This document shows positions 1-64,000 of a DNA stretch of 64,000 nucleotides, piece after piece. Positions within the stretch are counted from its first letter, which is position 1. Every line of letters starts with the position of its first letter. The notes beneath the pieces are model-generated. The model did no database searches and was not told the origin of the DNA. It was given only the letters and a program-made list of their open reading frames with translations. The position numbers and the translations under genes were made by a program. Source of the stretch: Psychrobacillus sp. INOP01 (GTDB lineage: Bacteria; Bacillota; Bacilli; Bacillales_A; Planococcaceae); contig NZ_CP073315.1 of NCBI RefSeq assembly GCF_018140925.1, positions 1,550,001-1,614,000 on the forward strand, read 5' to 3'.

Positions 1-1605
1 ATTAAAAATTTCAAGTTCTGCATTCGGGTCCAATGCGGAAGTAGGTTCATCAAACACTAATATTTCTGCATCCTTTAAAAAAGCTCGAGCGATTGCTATT
101 CTTTGCCATTGGCCTCCGGATAATTCTTGGCCTCCTTGAAATTCTCTTCCTAACGTTGTGTCTATATTCTTCGATAATTGTTCCAGTATATCTAAAAGAT
201 TTACTTTTCTAAGCATCTTTTTAATAGTTTCAGTATCACTCATTTTCTCTAAATTTCCAAATGCCACATTTTCTCTTAAGGTATATGCGTATTTGATAAA
301 GTCTTGAAATACCACTGATACATTTTTTTTAAAAGCCCCTGGGTCTATATCATTAATATTAAGATTATCTAACTTTATGCTCCCTTGTGTTGGAGAATAT
401 AAACCTAACAAACAATTAATAAGAGTAGTTTTCCCCGCACCATTTTCTCCCACAATTGCTATTGTTTCTCCTTTTTTAATTTCAAAATTCAGATTTTTTA
501 ACACGTAACGTTCCTCATGAGAATATTTAAAACTCAAATTTTCTACTCTTAAAGAAGAAAATCCTTCAGAAGGGTATTGTTTCAATTTAGTATTTCTCTT
601 TTGATTATTTTCGTCATCTAAAAAGTTAAATAAATTTCTAGAATATAAAAACGATTCAAATATCCCGCCTAAGTCTTCTCCTATCCCTCCTAAAGTACTT
701 TGTATCATAATAACAGAACCCATTAGAGCAACATAATCCCCTACAGTTAAGTCCCCTTTTGAAATCTGTAACACGATAACAAAAGCAGCTGTAACTGCAG
801 TTATCTGTAGAAAGAACATAGCTAATATTCTTGTAAAACTTTCTCGCTTATATTGTTTAACAAGCAAATTTCTTACCGTTTGAAATAAACTTGCCCACTT
901 GGAAACTAAATAATGTTGTAAATTAAATATTCTTATCTCTTTTGCCGACTCTCTTTTTAACATCAAACGATACGAATAATCCATCGCTCTTGAATATTCT
1001 GTTGTGTTTACACTTAATTTATATCGTTTTTTCTTCATAATTAGTAATAATATTACCCCGGGTAAGGAGGAACATATTAAAATAATGGGCATCGACCAAT
1101 GAATCACTGTGACTAAAACCATTATTCCTAGGAGGGATAATATTTTTTGTCCAAGTGTAAAGAATTTATTAATTAGTTCTATAGGGTTCTGATTGACTGC
1201 TTCTTTTGCAAGACTAACTCGATTATACATTTCTGCACTTTCGAATTCTGACATAGGCAAATCTATTGTCTTTTCTATTAAAGCCGTTTTCAATTTAAAA
1301 TCAATGTCTTCTTTAATTAATAAGCTCAAAAAACTTGCTATTTCGTTCAATATACTGCTTACAAAAATAGAAATATACATTAGACTTATAATAAAAAAAA
1401 TATAATATATTGTTTGTACCTCTTTGTTTAAACTAGCAATACTATCTACAGATAATTTTTGTAGCATGATTTGAAGTGCTGGAAATCCTGAACTCACAAT
1501 AATAATAGTCATCCAAATTATAAAAGGACGTTTTTTATTTTTCCATATTAATTTGAATAGTCTACTGAATATTTTATAGTTAGATAATCCGAGGTTATTG
1601 GGCAA
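1..1605 (-). CDS. ABC exporter of the lasso-type RiPP cluster (TMD-NBD fusion), C-terminus outside window
   Basis: Predicted single-chain ABC exporter (lasso 'D' role) that would pump the matured peptide out. The reading frame is open from a TTG at 1605 to the window edge, giving about 535 residues; roughly 60 residues of the usual 590-600 are missing. The N-terminal half is hydrophobic with several membrane segments. The C-terminal half has Walker A GENGAGKTT, the signature ELSGGQWQR and Walker B ILVFDEPTSALD near the window start. The TTG start is chosen because GAGGTG lies about 7 nt upstream; it overlaps the end of the thioredoxin-like gene by 11 bp, implying translational coupling. It is the last visible gene of the minus-strand operon. 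The ABC exporter identity is firm; its cargo is inferred from context. Confidence 0.9.
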   Translation of the reverse strand, partial: MPNNLGLSNYKIFSRLFKLIWKNKKRPFIIWMTIIIVSSGFPALQIMLQKLSVDSIASLNKEVQTIYYIFFIISLMYISIFVSSILNEIASFLSLLIKEDIDFKLKTALIEKTIDLPMSEFESAEMYNRVSLAKEAVNQNPIELINKFFTLGQKILSLLGIMVLVTVIHWSMPIILICSSLPGVILLLIMKKKRYKLSVNTTEYSRAMDYSYRLMLKRESAKEIRIFNLQHYLVSKWASLFQTVRNLLVKQYKRESFTRILAMFFLQITAVTAAFVIVLQISKGDLTVGDYVALMGSVIMIQSTLGGIGEDLGGIFESFLYSRNLFNFLDDENNQKRNTKLKQYPSEGFSSLRVENLSFKYSHEERYVLKNLNFEIKKGETIAIVGENGAGKTTLINCLLGLYSPTQGSIKLDNLNINDIDPGAFKKNVSVVFQDFIKYAYTLRENVAFGNLEKMSDTETIKKMLRKVNLLDILEQLSKNIDTTLGREFQGGQELSGGQWQRIAIARAFLKDAEILVFDEPTSALDPNAELEIFN

Positions 1606-2134
1606 TCTCACTCACCTCGCTACTCATAAATCTCTGAAAGTTTTTAGAGTTTATGGTCGAACGCTTTATGATAAAGTTATCCTTTTGAACGACAAAAGCA
1701 AAAGGAAAGGATCTTACTTTTAGGCGTTTAACTACATTTTCCGGATGTATTAACCAATAATCAAACTTATGCTTAGATACGCTCAATAATCTTTTTGCAG
1801 ACACATCAGTGCCAATGACAAGGAATTTTATGTTCACATGCGCATTTGTACGTTTATAGTAATCCACTGTAGGAATTATTTCTCTGCAAAACTTACACTC
1901 TTCCTCAATAACAAAAAAATAGACATTGTCATTATTCTTAAAAAGAATATCTGGAAGAGGCTCCTTATTTACTAAGTTATTAGAGTTTAATATATTCGGG
2001 AATTTATTACCGGGAGGTAATCCATTAGCATCTTCAGAGACTTTCTTAACGACTTTTATGACATAGAATATTACAAGACTTTGAATAATAATAATTAGCC
2101 AAAGGGATAAGAGATGACCTGTCATCATATCCAT
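1595..2134 (-). CDS. membrane-anchored thioredoxin-like protein with CKFC active site (MauD/TlpA-like)
   Basis: Predicted thiol-disulfide oxidoreductase facing the outside of the membrane. One N-terminal transmembrane segment (about residues 9-28) anchors a thioredoxin-fold domain with the redox motif C80-K-F-C83 and a downstream SFPF segment that fits the cis-proline loop. In the MauD/MauE and BdbD/BdbC systems such a protein exchanges disulfides with an integral membrane partner. Here a MauE-like gene lies 2 bp upstream, so the two probably work as a pair. A role in forming or correcting disulfides in the six-cysteine precursor peptide is inferred. Its 179 residues are typical for anchored thioredoxin-like proteins. 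It is the only one of the two thioredoxin-like proteins in the cluster that keeps a CxxC. Confidence 0.85.
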   Translation of the reverse strand: MDMMTGHLLSLWLIIIIQSLVIFYVIKVVKKVSEDANGLPPGNKFPNILNSNNLVNKEPLPDILFKNNDNVYFFVIEEECKFCREIIPTVDYYKRTNAHVNIKFLVIGTDVSAKRLLSVSKHKFDYWLIHPENVVKRLKVRSFPFAFVVQKDNFIIKRSTINSKNFQRFMSSEVSEIAQ

Positions 2135-2136
2135 CG

Positions 2137-2670
2137 TTAAAGACCTTTTAAATATGTAAAATTTATTTTATATACAGTAAGGCAAGTATAAATCAATACA
2201 AATGAAGGTAATAATATATATATAAATATATCTATTAGATTAATTTCCGCATTAAATTGGAAAAGAGTCATATCTCCCCAAATCAAAACAATTAAACTAC
2301 ATGGTGCTAGTATTAAATTGTGTAATACTCCACCAATCCCCATTTGTGTATTTAACAATTTTCCATAGCAATTACAAGAAATATCCTTACCTGTATTAAT
2401 TGCATATAAATTTAAAAGGATGAATACAATAAATAGAAAAAAAGAAAAAGCAGCTGCCAATTTAATATATATCCCAAATATAAAACACAAACCCAAAGTT
2501 AATTCAATTACAGGGACTAAGATCCCGATTAGAATAGATAAATTTCGGCTAAATAAATTAAGTAACCTTATAACAAAAATAAACCCCTTTAGATTAAAGA
2601 GTTTAGAAACCGAAGCTAAAATTAAAATGATTCCGATCGTGACTGATGCTGAAAGAGCAAAAAACTCCAC
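2137..2670 (-). CDS. MauE/DoxX-like redox membrane protein, copy 1
   Basis: Integral membrane protein of 177 residues with about four to five hydrophobic segments. A conserved cysteine pair lies in the sequence ISCNCYGKL, the C-x-C-[FY]-type motif of MauE-family proteins. Family knowledge: MauE works with the thioredoxin-like MauD to form the many disulfides of the methylamine dehydrogenase small subunit. Start is GTG at 2670, preceded by AAGGAGG with good spacing. It sits directly between the second MauE-like gene and the CxxC thioredoxin-like gene, all on the minus strand, so co-transcription is likely. No methylamine dehydrogenase genes are present, so the substrate is presumably the RiPP (inference). 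Confidence 0.8.
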   Translation of the reverse strand: MEFFALSASVTIGIILILASVSKLFNLKGFIFVIRLLNLFSRNLSILIGILVPVIELTLGLCFIFGIYIKLAAAFSFFLFIVFILLNLYAINTGKDISCNCYGKLLNTQMGIGGVLHNLILAPCSLIVLIWGDMTLFQFNAEINLIDIFIYILLPSFVLIYTCLTVYKINFTYLKGL

Positions 2671-2710
2671 TATCTTAACCTCCTTGAAAATCTCCTTGTT
2701 TTATGAGAAA

Positions 2711-3124
2711 TTAATTATTATCTGTTAGTTTCCATGCAACCACCAAAAAGAAGAGAATGCTTACATTCATTAAGATATGTCTATACGTAATTACAGAAGG
2801 TGCATTTAACTTAAAACATCCACAGCCATTTTCAAAATGTCTTCCATAATTAGTGATCATTACGGTCAAGAATATCACCTGTAATACAATTCCCGTTATT
2901 AATCCAACCACTCTAGTATGCGGAATTAACATCCATAAACTACTCATTAGTTCAGTTGTAACAATTATAATCGTTAACTTATGGGCAACCTTTGTTGTAA
3001 ATTTATTACTATACTGCTTAACAATTCTCGAAAAACTAATTGGATTTCTAAACTTCTGTATCCCGCTTTTGTAATAAATTAAAGCAATAAAAAATACTAT
3101 AACTAGTTGTATATAACCTATCAC
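2711..3124 (-). CDS. MauE/DoxX-like redox membrane protein, copy 2
   Basis: Second MauE-like membrane protein, about 137 residues, with four predicted membrane helices and the motif GCGCFKL in the loop where copy 1 has SCNCYGKL. The frame stays open upstream to an ATG at 3178, but that would overlap the preceding gene by 47 bp. GTG at 3124 lies 7 bp after the upstream stop and has GGGAGG about 12 nt before it, so I chose GTG. It pairs by position with the degenerate thioredoxin-like gene, mirroring the copy 1/CKFC pair. Two divergent MauE copies in one RiPP operon suggest two electron-transfer steps or two partners (inference). Confidence 0.75.
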   Translation of the reverse strand: MIGYIQLVIVFFIALIYYKSGIQKFRNPISFSRIVKQYSNKFTTKVAHKLTIIIVTTELMSSLWMLIPHTRVVGLITGIVLQVIFLTVMITNYGRHFENGCGCFKLNAPSVITYRHILMNVSILFFLVVAWKLTDNN

Positions 3125-3131
3125 CTTTAGA

Positions 3132-3557
3132 CTATACCTCCCTTTTCCACTGGCTAACAAATTCCTTAACAGAATCAATATGGTTAGGATCAGACAAATT
3201 CAACTCAAAATTTCCTGATATGTTTTTTCCATTTAACATAAAGATCAGAGTTGGAAAAAATTCGATGCTTAACCTTTTCGAAATCTCGAAATTTTCAGAT
3301 GTAACCATTTCTCCTTCCATAACAATTATGTCCTCTCCAAAGCCTTTAAAAATAGAAAGTAATTTCTCTACTTTCTTATATACTTTGTTAGTTGTACTTA
3401 GATCAACACATAAAACATAGCCGGTATAGTTATTAGTTTGATCGATTAAATCTCCTTTACTTGGTAAACCTCTTACGAATTCTTCAGATTTTTGAATTTC
3501 TTTATTTATACTAATTGCAATCAAGACAGCAATGATAATTGTTATATAAAGTACCAT
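3132..3557 (-). CDS. membrane-anchored thioredoxin-fold protein lacking CxxC
   Basis: Small protein (141 residues from ATG 3557) with one N-terminal membrane helix and a thioredoxin-like C-terminal domain. The cis-proline segment FFPTLIFM is well kept. At the place of the usual CxxC there is only one cysteine (VLCVDLS), so it cannot cycle as a normal dithiol oxidoreductase. It may act as a peptide-binding chaperone, or through a single cysteine with the neighbouring MauE-like protein (inference). A longer reading from 3584 exists, but that start lies inside a strong hairpin; ATG 3557 has AGGAGA about 9 nt upstream. It is the first gene after the precursor gene and hairpin. Confidence 0.7.
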   Translation of the reverse strand: MVLYITIIIAVLIAISINKEIQKSEEFVRGLPSKGDLIDQTNNYTGYVLCVDLSTTNKVYKKVEKLLSIFKGFGEDIIVMEGEMVTSENFEISKRLSIEFFPTLIFMLNGKNISGNFELNLSDPNHIDSVKEFVSQWKREV

Positions 3558-3577
3558 TTCTCGATCTCTCCTAAACA

Positions 3578-3611
3578 CCAACACTACTCTTTATTAAAAG
3601 AGTAGTGTTGG
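3578..3611 (-). terminator. 15-bp perfect hairpin between precursor and redox/export genes (attenuator-like)
   Basis: Perfect inverted repeat: arms 3578-3592 and 3597-3611 with a 4-nt loop. It lies 77 bp beyond the precursor stop on the minus strand. Only a weak T stretch (TGTTT) follows, so it looks like a partial terminator or RNA-stabilising stem. Such stems commonly let a RiPP precursor be made in excess over the downstream enzymes. Confidence 0.75.
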
Positions 3612-3687
3612 AATATTATATTAAACTAGCATGGTTATATTTATTAGTTAGTTAATTTATTTTTTATCTATTAGAAGTAGTGCAATA

Positions 3688-3906
3688 TTAACAGTCATTA
3701 TCTGAACTACATGCGTCACTTATAGCGCTGTTACTACATTTATCTGACCAATTGCAATTTCCCGTAAGTGAATTACATTTTTTATAAGCTTGGTTAAAAT
3801 AACCAGTCTTATCTAAAAATGCATTTTCTCCTCCCCAACCACAAGTTCCTTGTATTACATCTGTAGAAGCTCCAAATTCAATAATAGTAGGTATTGCATA
3901 GTTCAT
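3688..3906 (-). CDS. lasso-type RiPP precursor, 72 aa, six cysteines in core
   Basis: Candidate precursor of the cluster. Residues 3-12 match the lasso leader recognition pattern YxxPxLxxxG (Y3, P6, I8, G12). In the family a Thr usually sits six residues after the Gly, at position -2 of the core; here it is I18, which puts cleavage after Q19 and makes G20 the first core residue. E27 is then ring residue 8, the right place for a Gly1-Glu8 macrolactam as in microcin J25. The predicted core is 53 residues, far longer than usual (about 15-26), with cysteines at 22, 44, 51, 57, 66 and 72. The start has GGGAGAG upstream. The gene lies 59 bp after the cyclase gene. The C-terminal part may be trimmed; ring and cleavage sites are inferred. 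Confidence 0.82.
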   Translation of the reverse strand: MNYAIPTIIEFGASTDVIQGTCGWGGENAFLDKTGYFNQAYKKCNSLTGNCNWSDKCSNSAISDACSSDNDC

Positions 3907-3965
3907 AATTATCTCTCCCTTTTTTATGTTTTTTATATAAACTAACCATGTAGTTAATACCCTAA

Positions 3966-5759
3966 TTAAGAAAACACTAAATCAAATTTCTTCTCAAATT
4001 TGTATAACCAGATTTCTAAAGTGAGTAGCAGCCAAATATCTTCTCTGACTCGCTTTCCTTGTCTCCAGTTATCTAATGTCTCAAGCCAATCTGATTTTTC
4101 AATAAGGCCCAATTCAGCTATTTTACACTGAGAGAAACAATCGTAAAGCTCTTTCCAATTATCTCTCAACCCTCTATATGTCAATGGTAAGTGCCCTGTT
4201 TTATCAAATCTTTCAATAATATTCTTAGGAAGGTGAGATTGTAACCCTCTTCGTACAAACATTTTGGATTGTCCATTCCCCCAACGATATTCACCGGGTA
4301 CATTGTATAAAAACTCTATTAACCTTCTATCCAAAAACGGATGATTACAGTTAATATTTACATCTCTTCCAATTTCTCTATCAGCATAAATATGACTTTT
4401 TGTTCCATTTAATTGTAAGAATATTTCCTTTTGATTTATTTTTTTTATTTTTGTTAACTGATTTAGAAGAAAGGCATTTTGTTCAACGCCAAATTCTTTT
4501 AACCAATTGGAAGATACTAATGGAGAAATTCCATATTTCCAACCAGTTTGAAAAATAGATGTCCTAGAATCCTTTGTTAATGAGAATAGTTCTCTAAAAA
4601 AGGTTTGATACTTCATCCTCTTAACTAAATCTGATAACGAAACCATAGCTCCTGTTAAAAAATGATCCCCAGCGTAACCTGTTAATATGTTGGAAGCACC
4701 GCTATCTTTTGCTTTTTGTAAAATGGATTTTGTAAACAAATAAGTAGCTGAATTCACGTTTGGTTCATATGTCCAAGGAGAATCATTAGGAAAATTTTTA
4801 AAAGTTAAATGTTCGTCAGAAACTTCATATATTGGATCAGCATTATACATGGCCATTAATGGGTCAATATACTCTCTTTCATCGCATTCTGTTAACTCAT
4901 CAAAAACACCACATACAGGGAGAATATTGGGATTTTCTAATCTTTTAACAACACTAAATATGCTAGTAGAATCTAATCCTCCACTTAACATGACAGAATT
5001 AATTTTGCTTTTTGAAGTTCTTGCTTCTACCGCCTTATATATTAATGAAACAAAATGTTCATCATAGTCTTTCAATGATGCATATTTAATTTCTTTTTCA
5101 CTATCAAATAAATTCCAATATTCGCATTCTCGTATATCTCCGTTATCTTTATTAACTTTTACATAAGTAGAACTTGGAATTCTATTCACTTCTTTATATG
5201 GAGTGATACTAGTATCTATATTGCCATTCCAAATTAAAAACTCCTTAAAGTAATCTTTATTTATATTATTTTGATTAAAATATGCTTGAAGTAGAAAAAT
5301 GTCACTTGCAAAAACTATATACTTATCTTGTTTAATCCAAAATAGACTTTTCACTCCTATTTGATCTCTGACTGCATATAATTCGTTAGATACTTCATCC
5401 CATAAAATAAATGCAAACTCTCCTATTAATTTGGAAAAACTATCTTTTCCTAAAATTCCAAAAATTCCTAACAAAACTTTCTCATCAGTATAAATTTTAT
5501 TTGGATTTAAGTATTCATTAATTAAATCTGATCTATTATCTATTCTTATATCACCAATAACCTTTAAACTTTTATAAGTATTTATTTCAAAATAATCATT
5601 ATCTACTAGAGAAGAATTTGAATATATACTCAAAATATCGACTTTTTCACTAGTTATATGATTCTTTGTATAATTTTCTTTTTCAAATATACTAATATCG
5701 TTTTGCATGGATTTAGTGTTGAAGCCATTCAGACAAAATATCCCTCTAAACAATTTCAT
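3966..5759 (-). CDS. asparagine-synthetase-like lasso cyclase (C protein)
   Basis: Predicted ATP-dependent macrolactam synthetase that activates a Glu/Asp side chain as AMP ester and closes the ring with the new N-terminal amine. At 597 residues it has an N-terminal Ntn-like domain and a C-terminal synthetase domain with the PP-loop SGGLDS near residue 260. The protein starts MKLFRG, so it lacks the nucleophilic Cys2 needed for glutaminase activity, as is usual for lasso cyclases as opposed to AsnB. It overlaps the B2 gene by 14 bp and lies directly before the precursor gene. AGGAGA precedes the ATG. Identification as lasso C rather than AsnB rests on this loss plus the B1/B2 neighbours. Confidence 0.9.
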   Translation of the reverse strand: MKLFRGIFCLNGFNTKSMQNDISIFEKENYTKNHITSEKVDILSIYSNSSLVDNDYFEINTYKSLKVIGDIRIDNRSDLINEYLNPNKIYTDEKVLLGIFGILGKDSFSKLIGEFAFILWDEVSNELYAVRDQIGVKSLFWIKQDKYIVFASDIFLLQAYFNQNNINKDYFKEFLIWNGNIDTSITPYKEVNRIPSSTYVKVNKDNGDIRECEYWNLFDSEKEIKYASLKDYDEHFVSLIYKAVEARTSKSKINSVMLSGGLDSTSIFSVVKRLENPNILPVCGVFDELTECDEREYIDPLMAMYNADPIYEVSDEHLTFKNFPNDSPWTYEPNVNSATYLFTKSILQKAKDSGASNILTGYAGDHFLTGAMVSLSDLVKRMKYQTFFRELFSLTKDSRTSIFQTGWKYGISPLVSSNWLKEFGVEQNAFLLNQLTKIKKINQKEIFLQLNGTKSHIYADREIGRDVNINCNHPFLDRRLIEFLYNVPGEYRWGNGQSKMFVRRGLQSHLPKNIIERFDKTGHLPLTYRGLRDNWKELYDCFSQCKIAELGLIEKSDWLETLDNWRQGKRVREDIWLLLTLEIWLYKFEKKFDLVFS

Positions 5760-6183
5760 AACTTTTCTCCTTTGACTTTAAAATGACCGAATATTGATTT
5801 GTTAATTCATTAGAATCATTTATATTCTCTTCAAACATCGTCAACCAAGCATGTGCAGAAAAAGGATACTTTCTAACTCCAATTACTAAATCAACAGGTA
5901 ATTTAAATTCTGTTCTAAGGTATTTATAACCCAAGAAAGACCTATGCAGACACTCCGCTTTTTTGGGGTATAAAATACAAACTCTATCAATAAAATCTAC
6001 CATTTGACTTACGTTTAAATAAGTTTCGTGAGTCAAACTCTTAACCTCTTTATTTTTTAGCAAATATAGTGATTCATATTTAATAAATACTTTATGAAAT
6101 CCCATTTTTTTTAAACTGTAATCCAAAACTATGAGTGAACAGTAAATCTTAAAAAATAAAGTAATTTTATTTAATAGAGTCAT
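5746..6183 (-). CDS. lasso peptide leader peptidase (B2, transglutaminase-like)
   Basis: Predicted cysteine protease that removes the leader once the leader is bound by B1. The protein has 145 residues, the usual size for split B2 proteins. A catalytic triad can be proposed: C78 in AECLHRS, H111 in SAHAWL and an acidic residue near D123. The segment VDLVIGVRKYPFSAHAWL is very characteristic of the family. Its first bases overlap the B1 stop as ATGA and its end overlaps the cyclase start by 14 bp, so the three are translationally coupled. The N-terminal region is hydrophobic and helical, common in B2 proteins. Confidence 0.92.
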   Translation of the reverse strand: MTLLNKITLFFKIYCSLIVLDYSLKKMGFHKVFIKYESLYLLKNKEVKSLTHETYLNVSQMVDFIDRVCILYPKKAECLHRSFLGYKYLRTEFKLPVDLVIGVRKYPFSAHAWLTMFEENINDSNELTNQYSVILKSKEKSYEIV

Positions 6184-6452
6184 TTCATTATTACCAGCCC
6201 TTTTTGTATTAATGAAGTTACAAATGATGTTACATCTTTTTTTACTTGCTCTTCCGGAATATTATACAGAGACCCTATATATCTTGATATTTCATCAAAA
6301 TTGTGATTTTCCTCCAACTTACCCCAAATGATACTCCCTACTATATCTAAACCAAAAAACTTTTCACCTGTAAAATCAAAAACCACTAATTCTCCATCTT
6401 CTTCTACAATAGTGACGCCTTCTTTTATTTTATAACTCACTTGATCCACCAA
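6180..6452 (-). CDS. PqqD-like RiPP recognition element protein (B1)
   Basis: Stand-alone PqqD-like RRE of about 90 residues that would bind the leader peptide (YxxP motif) and present it to B2 and C. The sequence shows the usual beta strands followed by helices, with FDFTGEKFFGLDIVGSIIW typical of PqqD/B1 proteins. It is the first gene of the operon and overlaps B2 by ATGA. The start is uncertain: TTG at 6452 gives the length used here, while GTG codons at 6449 and 6440 are alternatives; none has a strong ribosome binding site. Short length and position support B1. Confidence 0.88.
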   Translation of the reverse strand: MVDQVSYKIKEGVTIVEEDGELVVFDFTGEKFFGLDIVGSIIWGKLEENHNFDEISRYIGSLYNIPEEQVKKDVTSFVTSLIQKGLVIMK

Positions 6453-7179
6453 CCTATCTAAATGATTCTACTCACATTATTATTTGAAAATATAAAGTTA
6501 ATCGAATAAACAGAATTTTTAATTTAAATGTTACCTATTTGTAAACCAATTTCACTCCTTCATAACTCCAAATATTGTAACTTAATGTAGAATAATCAGT
6601 TGTTCTAATTTCACATAAAAATATTTTCCATTAAATTCCATATATGATGTTGTTATTAAAACTAGATTTAGAATAACATATGATTTTTTCGAGAGAATTT
6701 AAGCTTTATTTAGAAATATGGTGAACAACGATATATACGCTTCAACAATAAGAAAATTTTCTAAAAAACTTTGGAAATACTACCAAAAAAAGACGAGTAA
6801 ACCCTTCTATTTTTTCAATAGAAGGGTAAGTATCGAAAATGCCCACCTATTTTTCAAGTGGATATTTGTATATGATTTATTTTATTTTGGTTGTGTTCGC
6901 AGCGATAGTCTGGAGGGGCTGTCTCTGACTATGCTAGTAAATGATCAAGTGCTTTTTACCCATCACATCAATTAACGGCAATTGCTAGAATACACATGTA
7001 ATTCAGTGAATTTAGTTAATTTTCTTTGCTCGTTTCGACAATGCTATAAATGATGGCGCAGTTTTTAGCACCCTTTATCTATTTAGCGAACGGTCAGTTT
7101 TGGAGACCAAGGATGATAAGTTTAAATAGCACATTCGCTGGGATTATTATTGATTTCTAGTCAATTCATTTAAAAAAGT
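6453..7179. other. upstream region of RiPP operon, no convincing gene
   Basis: This stretch should hold the RiPP operon promoter, but I could not pick out a clear -35/-10 pair on the minus strand. An 85-codon plus-strand frame (6718-6975) lacks a ribosome binding site and is crossed by a terminator-like hairpin at about 6800-6827 with ACCCTTCTATT/AATAGAAGGGT arms. I regard it as non-coding. Confidence 0.5.
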
Positions 7180-7305
7180 GATAGGAATTTTGGTTATATT
7201 GTTTCGCACAGTTGATTACTGTACTTTTATCATGTCTACAGATAACGCAATTGTTTCATAACTTTCGCGACCTCTTAAATATCTTTTTAAAGCTATGATT
7301 TTCAC
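7180..7305 (-). pseudogene. IS3-family OrfA (HTH) transposase remnant
   Basis: On the minus strand the frame from GTG 7305 reads VKIIALKRYLRGRESYETIA, then SVDMIKVQ and an in-frame stop at 7216. This matches the start of IS3-type OrfA proteins (helix-turn-helix with a 'RYL.G.ESY..IA' pattern). Only this N-terminal piece survives, and reading through the stop gives a short tail. No intact second open frame or terminal repeats were seen. It indicates past insertion-sequence activity between the RiPP cluster and the regulator. Confidence 0.6.
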
Positions 7306-7367
7306 TACAGTCTATCTAAATTTAGTCAAAAAACTGAACCTCTAATTATTAGATGGTGTCTATTCTT

Positions 7368-7510
7368 TCAGTTTGCAATTGACAGTGAATATTTATTACA
7401 GAATTGCAGTACTTCTTCCACTTCGGCTAGTTTTTCCTCACTTTCACTTCTAAAGGCATGGGATAACCATCGACATGTTGACTTTTGCCGGAAAATAAAC
7501 CTGCAAACGA
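7368..7510 (-). pseudogene. decayed C-terminal coding fragment, unidentified
   Basis: A minus-strand frame ending in TGA at 7368 reads AFRSESEEKLAEVEEVLQFC followed by NKYSLSIAN. It has coding-like amino-acid composition but no start or ribosome binding site, so it looks like the end of a lost gene. I do not recognise the family. Confidence 0.35.
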
Positions 7511-7577
7511 TAACTGAATTGTTTCCTAGGTAGCTTTTTCAGCAACTATCCGATTTGACCTATACGCTTTTCAAATG

Positions 7578-7634
7578 AATAAGTAAGCGTTTAAGCATTT
7601 CCCAAACGAAGAATTGCTTAAACGCTTACTTATT
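7578..7634. repeat. 20-bp perfect inverted repeat with 17-nt loop
   Basis: Arms 7578-7597 and 7615-7634 are exact reverse complements. There is no T-run on either side, so it is not a classic terminator. It lies about 250 bp before the regulator gene. It could be a cruciform-forming element, a recombination remnant, or a regulatory stem. Confidence 0.8.
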
Positions 7635-7886
7635 ACCCAGTCAGTTTATTACAATCAACATTACCTCACACGATGTTAGTTAGACTTTGATAAAACTCCG
7701 GAACTAATAATGTTCCAGACGATTAAATAAAAGAGCAATTACAAGAATAAGTAACACATATTTACATAAGACTATTGACGTTATCTAAATATTTGTAATA
7801 CAGTTAAAAAAACGGAATTTTTGTTATCCTTTAACACTAGAATTAAAATTCATTTTAGTTCAATACACCTAAAGGAGGTGATAATT

Positions 7887-9131
7887 ATGAATTTTGGAAA
7901 AGTTATCAAGTTTCATCGTGTAAAAAAAGGATTGACTCAAGAAGAGTTAGTAACCGGTTTAATCTCAATATCTTATTTATCTAAAATTGAAAATGGACTT
8001 TCAAAAGTTAGTCCTGATATAATCGAAGAGATATTCTTGAGATTAGGCATCCAGCATACTATAGTAAATGAAATTGAACTAAATGAAGAAATAAAATCAT
8101 GGTATCAATTAATAATAAATAATAACTTAGAAAAATCTAAAGAAGTTTATTATGAACTAATTAAAATCAAAAATAGCAGCTCATTTTATACAAATTCTTT
8201 GTTTAGTTTAGTATCCATTAGATATTTTTTAACATTAGGGAAATTGGATGAAGCAAAAAAAATTATTAATGAGTTATCAGGAGTAAAAAAAGAATTTTCA
8301 AATGAATTACTTTTTTACTTCTATAAATTCAAGGGTACCTTCGAATATTTAAATAACAACTTTGCGGAAGCCTATAATTCTTATAAACAGGCAGAATCTC
8401 TATTTGATTCAACTATCCTGCCCTTAGAACGTGCAGATGTTTTTTACTCTCTTGGAATGGTGACAACGCAGTTATTAAAGCCTTACCTTGCAATTTATTA
8501 TACTAAACAAGCTCTTGAATTGTTTAGAGATCAATATGTCTTACACAGATGTAGCGATTGCCATTTGCTTCTCGGCATATTATTCATACGTTCAAAAGAA
8601 TATGATGAAGCAGCCTCTCATTATCAATGGGCAAGTAAATTGGCTAAAGAAGTAAATCATCAATCTTTATTTGGTATTATTGAACATAACATAGGTTACC
8701 TTTATTATATACAAGGGCAATATACTACTGCTTTGCAATACTATGAAAGGAGCGTGAATATAAAAGGGACTGAATCCAGTAAACTTAATACGATAATCTG
8801 CATAATGAAGATATACTATAAACAAAATAATGAAGAAAAATTAATAAGTTGGTTAGCAGCAGGCGAACCATATATTTCTTATGTATCATCAAAAGACAGT
8901 GTTTTGTTCCATGAATATCAAATTTTTAGACACTTGGCACGAAAAGAATATGAGGACTTCATCTATTATACAACTAAAGTAGCTCTTCCCTTCTTCGAGA
9001 AACAGGGATCTTATCCAAATTCATCCTATTATTCTGGTCTTATAGCAGAATACTTTAAAGAAAAACGAAAATACAAACAATCCTCTTATTATTTTGAGTA
9101 TTGTAAGAAAATATTAAACAAAAAATTATAA
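7887..9131 (+). CDS. RNPP-type transcriptional regulator (HTH + TPR), NprR/PlcR-like
   Basis: Predicted peptide-sensing regulator of 414 residues. Residues 1-60 form an XRE-type helix-turn-helix (FHRVKKGLTQEELVTG..ISYLSKIENG). The rest is an all-helical array of tetratricopeptide-like repeats (about residues 70-410) such as AEAYNSYKQAESLFD and TTALQYYERSVNIKG. This domain order and length fit NprR/PlcR/Rap-like RNPP proteins that bind short imported peptides. ATG 7887 is chosen because AAAGGAGGTGATAATT lies right before it; a longer upstream frame has no such signal. A small secreted-peptide gene starts 22 bp downstream, as is usual for regulator/pheromone pairs. It may control the RiPP cluster 1.4 kb away (inference). 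Confidence 0.82.
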   Translation: MNFGKVIKFHRVKKGLTQEELVTGLISISYLSKIENGLSKVSPDIIEEIFLRLGIQHTIVNEIELNEEIKSWYQLIINNNLEKSKEVYYELIKIKNSSSFYTNSLFSLVSIRYFLTLGKLDEAKKIINELSGVKKEFSNELLFYFYKFKGTFEYLNNNFAEAYNSYKQAESLFDSTILPLERADVFYSLGMVTTQLLKPYLAIYYTKQALELFRDQYVLHRCSDCHLLLGILFIRSKEYDEAASHYQWASKLAKEVNHQSLFGIIEHNIGYLYYIQGQYTTALQYYERSVNIKGTESSKLNTIICIMKIYYKQNNEEKLISWLAAGEPYISYVSSKDSVLFHEYQIFRHLARKEYEDFIYYTTKVALPFFEKQGSYPNSSYYSGLIAEYFKEKRKYKQSSYYFEYCKKILNKKL

Positions 9132-9153
9132 AACGATAAGTGAGGGTGCAATT

Positions 9154-9333
9154 GTGAAAAAAAAATTCTATATAGTAATCTTAATAATTTCTATTTCCCC
9201 GTTATTTTCATCTCACGTCAATAATAATTTTTCTAATACAAGTAAAGAATTTTCTTCAGCATTAAAATATGAATTAGCGAGTGGGGAAGAATTTCCACCT
9301 ATACTTCAAAATAGCAACACCAACCAGTCTTAG
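9154..9333 (+). CDS. short secreted peptide, candidate signalling propeptide for the RNPP regulator
   Basis: A 59-codon frame starts with GTG 9154, has GAGGGTG about 5 nt upstream, and follows the regulator stop by 22 bp. It encodes a basic start (MKKK), a hydrophobic stretch (FYIVILIISISPLF) fitting a Sec signal peptide, and a hydrophilic tail ending FPPILQNSNTNQS. Size, secretion signal and position directly behind an RNPP regulator match NprX/PapR/Phr pheromone precursors. The active peptide cannot be deduced from sequence. A terminator-like hairpin follows at 9356. The gene is short and easily missed; function is inferred. Confidence 0.6.
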   Translation: MKKKFYIVILIISISPLFSSHVNNNFSNTSKEFSSALKYELASGEEFPPILQNSNTNQS

Positions 9334-9355
9334 AATTACTAGAGGAATATTTGTC

Positions 9356-9400
9356 CCTTAAGAGTCTTATATCATTAATATGATTCTTAAGGAGCTTTTT
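9356..9400 (+). terminator. terminator after regulator/peptide genes
   Basis: Stem CCTTAAGA...TCTTAAGG (9356-9392) is followed by a T-rich tract (GAGCTTTTTATA). It probably ends the regulator-peptide transcript. Confidence 0.7.
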
Positions 9401-9451
9401 ATAATTGGTTTAAGTGAATATCTTGGATACAAAACATGCTAATACTAGTAA

Positions 9452-9519
<68 letters not shown>

Positions 9520-9645
9520 CAAATCAAGGCCATGGTTTGGTCGCTTAGCTTTTGGGACTGGATACTGACATGCGAAAGTGATACGTGCGCCATATTTTAG
9601 AGCCACTTCTGACAAATTCTAGGGACACTAAAGACAAAAAAGAGC

Positions 9646-9703
9646 AACCTCCTGCATAATTAATTTTACCCGATTTTGCGTAAAATTAATTATGCAGGAG
9701 GTT
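9646..9703. terminator. 24-bp perfect inverted repeat, bidirectional terminator-like
   Basis: Arms 9646-9669 and 9680-9703 are exact reverse complements around a 10-nt loop. An A-run precedes (AAAGACAAAAAAGAG) and GGTTTTTAT follows, so it could terminate on both strands. No intact gene adjoins it on either side; about 350 bp to the next gene looks non-coding. Confidence 0.75.
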
Positions 9704-10060
9704 TTTATGTTGATTAAGTATCGATAATTAATTAGCCTCAGCGCCCAAGAATTAAGCAATCGTGGAATTACTTCCAGTTGTGGGTGTTCAAGAAACCCTG
9801 TTGTTGATATCTGTGAGAATGAAAAGAAATCTCTTATAGCTATCGCCAATTCTGTCGGTATTATAATTGCTATTTCTCCAACTATAATACTCACACATTC
9901 ACATAATACAATTTTCCACTCCTTTCCATGAAAACTTTCAAAGAAATAGCCGTAATAGCAAAAATAAAGAGTGATTTATTTCATATTTTCTCAATTGTAA
10001 AGTAACCATATTACCTTTAATATGAAAATGTAGTGAAAATAGGAAAAAGGGGGATGTAAT
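9704..10060. other. non-coding stretch before secreted protein gene
   Basis: No convincing gene. An 88-codon minus-strand frame (9628-9894) runs through the inverted repeat and lacks a ribosome binding site. The last 100 bp are AT-rich and should contain the promoter of the gene at 10061. Confidence 0.4.
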
Positions 10061-10804
10061 ATGAAAAGAAAATTTATTATTCTGTCTTTAACAGTTTTGT
10101 TTTTATTTGGTGCAGGTACCTTTACTAGTGCATCGGAAAATAGTTCTTCTTATCTTTACGATATTTTGATTTTACAGCCTGACGTTACTAGCCAAGAATT
10201 ATTGTCTAGTATTCAAGAAGTTTCAAATAACACAGGTGAGTCAGAAAACCAGATTCTAGAACACATTTATAAAGAATTGAAGGAGAATCAAGAGCAAGGT
10301 CTTCGAGAATCTAAAACTTATAAAACAAATGTCGAATCTCAAATATTTGGTGGTACTGGCGGAACAGTTAGCGTTGGATCAAGTACAAAGGGGAACTTTT
10401 ACTATACTCCTTCTCAAACAGCATACTTAGATCATGGGCATGTTGGCATGTACTATACTCCCACTACAATTGTAGAATCTGTACCAACTGATGGTGTCCG
10501 CACAATATCAACTACTGCAAGAAAGGTAGATAGCTCAGGGGCTTTAGTAAAGTCTGTTAATACTTCTACTGCAAATAGGGATGCTGCAGCAAACTGGGCT
10601 TTTACTCAGGTGGGAGAGAATTACTCCTATAATTTTGCAACTAACCGCATTACTAGCTATACCGGAGCCAAAAACTGTTCTAAATTAATATGGGCCGCGT
10701 TTAAACAGTATGGTAATCTTGATTTAGACGATGATGGTGGACTTGGTGTGTATCCTAGGGATATACGCGATGCACCTGATACTACATTAGTTCGAAATAT
10801 TTAA
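10061..10804 (+). CDS. secreted YiiX-like (permuted papain/NlpC-P60 superfamily) protein
   Basis: Exported protein of 247 residues with a clear signal peptide (MKRKFIILSLTVLFLFGAGTFTSA). The C-terminal domain shows a permuted papain-like layout: an early histidine in DHGHVGMYYTP (about residue 127) and a later cysteine in AKNCSKLIWAAF (about residue 207). In this superfamily members cleave amide or ester bonds in peptidoglycan or lipids; the exact substrate is unknown. Residues about 28-85 are a charged helical region that could be a propeptide. GAAAAAGGGGG lies just upstream of the ATG. The gene stands alone and is flanked by hairpins, in a region rich in gene remnants. Confidence 0.78.
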   Translation: MKRKFIILSLTVLFLFGAGTFTSASENSSSYLYDILILQPDVTSQELLSSIQEVSNNTGESENQILEHIYKELKENQEQGLRESKTYKTNVESQIFGGTGGTVSVGSSTKGNFYYTPSQTAYLDHGHVGMYYTPTTIVESVPTDGVRTISTTARKVDSSGALVKSVNTSTANRDAAANWAFTQVGENYSYNFATNRITSYTGAKNCSKLIWAAFKQYGNLDLDDDGGLGVYPRDIRDAPDTTLVRNI

Positions 10805-10961
10805 AAAGAAAGGCTGTCCGAAAAGGCTTTTAAATGAAGACAAATTAAAATCAGTCTCTTTTTTCTATTATAATTCCATTACTTTTCATTAATCGGTATA
10901 TAATGTTCGAATTTTTAATGGAATTTTATTTTTATAAGTGCAAAGTGTTCAGTTAAAAAAA

Positions 10962-10997
10962 GAGGCTATCCTAAAAATGTACTTTTGGGGTAGCCTC
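10962..10997 (+). terminator. terminator-like hairpin upstream of 11041 gene
   Basis: Arms 10962-10976 and 10983-10997 pair at 13 of 15 positions (GAGGCTA.../...TAGCCTC). A short pyrimidine tract follows. It probably ends transcription from the secreted-protein gene. Confidence 0.65.
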
Positions 10998-11040
10998 TTC
11001 TTCATATTAAACTTTAAACCGTGTTGGGGGCTTACATTAA

Positions 11041-12243
11041 ATGAAAAAATTTAGAGATCTTGTCTTAGTTATAATTATTTTAGGGTTAACTTATTATATT
11101 GTTTATTCCTTATTTTTCAGCGCTCCGAGTATTAATAGCAGTTTACTCGTAACTAAAGAAGATATTAAGAAAGATGACTTCCTAGATAATAAAAAAGCTG
11201 TTATTTATCTCTCCACAACTGCCGATCAAGATTTAGATGGTGATGGAATTAGTTACGCAATATTTATTGATAAAAATGGAAAATCACAAGGATTAATTAT
11301 GGAAGGGCTGGAGTTAGGTAGTACAGCTGTACATAACAAAAGTATATTTTTAGAAGATAAAGGAAGAGTAAGAATTATTGGAGAAAATTATAAAGAATTT
11401 CCTATGGAAAGTAATCAATATACTGGTGAAAGAACTGGATTTTTAGAAGATAAAAACATTTTCTTTAGTATTTATAATAGCGGCTTTAATAAAAATGGAA
11501 ATGACTATAATTCAGACGTTCGCTATGGAAACGAAAAGGAATTTAAAACTGGCACTATTCCTTTTTATATAGCTTCATCAGGTCTGAATGGAACCGAAGT
11601 AGATATATTGACACAAGATATTAATAAGAATGAATTTAATCTTAGAAAAGTAATTTTCGATAAAACGATTAAAATACAACATATAACTAGAGTTAATACT
11701 CCCAAAAACGAATATCTTAATTCATTATCCCCTATATTAGCAGACAGTAAATACTATTATTTAATCTTATCTTCTATTTTAGATGACTTTAATGAAAAAA
11801 TTTATCTTTATAGAATAGATAAATATAGTTATAAACAAAAAGTTTTCGATTTTATAGAATATAATAATATTAATGATCTTGTAGCAACTATTCCATACAA
11901 TTTTAAAAACTCCGCTTATATTTATAAAAATGAATTGTACTTTGTGAATGGTCTAGGTGATGTCTATACTTTTAATACAGCAAACCAAAAAATAACCAAA
12001 AAATTTACTCTAAATAACGCAAGTCATTCTAAAATAAGACATAATGAAGAAACCTATTTTAAAGATAATTATCTATATGTATTGAGGTATAGCGAAAAAA
12101 AAGACAACAAATATTATTTAGAGAAATATTTGCTGGACGATGGAAAACTTAGTGAATCTATGGATATTATAGGTTTTGATGAATTATTAAGAAGTATAAA
12201 AAGAAAAAACGTGTATTCCTATGATTTGAAAATTTTAGACTAA
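11041..12243 (+). CDS. membrane-anchored hypothetical protein, 400 aa
   Basis: I do not recognise the family. One N-terminal transmembrane helix (residues about 7-28) or uncleaved signal is followed by a large extracytoplasmic domain. The domain is rich in Tyr, Asn, Asp and Lys, with alternating short hydrophobic strands such as YYYLILSSIL and KNELYFVNGLGDVYTF. This could be a beta-propeller-like fold, but that is a guess. GGGGG lies about 9 nt before the ATG, a modest ribosome binding site. No operon partner is visible: a hairpin precedes it and over 700 bp of non-coding DNA follow. The AT-rich codon use resembles the RiPP cluster more than the genes after 14 kb. Confidence 0.7.
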   Translation: MKKFRDLVLVIIILGLTYYIVYSLFFSAPSINSSLLVTKEDIKKDDFLDNKKAVIYLSTTADQDLDGDGISYAIFIDKNGKSQGLIMEGLELGSTAVHNKSIFLEDKGRVRIIGENYKEFPMESNQYTGERTGFLEDKNIFFSIYNSGFNKNGNDYNSDVRYGNEKEFKTGTIPFYIASSGLNGTEVDILTQDINKNEFNLRKVIFDKTIKIQHITRVNTPKNEYLNSLSPILADSKYYYLILSSILDDFNEKIYLYRIDKYSYKQKVFDFIEYNNINDLVATIPYNFKNSAYIYKNELYFVNGLGDVYTFNTANQKITKKFTLNNASHSKIRHNEETYFKDNYLYVLRYSEKKDNKYYLEKYLLDDGKLSESMDIIGFDELLRSIKRKNVYSYDLKILD

Positions 12244-12961
12244 TCACAGTATTCCTAAGTTCTTATCTTTAACAGTCTACTCTTATACCATCACGGTAAT
12301 TGTGGCTTTGAAATTCCGTCTTTCCAGAATTGAAGTTTTCACAAACGCAACATTTATTCATTCGTTTTCCCTTTATAATATTTGCTGTTTTTGATTAAAG
12401 TATACAAATCATTGGTCAGGCAAATTTTATTTTGTATGAATCCTTCATATTACCACAATATAGTAGGAATACGGGCAGCATATGCCGAGCATTCATAGCC
12501 TAACGTTACGTTATTCGTTCTTAAGTACAAAAATTGACTTTAATTTTTAACTATATTTCATCAGAAAAATGTCCTTTCACGATGGGAAATGGACGTTTTT
12601 GGTTTGTTTAGCTTTTAAAATAAGAGAAGGTTAAGACCCCATTAATCTTTTATATTTTCACAACCATCCCTTTATCTTCTTAAATAAGAATAATTCTTCT
12701 TTGCTTGATTACTACGTTTTTTAACATAAATTGAACAATCTTATGCAAATCATTCTCTTTTTTGGGTTTTTCATTAGCCTTACGTGTACATCATCCAATT
12801 CAATCTCTAAGTCTACTTAGTAACCACTCATATGTAAGAGCCTCAAAGGCATAGGGTCATAGAAGCTTAGTATCGTTTATCTGTTCCGAGAATCTCACTT
12901 ATGGTCAGATAAACCCAGTTCCCTTCTTTAATTTGTTTTACTTCTCACCGGTTGGATAGAG
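12244..12961. other. non-coding region with one hairpin, probable gene decay
   Basis: No intact frame. A hairpin at 12565-12600 (AAAAATGTCC/GGACGTTTTT) could be a terminator. On the minus strand around 12700-12860, short coding-like pieces broken by stops suggest an older decayed gene, but I cannot identify it. Confidence 0.45.
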
Positions 12962-13300
12962 TTAGAAAAAGTTTTGAATGGTTACTTCCTTTTCTTTTAT
13001 TCTTTTTTGAATTTCCTTGTAATCCAGTACCCTTTCTTCATCCGCATCCGTTATTTCAAGTTCAGATTCATCAAATCAAGCCCTAACTCCCATTTTTCTT
13101 TGATTACTCCAGTGATTGTATGATAACCAGAAGATGGAGTAGATGTTGGTGCTTCTTTTTCTTATGTGGCCGCTGTTTGTGAATTCACTACTCTATTAGT
13201 ATTAGTGGATTTTTAGTGCCTACTAAACTGCGCCACATAACTTCCAAATACTTCGGATTGCCAATCTTCCCCAAATTTCATTGGGAACATTCCACTGACG
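12962..13300 (-). pseudogene. broken gene of unknown family (stops and frameshift)
   Basis: Minus-strand remnants read MKFGEDWQSEVFGSYVAQF, then a stop, then EKEAPTSTPSSGYHTITGVI. The frame continues to KWELGLD, shifts, and resumes as ESELEITDADEERVLDYKEI to a stop at 12962. The pieces lie in the right order for one protein of about 110 residues that has taken at least two stops and a frameshift. The TPSSGYHTITG stretch resembles a linker of a secreted or lipoprotein, but I cannot name it. Confidence 0.55.
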
Positions 13301-13445
13301 AATAGGTAGCTAGTCTTGATAGATTTTATTTGCGCTTTTTTGGTGCTTACTATTTTCCAGTATTAATACAAAATATAATGCAAAAAATTAATTTTGTAAA
13401 AGGCGAGTAAATCTAGAACTAGTCTTTGTACTTGTCATTGTATTT

Positions 13446-13482
13446 AAAAAGTATCAGGTTTTATCAATACCTGATACTTTTT
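13446..13482. terminator. terminator overlapping the end of the 80-aa gene
   Basis: Arms 13446-13459 and 13469-13482 (AAAAAGTATCAGGT and its complement) form a symmetrical terminator. The minus-strand gene stops inside it, so its last codons (KKVSGIDKT) encode the stem. Confidence 0.8.
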
Positions 13483-13696
13483 TCGACTTATCTATTCTGT
13501 GATATTCCGATATTTGAATTACCCGAACTCCTTTAGTGTTCAGTTCATGGTAAATCCCTCTGCTATCTGTAAATGAAATATATTCATCCCGTTCTTTTCG
13601 AATTAACTCTTCCGCTTTTTCTTGAGACTCAACATGTATGAACCTTCTTATATAATGCTCTTCATCAAAAAAGTAAGTTACTTTGAATTCTTTCAC
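13454..13696 (-). CDS. small hypothetical cytoplasmic protein, 80 aa
   Basis: An 80-residue, highly charged protein (MKEFKVTYFFDEEHYIRRFI...) without membrane segment or signal. AAAGGTG lies close before the ATG. The pattern of short strands and a charged helix (ESQEKAEELIRKERDEY) suggests a small alpha/beta fold. I do not recognise the family. Its 3' end lies in a terminator, which supports it being a real, separately transcribed gene. No neighbours give a clue to function. Confidence 0.6.
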   Translation of the reverse strand: MKEFKVTYFFDEEHYIRRFIHVESQEKAEELIRKERDEYISFTDSRGIYHELNTKGVRVIQISEYHRIDKSKKVSGIDKT

Positions 13697-13914
13697 CTTT
13701 TATATCTCCTGTTCGTAAAATATAATGCTAATTTGTTCGACATTATTAGTTTCATTACTTACTATAATTTCCTACAGTATAACTTAGTTTTCTCGTATTT
13801 AAACTTCTCTTATTTCTTTCGTTGCACCAGAAATCGCAGCAATACACAATAATTTCCTTGTCTTTTGGTATTCCATTTTAGTTACTGCTACCAAAATAGC
13901 GAGATTTTTATAAG

Positions 13915-14033
13915 AAAAGGATTATAAAATTAAAGAATTGATCGGGGGTATTACAGCATGGAAAGAAATGAAATTCCCTGTTTCAGAAGGTGTACAGGAT
14001 GCTAAACGCATCTACTGGATTAAAGGAGATTAG
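13915..14033 (+). pseudogene. rhodanese-like domain C-terminal remnant
   Basis: The plus-strand frame reads KELIGGITAWKEMKFPVSEG and continues to YWIKGD then TAG at 14031. The 'GG(I)xAWkexgfPv' pattern is the usual C-terminal signature of single-domain rhodaneses. The active-site cysteine loop and all of the N-terminal part are missing, with a stop just upstream in frame. Only a deletion remnant remains, ending in an intact terminator. Confidence 0.65.
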
Positions 14034-14053
14034 ACGGTTCTAATCTCCTTTTT
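14022..14053 (+). terminator. terminator of lost rhodanese gene
   Basis: Arms AAAGGAGATTA (14022-14032) and TAATCTCCTTT (14041-14051) are followed by TTTAG. It overlaps the end of the rhodanese remnant. Confidence 0.75.
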
Positions 14054-14097
14054 AGATCATCACTATTAAAAAAAGGGACAATACGTTTTCCGTTTTC

Positions 14098-14685
14098 TTA
14101 GTGCTCTATCTTTTTAAAATAATTATAAACCTTTTCTAGCTTTTTCATTTGATTTCCCTTCGGACTTTCCATATTCCCAAATTCAAAGAACTTCACTTTC
14201 TTGATACCCACGAAATTAAATAATGCTCTTTTCATTAGAATTTTGTGGGCATTGTTCAACCAGAGAAATGGATAATTAGTTGGCCCCTTCATGGTAGATA
14301 CACATACAACGGACTTTCCTTTCAAAAGCCCTTCTGGAAAAAGTCCCTTCTTATCTTTATAGGCAAAATTGGAAGAGAATAATTGATCTATATATCCAAT
14401 TAGCATTGCGGGTGGTCTTCCCCACCAAATCGGATAGATAAAAACAATCTTGTCAGCCCACATAATTTGTTTCCTATATTTTTCGGTACTAGGATCAGTA
14501 TGCATGTCACGTCTTCGCTTTTGCTCGTTAAAAACTAGAAGTGGATTAAAGTTCTCTTCATATAAATCTAAAACCTGTAAGTCCTCTATCTTGGGATTTT
14601 CATTACTCCCCTTAATAACTTTTTGTAAAAATGTATAGTTTAAGCTATTGTGGTTTGGATATGTGTAAATTAGCAGCACCTTCAT
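14098..14685 (-). CDS. NAD(P)H dehydrogenase (quinone), flavodoxin-fold
   Basis: Cytoplasmic FMN- or FAD-dependent quinone/nitro reductase of the NQO1/YwrO/MdaB type, 195 residues. The N-terminus MKVLLIYTYPNHNSLNYTF is the usual flavodoxin_2 start, and YPIWWGRPPAMLIGYIDQLF is the conserved flavin-binding and dimer region near residue 90. ATG 14685 has AGAGGTG upstream; a longer frame from 14727 lacks a signal. It is divergent from a MarR regulator with palindromic sites between them. This is the classic layout of a quinone or electrophile-inducible reductase controlled by a MarR/DUF24-type repressor. Confidence 0.88.
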   Translation of the reverse strand: MKVLLIYTYPNHNSLNYTFLQKVIKGSNENPKIEDLQVLDLYEENFNPLLVFNEQKRRRDMHTDPSTEKYRKQIMWADKIVFIYPIWWGRPPAMLIGYIDQLFSSNFAYKDKKGLFPEGLLKGKSVVCVSTMKGPTNYPFLWLNNAHKILMKRALFNFVGIKKVKFFEFGNMESPKGNQMKKLEKVYNYFKKIEH

Positions 14686-14698
14686 AACGCACCTCTTT

Positions 14699-14768
14699 AT
14701 TATCATTTGATAACTAAATAATAGCACGAAAAATTTTAATTATCAATTGATAATTGTTATTTGATAAT
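14699..14768. promoter_or_regulatory. MarR operator cluster in divergent promoter region
   Basis: An 18-bp perfect palindrome AATTATCAATTGATAATT (14738-14755) is flanked by two related partial sites: TTATCATTTGATAA near 14699-14712 and a TTATTTGATAAT half-site repeat at about 14757-14768. They lie between the divergent reductase and MarR genes, so they are probably the repressor's binding sites. Confidence 0.7.
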
Positions 14769-14802
14769 ATTTTTGTTACCTTATCTATAAGAGGTGAGAG
14801 AA

Positions 14803-15234
14803 ATGGACAAAAATGCTCTTTTTTATAAATTAGTATCATTTACATCTTCTGTTCATCGAGTAACACATGAACTAACAAAAAATGCGAAGTCAGATTCCAT
14901 TTCGCAGGTTCAATATAACATTCTTGAGTATATTTCTGTGAGTCAACCTGTGACTCCAAGTGAAATTAACGATTGTCAAAATATGTCTATGCCGAACACG
15001 AGTCGTGAGCTAAGCAAGTTAAATAAGAAAAATTTAATCGAAAAGATAAATGATACCGAAGATCGACGAAAACAATATATTCGTCTTTCGAATGATGGAG
15101 AAGCCATGATGAACGAAGCTTTTGCAACTATAGAATCCCGTTTTCTAAAGCGAATAGAGAATGCTTCTAAAGAAGATTTAGATGATATTGAACGTGCAAT
15201 AGATATTCTTCAGACAAAACTATTTTATCCATAG
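14803..15234 (+). CDS. MarR family transcriptional regulator
   Basis: Winged-helix repressor of 143 residues. The DNA-binding part spans about residues 35-100, with helices (TPSEINDCQNMSMPNTSRELSKL) followed by the wing (INDTEDRRKQYIRLSNDG), both typical of MarR. Terminal helices provide dimerisation. There is one cysteine (in NDCQN) that could sense oxidants or electrophiles as in some family members (inference). ATG 14803 is preceded by AGAGGTGAG; a GTG three codons earlier is less likely. It is divergent from the quinone reductase and followed by a terminator at 15319. Confidence 0.88.
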   Translation: MDKNALFYKLVSFTSSVHRVTHELTKNAKSDSISQVQYNILEYISVSQPVTPSEINDCQNMSMPNTSRELSKLNKKNLIEKINDTEDRRKQYIRLSNDGEAMMNEAFATIESRFLKRIENASKEDLDDIERAIDILQTKLFYP

Positions 15235-15318
15235 GCCATGATTTAAAATTCTCTTATGGTAAAGATGCTGCATTTAATAACAATAAGTTAAACGAAGGAT
15301 AAATAAATAGTTTAGTGA

Positions 15319-15349
15319 AAATGAGATCAGTATTGATCTCATTTTTTTG
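15319..15349 (+). terminator. terminator downstream of marR gene
   Basis: Stem AATGAGATCA/TGATCTCATT followed by seven T residues, about 85 bp after the MarR stop. Confidence 0.85.
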
Positions 15350-15451
15350 TTCCTCTTCTTCTTTTCGTATAATCAGTCCATCCTACTTTTTTACATAGTT
15401 TACTGACTTTACTGTTAAGCTGCGATTCAATTTCATCCATCAAGTAGGCAA

Positions 15452-15573
15452 TTACTCAAAGCGGGAGTGCTTCCATAACAGCTGGTGGAATTCATCCGCT
15501 GTTTCCTCTATATACTTTTCTTCCGGGAGATTCGCTACTTCGCTTCTCAACAGAAACTCTATTATCCGTTCGT
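15452..15573 (-). pseudogene. C-terminal fragment of an unidentified gene
   Basis: The minus-strand frame ending at 15452 reads ERIIEFLLRSEVANLPEEKY and continues through a helical, acidic segment to HSRFE. An in-frame stop lies just upstream and there is no start. The composition is clearly protein-like, so this is probably a leftover of a small gene once next to rpsN2. Family unknown. Confidence 0.4.
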
Positions 15574-15598
15574 GTTAATAAAAGAATACTTAACTTAA

Positions 15599-15868
15599 TT
15601 ACCAACTCGCTTTTTTAACGCCAGGGATTTGTCCTTTGTGTGCAAGCTCTCGGAAAGTAATCCGCGACATATTAAATTTGCGCATATAACCTCTCGGTCT
15701 GCCGGTCAATTCACAACGGTTTTTCAAGCGTGACGGAGAAGAATCCCCCGGCAACTTGCTTAATGCCCTGTAGTCCCCTTTGTCTTTCAGTTCTTTACGA
15801 AGCTCTGCATAATGGGCCACCATTTTCTTCTGTTTTTTATCTTTTGCCACTTTTGATTTTTTTGCCAT
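15599..15868 (-). CDS. rpsN2: 30S ribosomal protein S14, zinc-independent paralogue
   Basis: An 89-residue S14 of the C-minus type: it lacks the four-cysteine zinc ribbon of the short (61 aa) housekeeping S14 and keeps the conserved end [14 protein letters not shown]...REL. In Bacillus subtilis the equivalent gene is induced by zinc starvation through Zur and replaces the zinc-containing S14. A Zur-like box lies 16 bp upstream (15884-15904), and the neighbouring genes zagA and rpmG belong to the same response. AGAGAGGTG precedes the ATG. Confidence 0.93.
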
Positions 15869-15883
15869 TTTATCACCTCTCTT

Positions 15884-15904
15884 ATATCGTAATGGTTACG
15901 CTTT
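15884..15904 (-). promoter_or_regulatory. Zur box upstream of rpsN2
   Basis: The minus strand reads AAAGCGTAACCATTACGATA, close to the Bacillus Zur consensus AAATCGTAATnATTACGATTT. It lies between rpmG and rpsN2, so rpsN2 can be switched on alone as well as by read-through. Confidence 0.75.
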
Positions 15905-15922
15905 AAAAATACGTAAAATTTT

Positions 15923-16072
15923 TTACTTCGTTTCTCGGTGAAGTGTCACCTTCTGAAGTCTTGGACAGTATTTATTCAATTCTATCCTCTCTGGATTGTT
16001 CCGTTTGTTTTTGGTCGTTATGTAATTACGATCACCTGTCTCTGTGCAGGCCAATGTGATATTCACTCTCAT
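15923..16072 (-). CDS. rpmG: 50S ribosomal protein L33, zinc-independent form
   Basis: A 49-residue protein beginning [20 protein letters not shown] and ending [11 protein letters not shown]. The two CxxC pairs of zinc-binding L33 are reduced to single cysteines (C9, and C38 in YCPRL), so this is the C-minus, zinc-independent version. Its ATG overlaps the zagA stop as ATGA and the ribosome binding site AGAGGAGG lies inside zagA. It is therefore co-transcribed from the Zur-controlled zagA promoter. Confidence 0.93.
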
Positions 16073-17211
16073 CTTACTTCCTCCTCTTTAGTCTGAATCC
16101 CAATTTCAAAAGCAGGTAGTGGATCTGTAAAGCTAGTCCAATCCTGTGCATACTCATGTTCTGTCAACAGGCAGTGGTTCAGGTCGGAGGTGATTTGTAG
16201 CTGGTCCATCTCTATTCCGATAAATACCAGTTCTGTCATCTTGATACCATACTCCATATCCCATACTCCAGCTCCCTCTATCCCTAGAGATGGCCCAGCC
16301 TGAGATAGCAGTATTGCAGTATCATCCCGAGTTGCTAGCCATAAAAATCCTTTAGTCCGTATCACTTCAACTGGCCAAGTCATAATCCAACTCATAAAGC
16401 GCTCTGGATGAAAAGGTCTCTGACTTCGATAGACAAAAGAGGCAATACCATACTCCTCGGTTTCAGGCACATGTTCTTCGTTTAACTCTTTAATCCACCC
16501 TGCTCCTTGACTGGACTTTTCAAAATCGAATAAGCCTGTATTCAACACTTCGTTTAAAGTAAGATTCGCGTTTACTGTTACTATGATTTTCGCATCTGGA
16601 TTTAAGCTTTTAAGGACAGCCTTCAACTCGCCAATTGTCTCTTCATCAACTAAATCTGCCTTATTCAAAACTAACACGTTGGCAAATTCAATCTGGTCAA
16701 TAAGTAAATCGGCTATTTCCCGTTCATCTTCCTTAGTAGCTGCTTCTTTGCGGTCCAGCAACCTTTCTCCAGAAGAAAAATTCTGCCAAAATCCATTAGC
16801 GTCTATAACTGTCACCATAGTGTCAAGTCTACAAAACTTTGATAAATCGATGCCCAGGCTATCATCAATGTAAGTAAATGTCTGAGCTACCGGAATAGGC
16901 TCACTGATCCCGGAGGACTCAATTACGATATAATCAATTTCTCCAAGTTGAGCCAACTTCTCCACTTCTACTACCAAATCTTCCCTAAGTGTGCAGCAAA
17001 TACATCCATTCTGCATTTCAACCAGCTTTTCCTCCGTACGTAAAAAACCACCCTGTTTTACCAAAGAAGCATCAACGTTCACTTCGCTCATATCATTTAC
17101 GATGACCGCCACTTTAAGCCCTTTGCGGTTTTGTAAAATATGATTCAGTAAAGTTGTCTTTCCTGAACCCAAATATCCACTTAATATTGTTACCGGTATT
17201 CTATTCTCCAT
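16069..17211 (-). CDS. zagA: zinc-starvation GTPase metallochaperone (COG0523/CobW, ZagA/YciC-like)
   Basis: G3E-family GTPase of 380 residues. It has Walker [10 protein letters not shown] at the N-terminus, the metal-binding motif [10 protein letters not shown] near residue 70, and the G4 motif NKAD near residue 180. A CobW C-terminal domain follows. In B. subtilis ZagA (YciC) delivers zinc to folate synthesis enzymes under zinc limitation. A Zur-like box lies about 40 bp upstream (17251-17271), and the operon partners rpmG and rpsN2 are zinc-sparing ribosomal proteins, which strongly supports the assignment over cobalt or nickel relatives. Confidence 0.92.
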
Positions 17212-17250
17212 TTTTTCCCCTAACCATTCAACACTTTTGTATCGAATTGT

Positions 17251-17271
17251 AAATAGTAATGATTACGATTT
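17251..17271 (-). promoter_or_regulatory. Zur box upstream of zagA-rpmG
   Basis: The minus strand reads AAATCGTAATCATTACTATT, nearly the full Bacillus Zur palindrome. It is placed about 40 bp before the zagA start. Confidence 0.82.
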
Positions 17272-17410
17272 AAATAATATATTGTTTCCAAATAAACTGC
17301 AAGTATTTTTTTCAAACTTTAGAGTGCTGATTAAAAGTAGTTAGTCGTGGTAACAGCAAGAAATCATGTAAAGTTATAAACAACAATGGAAGAGAAACGT
17401 CATTATATTA

Positions 17411-17450
17411 TAAAAGCCGTCTTCTGTTTAGTCAGAAAACGGCTTTATTT
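17411..17450 (-). terminator. terminator of the sugar operon
   Basis: AAAAGCCGT/ACGGCTTT stem with A/T tracts on both sides, 30 bp after the last gene of the sugar operon (minus strand). Confidence 0.85.
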
Positions 17451-17480
17451 ATTAGAATAATTTAATTTGATCCTTGTGCT

Positions 17481-18515
17481 TTATATCGTCACAACCGTAC
17501 TCGTTTCAGCTGCTTCTATAATAGCTAAAATAACTTTAAGCGAAGAGAGTGCATCTTCCCCTGTTACAAGCGGCTGTTGATCAAGAAGGATGCATTCGAT
17601 AAAGGCATCAATTACACCACTATTTGTTTGGTTGTTATTTGTTTGGATATTCTCTAGCTGGTATTGTACCTTCTCCCCGTCTTTTGTAATCACCTCTAAT
17701 TGATGCTGATCACTATGGTAAATCTTCAAAATGCCTTTTTCGCAATAGATGATTGTGCTATTATCTTCTTCTCCGTAATACGTCCAAGAGAACGAAGCAG
17801 TGCCTAACCGTCCTTTTTTCGTTTTTAAACTACATACAATATTATCACTTACTTCTATCGGTTCGTTATTTTCATTGACTTTGTCGAGTGCTCCTTGAAA
17901 GGCGCTTACATGCTCAATTTCATCATCTAGTAAGTAATGCAATAGATCAACCTTATGGACTCCTAAATCCCCAGCAACACCTAAACCAGAACGCTCCTTT
18001 TGAAAGAACCATGTGGAGTTTGATTTATTTATCCCCCACTGTTCTGGCCCCGAGTGACCAAACGTCGTCCTAAAAGTCAGCACTTTACCAAGTTCTTCGC
18101 TTTTAATAATTTCTTTGGCCTTTTGATGCGCGCGAGTAAATCGCTGATTATGATCTACCATTAATTTTTGCCCGGATTGCTTTTGGGCATCTACTATTTC
18201 TTTTGCATGTTCAATTGTAAGGGATATTGGTTTTTCGCACAAAACATGCTTGCCATTTAATAATGCTTTGGTAGAAAATAAATGATGATATTCATTCGAA
18301 GAACAATCACTAATTATTTTTATCGTAGGATCTGTTAATAATTCATCCACATTTTGCACTACTGTCCCACCAAACATGACTGCTAACGCCTCTGCACGCT
18401 CAGGATTTCGGTCATAAAAAACGATTTCGTCCACCAGCGGATTTGCTTTATATTCAGGTGCATGGCGTAGCTTGGTAATCGACCCACAACCAATAATTCC
18501 TACTTTTATCCCCAT
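17481..18515 (-). CDS. Gfo/Idh/MocA family sugar oxidoreductase
   Basis: NAD(P)-dependent dehydrogenase of 344 residues acting on a sugar, inositol or sugar derivative. The N-terminal Rossmann motif is GIIGCGSITKLRHAP and the family's active-site motif CEKPISLT lies near residue 93. The C-terminal alpha/beta domain has a conserved DLGVHKVDLLHYL helix near residue 180. It is the last gene of a four-gene unit with an Rbs-type ABC transporter, and a TIM-barrel isomerase is divergent. The pair dehydrogenase plus isomerase/epimerase is typical for catabolism of inositols or unusual glycosides; the exact substrate is not visible. It lies 9 bp after the permease gene. Confidence 0.9.
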   Translation of the reverse strand: MGIKVGIIGCGSITKLRHAPEYKANPLVDEIVFYDRNPERAEALAVMFGGTVVQNVDELLTDPTIKIISDCSSNEYHHLFSTKALLNGKHVLCEKPISLTIEHAKEIVDAQKQSGQKLMVDHNQRFTRAHQKAKEIIKSEELGKVLTFRTTFGHSGPEQWGINKSNSTWFFQKERSGLGVAGDLGVHKVDLLHYLLDDEIEHVSAFQGALDKVNENNEPIEVSDNIVCSLKTKKGRLGTASFSWTYYGEEDNSTIIYCEKGILKIYHSDQHQLEVITKDGEKVQYQLENIQTNNNQTNSGVIDAFIECILLDQQPLVTGEDALSSLKVILAIIEAAETSTVVTI

Positions 18516-18524
18516 ATGACACTC

Positions 18525-19499
18525 CTACTCTCTCTTTTGGAATACTACTGCAATTATTATGATTAAACCCTTTACAAAGCCTTGTAAGTACGGGGAAACG
18601 TTCATTAAATTCATCATATTATTCAAAATACCTAAGATAAGCACTCCGAAAAGTGTACCAATAATCTTACCACGACCACCTGTCATTCTTGTACCACCTA
18701 TTATAACGGCAGCAATCGCATCTAATTCATATTGAACTCCTGAACTTGAAGATGAAATAGAATTTAAGCGTGATGTTTCAATTATCGCTGCTACACTTAC
18801 TAGTAATCCTGCCAAACTATACACAGCAATTTTAATACGGTCTACTCGAATTGCTGAGAGCATTGCTGCTTTTTCGTTACTTCCAAGTGCATACACGTAT
18901 CTTCCAAAACGTGTCTTGTGCATCAAAATATAAACCAATGCAGTCATAGCAAAGAAAATAATAACTGGATAATCAAAAATCCATAAATCACTATTTGCGA
19001 TAGCAGTAAACCCACTCACTTCCCCTGAAACACTTCCACCTTCTGCAATATACAACGCAATAGAACGGGCGGCCGCCATCATTCCTAATGTAGCGATAAA
19101 CGAAGCAATCCTACCTTTTGCAACCATTAATCCGTTCAGAAATCCTGCAAAGGAACCAACGACTAATGCAGTAAAAATCCCAACAAGTATACTACCTGAC
19201 GCATTTAACGCTAAAACTGTAATGACACCTACTAGCGCAAGCACTGATCCGACCGATAAGTCGATCCCTCCTGACAGCATAACGACTGTCATACCTAATG
19301 CTACTATTCCGATAATAGAAACTTGCATTAGTATATTGAGCTGGTTATTAATATCTAAAAATCTTGGATTCATAACAGATGATGCGATAAAAATAATAAT
19401 GAAAGCAATAATAACGCTATATTCGGACCACAGCCATGTGAGACGACTTTTTGCATTTGAAACTTGCGGACTATATTCTTTTACATTTGTATTAGCCAA
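18525..19499 (-). CDS. RbsC-like sugar ABC transporter permease
   Basis: Integral membrane permease with 8-10 helices, including the BPD_transp_2 signature GIDLSVGSVLALVGV and ALGSNEKAAMLSAIRVDRIK. The frame is open to an ATG at 19532 that overlaps the ATPase gene by 41 bp. A TTG at 19499, with GGGAGG 9 nt upstream, gives 324 residues, closer to the family norm and with an 8-bp overlap, so I used it. It forms the channel for the sugar delivered by the lipoprotein encoded upstream. Confidence 0.9.
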   Translation of the reverse strand: MANTNVKEYSPQVSNAKSRLTWLWSEYSVIIAFIIIFIASSVMNPRFLDINNQLNILMQVSIIGIVALGMTVVMLSGGIDLSVGSVLALVGVITVLALNASGSILVGIFTALVVGSFAGFLNGLMVAKGRIASFIATLGMMAAARSIALYIAEGGSVSGEVSGFTAIANSDLWIFDYPVIIFFAMTALVYILMHKTRFGRYVYALGSNEKAAMLSAIRVDRIKIAVYSLAGLLVSVAAIIETSRLNSISSSSSGVQYELDAIAAVIIGGTRMTGGRGKIIGTLFGVLILGILNNMMNLMNVSPYLQGFVKGLIIIIAVVFQKRE

Positions 19500-21006
19500 T
19501 ATTAGCGGCCTCCCTTTTCGAGCCGGTTGCATAATGCATAATTTCTTCTTCCGTTACTTCTTCTCCGTTAAATCTTGCTGTAATTTCCCCTTGGTACATC
19601 ACATTAATCGTGTGACAAATTCTCATTACCTCTGGTGCCTCTGATGACAAAATAATCACCGATTTCCCTTGTTCGGCTAGTGCCACAATTTGCTGATAAA
19701 TCTCTTGCTTCGCTCCAACATCGATTCCCTGTGTCGGGTTATCAAAGATTAGTATATCTGCCCCGACTTCAAGCCATTTGGCGATGATGACCTTTTGCTG
19801 ATTTCCACCACTGAGCTTATCGATTGTAATTCGTGGGTTGTGTACTTTGATGTTCAACAGTTCTTTATAATACTGAAACTTTTCTCTCTCGGCATTATCT
19901 TGAATAAATCCGGTTTTCTCAAAATTCCCTAGAGATGACAGACTCATATTATGGATCACACTTAAATCTTTTATGATCGCATTTTCTTTACGATCCTTTG
20001 GAACAAGACCTATTCCCGCTTCAACCGCTTTTCGAGGGTGATCTATTTTTATCAGCTGGTCATTGATTTTTATTTCACCAGTGTATTTTTTTCGATATCC
20101 AAATAAGCTTTCAAAAAGCTCTGTCCTACCGTCTCCTGCTAGGCCTGTAAAGCCTACTATTTCGCCTTTTTTCACTTTAAAATGAATGTTCTTAAACAAT
20201 CCTAAGCTTGTTAAATTGTTCACCTCTAACAATACTGGACCAAATGAATGTTCATGTACAAATCGATTTTGAGAAATCGATTTGCCAACCATAAGCTTAG
20301 TTATTGCTTCTAAGTCTTCTTGTTCGACATCTCCACTTTTAATCATTTCTCCGTCACGTAATACGGTATAACGGTCACATACTTCCTTGATTTCCTTTAG
20401 TTTGTGGGAAATATAAATAATTGAGATGCCTGATTTCTTTAAGTTCTTCATCAATTCAAATAATCGGTTCACTTCATGTTCTGCTAATGAGGTTGTTGGT
20501 TCATCCATAATAATTACGGTGGATTTATGAAGCAGTGCCTTAGATATTTCTATCAGCTGTTTGTAGGAGGTTGCTAAATTTCTTACGTATTCCTTCGGGT
20601 CTATGTCCACTCCGAGCTTAGCTAAGATTTCATGTGTTTGCTTGCACATCTCCTCTACCTTTAAAAACCCCACCTTGTTTCGAAGTTCGGAACCTAAAAA
20701 CATATTTTCATAGACTTTGAGATCAGTGACCATATTAAGTTCCTGATGGATAAAGCTAATCCCTTGCTCCTGCGATACTCTAGGATTGGTCATCTTAACC
20801 TCTTTATCGTTTATGTAAATCGAGCCATTATCAGGCTGATGAACTCCCCCTAGAATATTCATCAAAGTGGATTTTCCGGCACCATTTTCCCCTAACAATG
20901 CATGAATCTCCCCTTTTTCAATCTGAAGAGTCACGTTTTTTAAAACAGGTACACCATTAAATGATTTCTTCATGTTCCTCATTGTTATATAAGGATTATT
21001 AGTCAT
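19492..21006 (-). CDS. RbsA-like sugar ABC transporter ATPase (two NBDs)
   Basis: Fused double ATPase of 504 residues. The first domain has Walker A GENGAGKST and Walker B VIIMDEPTTSL. The second has the altered P-loop GLAGDGRTEL, the signature LSGGNQQKV and ILIFDNPTQGIDVG. This is the CUT2 (ribose/galactose/inositol) pattern. ATG 21006 follows AGGAGGG; the longer frame from 21084 lies in the untranslated leader. It powers uptake together with the permease and binding protein in the same operon. Confidence 0.93.
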   Translation of the reverse strand: MTNNPYITMRNMKKSFNGVPVLKNVTLQIEKGEIHALLGENGAGKSTLMNILGGVHQPDNGSIYINDKEVKMTNPRVSQEQGISFIHQELNMVTDLKVYENMFLGSELRNKVGFLKVEEMCKQTHEILAKLGVDIDPKEYVRNLATSYKQLIEISKALLHKSTVIIMDEPTTSLAEHEVNRLFELMKNLKKSGISIIYISHKLKEIKEVCDRYTVLRDGEMIKSGDVEQEDLEAITKLMVGKSISQNRFVHEHSFGPVLLEVNNLTSLGLFKNIHFKVKKGEIVGFTGLAGDGRTELFESLFGYRKKYTGEIKINDQLIKIDHPRKAVEAGIGLVPKDRKENAIIKDLSVIHNMSLSSLGNFEKTGFIQDNAEREKFQYYKELLNIKVHNPRITIDKLSGGNQQKVIIAKWLEVGADILIFDNPTQGIDVGAKQEIYQQIVALAEQGKSVIILSSEAPEVMRICHTINVMYQGEITARFNGEEVTEEEIMHYATGSKREAANIG

Positions 21007-21084
21007 GGTATTTATCCCTCCTAATATAGGAAAAGAGGAAATACAACAACTGTTTACACAACTATTGTATTTCCTAATATTCAT

Positions 21085-22053
21085 TTAGAATTTAGATTCC
21101 GGATCATAGAACTCATCCACGTTTTCTTTTGTTACTTGAGTAGCTTCTTTTACAACCATAGATTCTTTTGGTTCATTTCCTTTTGCAATATCCGCCGCAA
21201 TTTTCACTGCATCCTCTACCATCGTTGGTGAGTAAAGGAATGTAGCTGACATAAAACCGTCTGCTTTAATATCTTCAAATACCGCTTTACCGCCACCAGC
21301 ACCTGTTACAAATTGAATGTCTGTACGTTTAGCTTCTTTAATAGCTTGTATGACACCAAGTGCCATTCCATCATCCTGTGTAAATACCGCATCTATTTGC
21401 GGATGTGCTTGTAAAATGTTTTCCATCACTTCTAGCGATTTTTCAGTAGAAAAATCACCACTCTGTGAAGCAATTATTTCCATTCCTTCTGCACTTTCCA
21501 TCGCTTCTTTAAATCCTGACCCGCGTTGCTCTGTAACTGAACTCGGTGGTCCAGAGATTTCCACAACTTTTCCTTTTCCATTTAACTTTTCCACAAAATA
21601 TTTACCAGCATTTACTCCAATACCTTCATTATCCCCTTTGACAACAACAGTAGCGGCATCATTTTCAAGCTCACGATCCACTATTACTAAAGGAATTCCT
21701 GCATCTTTAATCTTTTGTCCTACAGGTGAAAGTGCTGCAGACTCAATTGGAAGCATGACAATAACATCCACACCCTGTGCGATTAAATCATCTACATCGT
21801 TTGCTTGTTTATTTGGGTCAGCAGCATTTGTCATCACATATTCAATGCCATCACTTTCTTTAAGTGCTTTCGCTTGCTTTTCAGCACTATCAATTAGTGC
21901 TCCCATCCATCCATGTGTTGCTGAAGGTAAAGAAATACCGATTTTAAGAGTATCGTCTTCTTTTCCATTTGCAGAATTCGTATTATCACTACATGCCGCC
22001 AAACTGAAAACTGTTACTAAAGATAAACATATGATTAGAAACTTCTTCAACAC
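21085..22053 (-). CDS. sugar-binding lipoprotein of CUT2 ABC transporter
   Basis: Type-1 periplasmic-binding-protein homologue, 322 residues. The signal peptide ends in the lipobox SLAAC (Cys21), so it is lipid-anchored outside the membrane. The body shows RbsB-like elements: GISLPSATHGWMGALIDSAEK, DDLIAQGVDVIVMLPIES, and DAVFTQDDGMALG. It is the first gene of the transporter-dehydrogenase operon. A perfect 14-bp LacI-type operator lies 35 bp upstream (22088-22101), directly indicating sugar control. Confidence 0.93.
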   Translation of the reverse strand: MLKKFLIICLSLVTVFSLAACSDNTNSANGKEDDTLKIGISLPSATHGWMGALIDSAEKQAKALKESDGIEYVMTNAADPNKQANDVDDLIAQGVDVIVMLPIESAALSPVGQKIKDAGIPLVIVDRELENDAATVVVKGDNEGIGVNAGKYFVEKLNGKGKVVEISGPPSSVTEQRGSGFKEAMESAEGMEIIASQSGDFSTEKSLEVMENILQAHPQIDAVFTQDDGMALGVIQAIKEAKRTDIQFVTGAGGGKAVFEDIKADGFMSATFLYSPTMVEDAVKIAADIAKGNEPKESMVVKEATQVTKENVDEFYDPESKF

Positions 22054-22087
22054 TATTCCCCCTTTGTTTTTATAAAAAGCTCCCCTT

Positions 22088-22101
22088 TGTAATCGATTAC
22101 A
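22088..22101. promoter_or_regulatory. LacI/CcpA-type operator before binding-protein gene
   Basis: Perfect palindrome TGTAATCGATTACA. It matches both the cre consensus and the sites near the local LacI gene, and sits in the leader or promoter of the transporter operon. Confidence 0.78.
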
Positions 22102-22172
22102 TGTGAAACTAAGGGCAACGCTCTATTATTAATCCCATTTAATAACAGAGCGCCAACCTTAGTTGTATATTC

Positions 22173-23156
22173 TCACGTAGACTCTCGAAGAACTAGTTCA
22201 TGGTTCAATATGACACTATCCACATCATTTCCTCTGATCTTATCGATTAACATTTCCCCTGCCACAGTACCCATCTTATACATAGGCTGAGCAATCGTCG
22301 TGAGCGTTGGATTTGTCATATTAGAAAAATCTATTTTGTCAAAACCAACTACTGCTACATCATTTGGTACATGCAATCCAGATGCATTTATTTCTTTGAG
22401 TGCTCCGATTGCCAAAAGGTCAGATACTGCAAATATTGCTGTCGGGCGATCCTGTATCGCTAATATCTTTTTCATAGCTTGTTGTCCATGTTCAAATCCT
22501 AGTTGTTTTGTATAAATAGTATATTCGCTGTTGAAAGGTATACCATGCTCTTCTAATGCTCGTTGATACCCCATCTCCCTCTGTCTTGCATATAAAAACT
22601 TTTCATCCGAATTCATAAGAGCAATTTTTTTATGACCAATTTGTATCAAATGCTTGACTGCCCTATACGAAGCTTCTTCATTATCTATCGACACGTAAGG
22701 AATCCCACTATCGAGGTTATACTCACTACATTGAATGATGGAATACTTTTCTGCTAGCTCTTTTAATGTTTCAATATTAACTGCTGGATCCATTGAAATA
22801 ATTCCATCGGCCATCTTTTTCCTAACAAGGTCAAAGTAAATATTTTCTTTTTCTGGATTCGAATCAGTTTCACATAACAGGATATTGTAATTCTGACTAA
22901 GTGCAACGTGTTCAATTCCTTTAATAATTTCTAAATAGAAAGGGTTGGAAATGCTCGGAATTAATATTAAAAAAATTCTACTTTCTGAATTTCTTAAATT
23001 CCGTCCTAACATACTAGGCTCATAATTTAAATTTTTTATAGCCTCTTCAACCTTAATTCGGGTTTTCGACGATACTGTATTTTGTCCATTAAGTACCCTT
23101 GATACTGTGGCTACAGATACCCCTGCTTGTTTAGCCACTTGCTGTATGTTTGTCAT
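22173..23156 (-). CDS. LacI family repressor of the sugar cassette
   Basis: LacI/GalR regulator of 327 residues. The N-terminal HTH and hinge (NIQQVAKQAGVSVATVSRVL, then NYEPSMLGRNLR) is followed by a periplasmic-binding-protein-like effector domain with the usual DGIISMDPA and AVVGFDKIDFSN segments. It lies between the transporter operon and the divergent isomerase. Operators of the same sequence type stand on both sides (22088, 23198, 23306), so it probably represses both units and itself. The effector is presumably the transported sugar or its first metabolite. Confidence 0.93.
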   Translation of the reverse strand: MTNIQQVAKQAGVSVATVSRVLNGQNTVSSKTRIKVEEAIKNLNYEPSMLGRNLRNSESRIFLILIPSISNPFYLEIIKGIEHVALSQNYNILLCETDSNPEKENIYFDLVRKKMADGIISMDPAVNIETLKELAEKYSIIQCSEYNLDSGIPYVSIDNEEASYRAVKHLIQIGHKKIALMNSDEKFLYARQREMGYQRALEEHGIPFNSEYTIYTKQLGFEHGQQAMKKILAIQDRPTAIFAVSDLLAIGALKEINASGLHVPNDVAVVGFDKIDFSNMTNPTLTTIAQPMYKMGTVAGEMLIDKIRGNDVDSVILNHELVLREST

Positions 23157-23197
23157 CTTAGTAGTCTCACTTTCTCTGATTTCATTGTAAGATAAAA

Positions 23198-23211
23198 TGA
23201 AATCGTTTACA
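23198..23211. promoter_or_regulatory. LacI-type operator in lacI/isomerase intergenic region
   Basis: TGAAATCGTTTACA, about 42 bp upstream of the repressor start. It fits TGWAANCGNTNWCA and suggests autoregulation. Confidence 0.72.
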
Positions 23212-23305
23212 TTTCCATATTATTATATTCCGAATTATGCGTCAATATATATTTTTCATTTAAAAAAACTATTGATTTACTTGAACAATTTATATAAGGT
23301 AATAA

Positions 23306-23319
23306 TGTAACGGTTTACA
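23306..23319. promoter_or_regulatory. LacI-type operator before isomerase gene
   Basis: TGTAACGGTTTACA, 38 bp upstream of the isomerase start. It differs from the perfect palindrome at 22088 mainly at the centre. Confidence 0.7.
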
Positions 23320-23356
23320 TTACAGTATATTCTGATAAATATAGGAGGTTGTTTCA

Positions 23357-24325
23357 TTGAAATTAGGTGTTTTTACGGTACTCTTCTCCGATAAAAGTTT
23401 TGAAGATATGTTAAGATATGTTTCTTCTAAAGGTATAGAAGCAATTGAACTAGGTACTGGTGGTTATCCTGGCGATTCTCACTGTAAAGTGGATGAATTG
23501 TTAAATGACGCTACGAAATTGCAAAGCTTTAAGCAAAAGATCAGTGAATATGGATTAACCATCAGCGCACTAAGCTGCCATGCAAATCCACTGCATCCAC
23601 AGAAAAAAATTGCAGAGCCTGCTGATGAATTATTTATAAAAACAATGCACCTTGCATCAAAACTGGGTGTGCCCGTAGTAAATACATTTTCGGGATGCCC
23701 AGGAGATCATGAAAATGCCCTTTATCCTAACTGGCCAGTAGCTCCTTGGCCAAATGATTTCCAAGAAGTATTAAAATGGCAATGGGAAGAAAAACTGATA
23801 CCATACTGGAAAGAAAAAAATGATTTAGCACAATCCCTTAACGTTAAGATCGGATTGGAACTACACGGAGGATTCTCCGTACATACACCTGCTACACTAT
23901 TGCGATTAAGAGAAGCCTGTGGTCCGATGATTGGCGCTAACCTTGACCCTAGCCATATGTGGTGGCAAGGTATTGACCCAATTGAAGCCATTAAAATACT
24001 TGGACGGGAGAATGCCATCCATCATTTTCATGCAAAGGATACAATTATCGATCAGCAAAATATGAACCGAAACGGACTTACGGATATGACCGACTACACC
24101 AATATGCGTGACCGCGCATGGTATTTTAGATCCGTTGGTTTTGGACACGATCAAAAAACATGGGCAGACATCATTAGTACTCTACGATTATATGGGTATG
24201 ATTATGTAGTAAGTATCGAACATGAGGATGGATTAATGTCGATCGAAGAGGGATTCACAAAAGCAGTCGAAAACTTAAAACCCATTATTGTGAAAGATTC
24301 TATCAGTCAGATGTGGTGGACGTAA
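23357..24325 (+). CDS. sugar phosphate isomerase/epimerase-like TIM-barrel protein
   Basis: Xylose-isomerase-like (AP_endonuc_2) TIM barrel of 322 residues that interconverts keto and aldo sugars or epimers using a divalent metal. Likely metal ligands are the Glu in KIGLELHGG, the Asp and His in NLDPSHM, the His in HHFHAKD, and the Glu in VVSIEHEDG. AGGAGG lies before the start (the codon is TTG or a nearby equivalent in ATTG-AAA). It is divergent from the LacI repressor with two operators in between. Together with the Gfo/Idh/MocA dehydrogenase it probably processes the imported sugar; the substrate is unknown. Confidence 0.88.
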   Translation: MKLGVFTVLFSDKSFEDMLRYVSSKGIEAIELGTGGYPGDSHCKVDELLNDATKLQSFKQKISEYGLTISALSCHANPLHPQKKIAEPADELFIKTMHLASKLGVPVVNTFSGCPGDHENALYPNWPVAPWPNDFQEVLKWQWEEKLIPYWKEKNDLAQSLNVKIGLELHGGFSVHTPATLLRLREACGPMIGANLDPSHMWWQGIDPIEAIKILGRENAIHHFHAKDTIIDQQNMNRNGLTDMTDYTNMRDRAWYFRSVGFGHDQKTWADIISTLRLYGYDYVVSIEHEDGLMSIEEGFTKAVENLKPIIVKDSISQMWWT

Positions 24326-24463
24326 TAGTCATAAACGGGAACCGGGCTCTACACAATTCTAATTTCAATAAGGACCCGGCACCTTATAATATGTTCCCTG
24401 TATAAGGATATAAAACAACTCAGACACTATAACGAATTGCTTTAAATTGTGTCTCACATAGAT

Positions 24464-24737
24464 ATGAAAAACCGGGCAAAAAAGATGCCCGATTCTTTAA
24501 TTTCAAGACCTGTTTCTATCTTTTTCGAAGAGGCTTTAAACAGACTTGTTGCTATACTACTACCGTTTTTTTGGGGGAGATGCTGGTCGTGACTAACGTC
24601 ACGACCAGCATATTCCGCATCGCTAGGCTAGCTTCGAAACATGAAAGTGCGTTGTAACGGAGATCACTAGTATTATTTATTCGTTTTAGTACCATAAACC
24701 CTGTGATCACGGGACATTTTTATATACTTTCTTATTC
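24464..24737. repeat. dispersed non-coding repeat, short copy
   Basis: About 270 bp sharing blocks with 29330-29990: GGGCAAAAA-AGATGC, CCTGTTTCTATC, a hairpin, GTAACGG-A-ATCA and a shared end ATTTTTATATACTTTCTTAT. The hairpin arms are 24580-24593 and 24598-24611 with loop TAAC. It lacks the middle segment of the long copy. No open frame. It fills the gap between the isomerase and the small membrane protein gene. Confidence 0.75.
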
Positions 24738-24748
24738 TAAAAAAAAAA

Positions 24749-24777
24749 AAACGATTTCTTATTTGAAATCGTTTTTA
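24749..24777 (-). terminator. terminator overlapping end of 68-aa gene
   Basis: AAACGATTTC/GAAATCGTTT stem with a long A-run (T-run on the minus strand). It terminates the small membrane protein gene, whose stop codon lies inside. Confidence 0.85.
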
Positions 24778-24965
24778 GAAGTTTTATCTGCTTTAATACC
24801 TTTTGCTAAATAAATAATTAATATCATTGTTCCTGAAACGGCAACGAGCATGCTGACCAAGAAACCTGTTATCCATAGCCCAAAATCCATTGTTAAGTCT
24901 GCAAACATAAAAATAGCGAGCATCACCGCACCTATAAACATCAACACTGTTCCAAGTATTTTCAA
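24759..24965 (-). CDS. small two-helix membrane protein, hypothetical
   Basis: A 68-residue protein with two hydrophobic helices (about residues 4-22 and 30-53) and a charged C-terminus (KGIKADKTSKNDFK). AGAGGAGGTTCCCC lies before the ATG, a strong ribosome binding site, and a terminator overlaps its end, so it is likely a real monocistronic gene. The family is not recognised; small proteins of this form are common in Bacillales. Confidence 0.65.
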   Translation of the reverse strand: MKILGTVLMFIGAVMLAIFMFADLTMDFGLWITGFLVSMLVAVSGTMILIIYLAKGIKADKTSKNDFK

Positions 24966-25195
24966 TGGGGAACCTCCTCTTGCTGTAACACGAATTTATC
25001 CTTCTCATCTTACCGAACCTAGTTATCATAAACAAACAGTATTACTTATCAACAATTCAACTCTATAAACGAAATCTCTAAAGCGATGTCTAATTTAACC
25101 TTAGTTTTAGAAAATATTGAGGATTTAGAGAAAAAATTTAAAGTTCATAAAGTGGGTACCAGTTTCTGAACTCTATCAGATCCTGGCACCCTTAA

Positions 25196-25810
25196 CTATT
25201 TAATAGTCTCCACAAAATGCTTTAACATCCTAGCCGTTAATCCCCAAATCGTAAATTTCCCGTAGTCATAAAACCATTCTTCAATCGTTCGAGGTCTCCA
25301 TTGGTATTTGTCACCATTGAAAATTTTATCATACGGAAAGTCCATAGGTGGCATCGGTTGGACAGAGACTGTGTGCATATAGGGCTCATGGTTCAAAAGC
25401 CAGCTCAGCGGGATAGTGAATACCGCTTCGACCTCTTCTTTGTTAAAGGATTCGATTTGGTGATGGTTGATAGTAGCAACAAATGGATAGACAACAAATG
25501 AAGGAGAAGCAATATATGCACTCATCTGTCCTAGGACTTGGATGCATGCTGGATCGACACCTAGCTCTTCATGTGTTTCTCGTATTGCCGCTTCCATTGG
25601 AGATGCATCTGTAGGATCGATCCGACCACCTGGAAAGCTGATGTCTCCTGGTTGCTTTCTCATCGTTAATGATCGTACCTCGAATAGGACATGCCATTCG
25701 TCATCCACTTGCACAAGTGGTATTAAAACAGCAAAACGTAGCGCTGTGTCCTCTCCTATAAAAAGCGGTTGCTTATCATGTAGCTCCTTCTTCAGCTTAT
25801 CCAAAAACAC
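25196..25810 (-). CDS. NUDIX hydrolase, coenzyme A pyrophosphatase-like (NudL/YeaB type)
   Basis: A 204-residue cytoplasmic NUDIX protein. The NUDIX box lies near residues 60-85 (GGRIDPTDASPMEAAIRETH, then EELG) and has the D-x-S spacing typical of CoA diphosphatases. Upstream, FEVRSLTMRKQPGDISFPGG is the conserved strand leading into the box, also CoA-type. The reaction would be cleavage of CoA or acyl-CoA to phosphopantetheine and ADP. It appears monocistronic: a palindromic GGTGCC/GGTACC-type element lies just downstream (25155-25192). Confidence 0.9.
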   Translation of the reverse strand: MFLDKLKKELHDKQPLFIGEDTALRFAVLIPLVQVDDEWHVLFEVRSLTMRKQPGDISFPGGRIDPTDASPMEAAIRETHEELGVDPACIQVLGQMSAYIASPSFVVYPFVATINHHQIESFNKEEVEAVFTIPLSWLLNHEPYMHTVSVQPMPPMDFPYDKIFNGDKYQWRPRTIEEWFYDYGKFTIWGLTARMLKHFVETIK

Positions 25811-25948
25811 AGAATCTCCCCCAACACTAAGTTTTATATTATTATCGTATCATTAAAATTGCTGTCCATAAAATAAATGGCATCTTTCGCCAAACAAAGA
25901 TAAAGTTTTCTCTTACCCAAAGCGAAGCATCGAATAAAGTAGAAAAAA

Positions 25949-25982
25949 AACACTCAGATAGAAAATCTAATCTGAGTGTTTA
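25949..25982 (-). terminator. terminator of rlmN-like gene
   Basis: AACACTCAGAT/ATCTGAGTGTT stem. On the minus strand it is followed by eight T residues. Confidence 0.9.
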
Positions 25983-26048
25983 TTTTAAGTCAAAAGCCTT
26001 AATAGGTTTCAATTCAATTCTGAATTCTATCAGAAGTTGATACGCTAA

Positions 26049-27116
26049 TTAGCGCACTTTTTCCTTTTTAAGCTGCTTACTTCTCAACTGGCCACAGGCT
26101 GCATCAATGTCTGTCCCGTGTTCTTGGCGAATTTTACAATTGACGCCTCGCTTTTTCAACGTGTCATAGAAGGATAAAACCGATTCCTGCTCACTTCTTT
26201 GGTACTGACTGTGTTCATCAACTGGATTATACGGGATTAAGTTCACATACAGCTGGTCCTTAATATCATGAAGAAGATCCGCAAGTTCCTCCGCTACCTC
26301 TTTTGTATCATTTACGTCCTTCAATAAAATATATTCAATCGTAATTCTACGGTTGTTTTTTGCTAAATAATATTTAAGAGATTCCATTAGCTTTTCAATT
26401 GGCATAGCACGATTTATCTTCATAATTCTAGTGCGTAGCTCGTTGTTCGGTGCATGTAAGGATATCGCTAGATTGACTGGGATTTTCGTATCGGTGAATT
26501 CATAGATTTTATTGACAATTCCACTCGTTGAAACGGTAATCTTTCGAGCTGCTATTGCCAGTCCTTTATGATCGATAACAACGTTTAAAAAGTCTAACAG
26601 ATTTGCAAAATTATCAAATGGTTCTCCAATTCCCATCACTACAATATGGCTTACAATGTCTTTTTGTTCAAGTTGATCCAGGTGCAGTTGGATATTCATG
26701 ATCTGTTCTACAATTTCTCCGCTGGATAAATCTCGACTCTTTGCGAGTAAGCCACTTGCACAGAAACTACAGCCAATGTTACAGCCTACTTGAGTCGTCA
26801 CACATACGGAAATCCCATACTTATGTCTCATCATAACTGTTTCGATCAAGTTTCCATCCTGCAGTCTAAACAAAAACTTCATCGTTCCATCGGCCGCTTC
26901 CTGCTTTATATGTTCCGTTAACGTTTGTATTGTATAGTGATCTTGCAATAATTGAATACATTCTTCATGTACGTCTGTCATGTCTGCAAAATTCGTGACA
27001 CGTTTTCTATATAACCAATCCCAAACTTGTAACGCTCTAGACTTTTTGTGGCCATGTTCATTAAGCCACTCTATTAATTGATGTAATGTTAATCCATATA
27101 TAGATTTTTTATTCAT
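26049..27116 (-). CDS. rlmN: RlmN-family radical SAM 23S rRNA A2503 methyltransferase
   Basis: 355-residue radical SAM enzyme methylating C2 of A2503 in 23S rRNA (and usually A37 of some tRNAs). The SAM/cluster motif is CNIGCSFC near residue 115, with MGIGEPFDN and AISLHAPN following. The C-terminal catalytic cysteine is in AACGQLR (about residue 341). It resembles RlmN much more than Cfr (for example VCVTTQVGC and HEYG/HKYG-type segments). It stands alone here, not in the fmt-rsmB-prpC-prkC region where Bacillales rlmN usually lies, so it could be a second copy. It has its own terminator. Confidence 0.85.
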
Positions 27117-27326
27117 AAATATCCTCTTCTCTAAAATCTGCTTCTAAACATTTAAATATCATTATAACATCTGAGGGGTAAAACGTAGAGTAGTATGTCG
27201 TAAACTGGATTATCGGTTAACCACCTTATTTAGTTTAAAATGATTGATCTTGGAAATAGTTTATAGTATGTGCTGAAATACAAAGAGAAACCAAAACGTA
27301 ATCTCTAGATACTCTTTAAAGCCACA

Positions 27327-27361
27327 AAAGAGCTGCCGAAATTAATTCTCGGCAGCTCTCT
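27327..27361 (-). terminator. terminator of hemolysin III gene
   Basis: AGAGCTGCCGA/TCGGCAGCT stem followed on the minus strand by TTTTG, directly after the gene end. Confidence 0.85.
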
Positions 27362-27364
27362 ATG

Positions 27365-28015
27365 TTATGGTAGCAACGTCATAACAGCAAAGAAATGTAA
27401 GATAGACGCTGCAAGAACGAATACATGCCAGACTGCGTGATGATACGTAAACCCACGCCACACGTAGAAAATGGCACCTACTGTATACAAGATGCCTCCA
27501 ATCGCTAGCAGTAAAAGCCCTTGAGATGACACATTCTCCAGAAGCGGTTTCCATCCAAATACCATTAACCAGCCCATCACAACGTATAACAATGTGGAAG
27601 TATGTAAGAAACGTTTTACAAAAAATGCTTTAAACACGGTACCCCCAATTGCAAGCCCCCATACGATACCGAACAATGTCCACCCTAATGGCCCCTTAAT
27701 AGCGAGGAATAGGAAAGGTGTATACGTTCCTGCGATAAAAAAGTAAATAGCAGAGTGATCCATAATCTCAAAAAAATCTTTTACACGCCCTGCTGGAAAA
27801 CCGTGGACCAGTGTAGAGGACAAATATAAAAGGACCATCGACGACCCAAACAATGTAAAACTTACGACATGCCAAGCTGTTCCATACATTACTGAGGATA
27901 CGATTAATATCACAAGAGCAGCGATGCTAAAAATAGCACCTATCCCATGAATAGTTGCATTAGCTACCTCTTCACGCTTTGAAAATATATGTGTATTGCT
28001 CATCTTTTTAATCAT
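27365..28015 (-). CDS. hemolysin III family membrane protein (TrhA/YplQ-like)
   Basis: Seven-helix membrane protein of the Hly-III/PAQR superfamily. The conserved polar residues are present: EEVANATIHGIGA at the start of helix 1, SSTLVHGFPAG, and MDHSAIYFFIAGTYTPF. PAQR relatives are metal-dependent hydrolases; bacterial TrhA proteins affect membrane lipid homeostasis. The frame extends to 28060 with a TTG, but ATG 28015 or 28003 is more likely; neither has a strong ribosome binding site, so the start is uncertain. Monocistronic with its own terminator. Confidence 0.88.
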   Translation of the reverse strand: MIKKMSNTHIFSKREEVANATIHGIGAIFSIAALVILIVSSVMYGTAWHVVSFTLFGSSMVLLYLSSTLVHGFPAGRVKDFFEIMDHSAIYFFIAGTYTPFLFLAIKGPLGWTLFGIVWGLAIGGTVFKAFFVKRFLHTSTLLYVVMGWLMVFGWKPLLENVSSQGLLLLAIGGILYTVGAIFYVWRGFTYHHAVWHVFVLAASILHFFAVMTLLP

Positions 28016-28150
28016 CCCATTCTGATATTCTCTATGTATAATATTATCACTTTGGTCCAATAAAAGCTGACATCATGAGTATGTTAGGGTTACCATGTCC
28101 AATATTAAATAGAAATTAATTCTAATTTAAGTTGTGCTAGTTATTCCCAC

Positions 28151-28186
28151 AAAAAAAAGACACCCTCAGAGAGGATGCCTCTTTTG
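28151..28186 (-). terminator. terminator of first csp gene
   Basis: AGAGGCATCC/GGGTGTCTTT stem followed by eight T residues on the minus strand. Confidence 0.85.
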
Positions 28187-28214
28187 CTAACTATGTTTAA
28201 TTAATTCCGAAGAA

Positions 28215-28415
28215 TTAAAGTTTTACAATGTTAACTGCTTGTGGTCCACGTTGACCATCTTCAACGTCAAATTCAACTTTTTGACCTTCGTCAAGAGATT
28301 TGAATCCGTCGCCTTGGATTGCTGAGAAATGAGCGAATACGTCGTTTCCACCTTCAACCTCGATAAATCCAAAACCTTTTTCTGCGTTAAACCATTTTAC
28401 TGTACCTTGTGTCAT
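28215..28415 (-). CDS. cold-shock protein (CspA/CspB family), copy 1
   Basis: 66-residue OB-fold RNA/DNA chaperone starting [14 protein letters not shown], with RNP1 KGFGFIEV and RNP2 [11 protein letters not shown] 28415 has TGGAGG 8 nt upstream; a five-codon extension to 28430 would place the start over that site and is rejected. It differs from the copy at 33976 by a single residue (GDGFKS versus GEGFKS), and the leader DNA is also nearly the same. The long structured leader suggests cold-inducible translation. Confidence 0.95.
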
Positions 28416-28446
28416 GTAAAAAACCTCCATTTATGGTGAATAAAAA

Positions 28447-28506
28447 AATTCACATATTACAAAAAGCTACCGAAGACTCACGATTACCTTTTGTAATATG
28501 TGAATT
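28447..28506 (-). promoter_or_regulatory. structured cold-shock 5' leader, copy 1
   Basis: Perfect 18-bp stem: arms 28447-28464 and 28489-28506, loop 24 nt. It lies about 30 nt upstream of the csp start on the minus strand. The nearly identical leader of the second csp gene argues for a functional RNA element such as a thermo-responsive leader. Confidence 0.7.
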
Positions 28507-28583
28507 CATTGTTTCTATCTAAGCAATTTAATTATTATCCTTACTATATACCATATCCACACAGAAAGCTAGTAAAGTGACTA

Positions 28584-29099
28584 TTAAATTTTATTTAGTA
28601 TGCGCAGAGTTTCTAATACATGCTCTAGAAACACTTCAATGTCAGCTATTTGGTCTTCATTAATCTTTTGTGTGAACTTTACTTTAATATTGTTTAGATA
28701 GCTGGATAGCTCTTTTCCGTACACAAAGCTGAGTGTTTGGGTTAACTGAATGTCATCTTCCCAAATGGCTTCGACTGCTTGTTCAATTTCTTCACATTGT
28801 ATATCTGCATTTTGTATCGCTTTAATAAAATTCAACGACAGCTCACAACCCACATTCTTCCTGGCAAGTTCTAATATTTCCCCTGCTAAATCCTCCAGCG
28901 ATGCTTCTATCATAATTTCCGCAGTAATATTTGATTGCTCAGCTAGAGCAAATTCAATTCTAAAGGTTCTAGCGATAATGGAAAGGTCCATTTGATCGAC
29001 TCGATTTTTGATATCTATCTTTCGTTCTATGTTATCTAAGTCATAAACATGATTTTCAAATGCTACTTTTAAGTTTTCAAAAATAGTTGGATCATACAT
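28584..29099 (-). CDS. hypothetical cytoplasmic protein, 171 aa
   Basis: I do not recognise this family. It is acidic and probably all-helical, with no signal or membrane segment and repeated amphipathic stretches (EASLEDLAGEILELARKN, QIADIEVFLEHVLETLRIL). GGAGGAAAGCC lies upstream of the ATG, supporting the start. It stands alone between a csp gene and a long non-coding repeat region. Nothing in the context points to a role. Confidence 0.7.
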   Translation of the reverse strand: MYDPTIFENLKVAFENHVYDLDNIERKIDIKNRVDQMDLSIIARTFRIEFALAEQSNITAEIMIEASLEDLAGEILELARKNVGCELSLNFIKAIQNADIQCEEIEQAVEAIWEDDIQLTQTLSFVYGKELSSYLNNIKVKFTQKINEDQIADIEVFLEHVLETLRILNKI

Positions 29100-29329
29100 T
29101 GGCTTTCCTCCTAAGACACAATTTACTGAAGCCTTTCTTTATACTAGCCGCTGTTTAATAAAATTATACCATTGTAAAAAATGCCAAGTTAACCACTTGT
29201 CTAATAGACAATATAAATGTCAAATTATTTCCCAAGAAATAATGACAGTTAGCGTCAATTTCCACCATATTCTATGTTGAATGGCTATTTTTTTACTAAG
29301 CCTTCTTAAATGCTTCTCTTATTTGATAA

Positions 29330-29990
29330 TCCATAAATAAGAAAAACAGGGCAAAAAGATGCTCGATCCTTTATAGTCAAAACCTGTTTCTATCGTTTTC
29401 GAAGGGCTTTGGACAGCCGTTTGCTATATTATTACCGAGTAAATTTTTAGTGATATTGGTTGTGACCTCCGTCACAACCAATATCACTTTTTTTCGGTAA
29501 TCTTATGGCGTTTATCTGTCCATCGCTCTCCTACAACTTTTAGATACAGGTTAGTGCGTTTTTGGATAACTAGAAAAAAGCTACTTTTCTATTCATAATG
29601 GAAGCTCTCGAAGATGCAATTTCGTTCGCTATCTCGCTTCTTTATTGGAAAAACCTACTACTTCTATTTATTTACAATAGAATAACAGAAATCTGCTTAC
29701 CCATTTATTATTGGATAAAAGCATTTAAATTTAACTAATCTTATCACCTTAGCTATAGGCTCTATATACTATTCCTTAGTCCTACACGTTTAATGATTGT
29801 AGTCGAAGGTGGCGACTCCGGCAGGATGAGTGAGACAGATGAACCATCACAAGCGAACGCGCAAGCGTCGGTGATGGTTCATCGTTCACCCTGCGGAACG
29901 CGTCCACCTGTAACGGAAATCAGTCGAATTATTCATTTTTAAAAGTGCCACAAACCCAGTGTTCATAGGAAATTTTTATATACTTTCTTA
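29330..29990. repeat. dispersed non-coding repeat, long copy
   Basis: Second copy of the element at 24464-24737, sharing the start (AGGGCAAAAAGATGC, CCTGTTTCTATCG) and end (GTAACGGAAATCA and ATTTTTATATACTTTCTTAT). Its hairpin, arms 29449-29466 and 29471-29488, is an exact 18-bp stem with a 4-nt loop, but with different bases from the short copy while still fully paired. Between the hairpin and the shared end lie about 300 extra bp, including a separate structured element at 29805-29925. No coding frame. Confidence 0.75.
29805..29925. repeat. Bacillales-type GTGGCGACTCC intergenic repeat
   Basis: A segment with GGTGGCGACTCCGGCAGGAT at one end and GCGGAACGCGTCCACCTGTA at the other, plus an inner 13-bp stem (29838-29850 with 29871-29883). 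It resembles a repeat motif seen in many Bacillaceae/Planococcaceae intergenic regions. It may be a structured RNA or a mobile non-coding element; function unknown. Confidence 0.6.
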
Positions 29991-30041
29991 TCTCTTTCAA
30001 AAAGAAATCCATTTATTGGCACTCTTTTTATTTACCAATAT

Positions 30042-30992
30042 TTAATGTTCAATAATCTGGGCTATTTCTATTTCTATATTATATAACTTATCCTGATTTA
30101 CTTTAAGCTGCTCCCGTAATTGATTGGATATGTTTGTTATGTCCCGTAGTGTGTCGTTCATACGGTCTATCGAATTATTAATTTTTGAATGAGTCGACCA
30201 TGCAGAAAAGATATCATCAAATACATAATCTGCAAATGTAACAAAGCTATCTCTTCCCACAGATAAGTTGTCAGCCTTTATGTGTTGGATATCTAACATT
30301 TCTGTCTGGAATCTTTGTAGAGAATGCTGGGCAGCATGAATGGCGTCTTCCGATTCATCGAGCTTACTATGCTTTAAAGAAGTGGCGATTAGTCCTCCTC
30401 CTAAAAAAGTATCCCAAGTAGAGTAATCCTTTGCACCTTCTAGTGACTTTAGAGCTCTTCTTAAAGCGATTTTAGCTTCATTACCAGCAGAGATAGCTTC
30501 TGTTATTTCACGGATATTCGTTGCAAGAAATGTCTTTTGTTCGTATAACTCTTCGAGACGAGATGCCTGTTCCTGCTTATTTTCGAAAATCCATTGCTCT
30601 TTTTCTTTTATCAACTTCTCCCATTCTACATCAATAGATTCCCAGTTCACTTGATCTAGTTCACGTTCATTGTCTGCTATATCCTGCTCTAAATCTGTTA
30701 CTGTCTTTTCAATTTCTCTATACTTTGCTTCTACAGCCGCTAGCTCGCCTAATTCCTTCTCTCGAATTTCATCCTGCTTCCCTGTCCATGTTCGAACCAT
30801 TTTCAAGATTGAAAACCCGTCTAGATCTTCTACATCCTTTTGTTCTTCTTTTAATCGCTTCCAATACTCTTGCTTTTTATGTAATGCTGTTTCTAATTGC
30901 TCTTTCAGTGTATGCAGCTTTCTCTTTGCCTTATCCCGCTTATTAATTTCCAACTTTAAAACCGATTGACGTTCTTGTAACTTTTCCCACAT
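30042..30992 (-). CDS. coiled-coil hypothetical protein, 316 aa
   Basis: Cytoplasmic, strongly helical protein. Residues about 1-180 form long coiled coils rich in Lys/Glu (KRKLHTLKEQLETALHKKQ). A Gly-rich segment near residue 215 (WDTFLGGGLIATSLKHSKLD) is followed by another helical part. A similar layout occurs in uncharacterised Bacillales proteins; no function is known to me. GAAAGGGGGG before the ATG is a strong ribosome binding site. It is divergent from the chemoreceptor gene. Confidence 0.75.
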   Translation of the reverse strand: MWEKLQERQSVLKLEINKRDKAKRKLHTLKEQLETALHKKQEYWKRLKEEQKDVEDLDGFSILKMVRTWTGKQDEIREKELGELAAVEAKYREIEKTVTDLEQDIADNERELDQVNWESIDVEWEKLIKEKEQWIFENKQEQASRLEELYEQKTFLATNIREITEAISAGNEAKIALRRALKSLEGAKDYSTWDTFLGGGLIATSLKHSKLDESEDAIHAAQHSLQRFQTEMLDIQHIKADNLSVGRDSFVTFADYVFDDIFSAWSTHSKINNSIDRMNDTLRDITNISNQLREQLKVNQDKLYNIEIEIAQIIEH

Positions 30993-31219
30993 GAAAATCC
31001 CCCCTTTCTTTTATACGGATAAGTGATTATTTTGTTTCAAATATGAATCTTAATATTTACCTCATAACGGAAAATTATCTAATTAATCAAAATATCATTG
31101 AAAATAGAAAATATTTATGGTGATAAAGATATAAAATATAATTTAAGTTCACTTCATTATGCTGAATAATAGTCGATAATAACTATGAAAATCAAATAGG
31201 ATTGAGAAGAGGTATGTAT

Positions 31220-32908
31220 ATGAGTATAGGAAAAAAGTTAAATCTATCCTTCATAGCAATGATATTATTACTTTTTGTATCAACTGGTATGGCAATATTA
31301 AGTTCAACAAATGTAAAAGATAAAGTGGATGAGGCACTAGACAATCGGGTAAAACAAATACTTGTTATTGAAGAAATTCGAGTAGGGATTGGAATGCAAG
31401 GACAATATGTCCGGGCTTTATTAACAGATAACACACCTGAAACATTAGAGAAACTAGAATATTATGCTGACTATGTTGATGAACGAATCATTGAAATCGA
31501 TCGCATGTCATCTTCAGACACGATGGCAGGGTTAATAGAACAATTAAATGCACATAATGAGGCATTCAATATTGCAACTTCTACCTATTTAGGATATGCG
31601 GAAGAAAAAAATAAAGAGGCAGGTACAGAAATACTTAATACAGATATCTCTAAAGCAAATGACGATATTCTTGAAGTGACTGAACAAATAATGGAGTATC
31701 AGGATGAACAATTAGTGATTTTAACGGATGAAACGAATGATGCTTTAAGTCTATCAACAACTATCTCGATTGTAATGTGTATCATTAGTATAATTATAGG
31801 GATTTTATTAGTATTATTCGTACATAGAAAAATAGCTTTACCATTAAAAGCTATGGCTAGTATTTCACATTCAATCGCTAATGGTGACCTATCTCAAGAT
31901 GATATACCCGTCGAATCACAAGATGAAATTGGACAATTAGCAACCGCTAATAATTTGATGAAAAATAATCTTCGTTCTTTACTCGGTCGGATCCAAGAAA
32001 ACTCAGAACATTTGAGTGCAGCTGCTGAAGAACTGTCTGCTAGCACCGAGGAAGTTACTGCTTCCACAACGGAAATGGCTAATCGTGCAAATGATACGCT
32101 TCATGCTTCAACATCTGCTGCACAATCAGCTAGCGAAAGTGCCTTAGCAATGGAAGAAACCGCAACTGGAGTTCAACGAATTGCAGAATCCACACAAAGC
32201 TTAAACGAAAGCTCTAGAGAAACCTATCAAACAGCGATAGCTGGTGGAAAGATCATCGACCAAGCTAGTGATCAAATGAATACGATAAACCTTTCATCTA
32301 ATATGGTAAATGAGTTAGTACAAAGACTTAGTAAACAAACTGCTGAAATTGAAAATATTACAAATGTAATTACTGCGATAACTGAACAAACCAATTTACT
32401 TGCATTGAATGCTGCTATTGAGGCTGCGCGAGCTGGCGAACATGGAAAAGGGTTTGCAGTAGTTGCCGATGAAGTTCGAAAGTTAGCGGAAGAATCTAAG
32501 ACATCTGCCAATCAAATTGTCGATTTAATCCAAGAGATTAAGAGCGATATGGAAAATGTTGAGAAAGCAGCTGGAGAATCTTTAACCTCTGTATCAGATG
32601 GTGTAAAAATTATTGGTCAAGCAGGGACTTCTTTCGAAGGAATCGTTTCCGCAGTAGAAAAGATGAATATTCAGATCGAAGAAATTTCTGCAACCTCTGA
32701 GGAAATTTCCGCATCAGCTGAACAGGTATCAGCTTCTGCAAATGAAATTGCAACTGGCACAATAAATGCATCTGCTAATATCGAAAGTATTGCTGCAGCA
32801 ATCGAGGAGCAAACAGCGACGATGGAACAAGTAAGCGGAGTAGCTGTAGAACTTAGTCAGAACGCCCTAGAACTACAGGATGAAATACAAAAATTCAAAC
32901 TTTCTTAA
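31220..32908 (+). CDS. methyl-accepting chemotaxis protein
   Basis: Chemoreceptor of about 562 residues in the cytoplasmic membrane. The N-terminal helix ([19 protein letters not shown]) and a second one near residue 190 flank a four-helix-bundle sensor of about 150 residues. A HAMP domain follows and then the long signalling domain, with the hairpin tip [19 protein letters not shown] and CheA/CheW-binding sequence. ATG 31220 is preferred (AGAGG 7 nt upstream) over a TTG six codons earlier. The ligand is unknown; the sensor type is the common 4HB_MCP. A terminator follows at 32925. Confidence 0.93.
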
Positions 32909-32924
32909 TAAAGTTATATCTTTT

Positions 32925-32957
32925 GAACCCATGATAACTTAGTTATCATGGGTTCTT
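32925..32957 (+). terminator. terminator after chemoreceptor gene
   Basis: GAACCCATGATAACT/AGTTATCATGGGTTC stem followed by TTTTT. Confidence 0.92.
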
Positions 32958-33155
32958 TTTAGTAGGGTGGATTTTTTAAAAGACTAGAAAGTATTGCTTA
33001 TTATCTTTCTAGCACTAGTTCCTAGTCGCTTCAGACTTGCGGGACAGCAAGATAAGGGTCTGTCAGTCGTTGCGAAATGGTTTTTATTTTGCGTAGGAGC
33101 TCCAAGATGTCGCGAACTTGGACTGACTCCTAAAACATAGGCGTATCCGCTTTTC

Positions 33156-33764
33156 TTATTTATTCCCTAGCACTTCTATACAGATCTTTATGCCTCTCTT
33201 TAAATCCGCATGGGACCAGCTTGGGATTTTCCCATGTTGAATGGCTAACTCATGAGACGCGGGTATATGAATGAATCCTGAGGGCATGTCTAGATTGTTC
33301 ATTTTGGCATAATGTAAAACTTCATACATGACGTTATTGCATAGGTATGTACCTGCAGTATTCGATATAGTAGCGGGAAGACCTTCTTTGATAAGTTCAT
33401 CCACCATCGAACGGATAGGTAGTGTCGAAAAGTAGCCAGGTTCGCCATCTTGCTGGATTGTTTCGTCTAACGGCGTATGTCCCTGATTGTCTGCCGCACC
33501 ATCTTTCACATTGATCGCAATGCGTTCTGGAGTAATTTTATATCGTCCTCCAGCTAATCCTAAGGACATAACTGCATCTGGCTTTAACTCCTCTAGATGA
33601 CGAATCAGCTGAGCTCCTGACTTGGCGAAGTCAACCGAGAGAACTCTGCTCATCACCTCATAACTGCCTATCGTTGTTCCATCTAATTCCTCTACAATTT
33701 TCATGGTCGGATTCACAGTGAATGATAAAAATGGTTCAAATCCAGTTAGTAGTAGTCTTTTCAT
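33156..33764 (-). CDS. pcp: pyroglutamyl-peptidase I
   Basis: Cytoplasmic cysteine peptidase (family C15) that removes N-terminal pyroglutamate. At 202 residues it is slightly shorter than the usual 203-215. The catalytic triad is visible: E80 in TPERIAIN, C142 in GTYLCNNVMY and H166 in FIHIPASH. The start MKRLLLTGFEPF is the standard family N-terminus, and AGGGGTTAGGG lies upstream. Monocistronic between a terminator region and a short AT-rich gap before the second csp gene. Confidence 0.95.
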   Translation of the reverse strand: MKRLLLTGFEPFLSFTVNPTMKIVEELDGTTIGSYEVMSRVLSVDFAKSGAQLIRHLEELKPDAVMSLGLAGGRYKITPERIAINVKDGAADNQGHTPLDETIQQDGEPGYFSTLPIRSMVDELIKEGLPATISNTAGTYLCNNVMYEVLHYAKMNNLDMPSGFIHIPASHELAIQHGKIPSWSHADLKRGIKICIEVLGNK

Positions 33765-33904
33765 CCCTAACCCCTCCTTTTCATTTATGAAGCTCTTGTA
33801 TAAATTGGAAAAACGCAGACTATTGTTACATTCCTATGTTTTCAAAATAATACTATTAATAGTTTACCAAAAAAATGCTATTATCATTATGCTAAAAAAG
33901 AACA

Positions 33905-33943
33905 TAAAAAAAAGAGACACTCCCGAAAGAGTACCTCTTTTTA
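33905..33943 (-). terminator. terminator of second csp gene
   Basis: AAAGAGGTACTC/GAGTGTCTC-type stem with A/T tracts on both sides; on the minus strand a T-run follows. Confidence 0.8.
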
Positions 33944-33975
33944 ACAGTATTACCTTTACTTAAAATTCCTAAGAA

Positions 33976-34176
33976 TTAAAGTTTTACGATGTTTACTGCT
34001 TGTGGTCCACGTTGACCATCTTCAACGTCAAATTCAACTTTTTGACCTTCGTCAAGTGATTTGAATCCTTCGCCTTGGATTGCTGAGAAATGAGCGAATA
34101 CGTCGTTTCCGCCTTCAACCTCGATAAATCCAAAACCTTTTTCTGCGTTAAACCATTTTACTGTACCTTGTGTCAT
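33976..34176 (-). CDS. cold-shock protein (CspA/CspB family), copy 2
   Basis: 66-residue protein that differs from the copy at 28215 only at one position (Glu for Asp in GEGFKS). RNP1 KGFGFIEV and RNP2 VFAHFSAI are both present. The nucleotide sequence and leader are also nearly identical, so this is a recent duplication or is kept alike by gene conversion. ATG 34176 follows TGGAGG at the normal distance. Confidence 0.95.
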
Positions 34177-34206
34177 GTAAAAAACCTCCATTATGGTGAA
34201 TAAAAA

Positions 34207-34266
34207 AATTCACATATTGCAAAAAGCTACCGAAGACTCACGATTACCTTTTGTAATATGTGAATT
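34207..34266 (-). promoter_or_regulatory. structured cold-shock 5' leader, copy 2
   Basis: Same stem-loop as at 28447-28506, arms 34207-34224 and 34249-34266, with one altered base in the left arm (TATTGC for TATTAC) that leaves a single mismatch or wobble in the stem. Confidence 0.7.
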
Positions 34267-34627
34267 CATTGTTTCTATCTAAGCAATTTAATTATTGTCC
34301 TAACTATATAACACATTTTGGTATTTGTCCAATGAAATGTTTAATAGTTAGAAAAACAATTTTACTTTTCGATATTAGTAATGAGAAATTATATTGAATT
34401 GGTCTACTTTAGAAGCAACTTTCCCTGTGGATATAATAGAGATAAAAATGTCGGTTTCATTGTTTACAAGATTGGCATTTCTAGCTACTAACTTTGTATC
34501 TCCTGCAACTGACCTCCCCTTTTCTGCAAGTTGCTCTCATATTCATACATTTCACCTTGAAACCGGAGACCATGAACGTAGTATTGACATACACTTGGTG
34601 TACAAAGAAGTTACGGGAGGAATCGAC

Positions 34628-35338
34628 ATGAATATAGTAGAAGTCCATAATTTAGAAAAGTCATACGGTTCGAATCAGGTTTTAAGAGGTCTAAACTTTC
34701 AAGCACAGGCTGGAGAAATAATCGGAGTAATTGGAAAGAATGGAGCTGGGAAATCTACATTTTTGGAAATTTTAATGACTATCAAAGAATTTGATGAAGG
34801 TCATGTAGTTTTATTTCAAAAAGACATTCAAAAAAATAATTTAGAGGGAATTAGAAAGCAAATCTCGGTCGTTCTACAACCCACTCAATTTTATAAAACC
34901 CTAAAAGTAGAAGAGCTTTTGAAATTATTCAAAGCCTATTATCAATCCAATGTAGAGGTTCATCAGATTATAGAGGACTTCCAATTGGAGCCTCATCGAA
35001 AGAAATACTTTGATAGACTATCAGGAGGTTGGAAGCAAATTGTAAGTTTAGCGATTGCCTTTTTATCTAATCCAAAGTTGCTGATTTTGGACGAACCAAC
35101 TACCGGGTTAGATCCACATATGCGTAATATGCTCTGGACCTATATAACCAACTACAATTCTCGAACCGGCGGAACAGTCATTTTGACAACTCATAATATG
35201 GAGGAAATTGAAATGTACTGTGACAAAGTAATGCTTATTAATAACGGGATTAATGAGGTATTTGACACAACTGCTGGAATACTTGCTTCTGGCTTTCCGT
35301 CTGTTCATGAGTTTTATCTTCAGAAAGTAACTATATAG
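34628..35338 (+). CDS. ABC transporter ATP-binding protein
   Basis: ABC-2-type ATPase of 236 residues: Walker A GKNGAGKST, signature LSGGWKQ, Walker B LLILDEPTTGLDP. The open frame extends to 34394, but that region has no protein-like features. ATG 34628 has GGGAGG 6 nt upstream and begins MNIVEVHNLEKSYGS, the normal N-terminus. It is the first gene of a unit with an ABC-2 permease (11 bp on), a LytTR regulator and a DUF3021 protein, a common Firmicutes self-regulated export module. Substrate unknown; drug or lipid export is typical. Confidence 0.92.
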   Translation: MNIVEVHNLEKSYGSNQVLRGLNFQAQAGEIIGVIGKNGAGKSTFLEILMTIKEFDEGHVVLFQKDIQKNNLEGIRKQISVVLQPTQFYKTLKVEELLKLFKAYYQSNVEVHQIIEDFQLEPHRKKYFDRLSGGWKQIVSLAIAFLSNPKLLILDEPTTGLDPHMRNMLWTYITNYNSRTGGTVILTTHNMEEIEMYCDKVMLINNGINEVFDTTAGILASGFPSVHEFYLQKVTI

Positions 35339-35349
35339 GAGGAAATCAT

Positions 35350-36096
35350 ATGCTATTAACTCAATTGAAATATGACTTACTGATGTTTTCAAGAGAATTA
35401 TTTTACTTAGTATTCACAATCGTCGTTCCACCAGTTACGTATTTATTCATGGGGCAATTATTTGGAGATCAATCGTATGCCGGTAATTTAAATTATGCCG
35501 AAACATATACACCATCCTTTATATTGGTTATTACGTTCACGGTTGTGTTTTTCGCCTTTGGGTTTGATCAAGTAATGCAGCGTACGACAGGGGTGGAGAA
35601 ACGAATCAGTATTTCTCCTGTTTCTAAAAATACACTCCTCCTTTCTAGTATTATTCGGGCCATCATTATGACTAGCTTTGGATTTGCGTTAATTTCAGTT
35701 ATCGGTTTTCTTATGTATGATTTACAACTTAGAATTTGGAATGTTCTATTGTCATACGGGTTTTTCATCCTATTGAATGCAGTTATGCTCATTTTAGCTT
35801 CAGCTATTTATTCTTTTTTTCAACGTATGAACAGTGCATTGGTGTTCTCTATTGTTATATTTCAAGTTGTTATTTTCACAGGTGGCTTAGCTATGCCTAT
35901 ACAACTAATGCCTAACTTTATACAAGTAATCGCAGATTTTAACCCTCTGTACCATATGAATAACCTCTTCATCGCTATTTGGAACGGACAGTTTTCGTTG
36001 GACTCACAGACACTTCTCTCTGTTGGATACTTAGCGGTACTTATAATGGTAGCGTGGATTTGCCTACGTATTCAAAATAAACGAAAAATAGGATAG
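35350..36096 (+). CDS. ABC-2 type transporter permease
   Basis: Membrane permease of 248 residues with six predicted helices, of the ABC2_membrane family (for example TYLFMGQLFGDQSYAG near the N-terminus and FNPLYHMNNLF near the end). TAGGAGG lies 7 nt upstream of the ATG. With the ATPase encoded upstream it should form a homodimeric-type exporter in the cytoplasmic membrane. The gene stops 46 bp before the LytTR regulator. Confidence 0.9.
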   Translation: MLLTQLKYDLLMFSRELFYLVFTIVVPPVTYLFMGQLFGDQSYAGNLNYAETYTPSFILVITFTVVFFAFGFDQVMQRTTGVEKRISISPVSKNTLLLSSIIRAIIMTSFGFALISVIGFLMYDLQLRIWNVLLSYGFFILLNAVMLILASAIYSFFQRMNSALVFSIVIFQVVIFTGGLAMPIQLMPNFIQVIADFNPLYHMNNLFIAIWNGQFSLDSQTLLSVGYLAVLIMVAWICLRIQNKRKIG

Positions 36097-36142
36097 CCGC
36101 CCCACAGCGAAACGATTACACTTATACTAAAGAGGGGTGTGA

Positions 36143-36607
36143 GTGGAGTTGAAGGTTTTACTTGATATTGATCGTGATTATAAAGAAGCAAAGATAATTA
36201 TAGAGACACCTATATTAGATGATTCCGTGCAAGAGGTACTTGATTTTATAAAGGGAAGAGAAACAGAGTTTTTAGTCGGAAAAGTAGATGAGATGCAACA
36301 TATACTAAAGCCCCAAGACATCCACTTTTTTCATACCGAAAATGACTCTGTTTTAGCAGTCAACGCAAACGGTTCCTATAAATTGAAGGAAAAACTATAC
36401 GAGCTAGAAGAAATTCTACCTACCAATAAGTTTATACGACTTTCTAAATCAGTCATTGCCAATTTACATGAGTTAAGTAGGTTTGAGGCGTCCTTTAACG
36501 GGACATTATGTGTGTATTTTAAATCGGGGGCAAAAGAATATGTATCACGTACTTATGTTAGTGCCATTAAAGAGGCGTTGAAAATGAACAGGAGGAAAAA
36601 TGGATGA
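36143..36607 (+). CDS. LytTR-domain transcriptional regulator
   Basis: DNA-binding protein of 154 residues without a receiver domain. The C-terminal half is LytTR: QDIHFFHTENDSVLAV, then LPTNKFIRLSKSVIANLHEL, and a final strand pair. Start is GTG 36143 with AGAGGGG 5 nt before. Its stop overlaps the DUF3021 gene as ATGA. In this family the LytTR protein activates its own operon, and the membrane partner DUF3021 restrains it, so the module probably senses membrane conditions. Confidence 0.9.
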   Translation: MELKVLLDIDRDYKEAKIIIETPILDDSVQEVLDFIKGRETEFLVGKVDEMQHILKPQDIHFFHTENDSVLAVNANGSYKLKEKLYELEEILPTNKFIRLSKSVIANLHELSRFEASFNGTLCVYFKSGAKEYVSRTYVSAIKEALKMNRRKNG

Positions 36608-37014
36608 AAACCTTCCTATTTAGAAGTATGATTGGTATTTTCTTCGGAGCGTTTATCTCAGTTGTACTAACCAATTCAGTTGTATTATTTAGTGAGAAAG
36701 ATACGCTGGATAGTGCACTATTTCTCAAAAACTCGCTAGGATCTGTCTTTTGTGGATGGTTCTTTACTGTAAGCCCTTTATATTTCGAAAATAAAAAGCT
36801 CCAATTATGGCAACAAACGATCCTCCATTTCGTGACGGTTGTTGTACTCTATTTTTTACTTGCCTTTGGGATAGGCTGGGTGCCATTTAACCTTTCAAGT
36901 TTTTTAATAGCGATGGGATTATTCCTAGCAATCTATTTGGTTTTCTGGATTTGCTTCTATATATATTTTAAACAGCAAGTAAAGAAATTGAACGATGAAC
37001 TAGAACTGTTATAA
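36604..37014 (+). CDS. DUF3021 family membrane protein, LytTR partner
   Basis: 136-residue protein with four predicted transmembrane helices (around 7-25, 42-58, 72-90 and 100-122). Its start overlaps the LytTR stop by four bases, and the LytTR-DUF3021 pair is a well-known arrangement in Firmicutes. The likely role is an anti-activator of the LytTR protein in the cytoplasmic membrane. The C-terminal tail FKQQVKKLNDELELL is cytoplasmic and charged. Confidence 0.87.
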   Translation: MKTFLFRSMIGIFFGAFISVVLTNSVVLFSEKDTLDSALFLKNSLGSVFCGWFFTVSPLYFENKKLQLWQQTILHFVTVVVLYFLLAFGIGWVPFNLSSFLIAMGLFLAIYLVFWICFYIYFKQQVKKLNDELELL

Positions 37015-37073
37015 AGTGAAACTTTTCTTACATGATCATCGTAACTGAAGAGATGGAAGGAAGTGTATGTATC

Positions 37074-37514
37074 GTGGATTATTTCTTGGTATTTTTGGGA
37101 GCAGCCATACCAGGGCTCGAATTGACACTAGTCATTCCACTTGGAATTATTACTGGGATGAATCCTTTTGCAGTGATTATCGCAGCTTTTGTAGGAAATA
37201 TGGTAACCGTGCTTGCTCTTATTATCGGTTACGACAAGCTTAAACTATGGCTTGCCAAACGAAATGAAGGAAAAGAGAAAAAAGAATCGAAGCGAAGCGC
37301 ACGTGCGAAAGAGCTTTGGGATAAATACGGTTTACCTGGGTTGCTCATGCTCGGACCTATTTTAATTGGCACTCATATTGCTGCATTTATAGGGATGACG
37401 CTTGGTGCATCTAAAGTAAAAACTACGTTATGGTCGACAATCAGTATTGCTGCTTGGGCAATTATATTTGGTGTTGTGACTTCCCTCGGCTTTGACTTTT
37501 TTGTACGAGAGTAG
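37074..37514 (+). CDS. small multi-drug export family membrane protein
   Basis: Membrane protein of the Sm_multidrug_ex family, about 146 residues, with four to five helices and the family motifs AAIPGLELTLVIPLGI and MNPFAVIIAAFVGN. Charged middle loop KRNEGKEKKESKRSARAKEL is cytoplasmic. The open frame begins at 37032, but GTG 37074 with AAGGAAG about 10 nt upstream begins right at the conserved sequence (VDYFLVFLG); an ATG at 37053 is another option. The substrate is not established for this family. A terminator follows at about 37530. Confidence 0.8.
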   Translation: MDYFLVFLGAAIPGLELTLVIPLGIITGMNPFAVIIAAFVGNMVTVLALIIGYDKLKLWLAKRNEGKEKKESKRSARAKELWDKYGLPGLLMLGPILIGTHIAAFIGMTLGASKVKTTLWSTISIAAWAIIFGVVTSLGFDFFVRE

Positions 37515-37527
37515 ACATATAATTAAA

Positions 37528-37555
37528 AATAGTCGCAGTTTAAAAACTGCGACTT
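37528..37555 (+). terminator. terminator after small multi-drug export gene
   Basis: AGTCGCAGTTT/AAACTGCGACT stem, 15 bp after the gene end; A-tract before, weak T-tract after. Confidence 0.75.
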
Positions 37556-37584
37556 GGTAGTTTCTATTCTTTTATCCCGCATTA

Positions 37585-37654
37585 ACGGGCAGTATGACTC
37601 CCACTTCAAGGCTAGACCCAAGTAACAAAGCATATGTGGGAGATAACTGCCCGT
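37585..37654. repeat. structured intergenic hairpin element (CGGGCAGT...ACTGCCCG)
   Basis: Outer arms ACGGGCAGT and ACTGCCCGT plus inner ACTCCCAC/GTGGGAG enclose about 30 nt with an AAGGCTAGACCCAAGT core. The nested stems and low overlap with coding DNA suggest a structured RNA or a repeat element. It lies between the convergent small multi-drug and PstS-like genes. No known riboswitch class was recognised. Confidence 0.6.
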
Positions 37655-37716
37655 AAAAGCCCGAATGGTTCAACTAACAATCAGTGGCGATGAAGACCCC
37701 CCCACTGATTGAAGTT

Positions 37717-38877
37717 TCACTTTAATGGTACATAGCCTACTTTTTCCACAAGTGCTTGCCCCTGCTCCGATAAAATCCACTCAATCAATGGCTCCACATT
37801 CGGATTGTCCGTTCCAGCTGTCACAATATAGAATTCTGATGTAATAGGATAGGTATCTGCTCGAATATTCTCTTTCGTCGGTGCTACTCCATTTATATCT
37901 AATAGCTTGATCTGATCATTGCCGACCATTTCTGTGGAATAAAAGCGGAATGTAAAACCAATTGCATTTTTATAATTTCTATATTGAGATACCTCATTTA
38001 TGATTCCTCCCATTCCTGTAACGATATCCTCTGAAGGTGGCTTCATAAGTGGCATTCCCTTCATAAGTGATTGAAGTGCAGATTGTGATCCGCTGTCTTC
38101 TGGTCGTTGGAAAGCACGAATTGTATCATCCTCGCCCCCAAGCTGCTCCCAGTTGGTCACTTTCCCCATATATATCTCTGTTATTTGATCTACTGTAAGG
38201 TTATCAACAGGATTTTTCTGATTGACGAAAAAGACAAATGCTTCTCGACCAATAGGTGTCATTATGAGCTCTAATCCTCTTTGCTCTGCGGTTTTCTTTT
38301 GAGATTCGGACGGAGCTGCAACGAAAATCATATCAACCCTGTCATTAAAGAGATTCTCATAAGCATTGGGTGTATTACTCATTATTACTTCACTATCGTA
38401 AAGGGGATAGGATTTTTCTGGATAAGTTGCTTCAACAATTGCCGCATATAATGGATAAAGTGCAGTTGCTCCGTCCAATTTTGGTAGGTCACCGGAAACT
38501 TGAAGCGTAGCCTTCTCGTTTAATGTGGCGACACTAGCAAATTCCGAAAATGGTTCGTACTTACTAATATCTACTTCAGAATCCACTGTCGGTATTAAAT
38601 GAGTATATATATCTTTTAATGGAGCAACCGCACTTATTAATATTGCAACACCTGCAATACTTCCAAAGATAACTTTCCGCTGCTTCGTTCGAAAAAAATG
38701 AAATATATTAAACACAAACAGCATATATAATACAACTCCAACAGTTATGAGCAATGCAATATAATCGATTTTCCCCATTATAAGTACAAAAAACAAACCG
38801 ATGACTACAAAGAACGCCATTCCAATTAAAGCAAAAATAGAAAGTATTACTCCCGCAATTTTTGACTCAGTCTTCAT
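37717..38877 (-). CDS. PstS-like substrate-binding protein with N-terminal membrane helices
   Basis: 386 residues. Three N-terminal membrane helices (about 9-33, 37-58, 68-88) are followed by an extracytoplasmic PBP-like domain of phosphate-binding type (PstS_2). Typical pieces are LPKLDGATALYPLYAAIVEA, MGKVTNWEQLGGEDD, and PEDSGSQSALQSLMKG, which fit the phosphate-loop region. Normal PstS proteins have a signal or lipobox, not several helices, and no pstCAB genes follow, so this is probably a sensor or scavenger variant. It lies 17 bp after an XRE-type regulator gene on the same strand, likely a two-gene operon. Confidence 0.82.
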   Translation of the reverse strand: MKTESKIAGVILSIFALIGMAFFVVIGLFFVLIMGKIDYIALLITVGVVLYMLFVFNIFHFFRTKQRKVIFGSIAGVAILISAVAPLKDIYTHLIPTVDSEVDISKYEPFSEFASVATLNEKATLQVSGDLPKLDGATALYPLYAAIVEATYPEKSYPLYDSEVIMSNTPNAYENLFNDRVDMIFVAAPSESQKKTAEQRGLELIMTPIGREAFVFFVNQKNPVDNLTVDQITEIYMGKVTNWEQLGGEDDTIRAFQRPEDSGSQSALQSLMKGMPLMKPPSEDIVTGMGGIINEVSQYRNYKNAIGFTFRFYSTEMVGNDQIKLLDINGVAPTKENIRADTYPITSEFYIVTAGTDNPNVEPLIEWILSEQGQALVEKVGYVPLK

Positions 38878-38894
38878 CCCAATTCCCCCAGTTG

Positions 38895-39350
38895 TTACCC
38901 TATTTTGAATAGTTCATCAAGCCGAATATTTGTTTCCTCTTCATCAAACGAACTAAACCAACGATAATTTTTGTCATCTAAAATACGGTAGTGCTGGCTA
39001 ATGACATTTTGTTGCATTCGGAAAGTCCCCTTTGAATTTATTTCCTTCCACCACACACGACCACCCATCGATTTATCCTTTGGACGATTAATGCCATCAT
39101 GTGCAATTGTTTCGATAACTTCCAAGGGCTCATCCCCTAGCACAGACTGTAATATTTCACTATCACGAAACAACGCACATATAGCGATTACAATTGTCCA
39201 GCTTGCAAGGACTCTTTCTTTCTCTATTTGGACGAGCGTTTTCTTTGAGATTCCCATAATACTTGCCATTTTATCCTGTGAATAGCCTTTTTCAAGTCGA
39301 ATCATTCGAATCCTCAATGAAATAAGCTGAATTACATATTCTTTGTCCAT
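38895..39350 (-). CDS. XRE-family HTH regulator with unknown C-terminal domain
   Basis: 151 residues. The N-terminal HTH covers about residues 8-62 (RIRMIRLEKGYSQDKMASIM, then SKKTLVQIEKE). The C-terminal part (GGRVWWKEINSKGTFRMQQN, DDKNYRWFSSFDEEE) is a small domain sometimes seen in Bacillales regulators. It is encoded directly upstream of the PstS-like protein and probably controls it. GGGGCAGGG lies before the ATG. Confidence 0.82.
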   Translation of the reverse strand: MDKEYVIQLISLRIRMIRLEKGYSQDKMASIMGISKKTLVQIEKERVLASWTIVIAICALFRDSEILQSVLGDEPLEVIETIAHDGINRPKDKSMGGRVWWKEINSKGTFRMQQNVISQHYRILDDKNYRWFSSFDEEETNIRLDELFKIG

Positions 39351-39549
39351 ACCCTGCCCCTTTAAAATGAATTTTCGTTCTATTCAGTGTAATTTTACAC
39401 TAAATGAGTAAACTAGACAATATATTTTGTGTTTTTTCTTTTAAATAAAGGGAATATAGAGAATTAGAATATTAGAAAAGTATTGATATTTAGCAATTTT
39501 TGTCGTTTAATTATCTAGTTGTAAAAAAATTTGTAAAGGACTGTGATAC

Positions 39550-41682
39550 ATGAACAAGATTATGGGAGGATTAGCAGCAACATTGTTAATCACTTTAACA
39601 TTAGGAGCTTGTACTCCTAAAGAAGAGGCTGTGACTGAGAAGAAATTGATCGATGTAAATGAGGAATATCTATCCGCTGTGGATGTCGATTATGCTTTTG
39701 ATTTCACGAAGAGCCTTGAGGAATTTAAAACAAATGAAAAACTTGGTTATCGAACTGCTGGATCAGAGGCAGAGCTGAAAACTGGGGAAAAAATTGCAGA
39801 AGAAATGAAGAAAATTGGACTTACTGAAGTGACAAAGGATGAGTTCACCTTAGACACATGGGAATTTGAAAAAGCTGACCTAACTTTCGTAGATGAAAAC
39901 GGCGATGAGCATTTGGCTGTTTTAGGGGCTTACCAAGTGAATTTCGATACAAATGGTGTGAAGGATCTTGAAATCGTCTACGGTGGTAAAGGTACTGCTG
40001 ATGATTTAGCAAATCTTGATGTCGAAGGTAAGCTAGTTTTAATTGACATAAATCAACGTGAGGAATGGTGGATTAACTACCCTGCCTACCAAGCACATTT
40101 AAAAGGAGCTGCTGCAGTAATTGCAGTTCAGGAAGCTGGATATGCGGAAGCGGATGAAGATGCACTTAATGCTCAGGATGTCTGCGGACCAGATGATGCT
40201 CCTGCATTTTCTATGTCTCAAACAGATGCAAATCAGCTTAAGAAAGCTTTAGAATCTAGTGAGAATGGTACGATGACTGTAAAATTCGATGCTAAATCTA
40301 CTGTGAAAATGGATGGAAAGTCTTATAACTATTACGGAAAAATTATAGGTAAAGACCCTGAGTCATATATTATTTTATCTGCTCACTACGATTCTTACTT
40401 CACAGGATTCCAGGATGACCATGCAGCTATCGGGTTAATGATGGGTGTTGCTAAAGGGTTGGTAGATAGTGGTTATCAACCAGAAAAGACGATTATTTTC
40501 AACGCACTTGCTGCTGAGGAATGGGGAGTTTCTAATTCTCGCTATGACTGGTCAACTGGAGCGTATAACCAAATATTCAATATTCACCCTGAATGGGTTG
40601 GAAAAGCATTTGCTAATATGAACTTCGAGCTGCCAGCCTATGAGCATACAACACAAGATGAAATTCGTTCTGTTTACGAATTGAATAATTATTTAACGGA
40701 ATTTGCAAAAAATGTACCAAGCGTGGACGGTGTTTATAAAGACGGCATTTCTGTTGTTTCTCCGTTACGTACATGGTCAGATGACTTCTCATTTGGTATT
40801 GCTGGTGTTCCAGCTCTTCGAAATGATTTCCAAGATAGCGATTTTATGCGTACCCATTATCATTCACAATTTGATAACGAAGACACATATAATGCTGAAG
40901 CATTCAAATTCCATTTAAATCTATATGGATTACTTTCGATGCATTACGATCAAACAGCAGTCGTTCCACTGGATTTCACAACACGTTTGACGGAAATGAA
41001 AAAAGTAATTGACGCTGATATTTTTGGACAAGCTGATGTTTCTTCTGAACAATTAGTTGCGGAGATTGACAAAGCAATTGCCCTTGCAGAAGAAGTAAAT
41101 GCAAAGGTTGCTAAAGTAAATGACGATTATTTTGCTGCACTAACAGATGGAGAAACAGAAAAAGCACAAAAATTATATGATGAAAGCCGTGAATTGAATA
41201 GCGGTCTACTCGCTGCATTCAAATACGCTGAAGACCAATTCGTTCGCTTAACATGGGAGGATGCACAAATATTCCCACACGAGCATGCTCAAAACAATAT
41301 TAATAATCTTGCACTAGCTATTGATGCTTTAGAGAAAGGCGATATAACTACTGCAATTGATGAACACCTATGGGCTATCGACAACAATTGGTATGCATAC
41401 GATTTTGATAAAGAAGTATTCGATTATTTCACAGACTATGTGCTAGAGGCTCCTAAGGAAAAACTTATGTGGGGTGAAGGCAGAATTGTTGGCCATGAAA
41501 ACCTATTCGATCCAATCAACTCATTGATCGAAAAAAGTGAACAAGAAGGTGCCGATGTATCCGGTGAACTAGCAACACTGAATGAAGCACTTGAAAGACA
41601 AAAAGCATTACTGAAATCAACTACAGATGAAGAAACAAAAGCTGTACAAGAGCTGGGCAAACAGCTAGAAGTATTAAAATAA
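39550..41682 (+). CDS. M28 family zinc peptidase lipoprotein
   Basis: Large exported aminopeptidase-like protein of 710 residues. The signal peptide ends in the lipobox LGAC (Cys21). A PA-like insert (about 140-230) precedes the M28 domain, whose zinc ligands can be seen: His in LSAHYDSY, Asp in FQDDHAA, the Glu pair in LAAEEWG, and a His near HYHSQFDNED. The last about 230 residues are a helical extension (EIDKAIALAEEVNAKVAKVN) not needed for catalysis and possibly for binding to the surface. AAAGGACTGTG precedes the ATG. It is monocistronic, with a terminator at 41689. Confidence 0.92.
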   Translation: MNKIMGGLAATLLITLTLGACTPKEEAVTEKKLIDVNEEYLSAVDVDYAFDFTKSLEEFKTNEKLGYRTAGSEAELKTGEKIAEEMKKIGLTEVTKDEFTLDTWEFEKADLTFVDENGDEHLAVLGAYQVNFDTNGVKDLEIVYGGKGTADDLANLDVEGKLVLIDINQREEWWINYPAYQAHLKGAAAVIAVQEAGYAEADEDALNAQDVCGPDDAPAFSMSQTDANQLKKALESSENGTMTVKFDAKSTVKMDGKSYNYYGKIIGKDPESYIILSAHYDSYFTGFQDDHAAIGLMMGVAKGLVDSGYQPEKTIIFNALAAEEWGVSNSRYDWSTGAYNQIFNIHPEWVGKAFANMNFELPAYEHTTQDEIRSVYELNNYLTEFAKNVPSVDGVYKDGISVVSPLRTWSDDFSFGIAGVPALRNDFQDSDFMRTHYHSQFDNEDTYNAEAFKFHLNLYGLLSMHYDQTAVVPLDFTTRLTEMKKVIDADIFGQADVSSEQLVAEIDKAIALAEEVNAKVAKVNDDYFAALTDGETEKAQKLYDESRELNSGLLAAFKYAEDQFVRLTWEDAQIFPHEHAQNNINNLALAIDALEKGDITTAIDEHLWAIDNNWYAYDFDKEVFDYFTDYVLEAPKEKLMWGEGRIVGHENLFDPINSLIEKSEQEGADVSGELATLNEALERQKALLKSTTDEETKAVQELGKQLEVLK

Positions 41683-41688
41683 TATTGA

Positions 41689-41730
41689 AAAAGGCTATCT
41701 GAGAGTTGTGACTCGGATAGCCTTTCTTTT
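41689..41730 (+). terminator. terminator after M28 peptidase gene
   Basis: AAAGGCTATC(T)GAG/CTCGGATAGCCTTT stem with CTTTTG following. Confidence 0.9.
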
Positions 41731-41739
41731 GTCTATATA

Positions 41740-42699
41740 TTAAATTAAAGAACGAATAACTAGTCCATCCAAGTACGCTTGAATATCTTCTATTGCTTCT
41801 CGGTAATATGTAGTATAGTTTCTTTCTGTTACATATCCTAAATGTGGAGTGGCTAATACATTTGGCATTGTTCGAAATGGATGGTCCGTTGGTAGGGGCT
41901 CGATATCAAATACATCTAATCCTGCTCCGGCAATCCAATTCTCATGGAGCGCTTTTATAAGCGCCTGCTGGTCAACTATGGCTGATCGGGATGTATTAAC
42001 CAAATAAGAGGAGCTTTTCATGTGCCGTAAGTCCTTTTCACTAATAAGTCCTCTAGTTCTGTCACTTAATACTAGATGAATAGAGACGTAATCACTTGTC
42101 TTTAACAACTCTTCTTTTGAACTTGCCAATTGAACCCCTAGCTTTTCTGTCTGCTCGTTTGTTAAGTTTTGACTCCAGGCTATGACATCCATCCCAAAGG
42201 CTTTCGCTATAGTTGCCATTCGACCACCTATTTTACCTAGCCCAAGAAGCCCTATACGCTTTCCATATAAATCTGTCCCAACTGTACTCTGCCATAATCC
42301 ATTGTTACGAAAACTAACGTTTTCTTTCATAATTTGACGTGCCAAGTTTAATATTAATGCCCAAGCTAACTCTGTTGGTGGCTCTGAAGAACTCGCGGTT
42401 CCACAAACAGCAACTCCATGAGCAGATGCCGCCTCAAGGTCAATCGATGCATTTCTCATACCAGAAGTAATCAGCAACTTCAGCTTCGGTAACTTTTCAA
42501 AAAGTGTTGCTCTAAAAGGTGTACGCTCGCGCATAACAATTACTATCTCCGCATCACGAATGGATTCTACAAGTTCATTTTCATCATAAAAGTGCTGAGA
42601 AAACGATACAACCTCAACCTTCTCTGTAATAGACGACCAGTCTGTAAATTTTAAAGCAACCTGCTGATAATCATCTAGAATTGCACAACGAATCCGCAT
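41740..42699 (-). CDS. D-2-hydroxyacid dehydrogenase family protein
   Basis: NAD(P)-dependent 2-hydroxyacid dehydrogenase of 319 residues. The Rossmann motif is GLLGLGKIGGRM near residue 150. Catalytic residues fit the family: Arg in NTSRSAIVDQ, Glu in DIEPLP and His in ATPHLGY. The family reduces 2-keto acids to D-2-hydroxyacids or works in the opposite direction on phosphoglycerate; the substrate here is not evident. It lies 13 bp after a TauE/SafE gene on the same strand, suggesting a pair for uptake or export of a small organic anion. Confidence 0.9.
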   Translation of the reverse strand: MRIRCAILDDYQQVALKFTDWSSITEKVEVVSFSQHFYDENELVESIRDAEIVIVMRERTPFRATLFEKLPKLKLLITSGMRNASIDLEAASAHGVAVCGTASSSEPPTELAWALILNLARQIMKENVSFRNNGLWQSTVGTDLYGKRIGLLGLGKIGGRMATIAKAFGMDVIAWSQNLTNEQTEKLGVQLASSKEELLKTSDYVSIHLVLSDRTRGLISEKDLRHMKSSSYLVNTSRSAIVDQQALIKALHENWIAGAGLDVFDIEPLPTDHPFRTMPNVLATPHLGYVTERNYTTYYREAIEDIQAYLDGLVIRSLI

Positions 42700-42712
42700 A
42701 CTAACTCCTCCT

Positions 42713-43447
42713 TCACTTTAAATAGTCCACAACAATTTGCACTAAAAGTAATATGGTAACCACTCGTAATAATGGCTTAACATGCTCTGCCTTTAATTTT
42801 CGGGCAAGACGAAGACCGAGCTGGGCTCCAATTATCGCGCCTAGCATTAACGCAAAAGTAACTGGCCACATGATTTTACCAGTAGAAATATAGGTAATCG
42901 ATGCACCAAAGCAACTAGAGAACACGCCAATTCTAGCAAGTCCGACTGCACGTATGTATGCAATTTTTTCACTTGCGTACAAGTAAAGTGCTAGTGTGCT
43001 GCTCCCTGGACCGAACATGCCGTCGTACATGCCAATTCCTAATAATGCTGGAGCTGATTTTTTATTCAGCTGAAAGGTTTCGTTTCCACCAAAGTTCCCT
43101 TTTCCCATAAAGGAAGTAACAAAAGCGAAGCTCAGTAAAATAATAGCGATTATCATTAATACCTCTCCACTTAGAAAAGATGCAATGAGTCCTCCAATTA
43201 TTCCTCCACCTAAGCAAAACAACAATACCGAAAGTGCCTCTTTACCGGTTACCTCTTTTTTTGTGAAGATCACTAGGAAACTCGAAAGCGAGCTAACTGT
43301 ATTAGATACTTTGTTAGCCCCAATTGCAGAATGCACTGGTAGCCCCATTAGCAACATCATCGGCAAGCTTATAAGCCCTCCACCTCCAACTAATGTACCA
43401 ACTACATTCCCCACAATTCCTATTATGAAAAAGATTAAAAACTCCAT
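42713..43447 (-). CDS. TauE/SafE family anion transporter
   Basis: Membrane protein of 244 residues with seven or eight helices and the two-fold repeat typical of TauE/SafE: GGGGLISLPMMLLMGLPVHS in the first half and MYDGMFGPGSSTLALYLYA in the second. Members export sulfite, sulfoacetate or other organic anions. The gene is upstream of and close to the hydroxyacid dehydrogenase gene, so both may act on the same compound (inference). GAAAGAAGGC precedes the start. Confidence 0.9.
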   Translation of the reverse strand: MEFLIFFIIGIVGNVVGTLVGGGGLISLPMMLLMGLPVHSAIGANKVSNTVSSLSSFLVIFTKKEVTGKEALSVLLFCLGGGIIGGLIASFLSGEVLMIIAIILLSFAFVTSFMGKGNFGGNETFQLNKKSAPALLGIGMYDGMFGPGSSTLALYLYASEKIAYIRAVGLARIGVFSSCFGASITYISTGKIMWPVTFALMLGAIIGAQLGLRLARKLKAEHVKPLLRVVTILLLVQIVVDYLK

Positions 43448-43609
43448 TTAAATGCCTTCTTTCAAAATCCTCTTTTGTTCATTTAGCATACATCGACTTA
43501 TGTCATAAGTAAATTCGATAGTTATTATCGTTTTACATATGAAAAACTTATCAACCTTGAAAGGATTATTAGTACTCTTAAGGGAACTAGTAATACAGGG
43601 AGGGATTTC

Positions 43610-44611
43610 ATGAAAAAATGGTTTCTAGTTATTTCACTTATCTTATTCGGCTGTACGGAGGAGACAGAAAAGTTACCCATTCAGGGTCCAATTGTAGAAA
43701 AGGTCGCAACTAATTTAAATATTCCCTGGTCTATCAATTTACATGACAATATCTTTTATATATCAGAGCGTGTTGGAACGATTGCACGTATACAAGGTAG
43801 CACTGTTGTACATGAGCCAGTTCAACTTTCGGATAATTTAGCAGCTATCTCTGAAGCAGGATTACTCGGCTTTGTGCTAAAACCTGACTTTGATGAAACT
43901 GGTGAAGCATATGCTTACTATACGTATGACATGAATGGAGAGCCCTTTAACAGAGTCGTGACTATTAAACGCGAAGATGGTCAATGGCAAGAAATCGTTA
44001 TACATTTGGACAGCATAGTGACCGGCAATATTCATCATGGTGGTCGTTTAGAAATTGGACCAGATGGATTATTGTATGTAACTGTCGGCGATGCGGGAAT
44101 TCCTAGTAATGCACAGGACCCATCTTCACTGAATGGAAAGATCCTTCGAATGAAAGATGATGGCTCTTTTGAAATATTCTCCATGGGACACCGCAATCCA
44201 CAGGGACTTGCTTGGGATGAGGATGGAACGCTATTCGAAGCCGAACATGGTCAATCGGCAAATGATGAAATCAATTTGGTCGAACAAGGCAAAAACTATG
44301 GCTATCCAATAATCGAAGGAGATGAAACAGAAGAAGGACTGGAATCTCCTATAATCACATCTGGCAGCGATGAAACATGGGCACCATCAGGCATTACCTT
44401 TCATGAAGGCAAATTGTACGTAGCCACCCTTCGTGGTGAATCAGTTAAAGTTATGAATATAGAAACAGGCGAGATAGAGCAATCGATTACAGGATTCGGT
44501 CGGGTACGCGACGTATTTTCTGATGGGAAATCACTTTATTTCGTCACTAATAATACTGATGGTCGTGGAACTCCTAGTGAGGATGATGACGTTCTGTATA
44601 GACTTGAATAA
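43610..44611 (+). CDS. PQQ-dependent soluble glucose dehydrogenase-like lipoprotein
   Basis: Six-bladed beta-propeller protein of the Gdh-B/sorbosone dehydrogenase (YliI) family, 333 residues. The lipobox LFGC sets Cys15 as the lipid anchor. Motifs include NLNIPWSI, HHGGRLEIGPDGLLYVTVGD, GHRNPQGLAWDEDG and EHGQSANDEINLVEQGKNYG, all typical of the propeller and its active site. The family oxidises aldose sugars with PQQ; no PQQ synthesis genes are in the window. AGGGAGGG precedes the ATG. Monocistronic. Confidence 0.9.
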   Translation: MKKWFLVISLILFGCTEETEKLPIQGPIVEKVATNLNIPWSINLHDNIFYISERVGTIARIQGSTVVHEPVQLSDNLAAISEAGLLGFVLKPDFDETGEAYAYYTYDMNGEPFNRVVTIKREDGQWQEIVIHLDSIVTGNIHHGGRLEIGPDGLLYVTVGDAGIPSNAQDPSSLNGKILRMKDDGSFEIFSMGHRNPQGLAWDEDGTLFEAEHGQSANDEINLVEQGKNYGYPIIEGDETEEGLESPIITSGSDETWAPSGITFHEGKLYVATLRGESVKVMNIETGEIEQSITGFGRVRDVFSDGKSLYFVTNNTDGRGTPSEDDDVLYRLE

Positions 44612-44640
44612 GATTCGAGATTGAACGGTTATATTCGGGA

Positions 44641-44711
44641 CTGATCGATGATCGAACGTCATCGATCGATTATCCCGCGAGATTGATCGATTATCCTCCT
44701 TTTCAGGAGGA
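44641..44711. repeat. cluster of GATCGAT repeats and a stem between convergent genes
   Basis: GATCGAT occurs at least three times, with a TGATCGATTATCC-type direct repeat. A stem ATCCTCC/GGAGGAT at 44693-44712 touches the stop of the GNAT gene. It lies between convergent genes and may act as a terminator, though the T-tracts are weak. Confidence 0.5.
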
Positions 44712-45692
44712 TTAAATGGTTCTTTTATATTTTAATGAAACTGCATTATCTTCCGTTTCGCTTTCATACGCCTGTTGTTCATATTGAAAGGTGAATTCTC
44801 TTGCTTCATAAAAGGGTATACCCATTTGATTTCCCTTTGTGACCGATACCCATTGTTCATGTGCTCCGTATTCAGCACGTTGAACATCTGTTAAGTAATT
44901 TAGTAATTTCGTACCGATACCTTGACCTCGTTTTGCTGGATTCAAATAAAGAACATAAACCTCGGCTACTCCTTCTTCATCTACTCCTCCACCGATCGCA
45001 CCAACAATTTCATTATTCAACAGTGCTACAAAATAACCATTCCAATTTTGATTTGTATCTTTAATCTCATTCGAAACTCTATCCACAGTATAAAATTTTT
45101 CTATAACTCTATCTATGTAATCATTCGAATATAAATCTCTGTACGTATTCCATTGAGCAGCTACACAAACGTCCACAATTCCCTGTTCATCACCAGGCTC
45201 TGCCTTGCGTACCTCAATTGTATCTAATGAAAGAGACATTGCATTTTGTATACCAGATCTTCCATTAAACCGTCTACCTTCATCGATAAAACCAGATTTT
45301 GCATAAACAGCTTGTGCAGCATTGTTCGCTTCATTCACCCCAAGTACTATTCTTTTAATATCTGGAAAATGCTTGGCTACAAAGGTATGCAGTAGCTTCA
45401 TAGACTTTTGCGCAATTCCCCTACCCTGGTATTCTGTATGGATAGAATATCCTCTAAGTAAAATACTCTCCGCAATATCTGTATAATGGAATTTATCCTC
45501 TCCAGTGTCTAGCACGAAAAAACCAGCAACTTGATCGTCTTCCGTTATAATAATGGGAGTATACGATGCATTTATTTGAGCTCGTTCTAGTAATTCTAAT
45601 GGATGTCCAGTAAATGAAAGATGCACCTCAGATAACGGATAATTCTCTAACGATTTTCTATAACCATCATTATAAATAGTAAGCTTAATCAT
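44712..45692 (-). CDS. tandem GNAT N-acetyltransferase
   Basis: Two GNAT domains in one chain of about 326 residues. The first (residues 1-150) has the acetyl-CoA loop EYQGRGIAQKS. The second (about 150-320) has KRGQGIGTKLL. Both therefore seem able to bind acetyl-CoA. A GTG three codons upstream opens the same frame, but ATG 45692 has GGGGTG 6 nt before it. Substrates are unknown; tandem GNATs often acetylate small amines or antibiotics. It is divergent from the FAD monooxygenase gene, with about 50 bp between the starts. Confidence 0.9.
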   Translation of the reverse strand: MIKLTIYNDGYRKSLENYPLSEVHLSFTGHPLELLERAQINASYTPIIITEDDQVAGFFVLDTGEDKFHYTDIAESILLRGYSIHTEYQGRGIAQKSMKLLHTFVAKHFPDIKRIVLGVNEANNAAQAVYAKSGFIDEGRRFNGRSGIQNAMSLSLDTIEVRKAEPGDEQGIVDVCVAAQWNTYRDLYSNDYIDRVIEKFYTVDRVSNEIKDTNQNWNGYFVALLNNEIVGAIGGGVDEEGVAEVYVLYLNPAKRGQGIGTKLLNYLTDVQRAEYGAHEQWVSVTKGNQMGIPFYEAREFTFQYEQQAYESETEDNAVSLKYKRTI

Positions 45693-45744
45693 GAATTTCA
45701 CCCCTTTCTAATTAGAATATCACAAGAGGCGGAGGTATTACCAA

Positions 45745-46887
45745 ATGAAAATAGCGATAATAGGTGGCGGTATCGGGGGACTCTGTGCTGCCGTAACCTT
45801 ACAAAAACAAGGATTTTCTGTTCAAGTATTTGAAGCTAATCCAACGTTTCTGCCAGTTGGCGCAGGTATTGGAATAGGATCTAATGCTTTGCAGGCACTG
45901 ATGGAAATTGGTGTAGGTGAAGATGTATTTGCAAATGGTCATGTACTTCATACGCAGGTCTTTCAAGATGAGTTTGGGAAAACTTTAAATACGATTGATT
46001 TTACTGTTCTAAAAAAGCTATATGGACAAGAGAATATTACTATCCACCGCGCAGATTTGCATAGAACTTTGCTGGAAGCACTCGAACCAAATACACTGCA
46101 TTTCAATAAAAAATGCATATCTGTCGACCAAAGTGATACTCAAGTAACCGTCCACTTTGAAGACGGTACTACAGTGACCGCCGACTTACTCATAGCGGCC
46201 GACGGTATCCATTCATCTATACGGCAACAACTTGTTCCTGACTCTCTCCCTAAATACGCAGGTTATACATGTTGGAGAGGCATCACGGAAAACAGAGGAA
46301 GGGTCGATGAATACACATCCACCGAATTATGGTCCACACAAGGACGATTTGGGATGGCTCCTATGAAAAATGGATTAGTATATTGGTTTGCCTGCATTAA
46401 TACAACAGCAAGGAATCCACAATTTCAGCATCTCACTTCTCAGGAAATCGGTGACTTATTTCATCACTTTCCAGAGGTTGTGCACAACATAATTACTACT
46501 ACACCTTTTGAAAACATTCTTCATCACGATATTTCTGATATTAAACCGTTACGTCAGTTTGCCTTTGGACGTGTGGTTCTTCTTGGAGATGCTGCTCATG
46601 CCACTACACCCAATATGGGTCAAGGTGCTGGACAAGCAATTGAAGATGCCATTGTTCTAGGAAATGGCTTCAAACAGTTTGAACATGTGGATAAGGTGTT
46701 AGCATTTTATGAGCAGAAGCGAGTTGCACGGACTGCAAAAGTAATTCGTCTTTCTCGTCAAATAGGTGCAACCGCTCAAATTCAATTCCGGCCACTCGCC
46801 GGAGTTCGCGACTTTTTATTCTCTTTTATCCCATCAAAGGTTTTAATGGGACGTTTGAAATTCCTATTTGATGTGAAACTAAAATAA
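45745..46887 (+). CDS. FAD-dependent monooxygenase (salicylate hydroxylase-like)
   Basis: Class A flavoprotein hydroxylase of 380 residues using NAD(P)H and O2. It has the dinucleotide-binding GGGIGGLCAAV at the N-terminus, the DG-type motif LLIAADGIHSSIR near residue 150, and GDAAHATTPNMGQGAGQAIE near residue 285. The sequence resembles salicylate or 3-hydroxybenzoate hydroxylases, but also less specific relatives such as zeaxanthin epoxidase-like enzymes, so the substrate is open. GAGGCGGAGG lies upstream of the ATG. A terminator follows directly. Confidence 0.9.
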   Translation: MKIAIIGGGIGGLCAAVTLQKQGFSVQVFEANPTFLPVGAGIGIGSNALQALMEIGVGEDVFANGHVLHTQVFQDEFGKTLNTIDFTVLKKLYGQENITIHRADLHRTLLEALEPNTLHFNKKCISVDQSDTQVTVHFEDGTTVTADLLIAADGIHSSIRQQLVPDSLPKYAGYTCWRGITENRGRVDEYTSTELWSTQGRFGMAPMKNGLVYWFACINTTARNPQFQHLTSQEIGDLFHHFPEVVHNIITTTPFENILHHDISDIKPLRQFAFGRVVLLGDAAHATTPNMGQGAGQAIEDAIVLGNGFKQFEHVDKVLAFYEQKRVARTAKVIRLSRQIGATAQIQFRPLAGVRDFLFSFIPSKVLMGRLKFLFDVKLK

Positions 46888-46920
46888 AGTGCCTTGCATT
46901 TAGCAGGCACTTTATTTTTG
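46888..46920. terminator. bidirectional terminator between convergent genes
   Basis: AAAGTGCCT/AGGCACTTT stem with TTATTTTT after. It separates the monooxygenase gene from the convergent YtrA-type operon. Confidence 0.92.
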
Positions 46921-46921
46921 A

Positions 46922-47614
46922 TTAATATATTTGCAGTCCTAATGGATCCACAATTTCTATATGTTTTGGGACTTTTAAGTGAATATATGTCTGCCCTCTT
47001 ACCATTCTAATCTCCTCAGTCTCAACCTTTTGCGGTAAGAGGTTCAAATCATTTGAAAACTGCTCGAATGTTAGCTGTTGCTCTGAAGGCTCATGAATGA
47101 CTAACTGATTTCCATTCCAGCCCACTTCATGAAGCGGAATCCTGTCTTCAATTTCTATTCCATATACATTTATATGAGACCGATATTCTTTTCCTTCTAT
47201 CGTTTGGTCAGTGGAGTCAATCCATTCTACAACCACTCTTGTAGAGTATGGATCATTCCCTATATATCCAAGAGATAATGTATTTCCACTTAATTCATGA
47301 GACCATTCATCCTTGAGAAACTTCTGACTCAATTTGTTCTCTTCCTGTTTTAGCAATGTTGCTTCAAAAGATTTATTTTCCGTTTGTAGCTGTTTTAATT
47401 CCCCTAAGGATAATCGTTCTAACATAGGTTCCTTTGGTAGAACTTCATATACAACAACGGAAGTGATTAATATACCGACATAGATTGCTATAATCATTTT
47501 ATTTAAACGTAAGTTACCTTTATATTTTATTTTCTTCATTAGATAAAGCACAATGATTATAACAATGACTACAGGTATTAATCCAATAAGTAGGATCATC
47601 CATGTATTGCTCAT
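46922..47614 (-). CDS. membrane-anchored hypothetical protein of ABC operon
   Basis: 230 residues, with two N-terminal membrane helices (about 5-25 and 40-60) and an extracytoplasmic C-terminal part containing mixed strands. The family is not recognised. It is the last gene of a GntR-ATPase-permease-unknown operon and overlaps the permease gene by four bases (ATGA). It probably serves as an accessory part of that transporter or its sensing. Confidence 0.75.
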   Translation of the reverse strand: MSNTWMILLIGLIPVVIVIIIVLYLMKKIKYKGNLRLNKMIIAIYVGILITSVVVYEVLPKEPMLERLSLGELKQLQTENKSFEATLLKQEENKLSQKFLKDEWSHELSGNTLSLGYIGNDPYSTRVVVEWIDSTDQTIEGKEYRSHINVYGIEIEDRIPLHEVGWNGNQLVIHEPSEQQLTFEQFSNDLNLLPQKVETEEIRMVRGQTYIHLKVPKHIEIVDPLGLQIY

Positions 47615-48342
47615 GATCTAACCTCCAAACGATGGGAAATTGCAATGGAAGCCGCAATGAAAATAATCGTAATGCTAATAATCTTAATAGTAAATATCAG
47701 CAATGAACCGTTCTCTACAAAAATAAATTCTAATATTTTTATCCAAGTTTTTGATACCAACAACATAATAAAGATTGCTAGGACACCAAAAAACAGCAAC
47801 TTATGTTTTTGAAACAACATACCAACTAAGTATCCTAAAGAACTGAACATCCAAAAGAGAGTTATCATAGCTAGAATAGTTAATAAAGACCGGATAGGAT
47901 CTTCAATAATTCCTGTGCTTCCTACAAACTCGGAACTACTATAGATAGTTAAAATAATACGCATTATATAACCTGATAAAAAAGTAGTTAAACCAGCAAA
48001 ACAACTAAAGATCAACAGAACAATAATATTTGCTAAGTTGCTGCTAAGACGAGTTGCCACAAACGAAAAGTCATCATATCGATACGCTTTCGTAGTAATA
48101 AGATTTCCTACTGAAATAGCTAATAATGAAACAAAGAGAAAACTCGGATCAATCGAGGAAATGTTTAAATTAATAGAAATACTATTAATAGAAGTCCCGC
48201 TACTTGATGCTCCACTTGCGAACAGTATCCCCATTAACTGCAAAATAATTAGCGAATAAATCAATCCACTATAAGCATTTATCTTAAACTTCACCTGAGA
48301 TAGTACAACACCTGCTAAGCTACTATTACTTAAAAACATCAT
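47611..48342 (-). CDS. ABC-2-like transporter permease
   Basis: About 244 residues with six predicted membrane helices; weakly conserved, as usual for YtrC/YtrD-like permeases. The frame opens at 48363, but ATG 48342 (or the adjacent 48339) has AAAGGGGG 5-8 nt upstream. It overlaps the ATPase gene by about 17 bp and the last gene by 4 bp. With the ATPase it should form the transporter of this GntR-controlled operon. Substrate unknown; YtrA-type operons respond to cell-wall antibiotics in B. subtilis. Confidence 0.8.
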   Translation of the reverse strand: MMFLSNSSLAGVVLSQVKFKINAYSGLIYSLIILQLMGILFASGASSSGTSINSISINLNISSIDPSFLFVSLLAISVGNLITTKAYRYDDFSFVATRLSSNLANIIVLLIFSCFAGLTTFLSGYIMRIILTIYSSSEFVGSTGIIEDPIRSLLTILAMITLFWMFSSLGYLVGMLFQKHKLLFFGVLAIFIMLLVSKTWIKILEFIFVENGSLLIFTIKIISITIIFIAASIAISHRLEVRS

Positions 48343-49213
48343 CGATTCCCCCTTTCGTCTCACTCGTCACATACATGCATACTTCACTAGCAGGTAACGC
48401 TTGAATGACAGCACCCTCTAGACGAGCTCTCTCCAGCTTAGAATTGTTTTTAACTACTACATAAAGCCTTTGTGCATCAACTCTTTTGGAATGAAGAATT
48501 TCTTCCCCCTCTGTCCATCTTTCTACATCAGCAATTGGGCCCTGAACAGCTACCGCATATTCCTTCACTTCATCTAGAGATTCATGCAATACAACTTTCC
48601 CATTGTGAATTAATAAAATATTCTCTAGCAAATGCTCTATTTCGGCTAAATGGTGGCTAGAGATTAAAATAGTGCGAGGATGTGCTATATAATCCTTTAG
48701 TAAAGCCCTATAAAAATCTGTTCGAACCGCTTCATCCATTCCGTTTGTTGGTTCATCAAACATCGTTAACTCACTGCGAGTTGACAACCCAAAAATCATA
48801 TTGAATGTAGCTCTTGCACCCTTGGATAACTTAGAATGCTGCTGCTTGGAATTCAACTTAAAGTATTGAAATAAACGAGCAGCAAGCTGTGCATCCCACC
48901 TTTTATAAAAAGCTGGTGCACTTTGCAATATTTCTTCTAAGGTAAGGGAGTCTGGAAAAGTCATTTGATCATCCACTAAAATACTGTTTGCAGAAACCAT
49001 TAAGTTATTATAAGGATTTTTCCCAAAGACACTTACTTCACCCGAATTATGCTTAGTTAATCCTGCCAATACTTTGAGCAAAGTAGTCTTCCCTGCTCCA
49101 TTACGTCCAATAAGGCCTGTTATCTTTTGTTCTGTCAGCTGAAACGTTATATTCACCAAAGCATTAGTCCGTCGAAAACCTTTACTTACTTTTTGACAAT
49201 CTATCACATTCAT
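48326..49213 (-). CDS. ABC transporter ATP-binding protein (YtrB-like)
   Basis: 295-residue ATPase: Walker A GRNGAGKTT, signature-like LSKGARATF and Walker B LTMFDEPTNGMD. The signature SKG instead of SGG is common in the YtrB/EcsA-like branch found next to GntR regulators. A C-terminal extension of about 80 residues may regulate activity. Its ATG overlaps the GntR stop by one base, showing tight coupling. Confidence 0.9.
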   Translation of the reverse strand: MNVIDCQKVSKGFRRTNALVNITFQLTEQKITGLIGRNGAGKTTLLKVLAGLTKHNSGEVSVFGKNPYNNLMVSANSILVDDQMTFPDSLTLEEILQSAPAFYKRWDAQLAARLFQYFKLNSKQQHSKLSKGARATFNMIFGLSTRSELTMFDEPTNGMDEAVRTDFYRALLKDYIAHPRTILISSHHLAEIEHLLENILLIHNGKVVLHESLDEVKEYAVAVQGPIADVERWTEGEEILHSKRVDAQRLYVVVKNNSKLERARLEGAVIQALPASEVCMYVTSETKGGIDDVFK

Positions 49214-49584
49214 TAGATCTCCTCCTCGCAGTTATGGATGAGTTGTATTAGTTCCTCTTTTGTTACCGATAACCTTTTTGCTTCTAAAACTATATCTGTT
49301 ACCATTTTTGTAAGTGTCTCATTTCTCCGTTTTTCCAGAATCATTATTTTGGCCTCTGGTGCTACGAACATCCCAAGTCCCCTTTTCTTATATAAAATCT
49401 CTTCCTCAACTAGTATCGTTAGTCCTTTTGCAGCTGTAGCAGGATTAATATTAAAAAGCTCCGCCAACTGATATTGAGAATATACTTTTTCATCATCCTT
49501 GAAACGCTCTGCTATAACTTCATTCTCCAACCACTCTGCAATTTGCACATATATCGGCTTAGTACTATCGGTATTTATAATCAC
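49213..49584 (-). CDS. GntR family regulator (YtrA subfamily)
   Basis: 123-residue repressor with a winged HTH (TKPIYVQIAEWLENEVIAER, then YSQYQLAELFNINPATAAKG and the wing) and only a short C-terminal dimerisation helix, as in YtrA. It is the first gene of the ABC operon and most likely represses it. A promoter with two TTTTCAAATGA repeats, possible operator parts, lies upstream. GAGGAGATTAACC before the start. Confidence 0.9.
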   Translation of the reverse strand: MIINTDSTKPIYVQIAEWLENEVIAERFKDDEKVYSQYQLAELFNINPATAAKGLTILVEEEILYKKRGLGMFVAPEAKIMILEKRRNETLTKMVTDIVLEAKRLSVTKEELIQLIHNCEEEI

Positions 49585-49635
49585 CTGAGGTTAATCTCCT
49601 CTCATTTGAAAATCAGTACATCAGTGTTGTAATGT

Positions 49636-49664
49636 AGTATATAATATCATTTGAAAATTGTCTA
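49636..49664 (-). promoter_or_regulatory. sigma-A promoter of GntR-ABC operon
   Basis: On the minus strand: TAGACA (49659-49664), 17-nt spacer, TATACT (49636-49641). TTTTCAAATGA occurs in the spacer and again at about 49603-49613, after the expected transcription start; these repeats could be the repressor site. Confidence 0.65.
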
Positions 49665-49781
49665 GCGTATTTTGGCATTATAATCCACTTCTGTTAAAAT
49701 GCATTGAGCTTACATTAACCTTTTAAAAGGAGTTTGCAATTTAATAGAGAATAAATATATAAGAAATGGGGGATATAATTT

Positions 49782-50135
49782 ATGAAATTAGGACAAGTCT
49801 CTGTAAATGTAGTTAACGTAGATCGAGCTGTTGCATTTTATAAGGATGTTGTTAAATTAGTGTTATTATTTGAAATGGACAGTCTTGCATTTTTTCAATG
49901 TGGAGAAACGAGACTTCTATTAAGCCGACCTGAAAGTGAAGAATTCAATCATCCAAGCTCCGTCTTATATTTTCAAGTAGATGATTTAAATAGTGAGGTT
50001 TCTAGAATGAAGGATGCAGGTGCCACTTTCATAGATGAACCGCATATGGTTGCAAAGGTCGGGGAAACGGAGACATGGATGGCATTCTTTAAAGATACTG
50101 AAGGAAATACACATGCCTTAATGAATGAGAGTTAA
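49782..50135 (+). CDS. VOC family (glyoxalase/bleomycin-resistance fold) protein
   Basis: 117-residue single-domain VOC protein made of two beta-alpha-beta-beta-beta modules: MKLGQVSVNVVNVDRAVAFY and SSVLYFQVDDLNSEVSRMKD. Members bind a metal and act as isomerases, dioxygenases or binding proteins; the function here is not predictable. AATGGGGGA precedes the ATG. Monocistronic, followed by a terminator at 50138. Confidence 0.87.
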   Translation: MKLGQVSVNVVNVDRAVAFYKDVVKLVLLFEMDSLAFFQCGETRLLLSRPESEEFNHPSSVLYFQVDDLNSEVSRMKDAGATFIDEPHMVAKVGETETWMAFFKDTEGNTHALMNES

Positions 50136-50137
50136 TT

Positions 50138-50180
50138 AAAACAGTTCCAGTACAATAACTGTACTGAAACTGTTTTTTTA
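50138..50180 (+). terminator. terminator after VOC gene
   Basis: AAACAGTTCCAGTAC/GTACTGAAACTGTTT stem followed by TTTTT. Confidence 0.92.
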
Positions 50181-50427
50181 CTACAGAAAGAGTTACATTC
50201 AGCGTTTTTAATAGGAAGTATAAAAAGTTTTTCCGAAAACTATAGAAACAGGTTTTGATATAGAAGGGTTCTTGCAAGTTCTTAAAAAAGGGTTTTGTAC
50301 TGGAAGAGGATGATTAATCATTAATGAATACAGAGAGTGGATTTCCCAATATTAATTTACACTGGATATTTATGTTAAATTATAAATAAGATTGTCTAAA
50401 TACAGTTTGTAGAAAGAGGAGAGAAAG

Positions 50428-50910
50428 ATGTTTTTTAAAAAACGACAATTAATTAAAACTGATATAAAGTTTATGGGGGAATTGTTATATAAAGATGTAT
50501 CATCTGAAAAATGGGACCAAGAAAACCTTACAAAAGATAAATTGAATCTTTCAATAGAAAGTGTTCGCTTGGTTGATGAGTATGCTGATAGGTTAATGCA
50601 TACAGGTTTTGGACAGCAGCTTTTAAAAGAACATCCAGATAATTTTCCTGTACGAATCGGAGTCTATCTAGGAGAAGTTATTAAAAACCATACAAACGGC
50701 CAATATAATTGGTTTGAATTTAAATCTATCCAAGAAAATACGATTCATTTAGATAATTATATGATGAGTGTAGAAAGCGAAAGTGTTCTTTACTCAAAAA
50801 AATTAGACAAAGTGATATGCCCAATTTATGAAGCTATACAATATCTTAATGGAGATTCTAAATATAACACTCTTTTAAACTATGTAGACGAAGTAATAAT
50901 AAATCAGTAA
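50428..50910 (+). CDS. hypothetical protein, 160 aa
   Basis: I do not recognise the family. It is soluble, with mixed helices, and a central segment (NFPVRIGVYLGEVIKNHTNG, QYNWFEF) looks like a conserved alpha/beta core. Proteins of this look occur in Bacillales near toxin-immunity loci and as single genes, but nothing here shows such a role. AGAGGAGAG lies 5 nt before the ATG, so translation is likely. Confidence 0.7.
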   Translation: MFFKKRQLIKTDIKFMGELLYKDVSSEKWDQENLTKDKLNLSIESVRLVDEYADRLMHTGFGQQLLKEHPDNFPVRIGVYLGEVIKNHTNGQYNWFEFKSIQENTIHLDNYMMSVESESVLYSKKLDKVICPIYEAIQYLNGDSKYNTLLNYVDEVIINQ

Positions 50911-50957
50911 AAGAGGCGAATATAAACTTTATTGAACAAACGAGGTGCTTTAGTAAT

Positions 50958-51036
50958 ATAGACCATCATTTCGATGGTCTATCTATAAGTCCAAAACATC
51001 AATAATACTTCAACTAACGCAGCACGTTAGTTGAAG
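50958..51036. repeat. two adjacent hairpins, first of a duplicated pair
   Basis: Hairpin 1: ATAGACCATC-ATTTC-GATGGTCTAT (50958-50982). Hairpin 2: CTTCAACTAACG/CGTTAGTTGAAG (51009-51036). The GACCATCATTTCGATGGTC stem recurs exactly at 51581-51599 beyond the next gene, so the PhnB-like gene is bracketed by copies. Confidence 0.75.
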
Positions 51037-51101
51037 AATGGTTATTTTTATAAGAATTGTATTATACTTTAGAGATAGTTATGAAAAGGAGTGGATTTAT
51101 A

Positions 51102-51500
51102 ATGGAGAAGGTAGCAACATTCTTAATGTTTCAAGAAGACAATGCAGAAGAAGCGATGAATTATTACACAACCCTCATTGAGGATTCTCAAATTACAAGC
51201 ATTGTTCGATATGGACCTAATGAATCTGGAAAAGAAGGAACTGTAATGCAGGCTACTTTTACCTTAAAAGGGCAAGAATTTATGTGTATTGACAGTAATG
51301 TGAAGCATCAGTTTACTTTCACTCCTTCATTCTCAATCTTTGTGACTTGTGATACTGAAGAGGAACTTGACAATCTTTATCATAAACTCAACGAAGGTGG
51401 TCAAGCACTCATGCCTGTAGGTGATTATGGTTTCAGTAAAAAGTTCGGTTGGCTAAATGACCGCTTCGGAGTTTCGTGGCAACTAAATCTTCCTAAATAA
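51102..51500 (+). CDS. PhnB-like VOC superfamily protein
   Basis: 132-residue protein of the '3-dmu-9_3-mt'/PhnB VOC branch: MEKVATFLMFQEDNAEEAMN at the start, a central FMCIDSNVKHQFTFTPSFSI, and the closing DYGFSKKFGWLNDRFGVSWQ. Exact biochemical role unknown for this branch. The frame extends to 51057, but ATG 51102 has AAGGAGTGG upstream and begins at the conserved region. It is bracketed by two copies of a hairpin repeat. Confidence 0.88.
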   Translation: MEKVATFLMFQEDNAEEAMNYYTTLIEDSQITSIVRYGPNESGKEGTVMQATFTLKGQEFMCIDSNVKHQFTFTPSFSIFVTCDTEEELDNLYHKLNEGGQALMPVGDYGFSKKFGWLNDRFGVSWQLNLPK

Positions 51501-51553
51501 TATGAAGAACTTTAGCATTGTCCTCCTGATACCAAAATAAAAATATGATTTCT

Positions 51554-51684
51554 TCAACTAAGTGTGCTTTAGTTAAACAAGACCATCATTTCGATGGTCT
51601 ATTTTTTTTACCCAGAACATCAAGTAGATTTCGGCGATCATTTGTGAAATGTGTAAACTTAAACTAAAGCAACAGGTTAGTTGA
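51554..51684. repeat. second copy of hairpin repeat, terminator-like
   Basis: GACCATCATTTCGATGGTC at 51581-51599 is followed by TATTTTTTTTA and acts as the PhnB-like gene's terminator. TTCAACTAA and TTAGTTGAAT half-arms surround it, echoing 50958-51036. Confidence 0.75.
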
Positions 51685-51845
51685 ATAGGGATACCGTTAT
51701 TAAATCCTCCTTCCCCTAATTTTAAAAAATGTTTCTTTGGGCTTTTTCAAAAGTGAAGCTTGGTTGGGAGAATGAAATAATCGACACCACCTAATACATA
51801 AAACAAGTAGCTGAAGATGCAATTTCAGCTACCATAGACTTGCTA

Positions 51846-53537
51846 TTAAAATGAGCGGTCATCCACCTGATTGATCCAGCTCTTAACCTTTTCAAGAAGC
51901 CTCTCCATGCTTCCTTCTTCAAAAGGAGATTCCAGATTTGCACTCTTCAAAAGCTCAGGGTATGGGAGCTGTCCCCCTTGTTTACACATTTTCAGGAAGC
52001 TGTCCCAAGCAGATTTCGGTTCATCTTGCTGTTTAATCCATAGCTGTACTGCAGCAAAATGGGCCAGATCATAATCCATGTAGTAAAAAGGCGAAGTGAA
52101 CAGATGCCCTATTTCATAAAAACCTGTGCCTTGCCCTAAAAATTCATTGCCATCATAGTCCCGTTCTGGCAAGTACTCTTGCTCCAACTCTCTCCACTTT
52201 TGCTTCCGAACTTGAGTGCTGGCTGTCGGGAATTCATACAGGAAGTGCTCGAATTCATCTACAACTGATACAACCGGCATATAAATAAATGCTTCGGTCA
52301 GGTTGGAAAACTGGTACTTTTCCGTATCTTGCCCAAAAAACAGTTCCATCCAAGGCCATACAAACCGTTCCATCGTGAATGAAAATATCTCACAGGAATC
52401 ATATGGAATAATGTACTCATGGATATTGGAGTGACGACTCATATAAAACTGAAATGCATGGCCCGCCTCATGTGCAAAAACCCTTACATCATTGGATGTG
52501 CCGTTGAAATTCGCGAAGATAAACGGAGCAACTTCCGGACCTCTATACGACGCAAATGCCCCACCCATTTTGTTTGTACGTGATTCTACGTCAACATTCC
52601 TTTTTTCTATCAATTCATCAAAAAATGCTCCCGTTTCAGGAGACAGTTCACGGAAAATAGCCCGATAAACCTCTAATATTTCTTTATGTGTCCCTATTGG
52701 CGATGGCGAACCGTTCTTGAAGAAATAGCTCTCATCATAATACTTCAGTTTGGAAACGCCAATACGGTTCAGCTGTTTCTTTCTAAGAGCAGAAATGAAT
52801 TGTACCCCATGCTCTTTCACTTGCTTGCGGTATTGAACGAGGTCGTCGGGTGTATGTCCTGTTCTATGCATTCGGTCGTAGCCAAGTTCCACAAAGGACG
52901 AATAACCTAACGTTTTCGCAATTCGGTTGCGTGTCTTTACGAGGTCATCGAGGATTCGTTCAAAATCGTAGGCATGCTGTTGAAAATAGCCCGATTTTGC
53001 TTCAAAGGCTGCTTTTCGGACCTCCCGATCAGGTGAACCCAGATATAGAGCCAAGGCACTTAATCTAAGTTCATTTCCATTGAAAGGAATGACCGCTTTT
53101 CCCAACAGCTGCTGATACTCGGATACAAGGCGATTTTCTTTCCTGATATCTTCTTGCACTTCATCAGAATAGGTTCTCAGCTTAATATCTGCTATTTTGA
53201 ATAGCTGATTGCCCCACTGCTTCTCAAGCTGTTCCCTAAATTTCGCCTTCAGAATCTCTCTGTAGTATTCCCCTGTCATCCATAGCCAGCGTGGCTCTAT
53301 CTCCTGGAAAAAGGCATGCTGTTTAATATAATCATCATTTGCCGTATCTCCAAAGTAATGAATCCTCGCTTCATTTTCTGACGCCTGATAAGCAAGCCGA
53401 TAATGATTCAGCCTTTCGAACTGGACATTTTGCTCCTCAAAAGAACCTGCATTTATAAAGGCTTTCAACATTCTTTCAAAGTCTTTTTCATATTGGTCAA
53501 TATCTAAGATGGCTTCCTTTTGTTTAATAATATCCAT
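51846..53537 (-). CDS. M3 family oligoendopeptidase
   Basis: Cytoplasmic zinc metallopeptidase of 563 residues, in the size range of PepF/oligoendopeptidase F. The zinc-binding motif HEAGH lies near residue 362 (FAHEAGHAFQ) with the distal Glu in the following helix. Conserved segments such as GYDRMHRTGHTPDDLVQYRK and the C-terminal GTGFYEIGHLFTSPFYYMDY fit a pepF/M3-like branch. The frame starts at 53555, but ATG 53537 has GGAGGGAG before it. Likely cleaves short peptides. Monocistronic. Confidence 0.92.
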   Translation of the reverse strand: MDIIKQKEAILDIDQYEKDFERMLKAFINAGSFEEQNVQFERLNHYRLAYQASENEARIHYFGDTANDDYIKQHAFFQEIEPRWLWMTGEYYREILKAKFREQLEKQWGNQLFKIADIKLRTYSDEVQEDIRKENRLVSEYQQLLGKAVIPFNGNELRLSALALYLGSPDREVRKAAFEAKSGYFQQHAYDFERILDDLVKTRNRIAKTLGYSSFVELGYDRMHRTGHTPDDLVQYRKQVKEHGVQFISALRKKQLNRIGVSKLKYYDESYFFKNGSPSPIGTHKEILEVYRAIFRELSPETGAFFDELIEKRNVDVESRTNKMGGAFASYRGPEVAPFIFANFNGTSNDVRVFAHEAGHAFQFYMSRHSNIHEYIIPYDSCEIFSFTMERFVWPWMELFFGQDTEKYQFSNLTEAFIYMPVVSVVDEFEHFLYEFPTASTQVRKQKWRELEQEYLPERDYDGNEFLGQGTGFYEIGHLFTSPFYYMDYDLAHFAAVQLWIKQQDEPKSAWDSFLKMCKQGGQLPYPELLKSANLESPFEEGSMERLLEKVKSWINQVDDRSF

Positions 53538-53828
53538 TTTTCTCCCTCCAATCATTCGTTACTTTAAAGAGTAATATATTTTACTTTCAAACACAATATT
53601 AAATACTCTGAAATAAAAAATAATTACGCTAAAGAGCAAAAATATTCATAGAGAATTTCTATAATTTATTTTCATAAATGAATATATTAGCTTTGGAACT
53701 TTAGTAAAAAAAGAATTGAAAAATCTTCTATTAACTTTAAACATAGCCTAAAAAAATAAAAGCATAAGCCCCTAACAGCATAGTTATTCACTTGTATATC
53801 GCCTGGATTTTATATTTTCCCAAAGCAC
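53538..53828. other. AT-rich gap upstream of M3 peptidase
   Basis: About 290 bp without frames. It should hold the peptidase promoter (minus strand) and marks the end of the rRNA block. Confidence 0.5.
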
Positions 53829-53866
53829 AAAAAAGTCATTACCGATAATTCGGTAATGACTTTTTC
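53829..53866 (-). terminator. terminator after 5S-like pseudogene, operon 1
   Basis: AAAAGTCATTACCGA/TCGGTAATGACTTTT stem with T-tracts. It has the same stem as the terminator at 54129. Confidence 0.92.
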
Positions 53867-53871
53867 TTTGG

Positions 53872-53952
53872 TGCACAGCGACGTCCTACTCTCACAGGGA
53901 GAGCCCCCCAACTACCATCGGCACAAGAGCTCAACTTCCGTGTCCGGGGCTA
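53872..53952 (-). pseudogene. truncated 5S rRNA-like copy, operon 1
   Basis: About 80 bp match the 3' two-thirds of the local 5S gene (GCGACGTCCTACTCTCACAG and CAACTACCATCGGC are shared), with several base changes. The 5' third is replaced by unrelated sequence (GGGGCTACGAGCAGATGGG). It lies about 220 bp downstream of the real 5S on the same strand, behind a terminator. The second operon has the same arrangement. Confidence 0.8.
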
Positions 53953-54128
53953 CGAGCAGATGGGCTACAGATTTCTTCGTCAGCTACACTCGTGCGATTC
54001 TCGCGTATGTTATACGTTCCTAGCCTCTCTCATTGCTTCCTTGAACTCTTTGCCCCTCTACTTTCCTGCACACTACCTTATAGAGAAAAGACTGCCTACG
54101 GCTTTATTTATTCTGTTTTAGTATAAAC

Positions 54129-54164
54129 AAAAAAGTCATTACCGATTTACTCGGTAATGACTTT
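54129..54164 (-). terminator. rRNA operon terminator, operon 1
   Basis: AAAGTCATTACCGA/TCGGTAATGACTTT stem directly after 5S on the minus strand. Confidence 0.92.
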
Positions 54165-54171
54165 ACTTTGA

Positions 54172-54288
54172 TGCCCAGCGACGTCCTACTCTCACAGGGG
54201 GAGACCCCCAACTACCATCGGCGCTGAAGAGCTTAACTTCCGTGTTCGGTATGGGAACGGGTGTGACCTCTTCGCCATCATCACTAGA
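54172..54288 (-). rRNA. rrf: 5S ribosomal RNA, operon 1
   Basis: About 117 nt. On the minus strand it contains the typical CCCGTTCCCATACCGAACAC loop and GTGAGAGTAGGACGTCGC near the 3' end. Follows 23S by about 185 bp. Confidence 0.96.
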
Positions 54289-54474
54289 CTCTTCGGCTTT
54301 CAATATACTGCGCATTGCGTTGTCAACTTCATTCGTTCCGTCAGTCACGTACGTTAGTACGCTCCTTCCTTCTCTCAATCGTTTCCTAGCACTGCTTGTA
54401 TCTTGAAACCCTCTTATAATAGAGTGCTTGTTCACTCAAAACTGGATAAACGACATTGTTACGTTAAACAAATT

Positions 54475-57402
<2,928 letters not shown>

Positions 57403-57593
57403 TAAAAGTTAAAAAGTCTTACACATCATGATTACCGAAGTAACCACAACTTGAATTTCTTGTTGTTTATTGTTTCAATGTCGTTTTATCCAGTTTTCAA
57501 AGAACAAGTATCGAATCTTCATATAAAAATGAACATTCAAAACTGAACTGCAAAACGTTAAGATACAGATAAAAATCTGTATTCCGATATTAT

Positions 57594-59152
<1,559 letters not shown>

Positions 59153-59320
59153 TAGAGAACTTAAAAAGCTCATTTGTTTTGCTGGCATCATCATTAAATG
59201 ATGTCAAAATTGTTTTGCTATCAAACTAACTAAGTTAGTTGATAAGCTGTATGTCTTAACGTTTTGCATGTTCAGTTTTCAATGTTCATGTTGTTGTGAT
59301 GTCGTTTTGGCGACTTTAAT

Positions 59321-59349
59321 ATCATATCAAATCCTGATATTGTTGTCAA
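59321..59349 (-). promoter_or_regulatory. rRNA operon 1 promoter P2
   Basis: Minus strand TTGACA (59344-59349), 17-nt spacer, TATGAT (59321-59326), about 170 bp before 16S. Confidence 0.85.
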
Positions 59350-59405
59350 CAACTTTTTTTAATTTGTTTTTTGTGTAAGTCACTAATGAAAATGACAACT
59401 TGATA

Positions 59406-59434
59406 ACTATACCACCTGTCATTAACATTGGCAA
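59406..59434 (-). promoter_or_regulatory. rRNA operon 1 promoter P1
   Basis: Minus strand TTGCCA (59429-59434), 17-nt spacer, TATAGT (59406-59411), 85 bp upstream of P2. Tandem promoters are normal for Bacillus rrn operons. Confidence 0.8.
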
Positions 59435-60055
59435 GTGATTTTTTCATTTTTTTTAAAAACTTTATATTTAATATATAAATAGCTGTATTACTTGCCTCAT
59501 ATTGTTGTATTACTAGGATTTTATTAAGCTAACTGCATCCTATTCAATACCAGCAGTGTTATCTATTTAACAAAATAAAAGATATTAGCACAAAGTAAGA
59601 TCTTCGATTACTACATAATGATATGAGATACAATTCATTTAAATAAGTGATGTCGTATATGCTCTGAGACTTGCTTCGTCAAACTCTTTACCTTCTATTT
59701 TCTCACACATTTTTTATAGAGTGAGTCTGCCTTCGGCTTTTTTCTCTAAGGCATTGCTATATCTTATTATTGATATTACTATATTTGATGATTTTCGTTG
59801 AATGAGTCAGAAAAATCGATCCTATATTCTGAAGAAAGTTGGTCAATTACGTAAACGTAAGCATATATTTTTAGTTAATCTATAATTTCTAGTGCTCTTA
59901 TATAAGAACGAAAGCTAGAATCATCTCCGTAAGAAAACAATTAGTGGTGATTTGCAATATTTAAACCTGTGGAGACTCAACCTAGACCATGAAAAATGCC
60001 CAGTTGTAACAGAAAACAATAGTATTATTTAATTGAGCTTTCTTTACAAACATAC
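59435..60055. other. inter-operon spacer with decayed rrn-spacer copy
   Basis: No gene or tRNA found. At about 59661-59745 there is a diverged copy of the 5S-to-pseudo-5S spacer (CTTGCTTCGTCAAACTCTTT, TCTGCCTTCGGCTTTT), suggesting further past rrn duplication or deletion. The remainder is AT-rich. Confidence 0.5.
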
Positions 60056-60094
60056 AAAAAAGTCATTACCGATAATTCGGTAACGACTTTTTCT
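60056..60094 (-). terminator. terminator after 5S-like pseudogene, operon 2
   Basis: Same stem as 53829, with one base change (TAACGACT for TAATGACT). Confidence 0.88.
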
Positions 60095-60098
60095 TTGG

Positions 60099-60172
60099 TG
60101 CAGTGACGTCCTACTCTCACAGGGAGAGACCCCCAACTACCATCGGCACAAGAGCTCAACTTCCGTGTCCGG
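60099..60172 (-). pseudogene. truncated 5S rRNA-like copy, operon 2
   Basis: Counterpart of 53872-53952 at a distance of about 6227 bp, with a small deletion near its 3' end (GCAGTGACG for GCACAGCGACG) and slightly different flank (GGGGCTGCGAAATCAGATGG). Independent small changes show both are free to drift. Confidence 0.78.
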
Positions 60173-60355
60173 GGCTGCGAAATCAGATGGGCTACAGATT
60201 TCTTCGTCAGCTACATTCGTGCGATTCTCGCGTATGTTATACGTTCCTAGCCTCTCTCATTGCTTTCTTGAACTCTTTGCCCCTCTACTTTCCTGCACAC
60301 TACCTTATAGAGAAAAGACTGCCTACGGCTTTATTTATTCTGTTTTAGTATAAAC

Positions 60356-60391
60356 AAAAAAGTCATTACCGATTTACTCGGTAATGACTTT
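60356..60391 (-). terminator. rRNA operon terminator, operon 2
   Basis: Same stem as 54129, next to 5S of operon 2. Confidence 0.92.
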
Positions 60392-60398
60392 ACTTTGA

Positions 60399-60515
60399 TG
60401 CCCAGCGACGTCCTACTCTCACAGGGGGAGACCCCCAACTACCATCGGCGCTGAAGAGCTTAACTTCCGTGTTCGGTATGGGAACGGGTGTGACCTCTTC
60501 GCCATCATCACTAGA
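60399..60515 (-). rRNA. rrf: 5S ribosomal RNA, operon 2
   Basis: Same sequence as the operon 1 5S at 54172-54288. Confidence 0.96.
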
Positions 60516-60701
60516 CTCTTCGGCTTTCAATATACTGCGCATTGCGTTGTCAACTTCATTCGTTCCGTCAGTCACGTACGTTAGTACGCTCCTTCCTTCT
60601 CTCAATCGTTTCCTAGCACTGCTTGTATCTTGAAACCCTCTTATAATAGAGTGCTTGTTCACTCAAAACTGGATAAACGACATTGTTACGTTAAACAAAT
60701 T

Positions 60702-63629
<2,928 letters not shown>

Positions 63630-63820
63630 TAAAAGTTAAAAAGTCTTACACATTATGATTACCGAAGTAACCACAACTTGAATTTCTTGTTGTTTATTGT
63701 TTCAATGTCGTTTTATCCAGTTTTCAAAGAACAAGTATCGAATCTTCATATAAAAATGAACATTCAAAACTGAACTGCAAAACGTTAAGATACAGATAAA
63801 AATCTGTATTCCGATATTAT

Positions 63821-64000
<180 letters not shown>

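What the first reader, a model, noticed from the sequence alone, without database searches (positions are those of the whole stretch)
1..6452. Lasso-type RiPP cluster with a long six-cysteine core and two MauD/MauE-like redox pairs
Seen: B1, B2, C, precursor, two thioredoxin-fold proteins, two MauE-like proteins and an ABC exporter in one minus-strand operon. Established: B1/B2/C with YxxPxLxxxG leaders make lasso peptides; MauD/MauE supports the many-disulfide MauA subunit. Inferred: the product is a lasso-type peptide with a G20-E27 ring and a 45-residue, cysteine-rich tail that needs dedicated disulfide formation outside the cell. Known lasso peptides are usually 15-26 residues with at most two disulfides, so this would be a distinct class. 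I know of no described cluster with this gene set, but could not search.
Basis: partly seen in the sequence, partly recalled or inferred. Interest (0 to 1): 0.93.

Follow-up and report, generated by a model that had tools for sequence, protein, structure and literature searches.

The report
Giant disulfide-bonded lasso peptide gene family
This bacterial gene cluster, found in the same order in distantly related spore-formers, encodes lasso-peptide enzymes, a precursor with a predicted 53-residue six-cysteine core and its own thiol-redox-type proteins, and is predicted to make lasso-type peptides larger and richer in disulfides than those in a 2026 review, which would make the open question of how lasso disulfides form directly testable.

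Summary
The minus-strand operon encodes B1, B2, C, a 72-aa precursor, two thioredoxin-like proteins, two MauE proteins and an ABC exporter; left of the window it continues with an ABC ATPase and FtsX permease. It belongs to a family: I collected 71 precursors (Bacillota) and 14 loci with this gene set (Bacilli). G1, C3, G6 and E8 of the predicted 8-residue ring occur in 71/71. The tail is hypervariable (29% mean identity; ring plus loop 71%), yet 66 of 67 full-length cores hold an even number of cysteines (4, 6 or 8), which predicts one ring-tail and one to three tail-tail disulfides. Redox genes occur in all 18 family and sister loci examined and in none of 39 other lasso loci (one weak, distant VKOR match aside). 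A sister branch carries DsbA plus VKOR, the textbook disulfide-forming pair, in place of the second MauE/thioredoxin pair. The 2026 review consulted lists lassos up to 33 residues and two disulfides. DoxX/thioredoxin genes have a precedent in class I lasso clusters (sviE/F), where they proved dispensable for the disulfides. Nothing was expressed: ring closure, threading, tail retention, disulfides and activity are inferred.

The parts
6180..6452 (-). B1: PqqD-like leader-binding (RRE) protein, 90 aa
   Evidence: PF05402 8.3e-12; lasso_PqqD_Bac 1.4e-11, below cut-off; present in relatives
5746..6183 (-). B2: transglutaminase-like leader peptidase, 145 aa
   Evidence: PF13471 9.2e-16, NF033537 1.2e-16 above cut-off; Cys of C-x-[HQ]-[RK] in 17/17 family and sister sequences, HAW His in 17/17
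3966..5759 (-). C: asparagine-synthetase-type macrolactam cyclase, 597 aa
   Evidence: PF00733 1.7e-27; SGGLDS motif; family-1 cyclases (12 rows) form one side of a branch, SH-aLRT 99
3688..3906 (-). A: precursor, 72 aa = predicted 19-aa leader + 53-aa core with 6 Cys
   Evidence: sequence; 61 database homologues; 82% homologue keeps all six Cys
3826..3849 (-). predicted 8-residue ring GTCGWGGE (G20 to E27)
   Evidence: G1, C3, G6, E8 in 71/71 precursors; ring closure inferred
3578..3611 (-). 15-bp RNA hairpin between precursor and TRX1 genes
   Evidence: centroid -22.8 kcal/mol, MFE z -3.95, 0 of 200 shuffles as stable; role (setting precursor mRNA level) inferred
3132..3584 (-). TRX1: thioredoxin-like protein with one N-terminal hydrophobic segment and no CxxC, 150 aa (a downstream ATG may be the real start)
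   Evidence: family profile hits thioredoxin 2l6c 6.7e-5; no CxxC in 11 of 11 family-1 sequences; hydropathy
2711..3178 (-). MauE1: MauE/DoxX-type membrane protein with CxC
   Evidence: PF07291 5e-16; CxC in 18/18 homologues
2137..2670 (-). MauE2: MauE/DoxX-type membrane protein with CxC
   Evidence: PF07291 7.3e-20; CxC in 14/14 homologues
1595..2134 (-). TRX2: thioredoxin-like (ResA/MauD-like) protein with one N-terminal hydrophobic segment and CKFC
   Evidence: family profile hits ResA 4nmu 1.2e-6; CxxC in 14/14; C80, C83 and P144 invariant in 10 aligned; hydropathy
1..1611 (-). D: ABC exporter without a Pfam peptidase domain (610 aa; continues 222 bases left of the window)
   Evidence: PF00664/PF00005; full ORF L002 11779-13611; then ATPase L002 10988-11749 and FtsX permease L002 8414-10981

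Best explanation
The operon encodes a lasso-peptide pathway (B1, B2, C, exporter) whose predicted 53-residue core is likely closed into an 8-residue G1-E8 macrolactam ring and then likely oxidised outside the cell by the cluster's own MauE and thioredoxin-like proteins, giving a predicted lasso-type peptide with one ring-to-tail and two tail-to-tail disulfides. Steps: (1, inferred from homology) B1 binds the YxxPx5G leader and B2 cuts before G20. (2, inferred; the residues are invariant) C activates E27 and joins it to the G20 amine, presumably with the tail threaded while still reduced. (3, inferred) the ABC protein exports the reduced ring peptide. (4, inferred) TRX2 (CxxC) oxidises it and is re-oxidised by the CxC membrane proteins MauE1/MauE2, as VKOR re-oxidises DsbA, the pair found in the sister clusters; TRX1, which has no CxxC, would act as a holdase or docking partner. 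(5, inferred) Cys3 of the ring bonds to the tail and the other cysteines pair within the tail. (6, inferred) the ATPase/FtsX pair gives self-immunity. The product is most likely a narrow-spectrum antibacterial: conserved ring and loop as the working head, hypervariable disulfide-folded tail setting the target.
For: Conservation of the predicted ring: G1, C3, G6, E8 in 71/71; D13 69/71; T15 and G16 68/71 each. Cysteine parity: 66 of 67 full-length cores even (6: 38, 4: 25, 8: 3; one with 7), 39 of 39 representatives under 60% core identity even, 34 different spacings; C-terminal residue is Cys in 52/67. Gene order of B. thermozeamaize (G117) identical over 11 genes; in 14 family-1 loci MauE1, MauE2 and TRX2 found in 14/14 and TRX1 in 13/14. 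Control: MauE, TRX or DsbA in 0 of 39 other lasso loci; a paeninodin-like precursor was recognised in 30 of 39, 33 of the 35 such ORFs being Cys-free (the two others are discussed under Tried and rejected). Catalytic motifs kept: CxC 18/18 and 14/14, CxxC 14/14, B2 Cys and His 17/17. Sister branch: four loci with TRX1 and MauE1 in 4/4, DsbA in 4/4 and VKOR in 3/4 (one contig ends early); seven precursors, each with four core Cys counted by eye.
Against: No product has been seen. In sviceucin and MS-271 deletion of the DoxX/thioredoxin genes did not abolish the product; the delta-sviF strain kept it cell-associated, suggesting a transport role, and arcumycin lacks these genes altogether (PMC9266682 section 2). 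Leader position -2 is Ile in 68/71 rather than the Thr usual in lasso leaders (Thr rule recalled). C and B1 fall below the NCBIfam lasso cut-offs. One full-length core has seven cysteines (P0033). AlphaFold2 of the precursor is low-confidence (mean pLDDT 63.7) and says nothing on threading. ResA-like proteins, the nearest solved relatives of TRX2, are often reductants (recalled), so the direction of electron flow is not shown. TRX1 was not found in L076. The tail could be trimmed after folding.
Confidence: 0.66

Rival explanations
1. The product is a macrolactam-ringed, disulfide-rich mini-protein that is not threaded: the ring forms but the tail folds as an independent cystine-stabilised domain beside it.
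For: The tail carries 3, 5 or 7 of the 4, 6 or 8 cysteines in 66 of 67 full-length cores (all but C3), is hypervariable and is predicted as a beta-hairpin (E37-44, E51-58; ten-residue block means of pLDDT 65-79 there), like a separate domain. Conservation of a plug residue was not tested.
Against: The enzyme set is that of threaded lasso peptides, and C3 within the ring with an odd number of tail cysteines implies a ring-tail bond as in class III lassos.
Confidence: 0.2
2. The tail is a removable C-terminal follower: only a short ring-loop peptide is the final product and the disulfides matter only during folding or export.
For: Ring plus loop (positions 1-16) is 71% identical on average and the tail only 29%.
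Against: Cysteine parity and a C-terminal Cys in 52/67 (64/67 within three residues) suggest the tail is selected to its end; no extra protease gene was noticed in the mapped loci, although unmatched ORFs were not scanned for proteases.
Confidence: 0.1
3. MauE/TRX genes serve export or immunity rather than disulfide formation, as suggested for SviF.
For: Delta-sviF still made sviceucin but only in the mycelium, read as a transport role (PMC9266682 section 2).
Against: Linkage to Cys-rich precursors (18/18 family and sister loci against 0/39 controls), conserved CxC/CxxC and DsbA+VKOR in place of MauE2/TRX2 in the sister branch.
Confidence: 0.2
4. Ordinary paeninodin-type lasso cluster next to an unrelated redox operon.
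For: Lasso B2 genes are common in G328's family (85 of 148 genomes), and the precursors recognised in the sampled loci are mostly paeninodin-like.
Against: Same gene set in 14 loci, in the same order in 11; own-genome MauE only here; cyclases on a separate branch from the main control branch (SH-aLRT 99).
Confidence: 0.02

Closest known systems
Class I lasso peptides (sviceucin, siamycin I/MS-271, aborycin, humidimycin; Streptomyces)
   Same: A-B1-B2-C plus a DoxX-family membrane protein (SviE) and a CxxC thioredoxin-like protein (SviF); disulfides tie ring to tail (PMC9266682 section 2)
   Different: Those have two disulfides and a Cys as core residue 1; here cores of 50-67 aa in the full-length set, Gly1, one ring Cys at position 3, 4-8 Cys, two MauE and two thioredoxin-like genes, Bacillota hosts
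Class III (BI-32169) and class IV (pandonodin, LP2006) lasso peptides
   Same: One ring-tail bond (III) or one tail-tail bond (IV), per PMC13352647 and PMC9266682
   Different: Predicted here to be combined and multiplied (1 ring-tail plus 1-3 tail-tail); about 45 residues after the ring in the window, against pandonodin's 33 aa in total and longest-known tail of 18
Paeninodin / pseudomycoidin lasso peptides of Bacillota
   Same: Same phylum, lasso core genes plus transport (PMC8498205, passages)
   Different: Kinase/nucleotidyltransferase tailoring; paeninodin-like precursors recognised here are Cys-free in 33 of 35 ORFs and no MauE, TRX or DsbA was found in 39 of 39 sampled loci
mauE/mauD-containing candidate RiPP families of Streptomyces (decRiPPter)
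   Same: MauE, in one family also MauD, in candidate RiPP clusters (PMC7794033, passages)
   Different: Not assigned to lasso clusters in the passages read; genus Streptomyces
Sublancin 168 (glycocin) with BdbA/BdbB
   Same: Bacillus RiPP with cluster-encoded thiol-disulfide oxidoreductases (PMC5100339, passages)
   Different: Glycocin chemistry; no macrolactam enzymes are mentioned in the passages read

Membership tests
Lasso peptide biosynthetic gene cluster | B1 (RRE), B2 (transglutaminase-like protease) and C (Asn-synthetase-like) next to a precursor | tested here: met
   B2 above NCBIfam cut-off, B1 and C below theirs; same genes in 14 loci (B1/B2 of L049)
Lasso peptide biosynthetic gene cluster | Intact catalytic residues in B2 and C | tested here: met
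   B2 Cys 17/17, His 17/17; SGG[LM]DS in 17 of 21 C ORFs; the four without it are fragments (split genes or a record edge)
Lasso peptide biosynthetic gene cluster | Leader motif YxxPxLxxxG | tested here: met
   [YF]xxPx5G with fixed distance to the core in 66/71; G at -8 in 71/71; the window has Ile where the motif has Leu
Lasso peptide biosynthetic gene cluster | Thr at leader position -2 (recalled; not absolute) | tested here: not met
   Ile in 68, Val in 2, Thr in 1 of 71
Lasso peptide | N-terminal residue with Asp/Glu at core position 7-9 | tested here: met
   G1 and E8 in 71/71; cleavage site itself inferred
Lasso peptide | Isopeptide ring threaded by the tail | not testable with these tools
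   needs MS and NMR
Class I lasso peptide | Cys1 and two ring-involving disulfides | tested here: not met
   predicted core begins with Gly, ring holds one Cys
Class III/IV lasso peptide | exactly one disulfide (two core Cys) | tested here: not met
   4-8 Cys in all 67 full-length cores
Paeninodin-type lasso cluster of Bacillota | cyclase of that branch, Cys-free precursor | tested here: not met
Dsb-type oxidative folding system | CxxC thioredoxin-fold protein with a cysteine-bearing membrane partner | tested here: inconclusive
   motifs conserved, but redox direction untested

The most novel reading that the evidence does not exclude
A new kind of natural product: a lasso-headed, cystine-folded mini-protein, with a fixed macrolactam head tied by Cys3 to a hypervariable disulfide domain, that evolves like a conotoxin or defensin on a lasso scaffold. 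Its maturation uses MauE as a quinone-linked thiol oxidase that stands in for VKOR, which would give the MauE/DoxX family a function.
Probability: 0.42. Interest if true: 0.88.

Novelty: new variant of a known kind. Interest (0 to 1): 0.76.

Why it matters
A 2026 review states that the mechanism of disulfide formation in lasso peptides remains unknown and that the longest tail known has 18 residues (PMC13352647, passages). Here is a family, each readable database name of which is 'hypothetical' or 'uncharacterized' protein, with a conserved predicted ring, even cysteine numbers in 34 spacings and its own redox genes in two alternative forms. Single-gene deletions would directly test how such disulfides are made and what MauE/DoxX proteins do. 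It would also add a large, naturally diversified scaffold for stable peptides, and give genome miners a rule (ring GxCxxGxE plus even cysteines) for calling precursors that carry no family name now.

Tried and rejected
L032 (Crenothrix) from the genome-contig scan is a chance MNYAIPTI match in a long ORF that looks like a glycosyltransferase and was dropped. A viral-contig scan with the window precursor and a phage search with P0004 found no relative. L078 (G083, E 2.8e-4, stop inside) and L048 (G173, E 0.0128) have no cluster genes and were dropped. Of the 18 genomes hit, five were confirmed, G173 rejected and twelve (including G134, G336, G401) not examined; of the weak hits only G117 (and later G083) was followed up. 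Four short precursors (P0013, P0048, P0052, P0058; cores under 50 aa) were left out of the full-length parity count; with them, 60 of 63 were even. The second plasmid precursor in L049 (very like P0039) was not added. The precursor fold was too uncertain for a structure search. A phylum-wide sample of 398 genomes gave only the window's own genome, so the family is sporadic. Of 35 paeninodin-like ORFs in the controls two have one Cys: in L148 it lies upstream of the leader motif, and the L114 ORF does not look like a lasso precursor, another ORF there being Cys-free (by eye). In nine of 39 control loci no such precursor was recognised, so their cysteine content is unknown. The cyclase tree used the quick method and 31 of 39 control loci; four control rows (L141-L144) on long branches lie outside the main control branch, and the control group as a whole has support 24 only, so just the fam1 (12), fam2 (3) and 27-row control groups are relied on.
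Full report
What is there. The window is G000:C1:1550001-1614000 of a single-contig 4.30-Mb genome. Reading right to left on the minus strand, the cluster is B1 (6180-6452), B2 (5746-6183), C (3966-5759), precursor A (3688-3906), TRX1 (3132-3584), MauE1 (2711-3178), MauE2 (2137-2670), TRX2 (1595-2134) and ABC exporter D (1-1611, running 222 bases past the edge). Beyond the window follow an ABC ATPase and an FtsX-like permease (L002 10988-11749 and 8414-10981). Pfam supports B1, B2, C, both MauE proteins and D; NCBIfam supports B2, with C and B1 below its lasso cut-offs; the two thioredoxin-like proteins reach no cut-off singly. A 15-bp hairpin (3578-3611) separates the precursor from TRX1 (z -3.95); such an element could set precursor mRNA level (inferred).

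It is a family. The precursor alone found one database relative (82% identity, all six Cys kept). An alignment of three found 13 and an alignment of 13 found 61, all 61 at E 2.2e-9 or better. Readable names include Bacillus thermozeamaize, B. cereus, Priestia, Lysinibacillus macroides, Paenibacillus, Clostridium, Anaerocolumna and Alkalibaculum, as hypothetical or uncharacterized protein. In genomes the family is sporadic. In the class sample (398 genomes, 18 hit at E 0.05) G000, G117 and G328 carry this cluster, G212 and G171 the sister cluster, G173 none, and twelve weak hits were not examined. In G328's family 8 of 295 genomes hit and all eight have the cluster. In the own order 6 of 261 hit: four with this cluster (G000, G1112, G1114, G1126), one with the sister cluster (G1116), one false (G083). 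In the phylum sample 1 of 398 hit, the window's own genome. One family-1 cluster lies on a 109-kb Priestia aryabhattai plasmid and one sister cluster on a 73-kb P. megaterium plasmid, which suggests mobility; a third record labelled plasmid is 2.7 Mb (P. cellulosilyticus).

Gene set. B. thermozeamaize (G117, L033) has the identical 11-gene order. In 14 family-1 loci (window with L002, L033, L067-L076, L079, L049; L050 is the same species as L068 and is not counted) MauE1, MauE2 and TRX2 were found in 14/14, TRX1 in 13/14 (not found in L076), ABC_D in 14/14, FtsX in 13/14 and the ATPase in 11/14; L070 and L072 are cut at the stretch edge and L073 shows neither ATPase nor FtsX. In 11 loci the order is that of the window (L074 with insertions); in three (L070, L072, L079) the precursor stands before B1 and FtsX stands between MauE1 and MauE2.

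The precursor. Across 71 precursors (61 database hits, the window, G328 and eight new loci) G1, C3, G6 and E8 of the core are invariant; D13 69, K14 64, T15 68, G16 68. The leader has [YF]xxPx5G at a fixed distance in 66/71 and Ile at -2 in 68/71, the latter unlike the Thr usual in lasso leaders (recalled). Among 67 cores of at least 50 aa, 66 have an even cysteine number (6 in 38, 4 in 25, 8 in 3; P0033 has 7); 39 of 39 representatives below 60% core identity are even; 34 spacings occur; 52 of 67 end in Cys. These sequences are related, so the 39 are not fully independent. Mean pairwise identity is 0.71 for core positions 1-16, 0.41 for the leader and 0.29 for the tail. C3 is the only ring cysteine, and an even total then leaves an odd number in the tail: the simplest reading is a ring-tail disulfide plus tail-tail disulfides (inferred).

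The redox genes. CxC is kept in MauE1 18/18 and MauE2 14/14, and CxxC in TRX2 14/14; TRX1 lacks CxxC in 12 of 14, the two exceptions belonging to the sister branch. The TRX1 family profile matches thioredoxins of known structure (best 6.7e-5) and the TRX2 profile matches ResA and similar oxidoreductases (best 6.8e-7 for 5um7; ResA 1.2e-6); a profile comparison of the two is weak (probability 55%). In the window both TRX proteins have a single N-terminal hydrophobic segment and both MauE proteins several, by a hydropathy scan. MauE (PF07291) matches twice in the own genome, both here; in ten relatives 17 of 21 matches lie in these clusters.

Control. In 148 genomes of G328's family, 85 have a lasso B2, with 102 matches in all, four of them in this family's clusters (counted by eye). 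I fetched stretches around 39 of the 98 others. None has MauE, TRX or DsbA at E 0.01; one weak VKOR match (0.0085) lies about 8.6 kb from the lasso genes in L143. In 30 of 39 a paeninodin-like precursor was recognised, and 33 of 35 such ORFs have no Cys (the other two are explained under Tried and rejected); in nine none was recognised. All 18 loci of the family and its sister have redox genes. The cyclases of the family form one branch (12 rows, SH-aLRT 99), apart from the main control branch (27 rows, 99); 31 of 39 controls gave a cyclase row (quick method).

Sister branch. Four loci (P. megaterium plasmid L051, L046, L047, L077) have B1-B2-C-TRX1-MauE1-ABC followed by DsbA (4/4) and VKOR (3/4; L047's contig ends) and one or two precursors with a ring of the form GCxGxGxE and four core Cys (seven sequences, by eye). 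DsbA plus VKOR is an established oxidative pair (abstract of PMC11208910 in the listing), so its presence where family 1 has MauE2/TRX2 is my main argument that MauE2/TRX2 oxidise. It is an inference from gene content.

Mechanism. B1/B2 would remove the leader, C would close G1-E8, D would export, and TRX2/MauE would oxidise outside the cell; the ATPase/FtsX pair would give immunity. Only the genes, motifs and conservation are shown. Against it: in sviceucin and MS-271 the DoxX/thioredoxin genes are dispensable for the product, and class I arcumycin lacks them (PMC9266682, section 2 read). Those peptides are 21-residue class I lassos or nearly so (length recalled); a 53-residue six-cysteine core has many more ways to mispair.

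Known or new. Literature seen: PMC9266682 (section 2 and passages), PMC13352647, PMC8498205, PMC5100339 and PMC7794033 (passages), plus search listings. None of the listings or passages I read describes such precursors or lasso clusters with two MauE genes or with DsbA/VKOR; most subscription papers and all bioRxiv-only preprints are outside that library. PMC5100339 counts 48 putative lasso clusters in Bacillales, and the passages seen give no sequences, so some of these loci may have been counted before. I file it as a new variant of a known kind: lasso biosynthetic genes are met, classes I, III and IV are not, and topology is untested.

Noticed in passing
window 7821-9333 (+): Divergent from the cluster: an HTH + TPR regulator (436 aa; HTH_3 and TPR_12) followed by a 59-aa ORF with a signal-peptide-like start (9154-9333), as in RNPP/PlcR-type quorum-sensing pairs (recalled); it may control the cluster.
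   Followed up: partly
window 9413-9600: Long trinucleotide repeat (poly-V, poly-S, poly-T frames) just after the putative signal peptide gene.
   Followed up: no
L074 4993-14651: The Lysinibacillus-type cluster is interrupted by several transposase-like genes; the cyclase gene is in two pieces. L047's cyclase also reads in three pieces. Described only.
   Followed up: no
L051 11118-15288: Sister cluster on a P. megaterium plasmid lies beside a two-component system and an agrB/cyclic-lactone autoinducer pair.
   Followed up: no
L002 6661-7796: LysE-type exporter and Lrp-type regulator genes (by eye from the translation) left of the cluster.
   Followed up: no
G919:C10, G919:C17, G888:C6, G212:C31: MauE genes outside these clusters in three genomes (4 of 21 matches); possibly further peptide clusters.
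   Followed up: no
L069 9898-10152 and L071 9855-10109: Two precursors (a third is P0057) with eight core cysteines, predicting four disulfides.
   Followed up: partly
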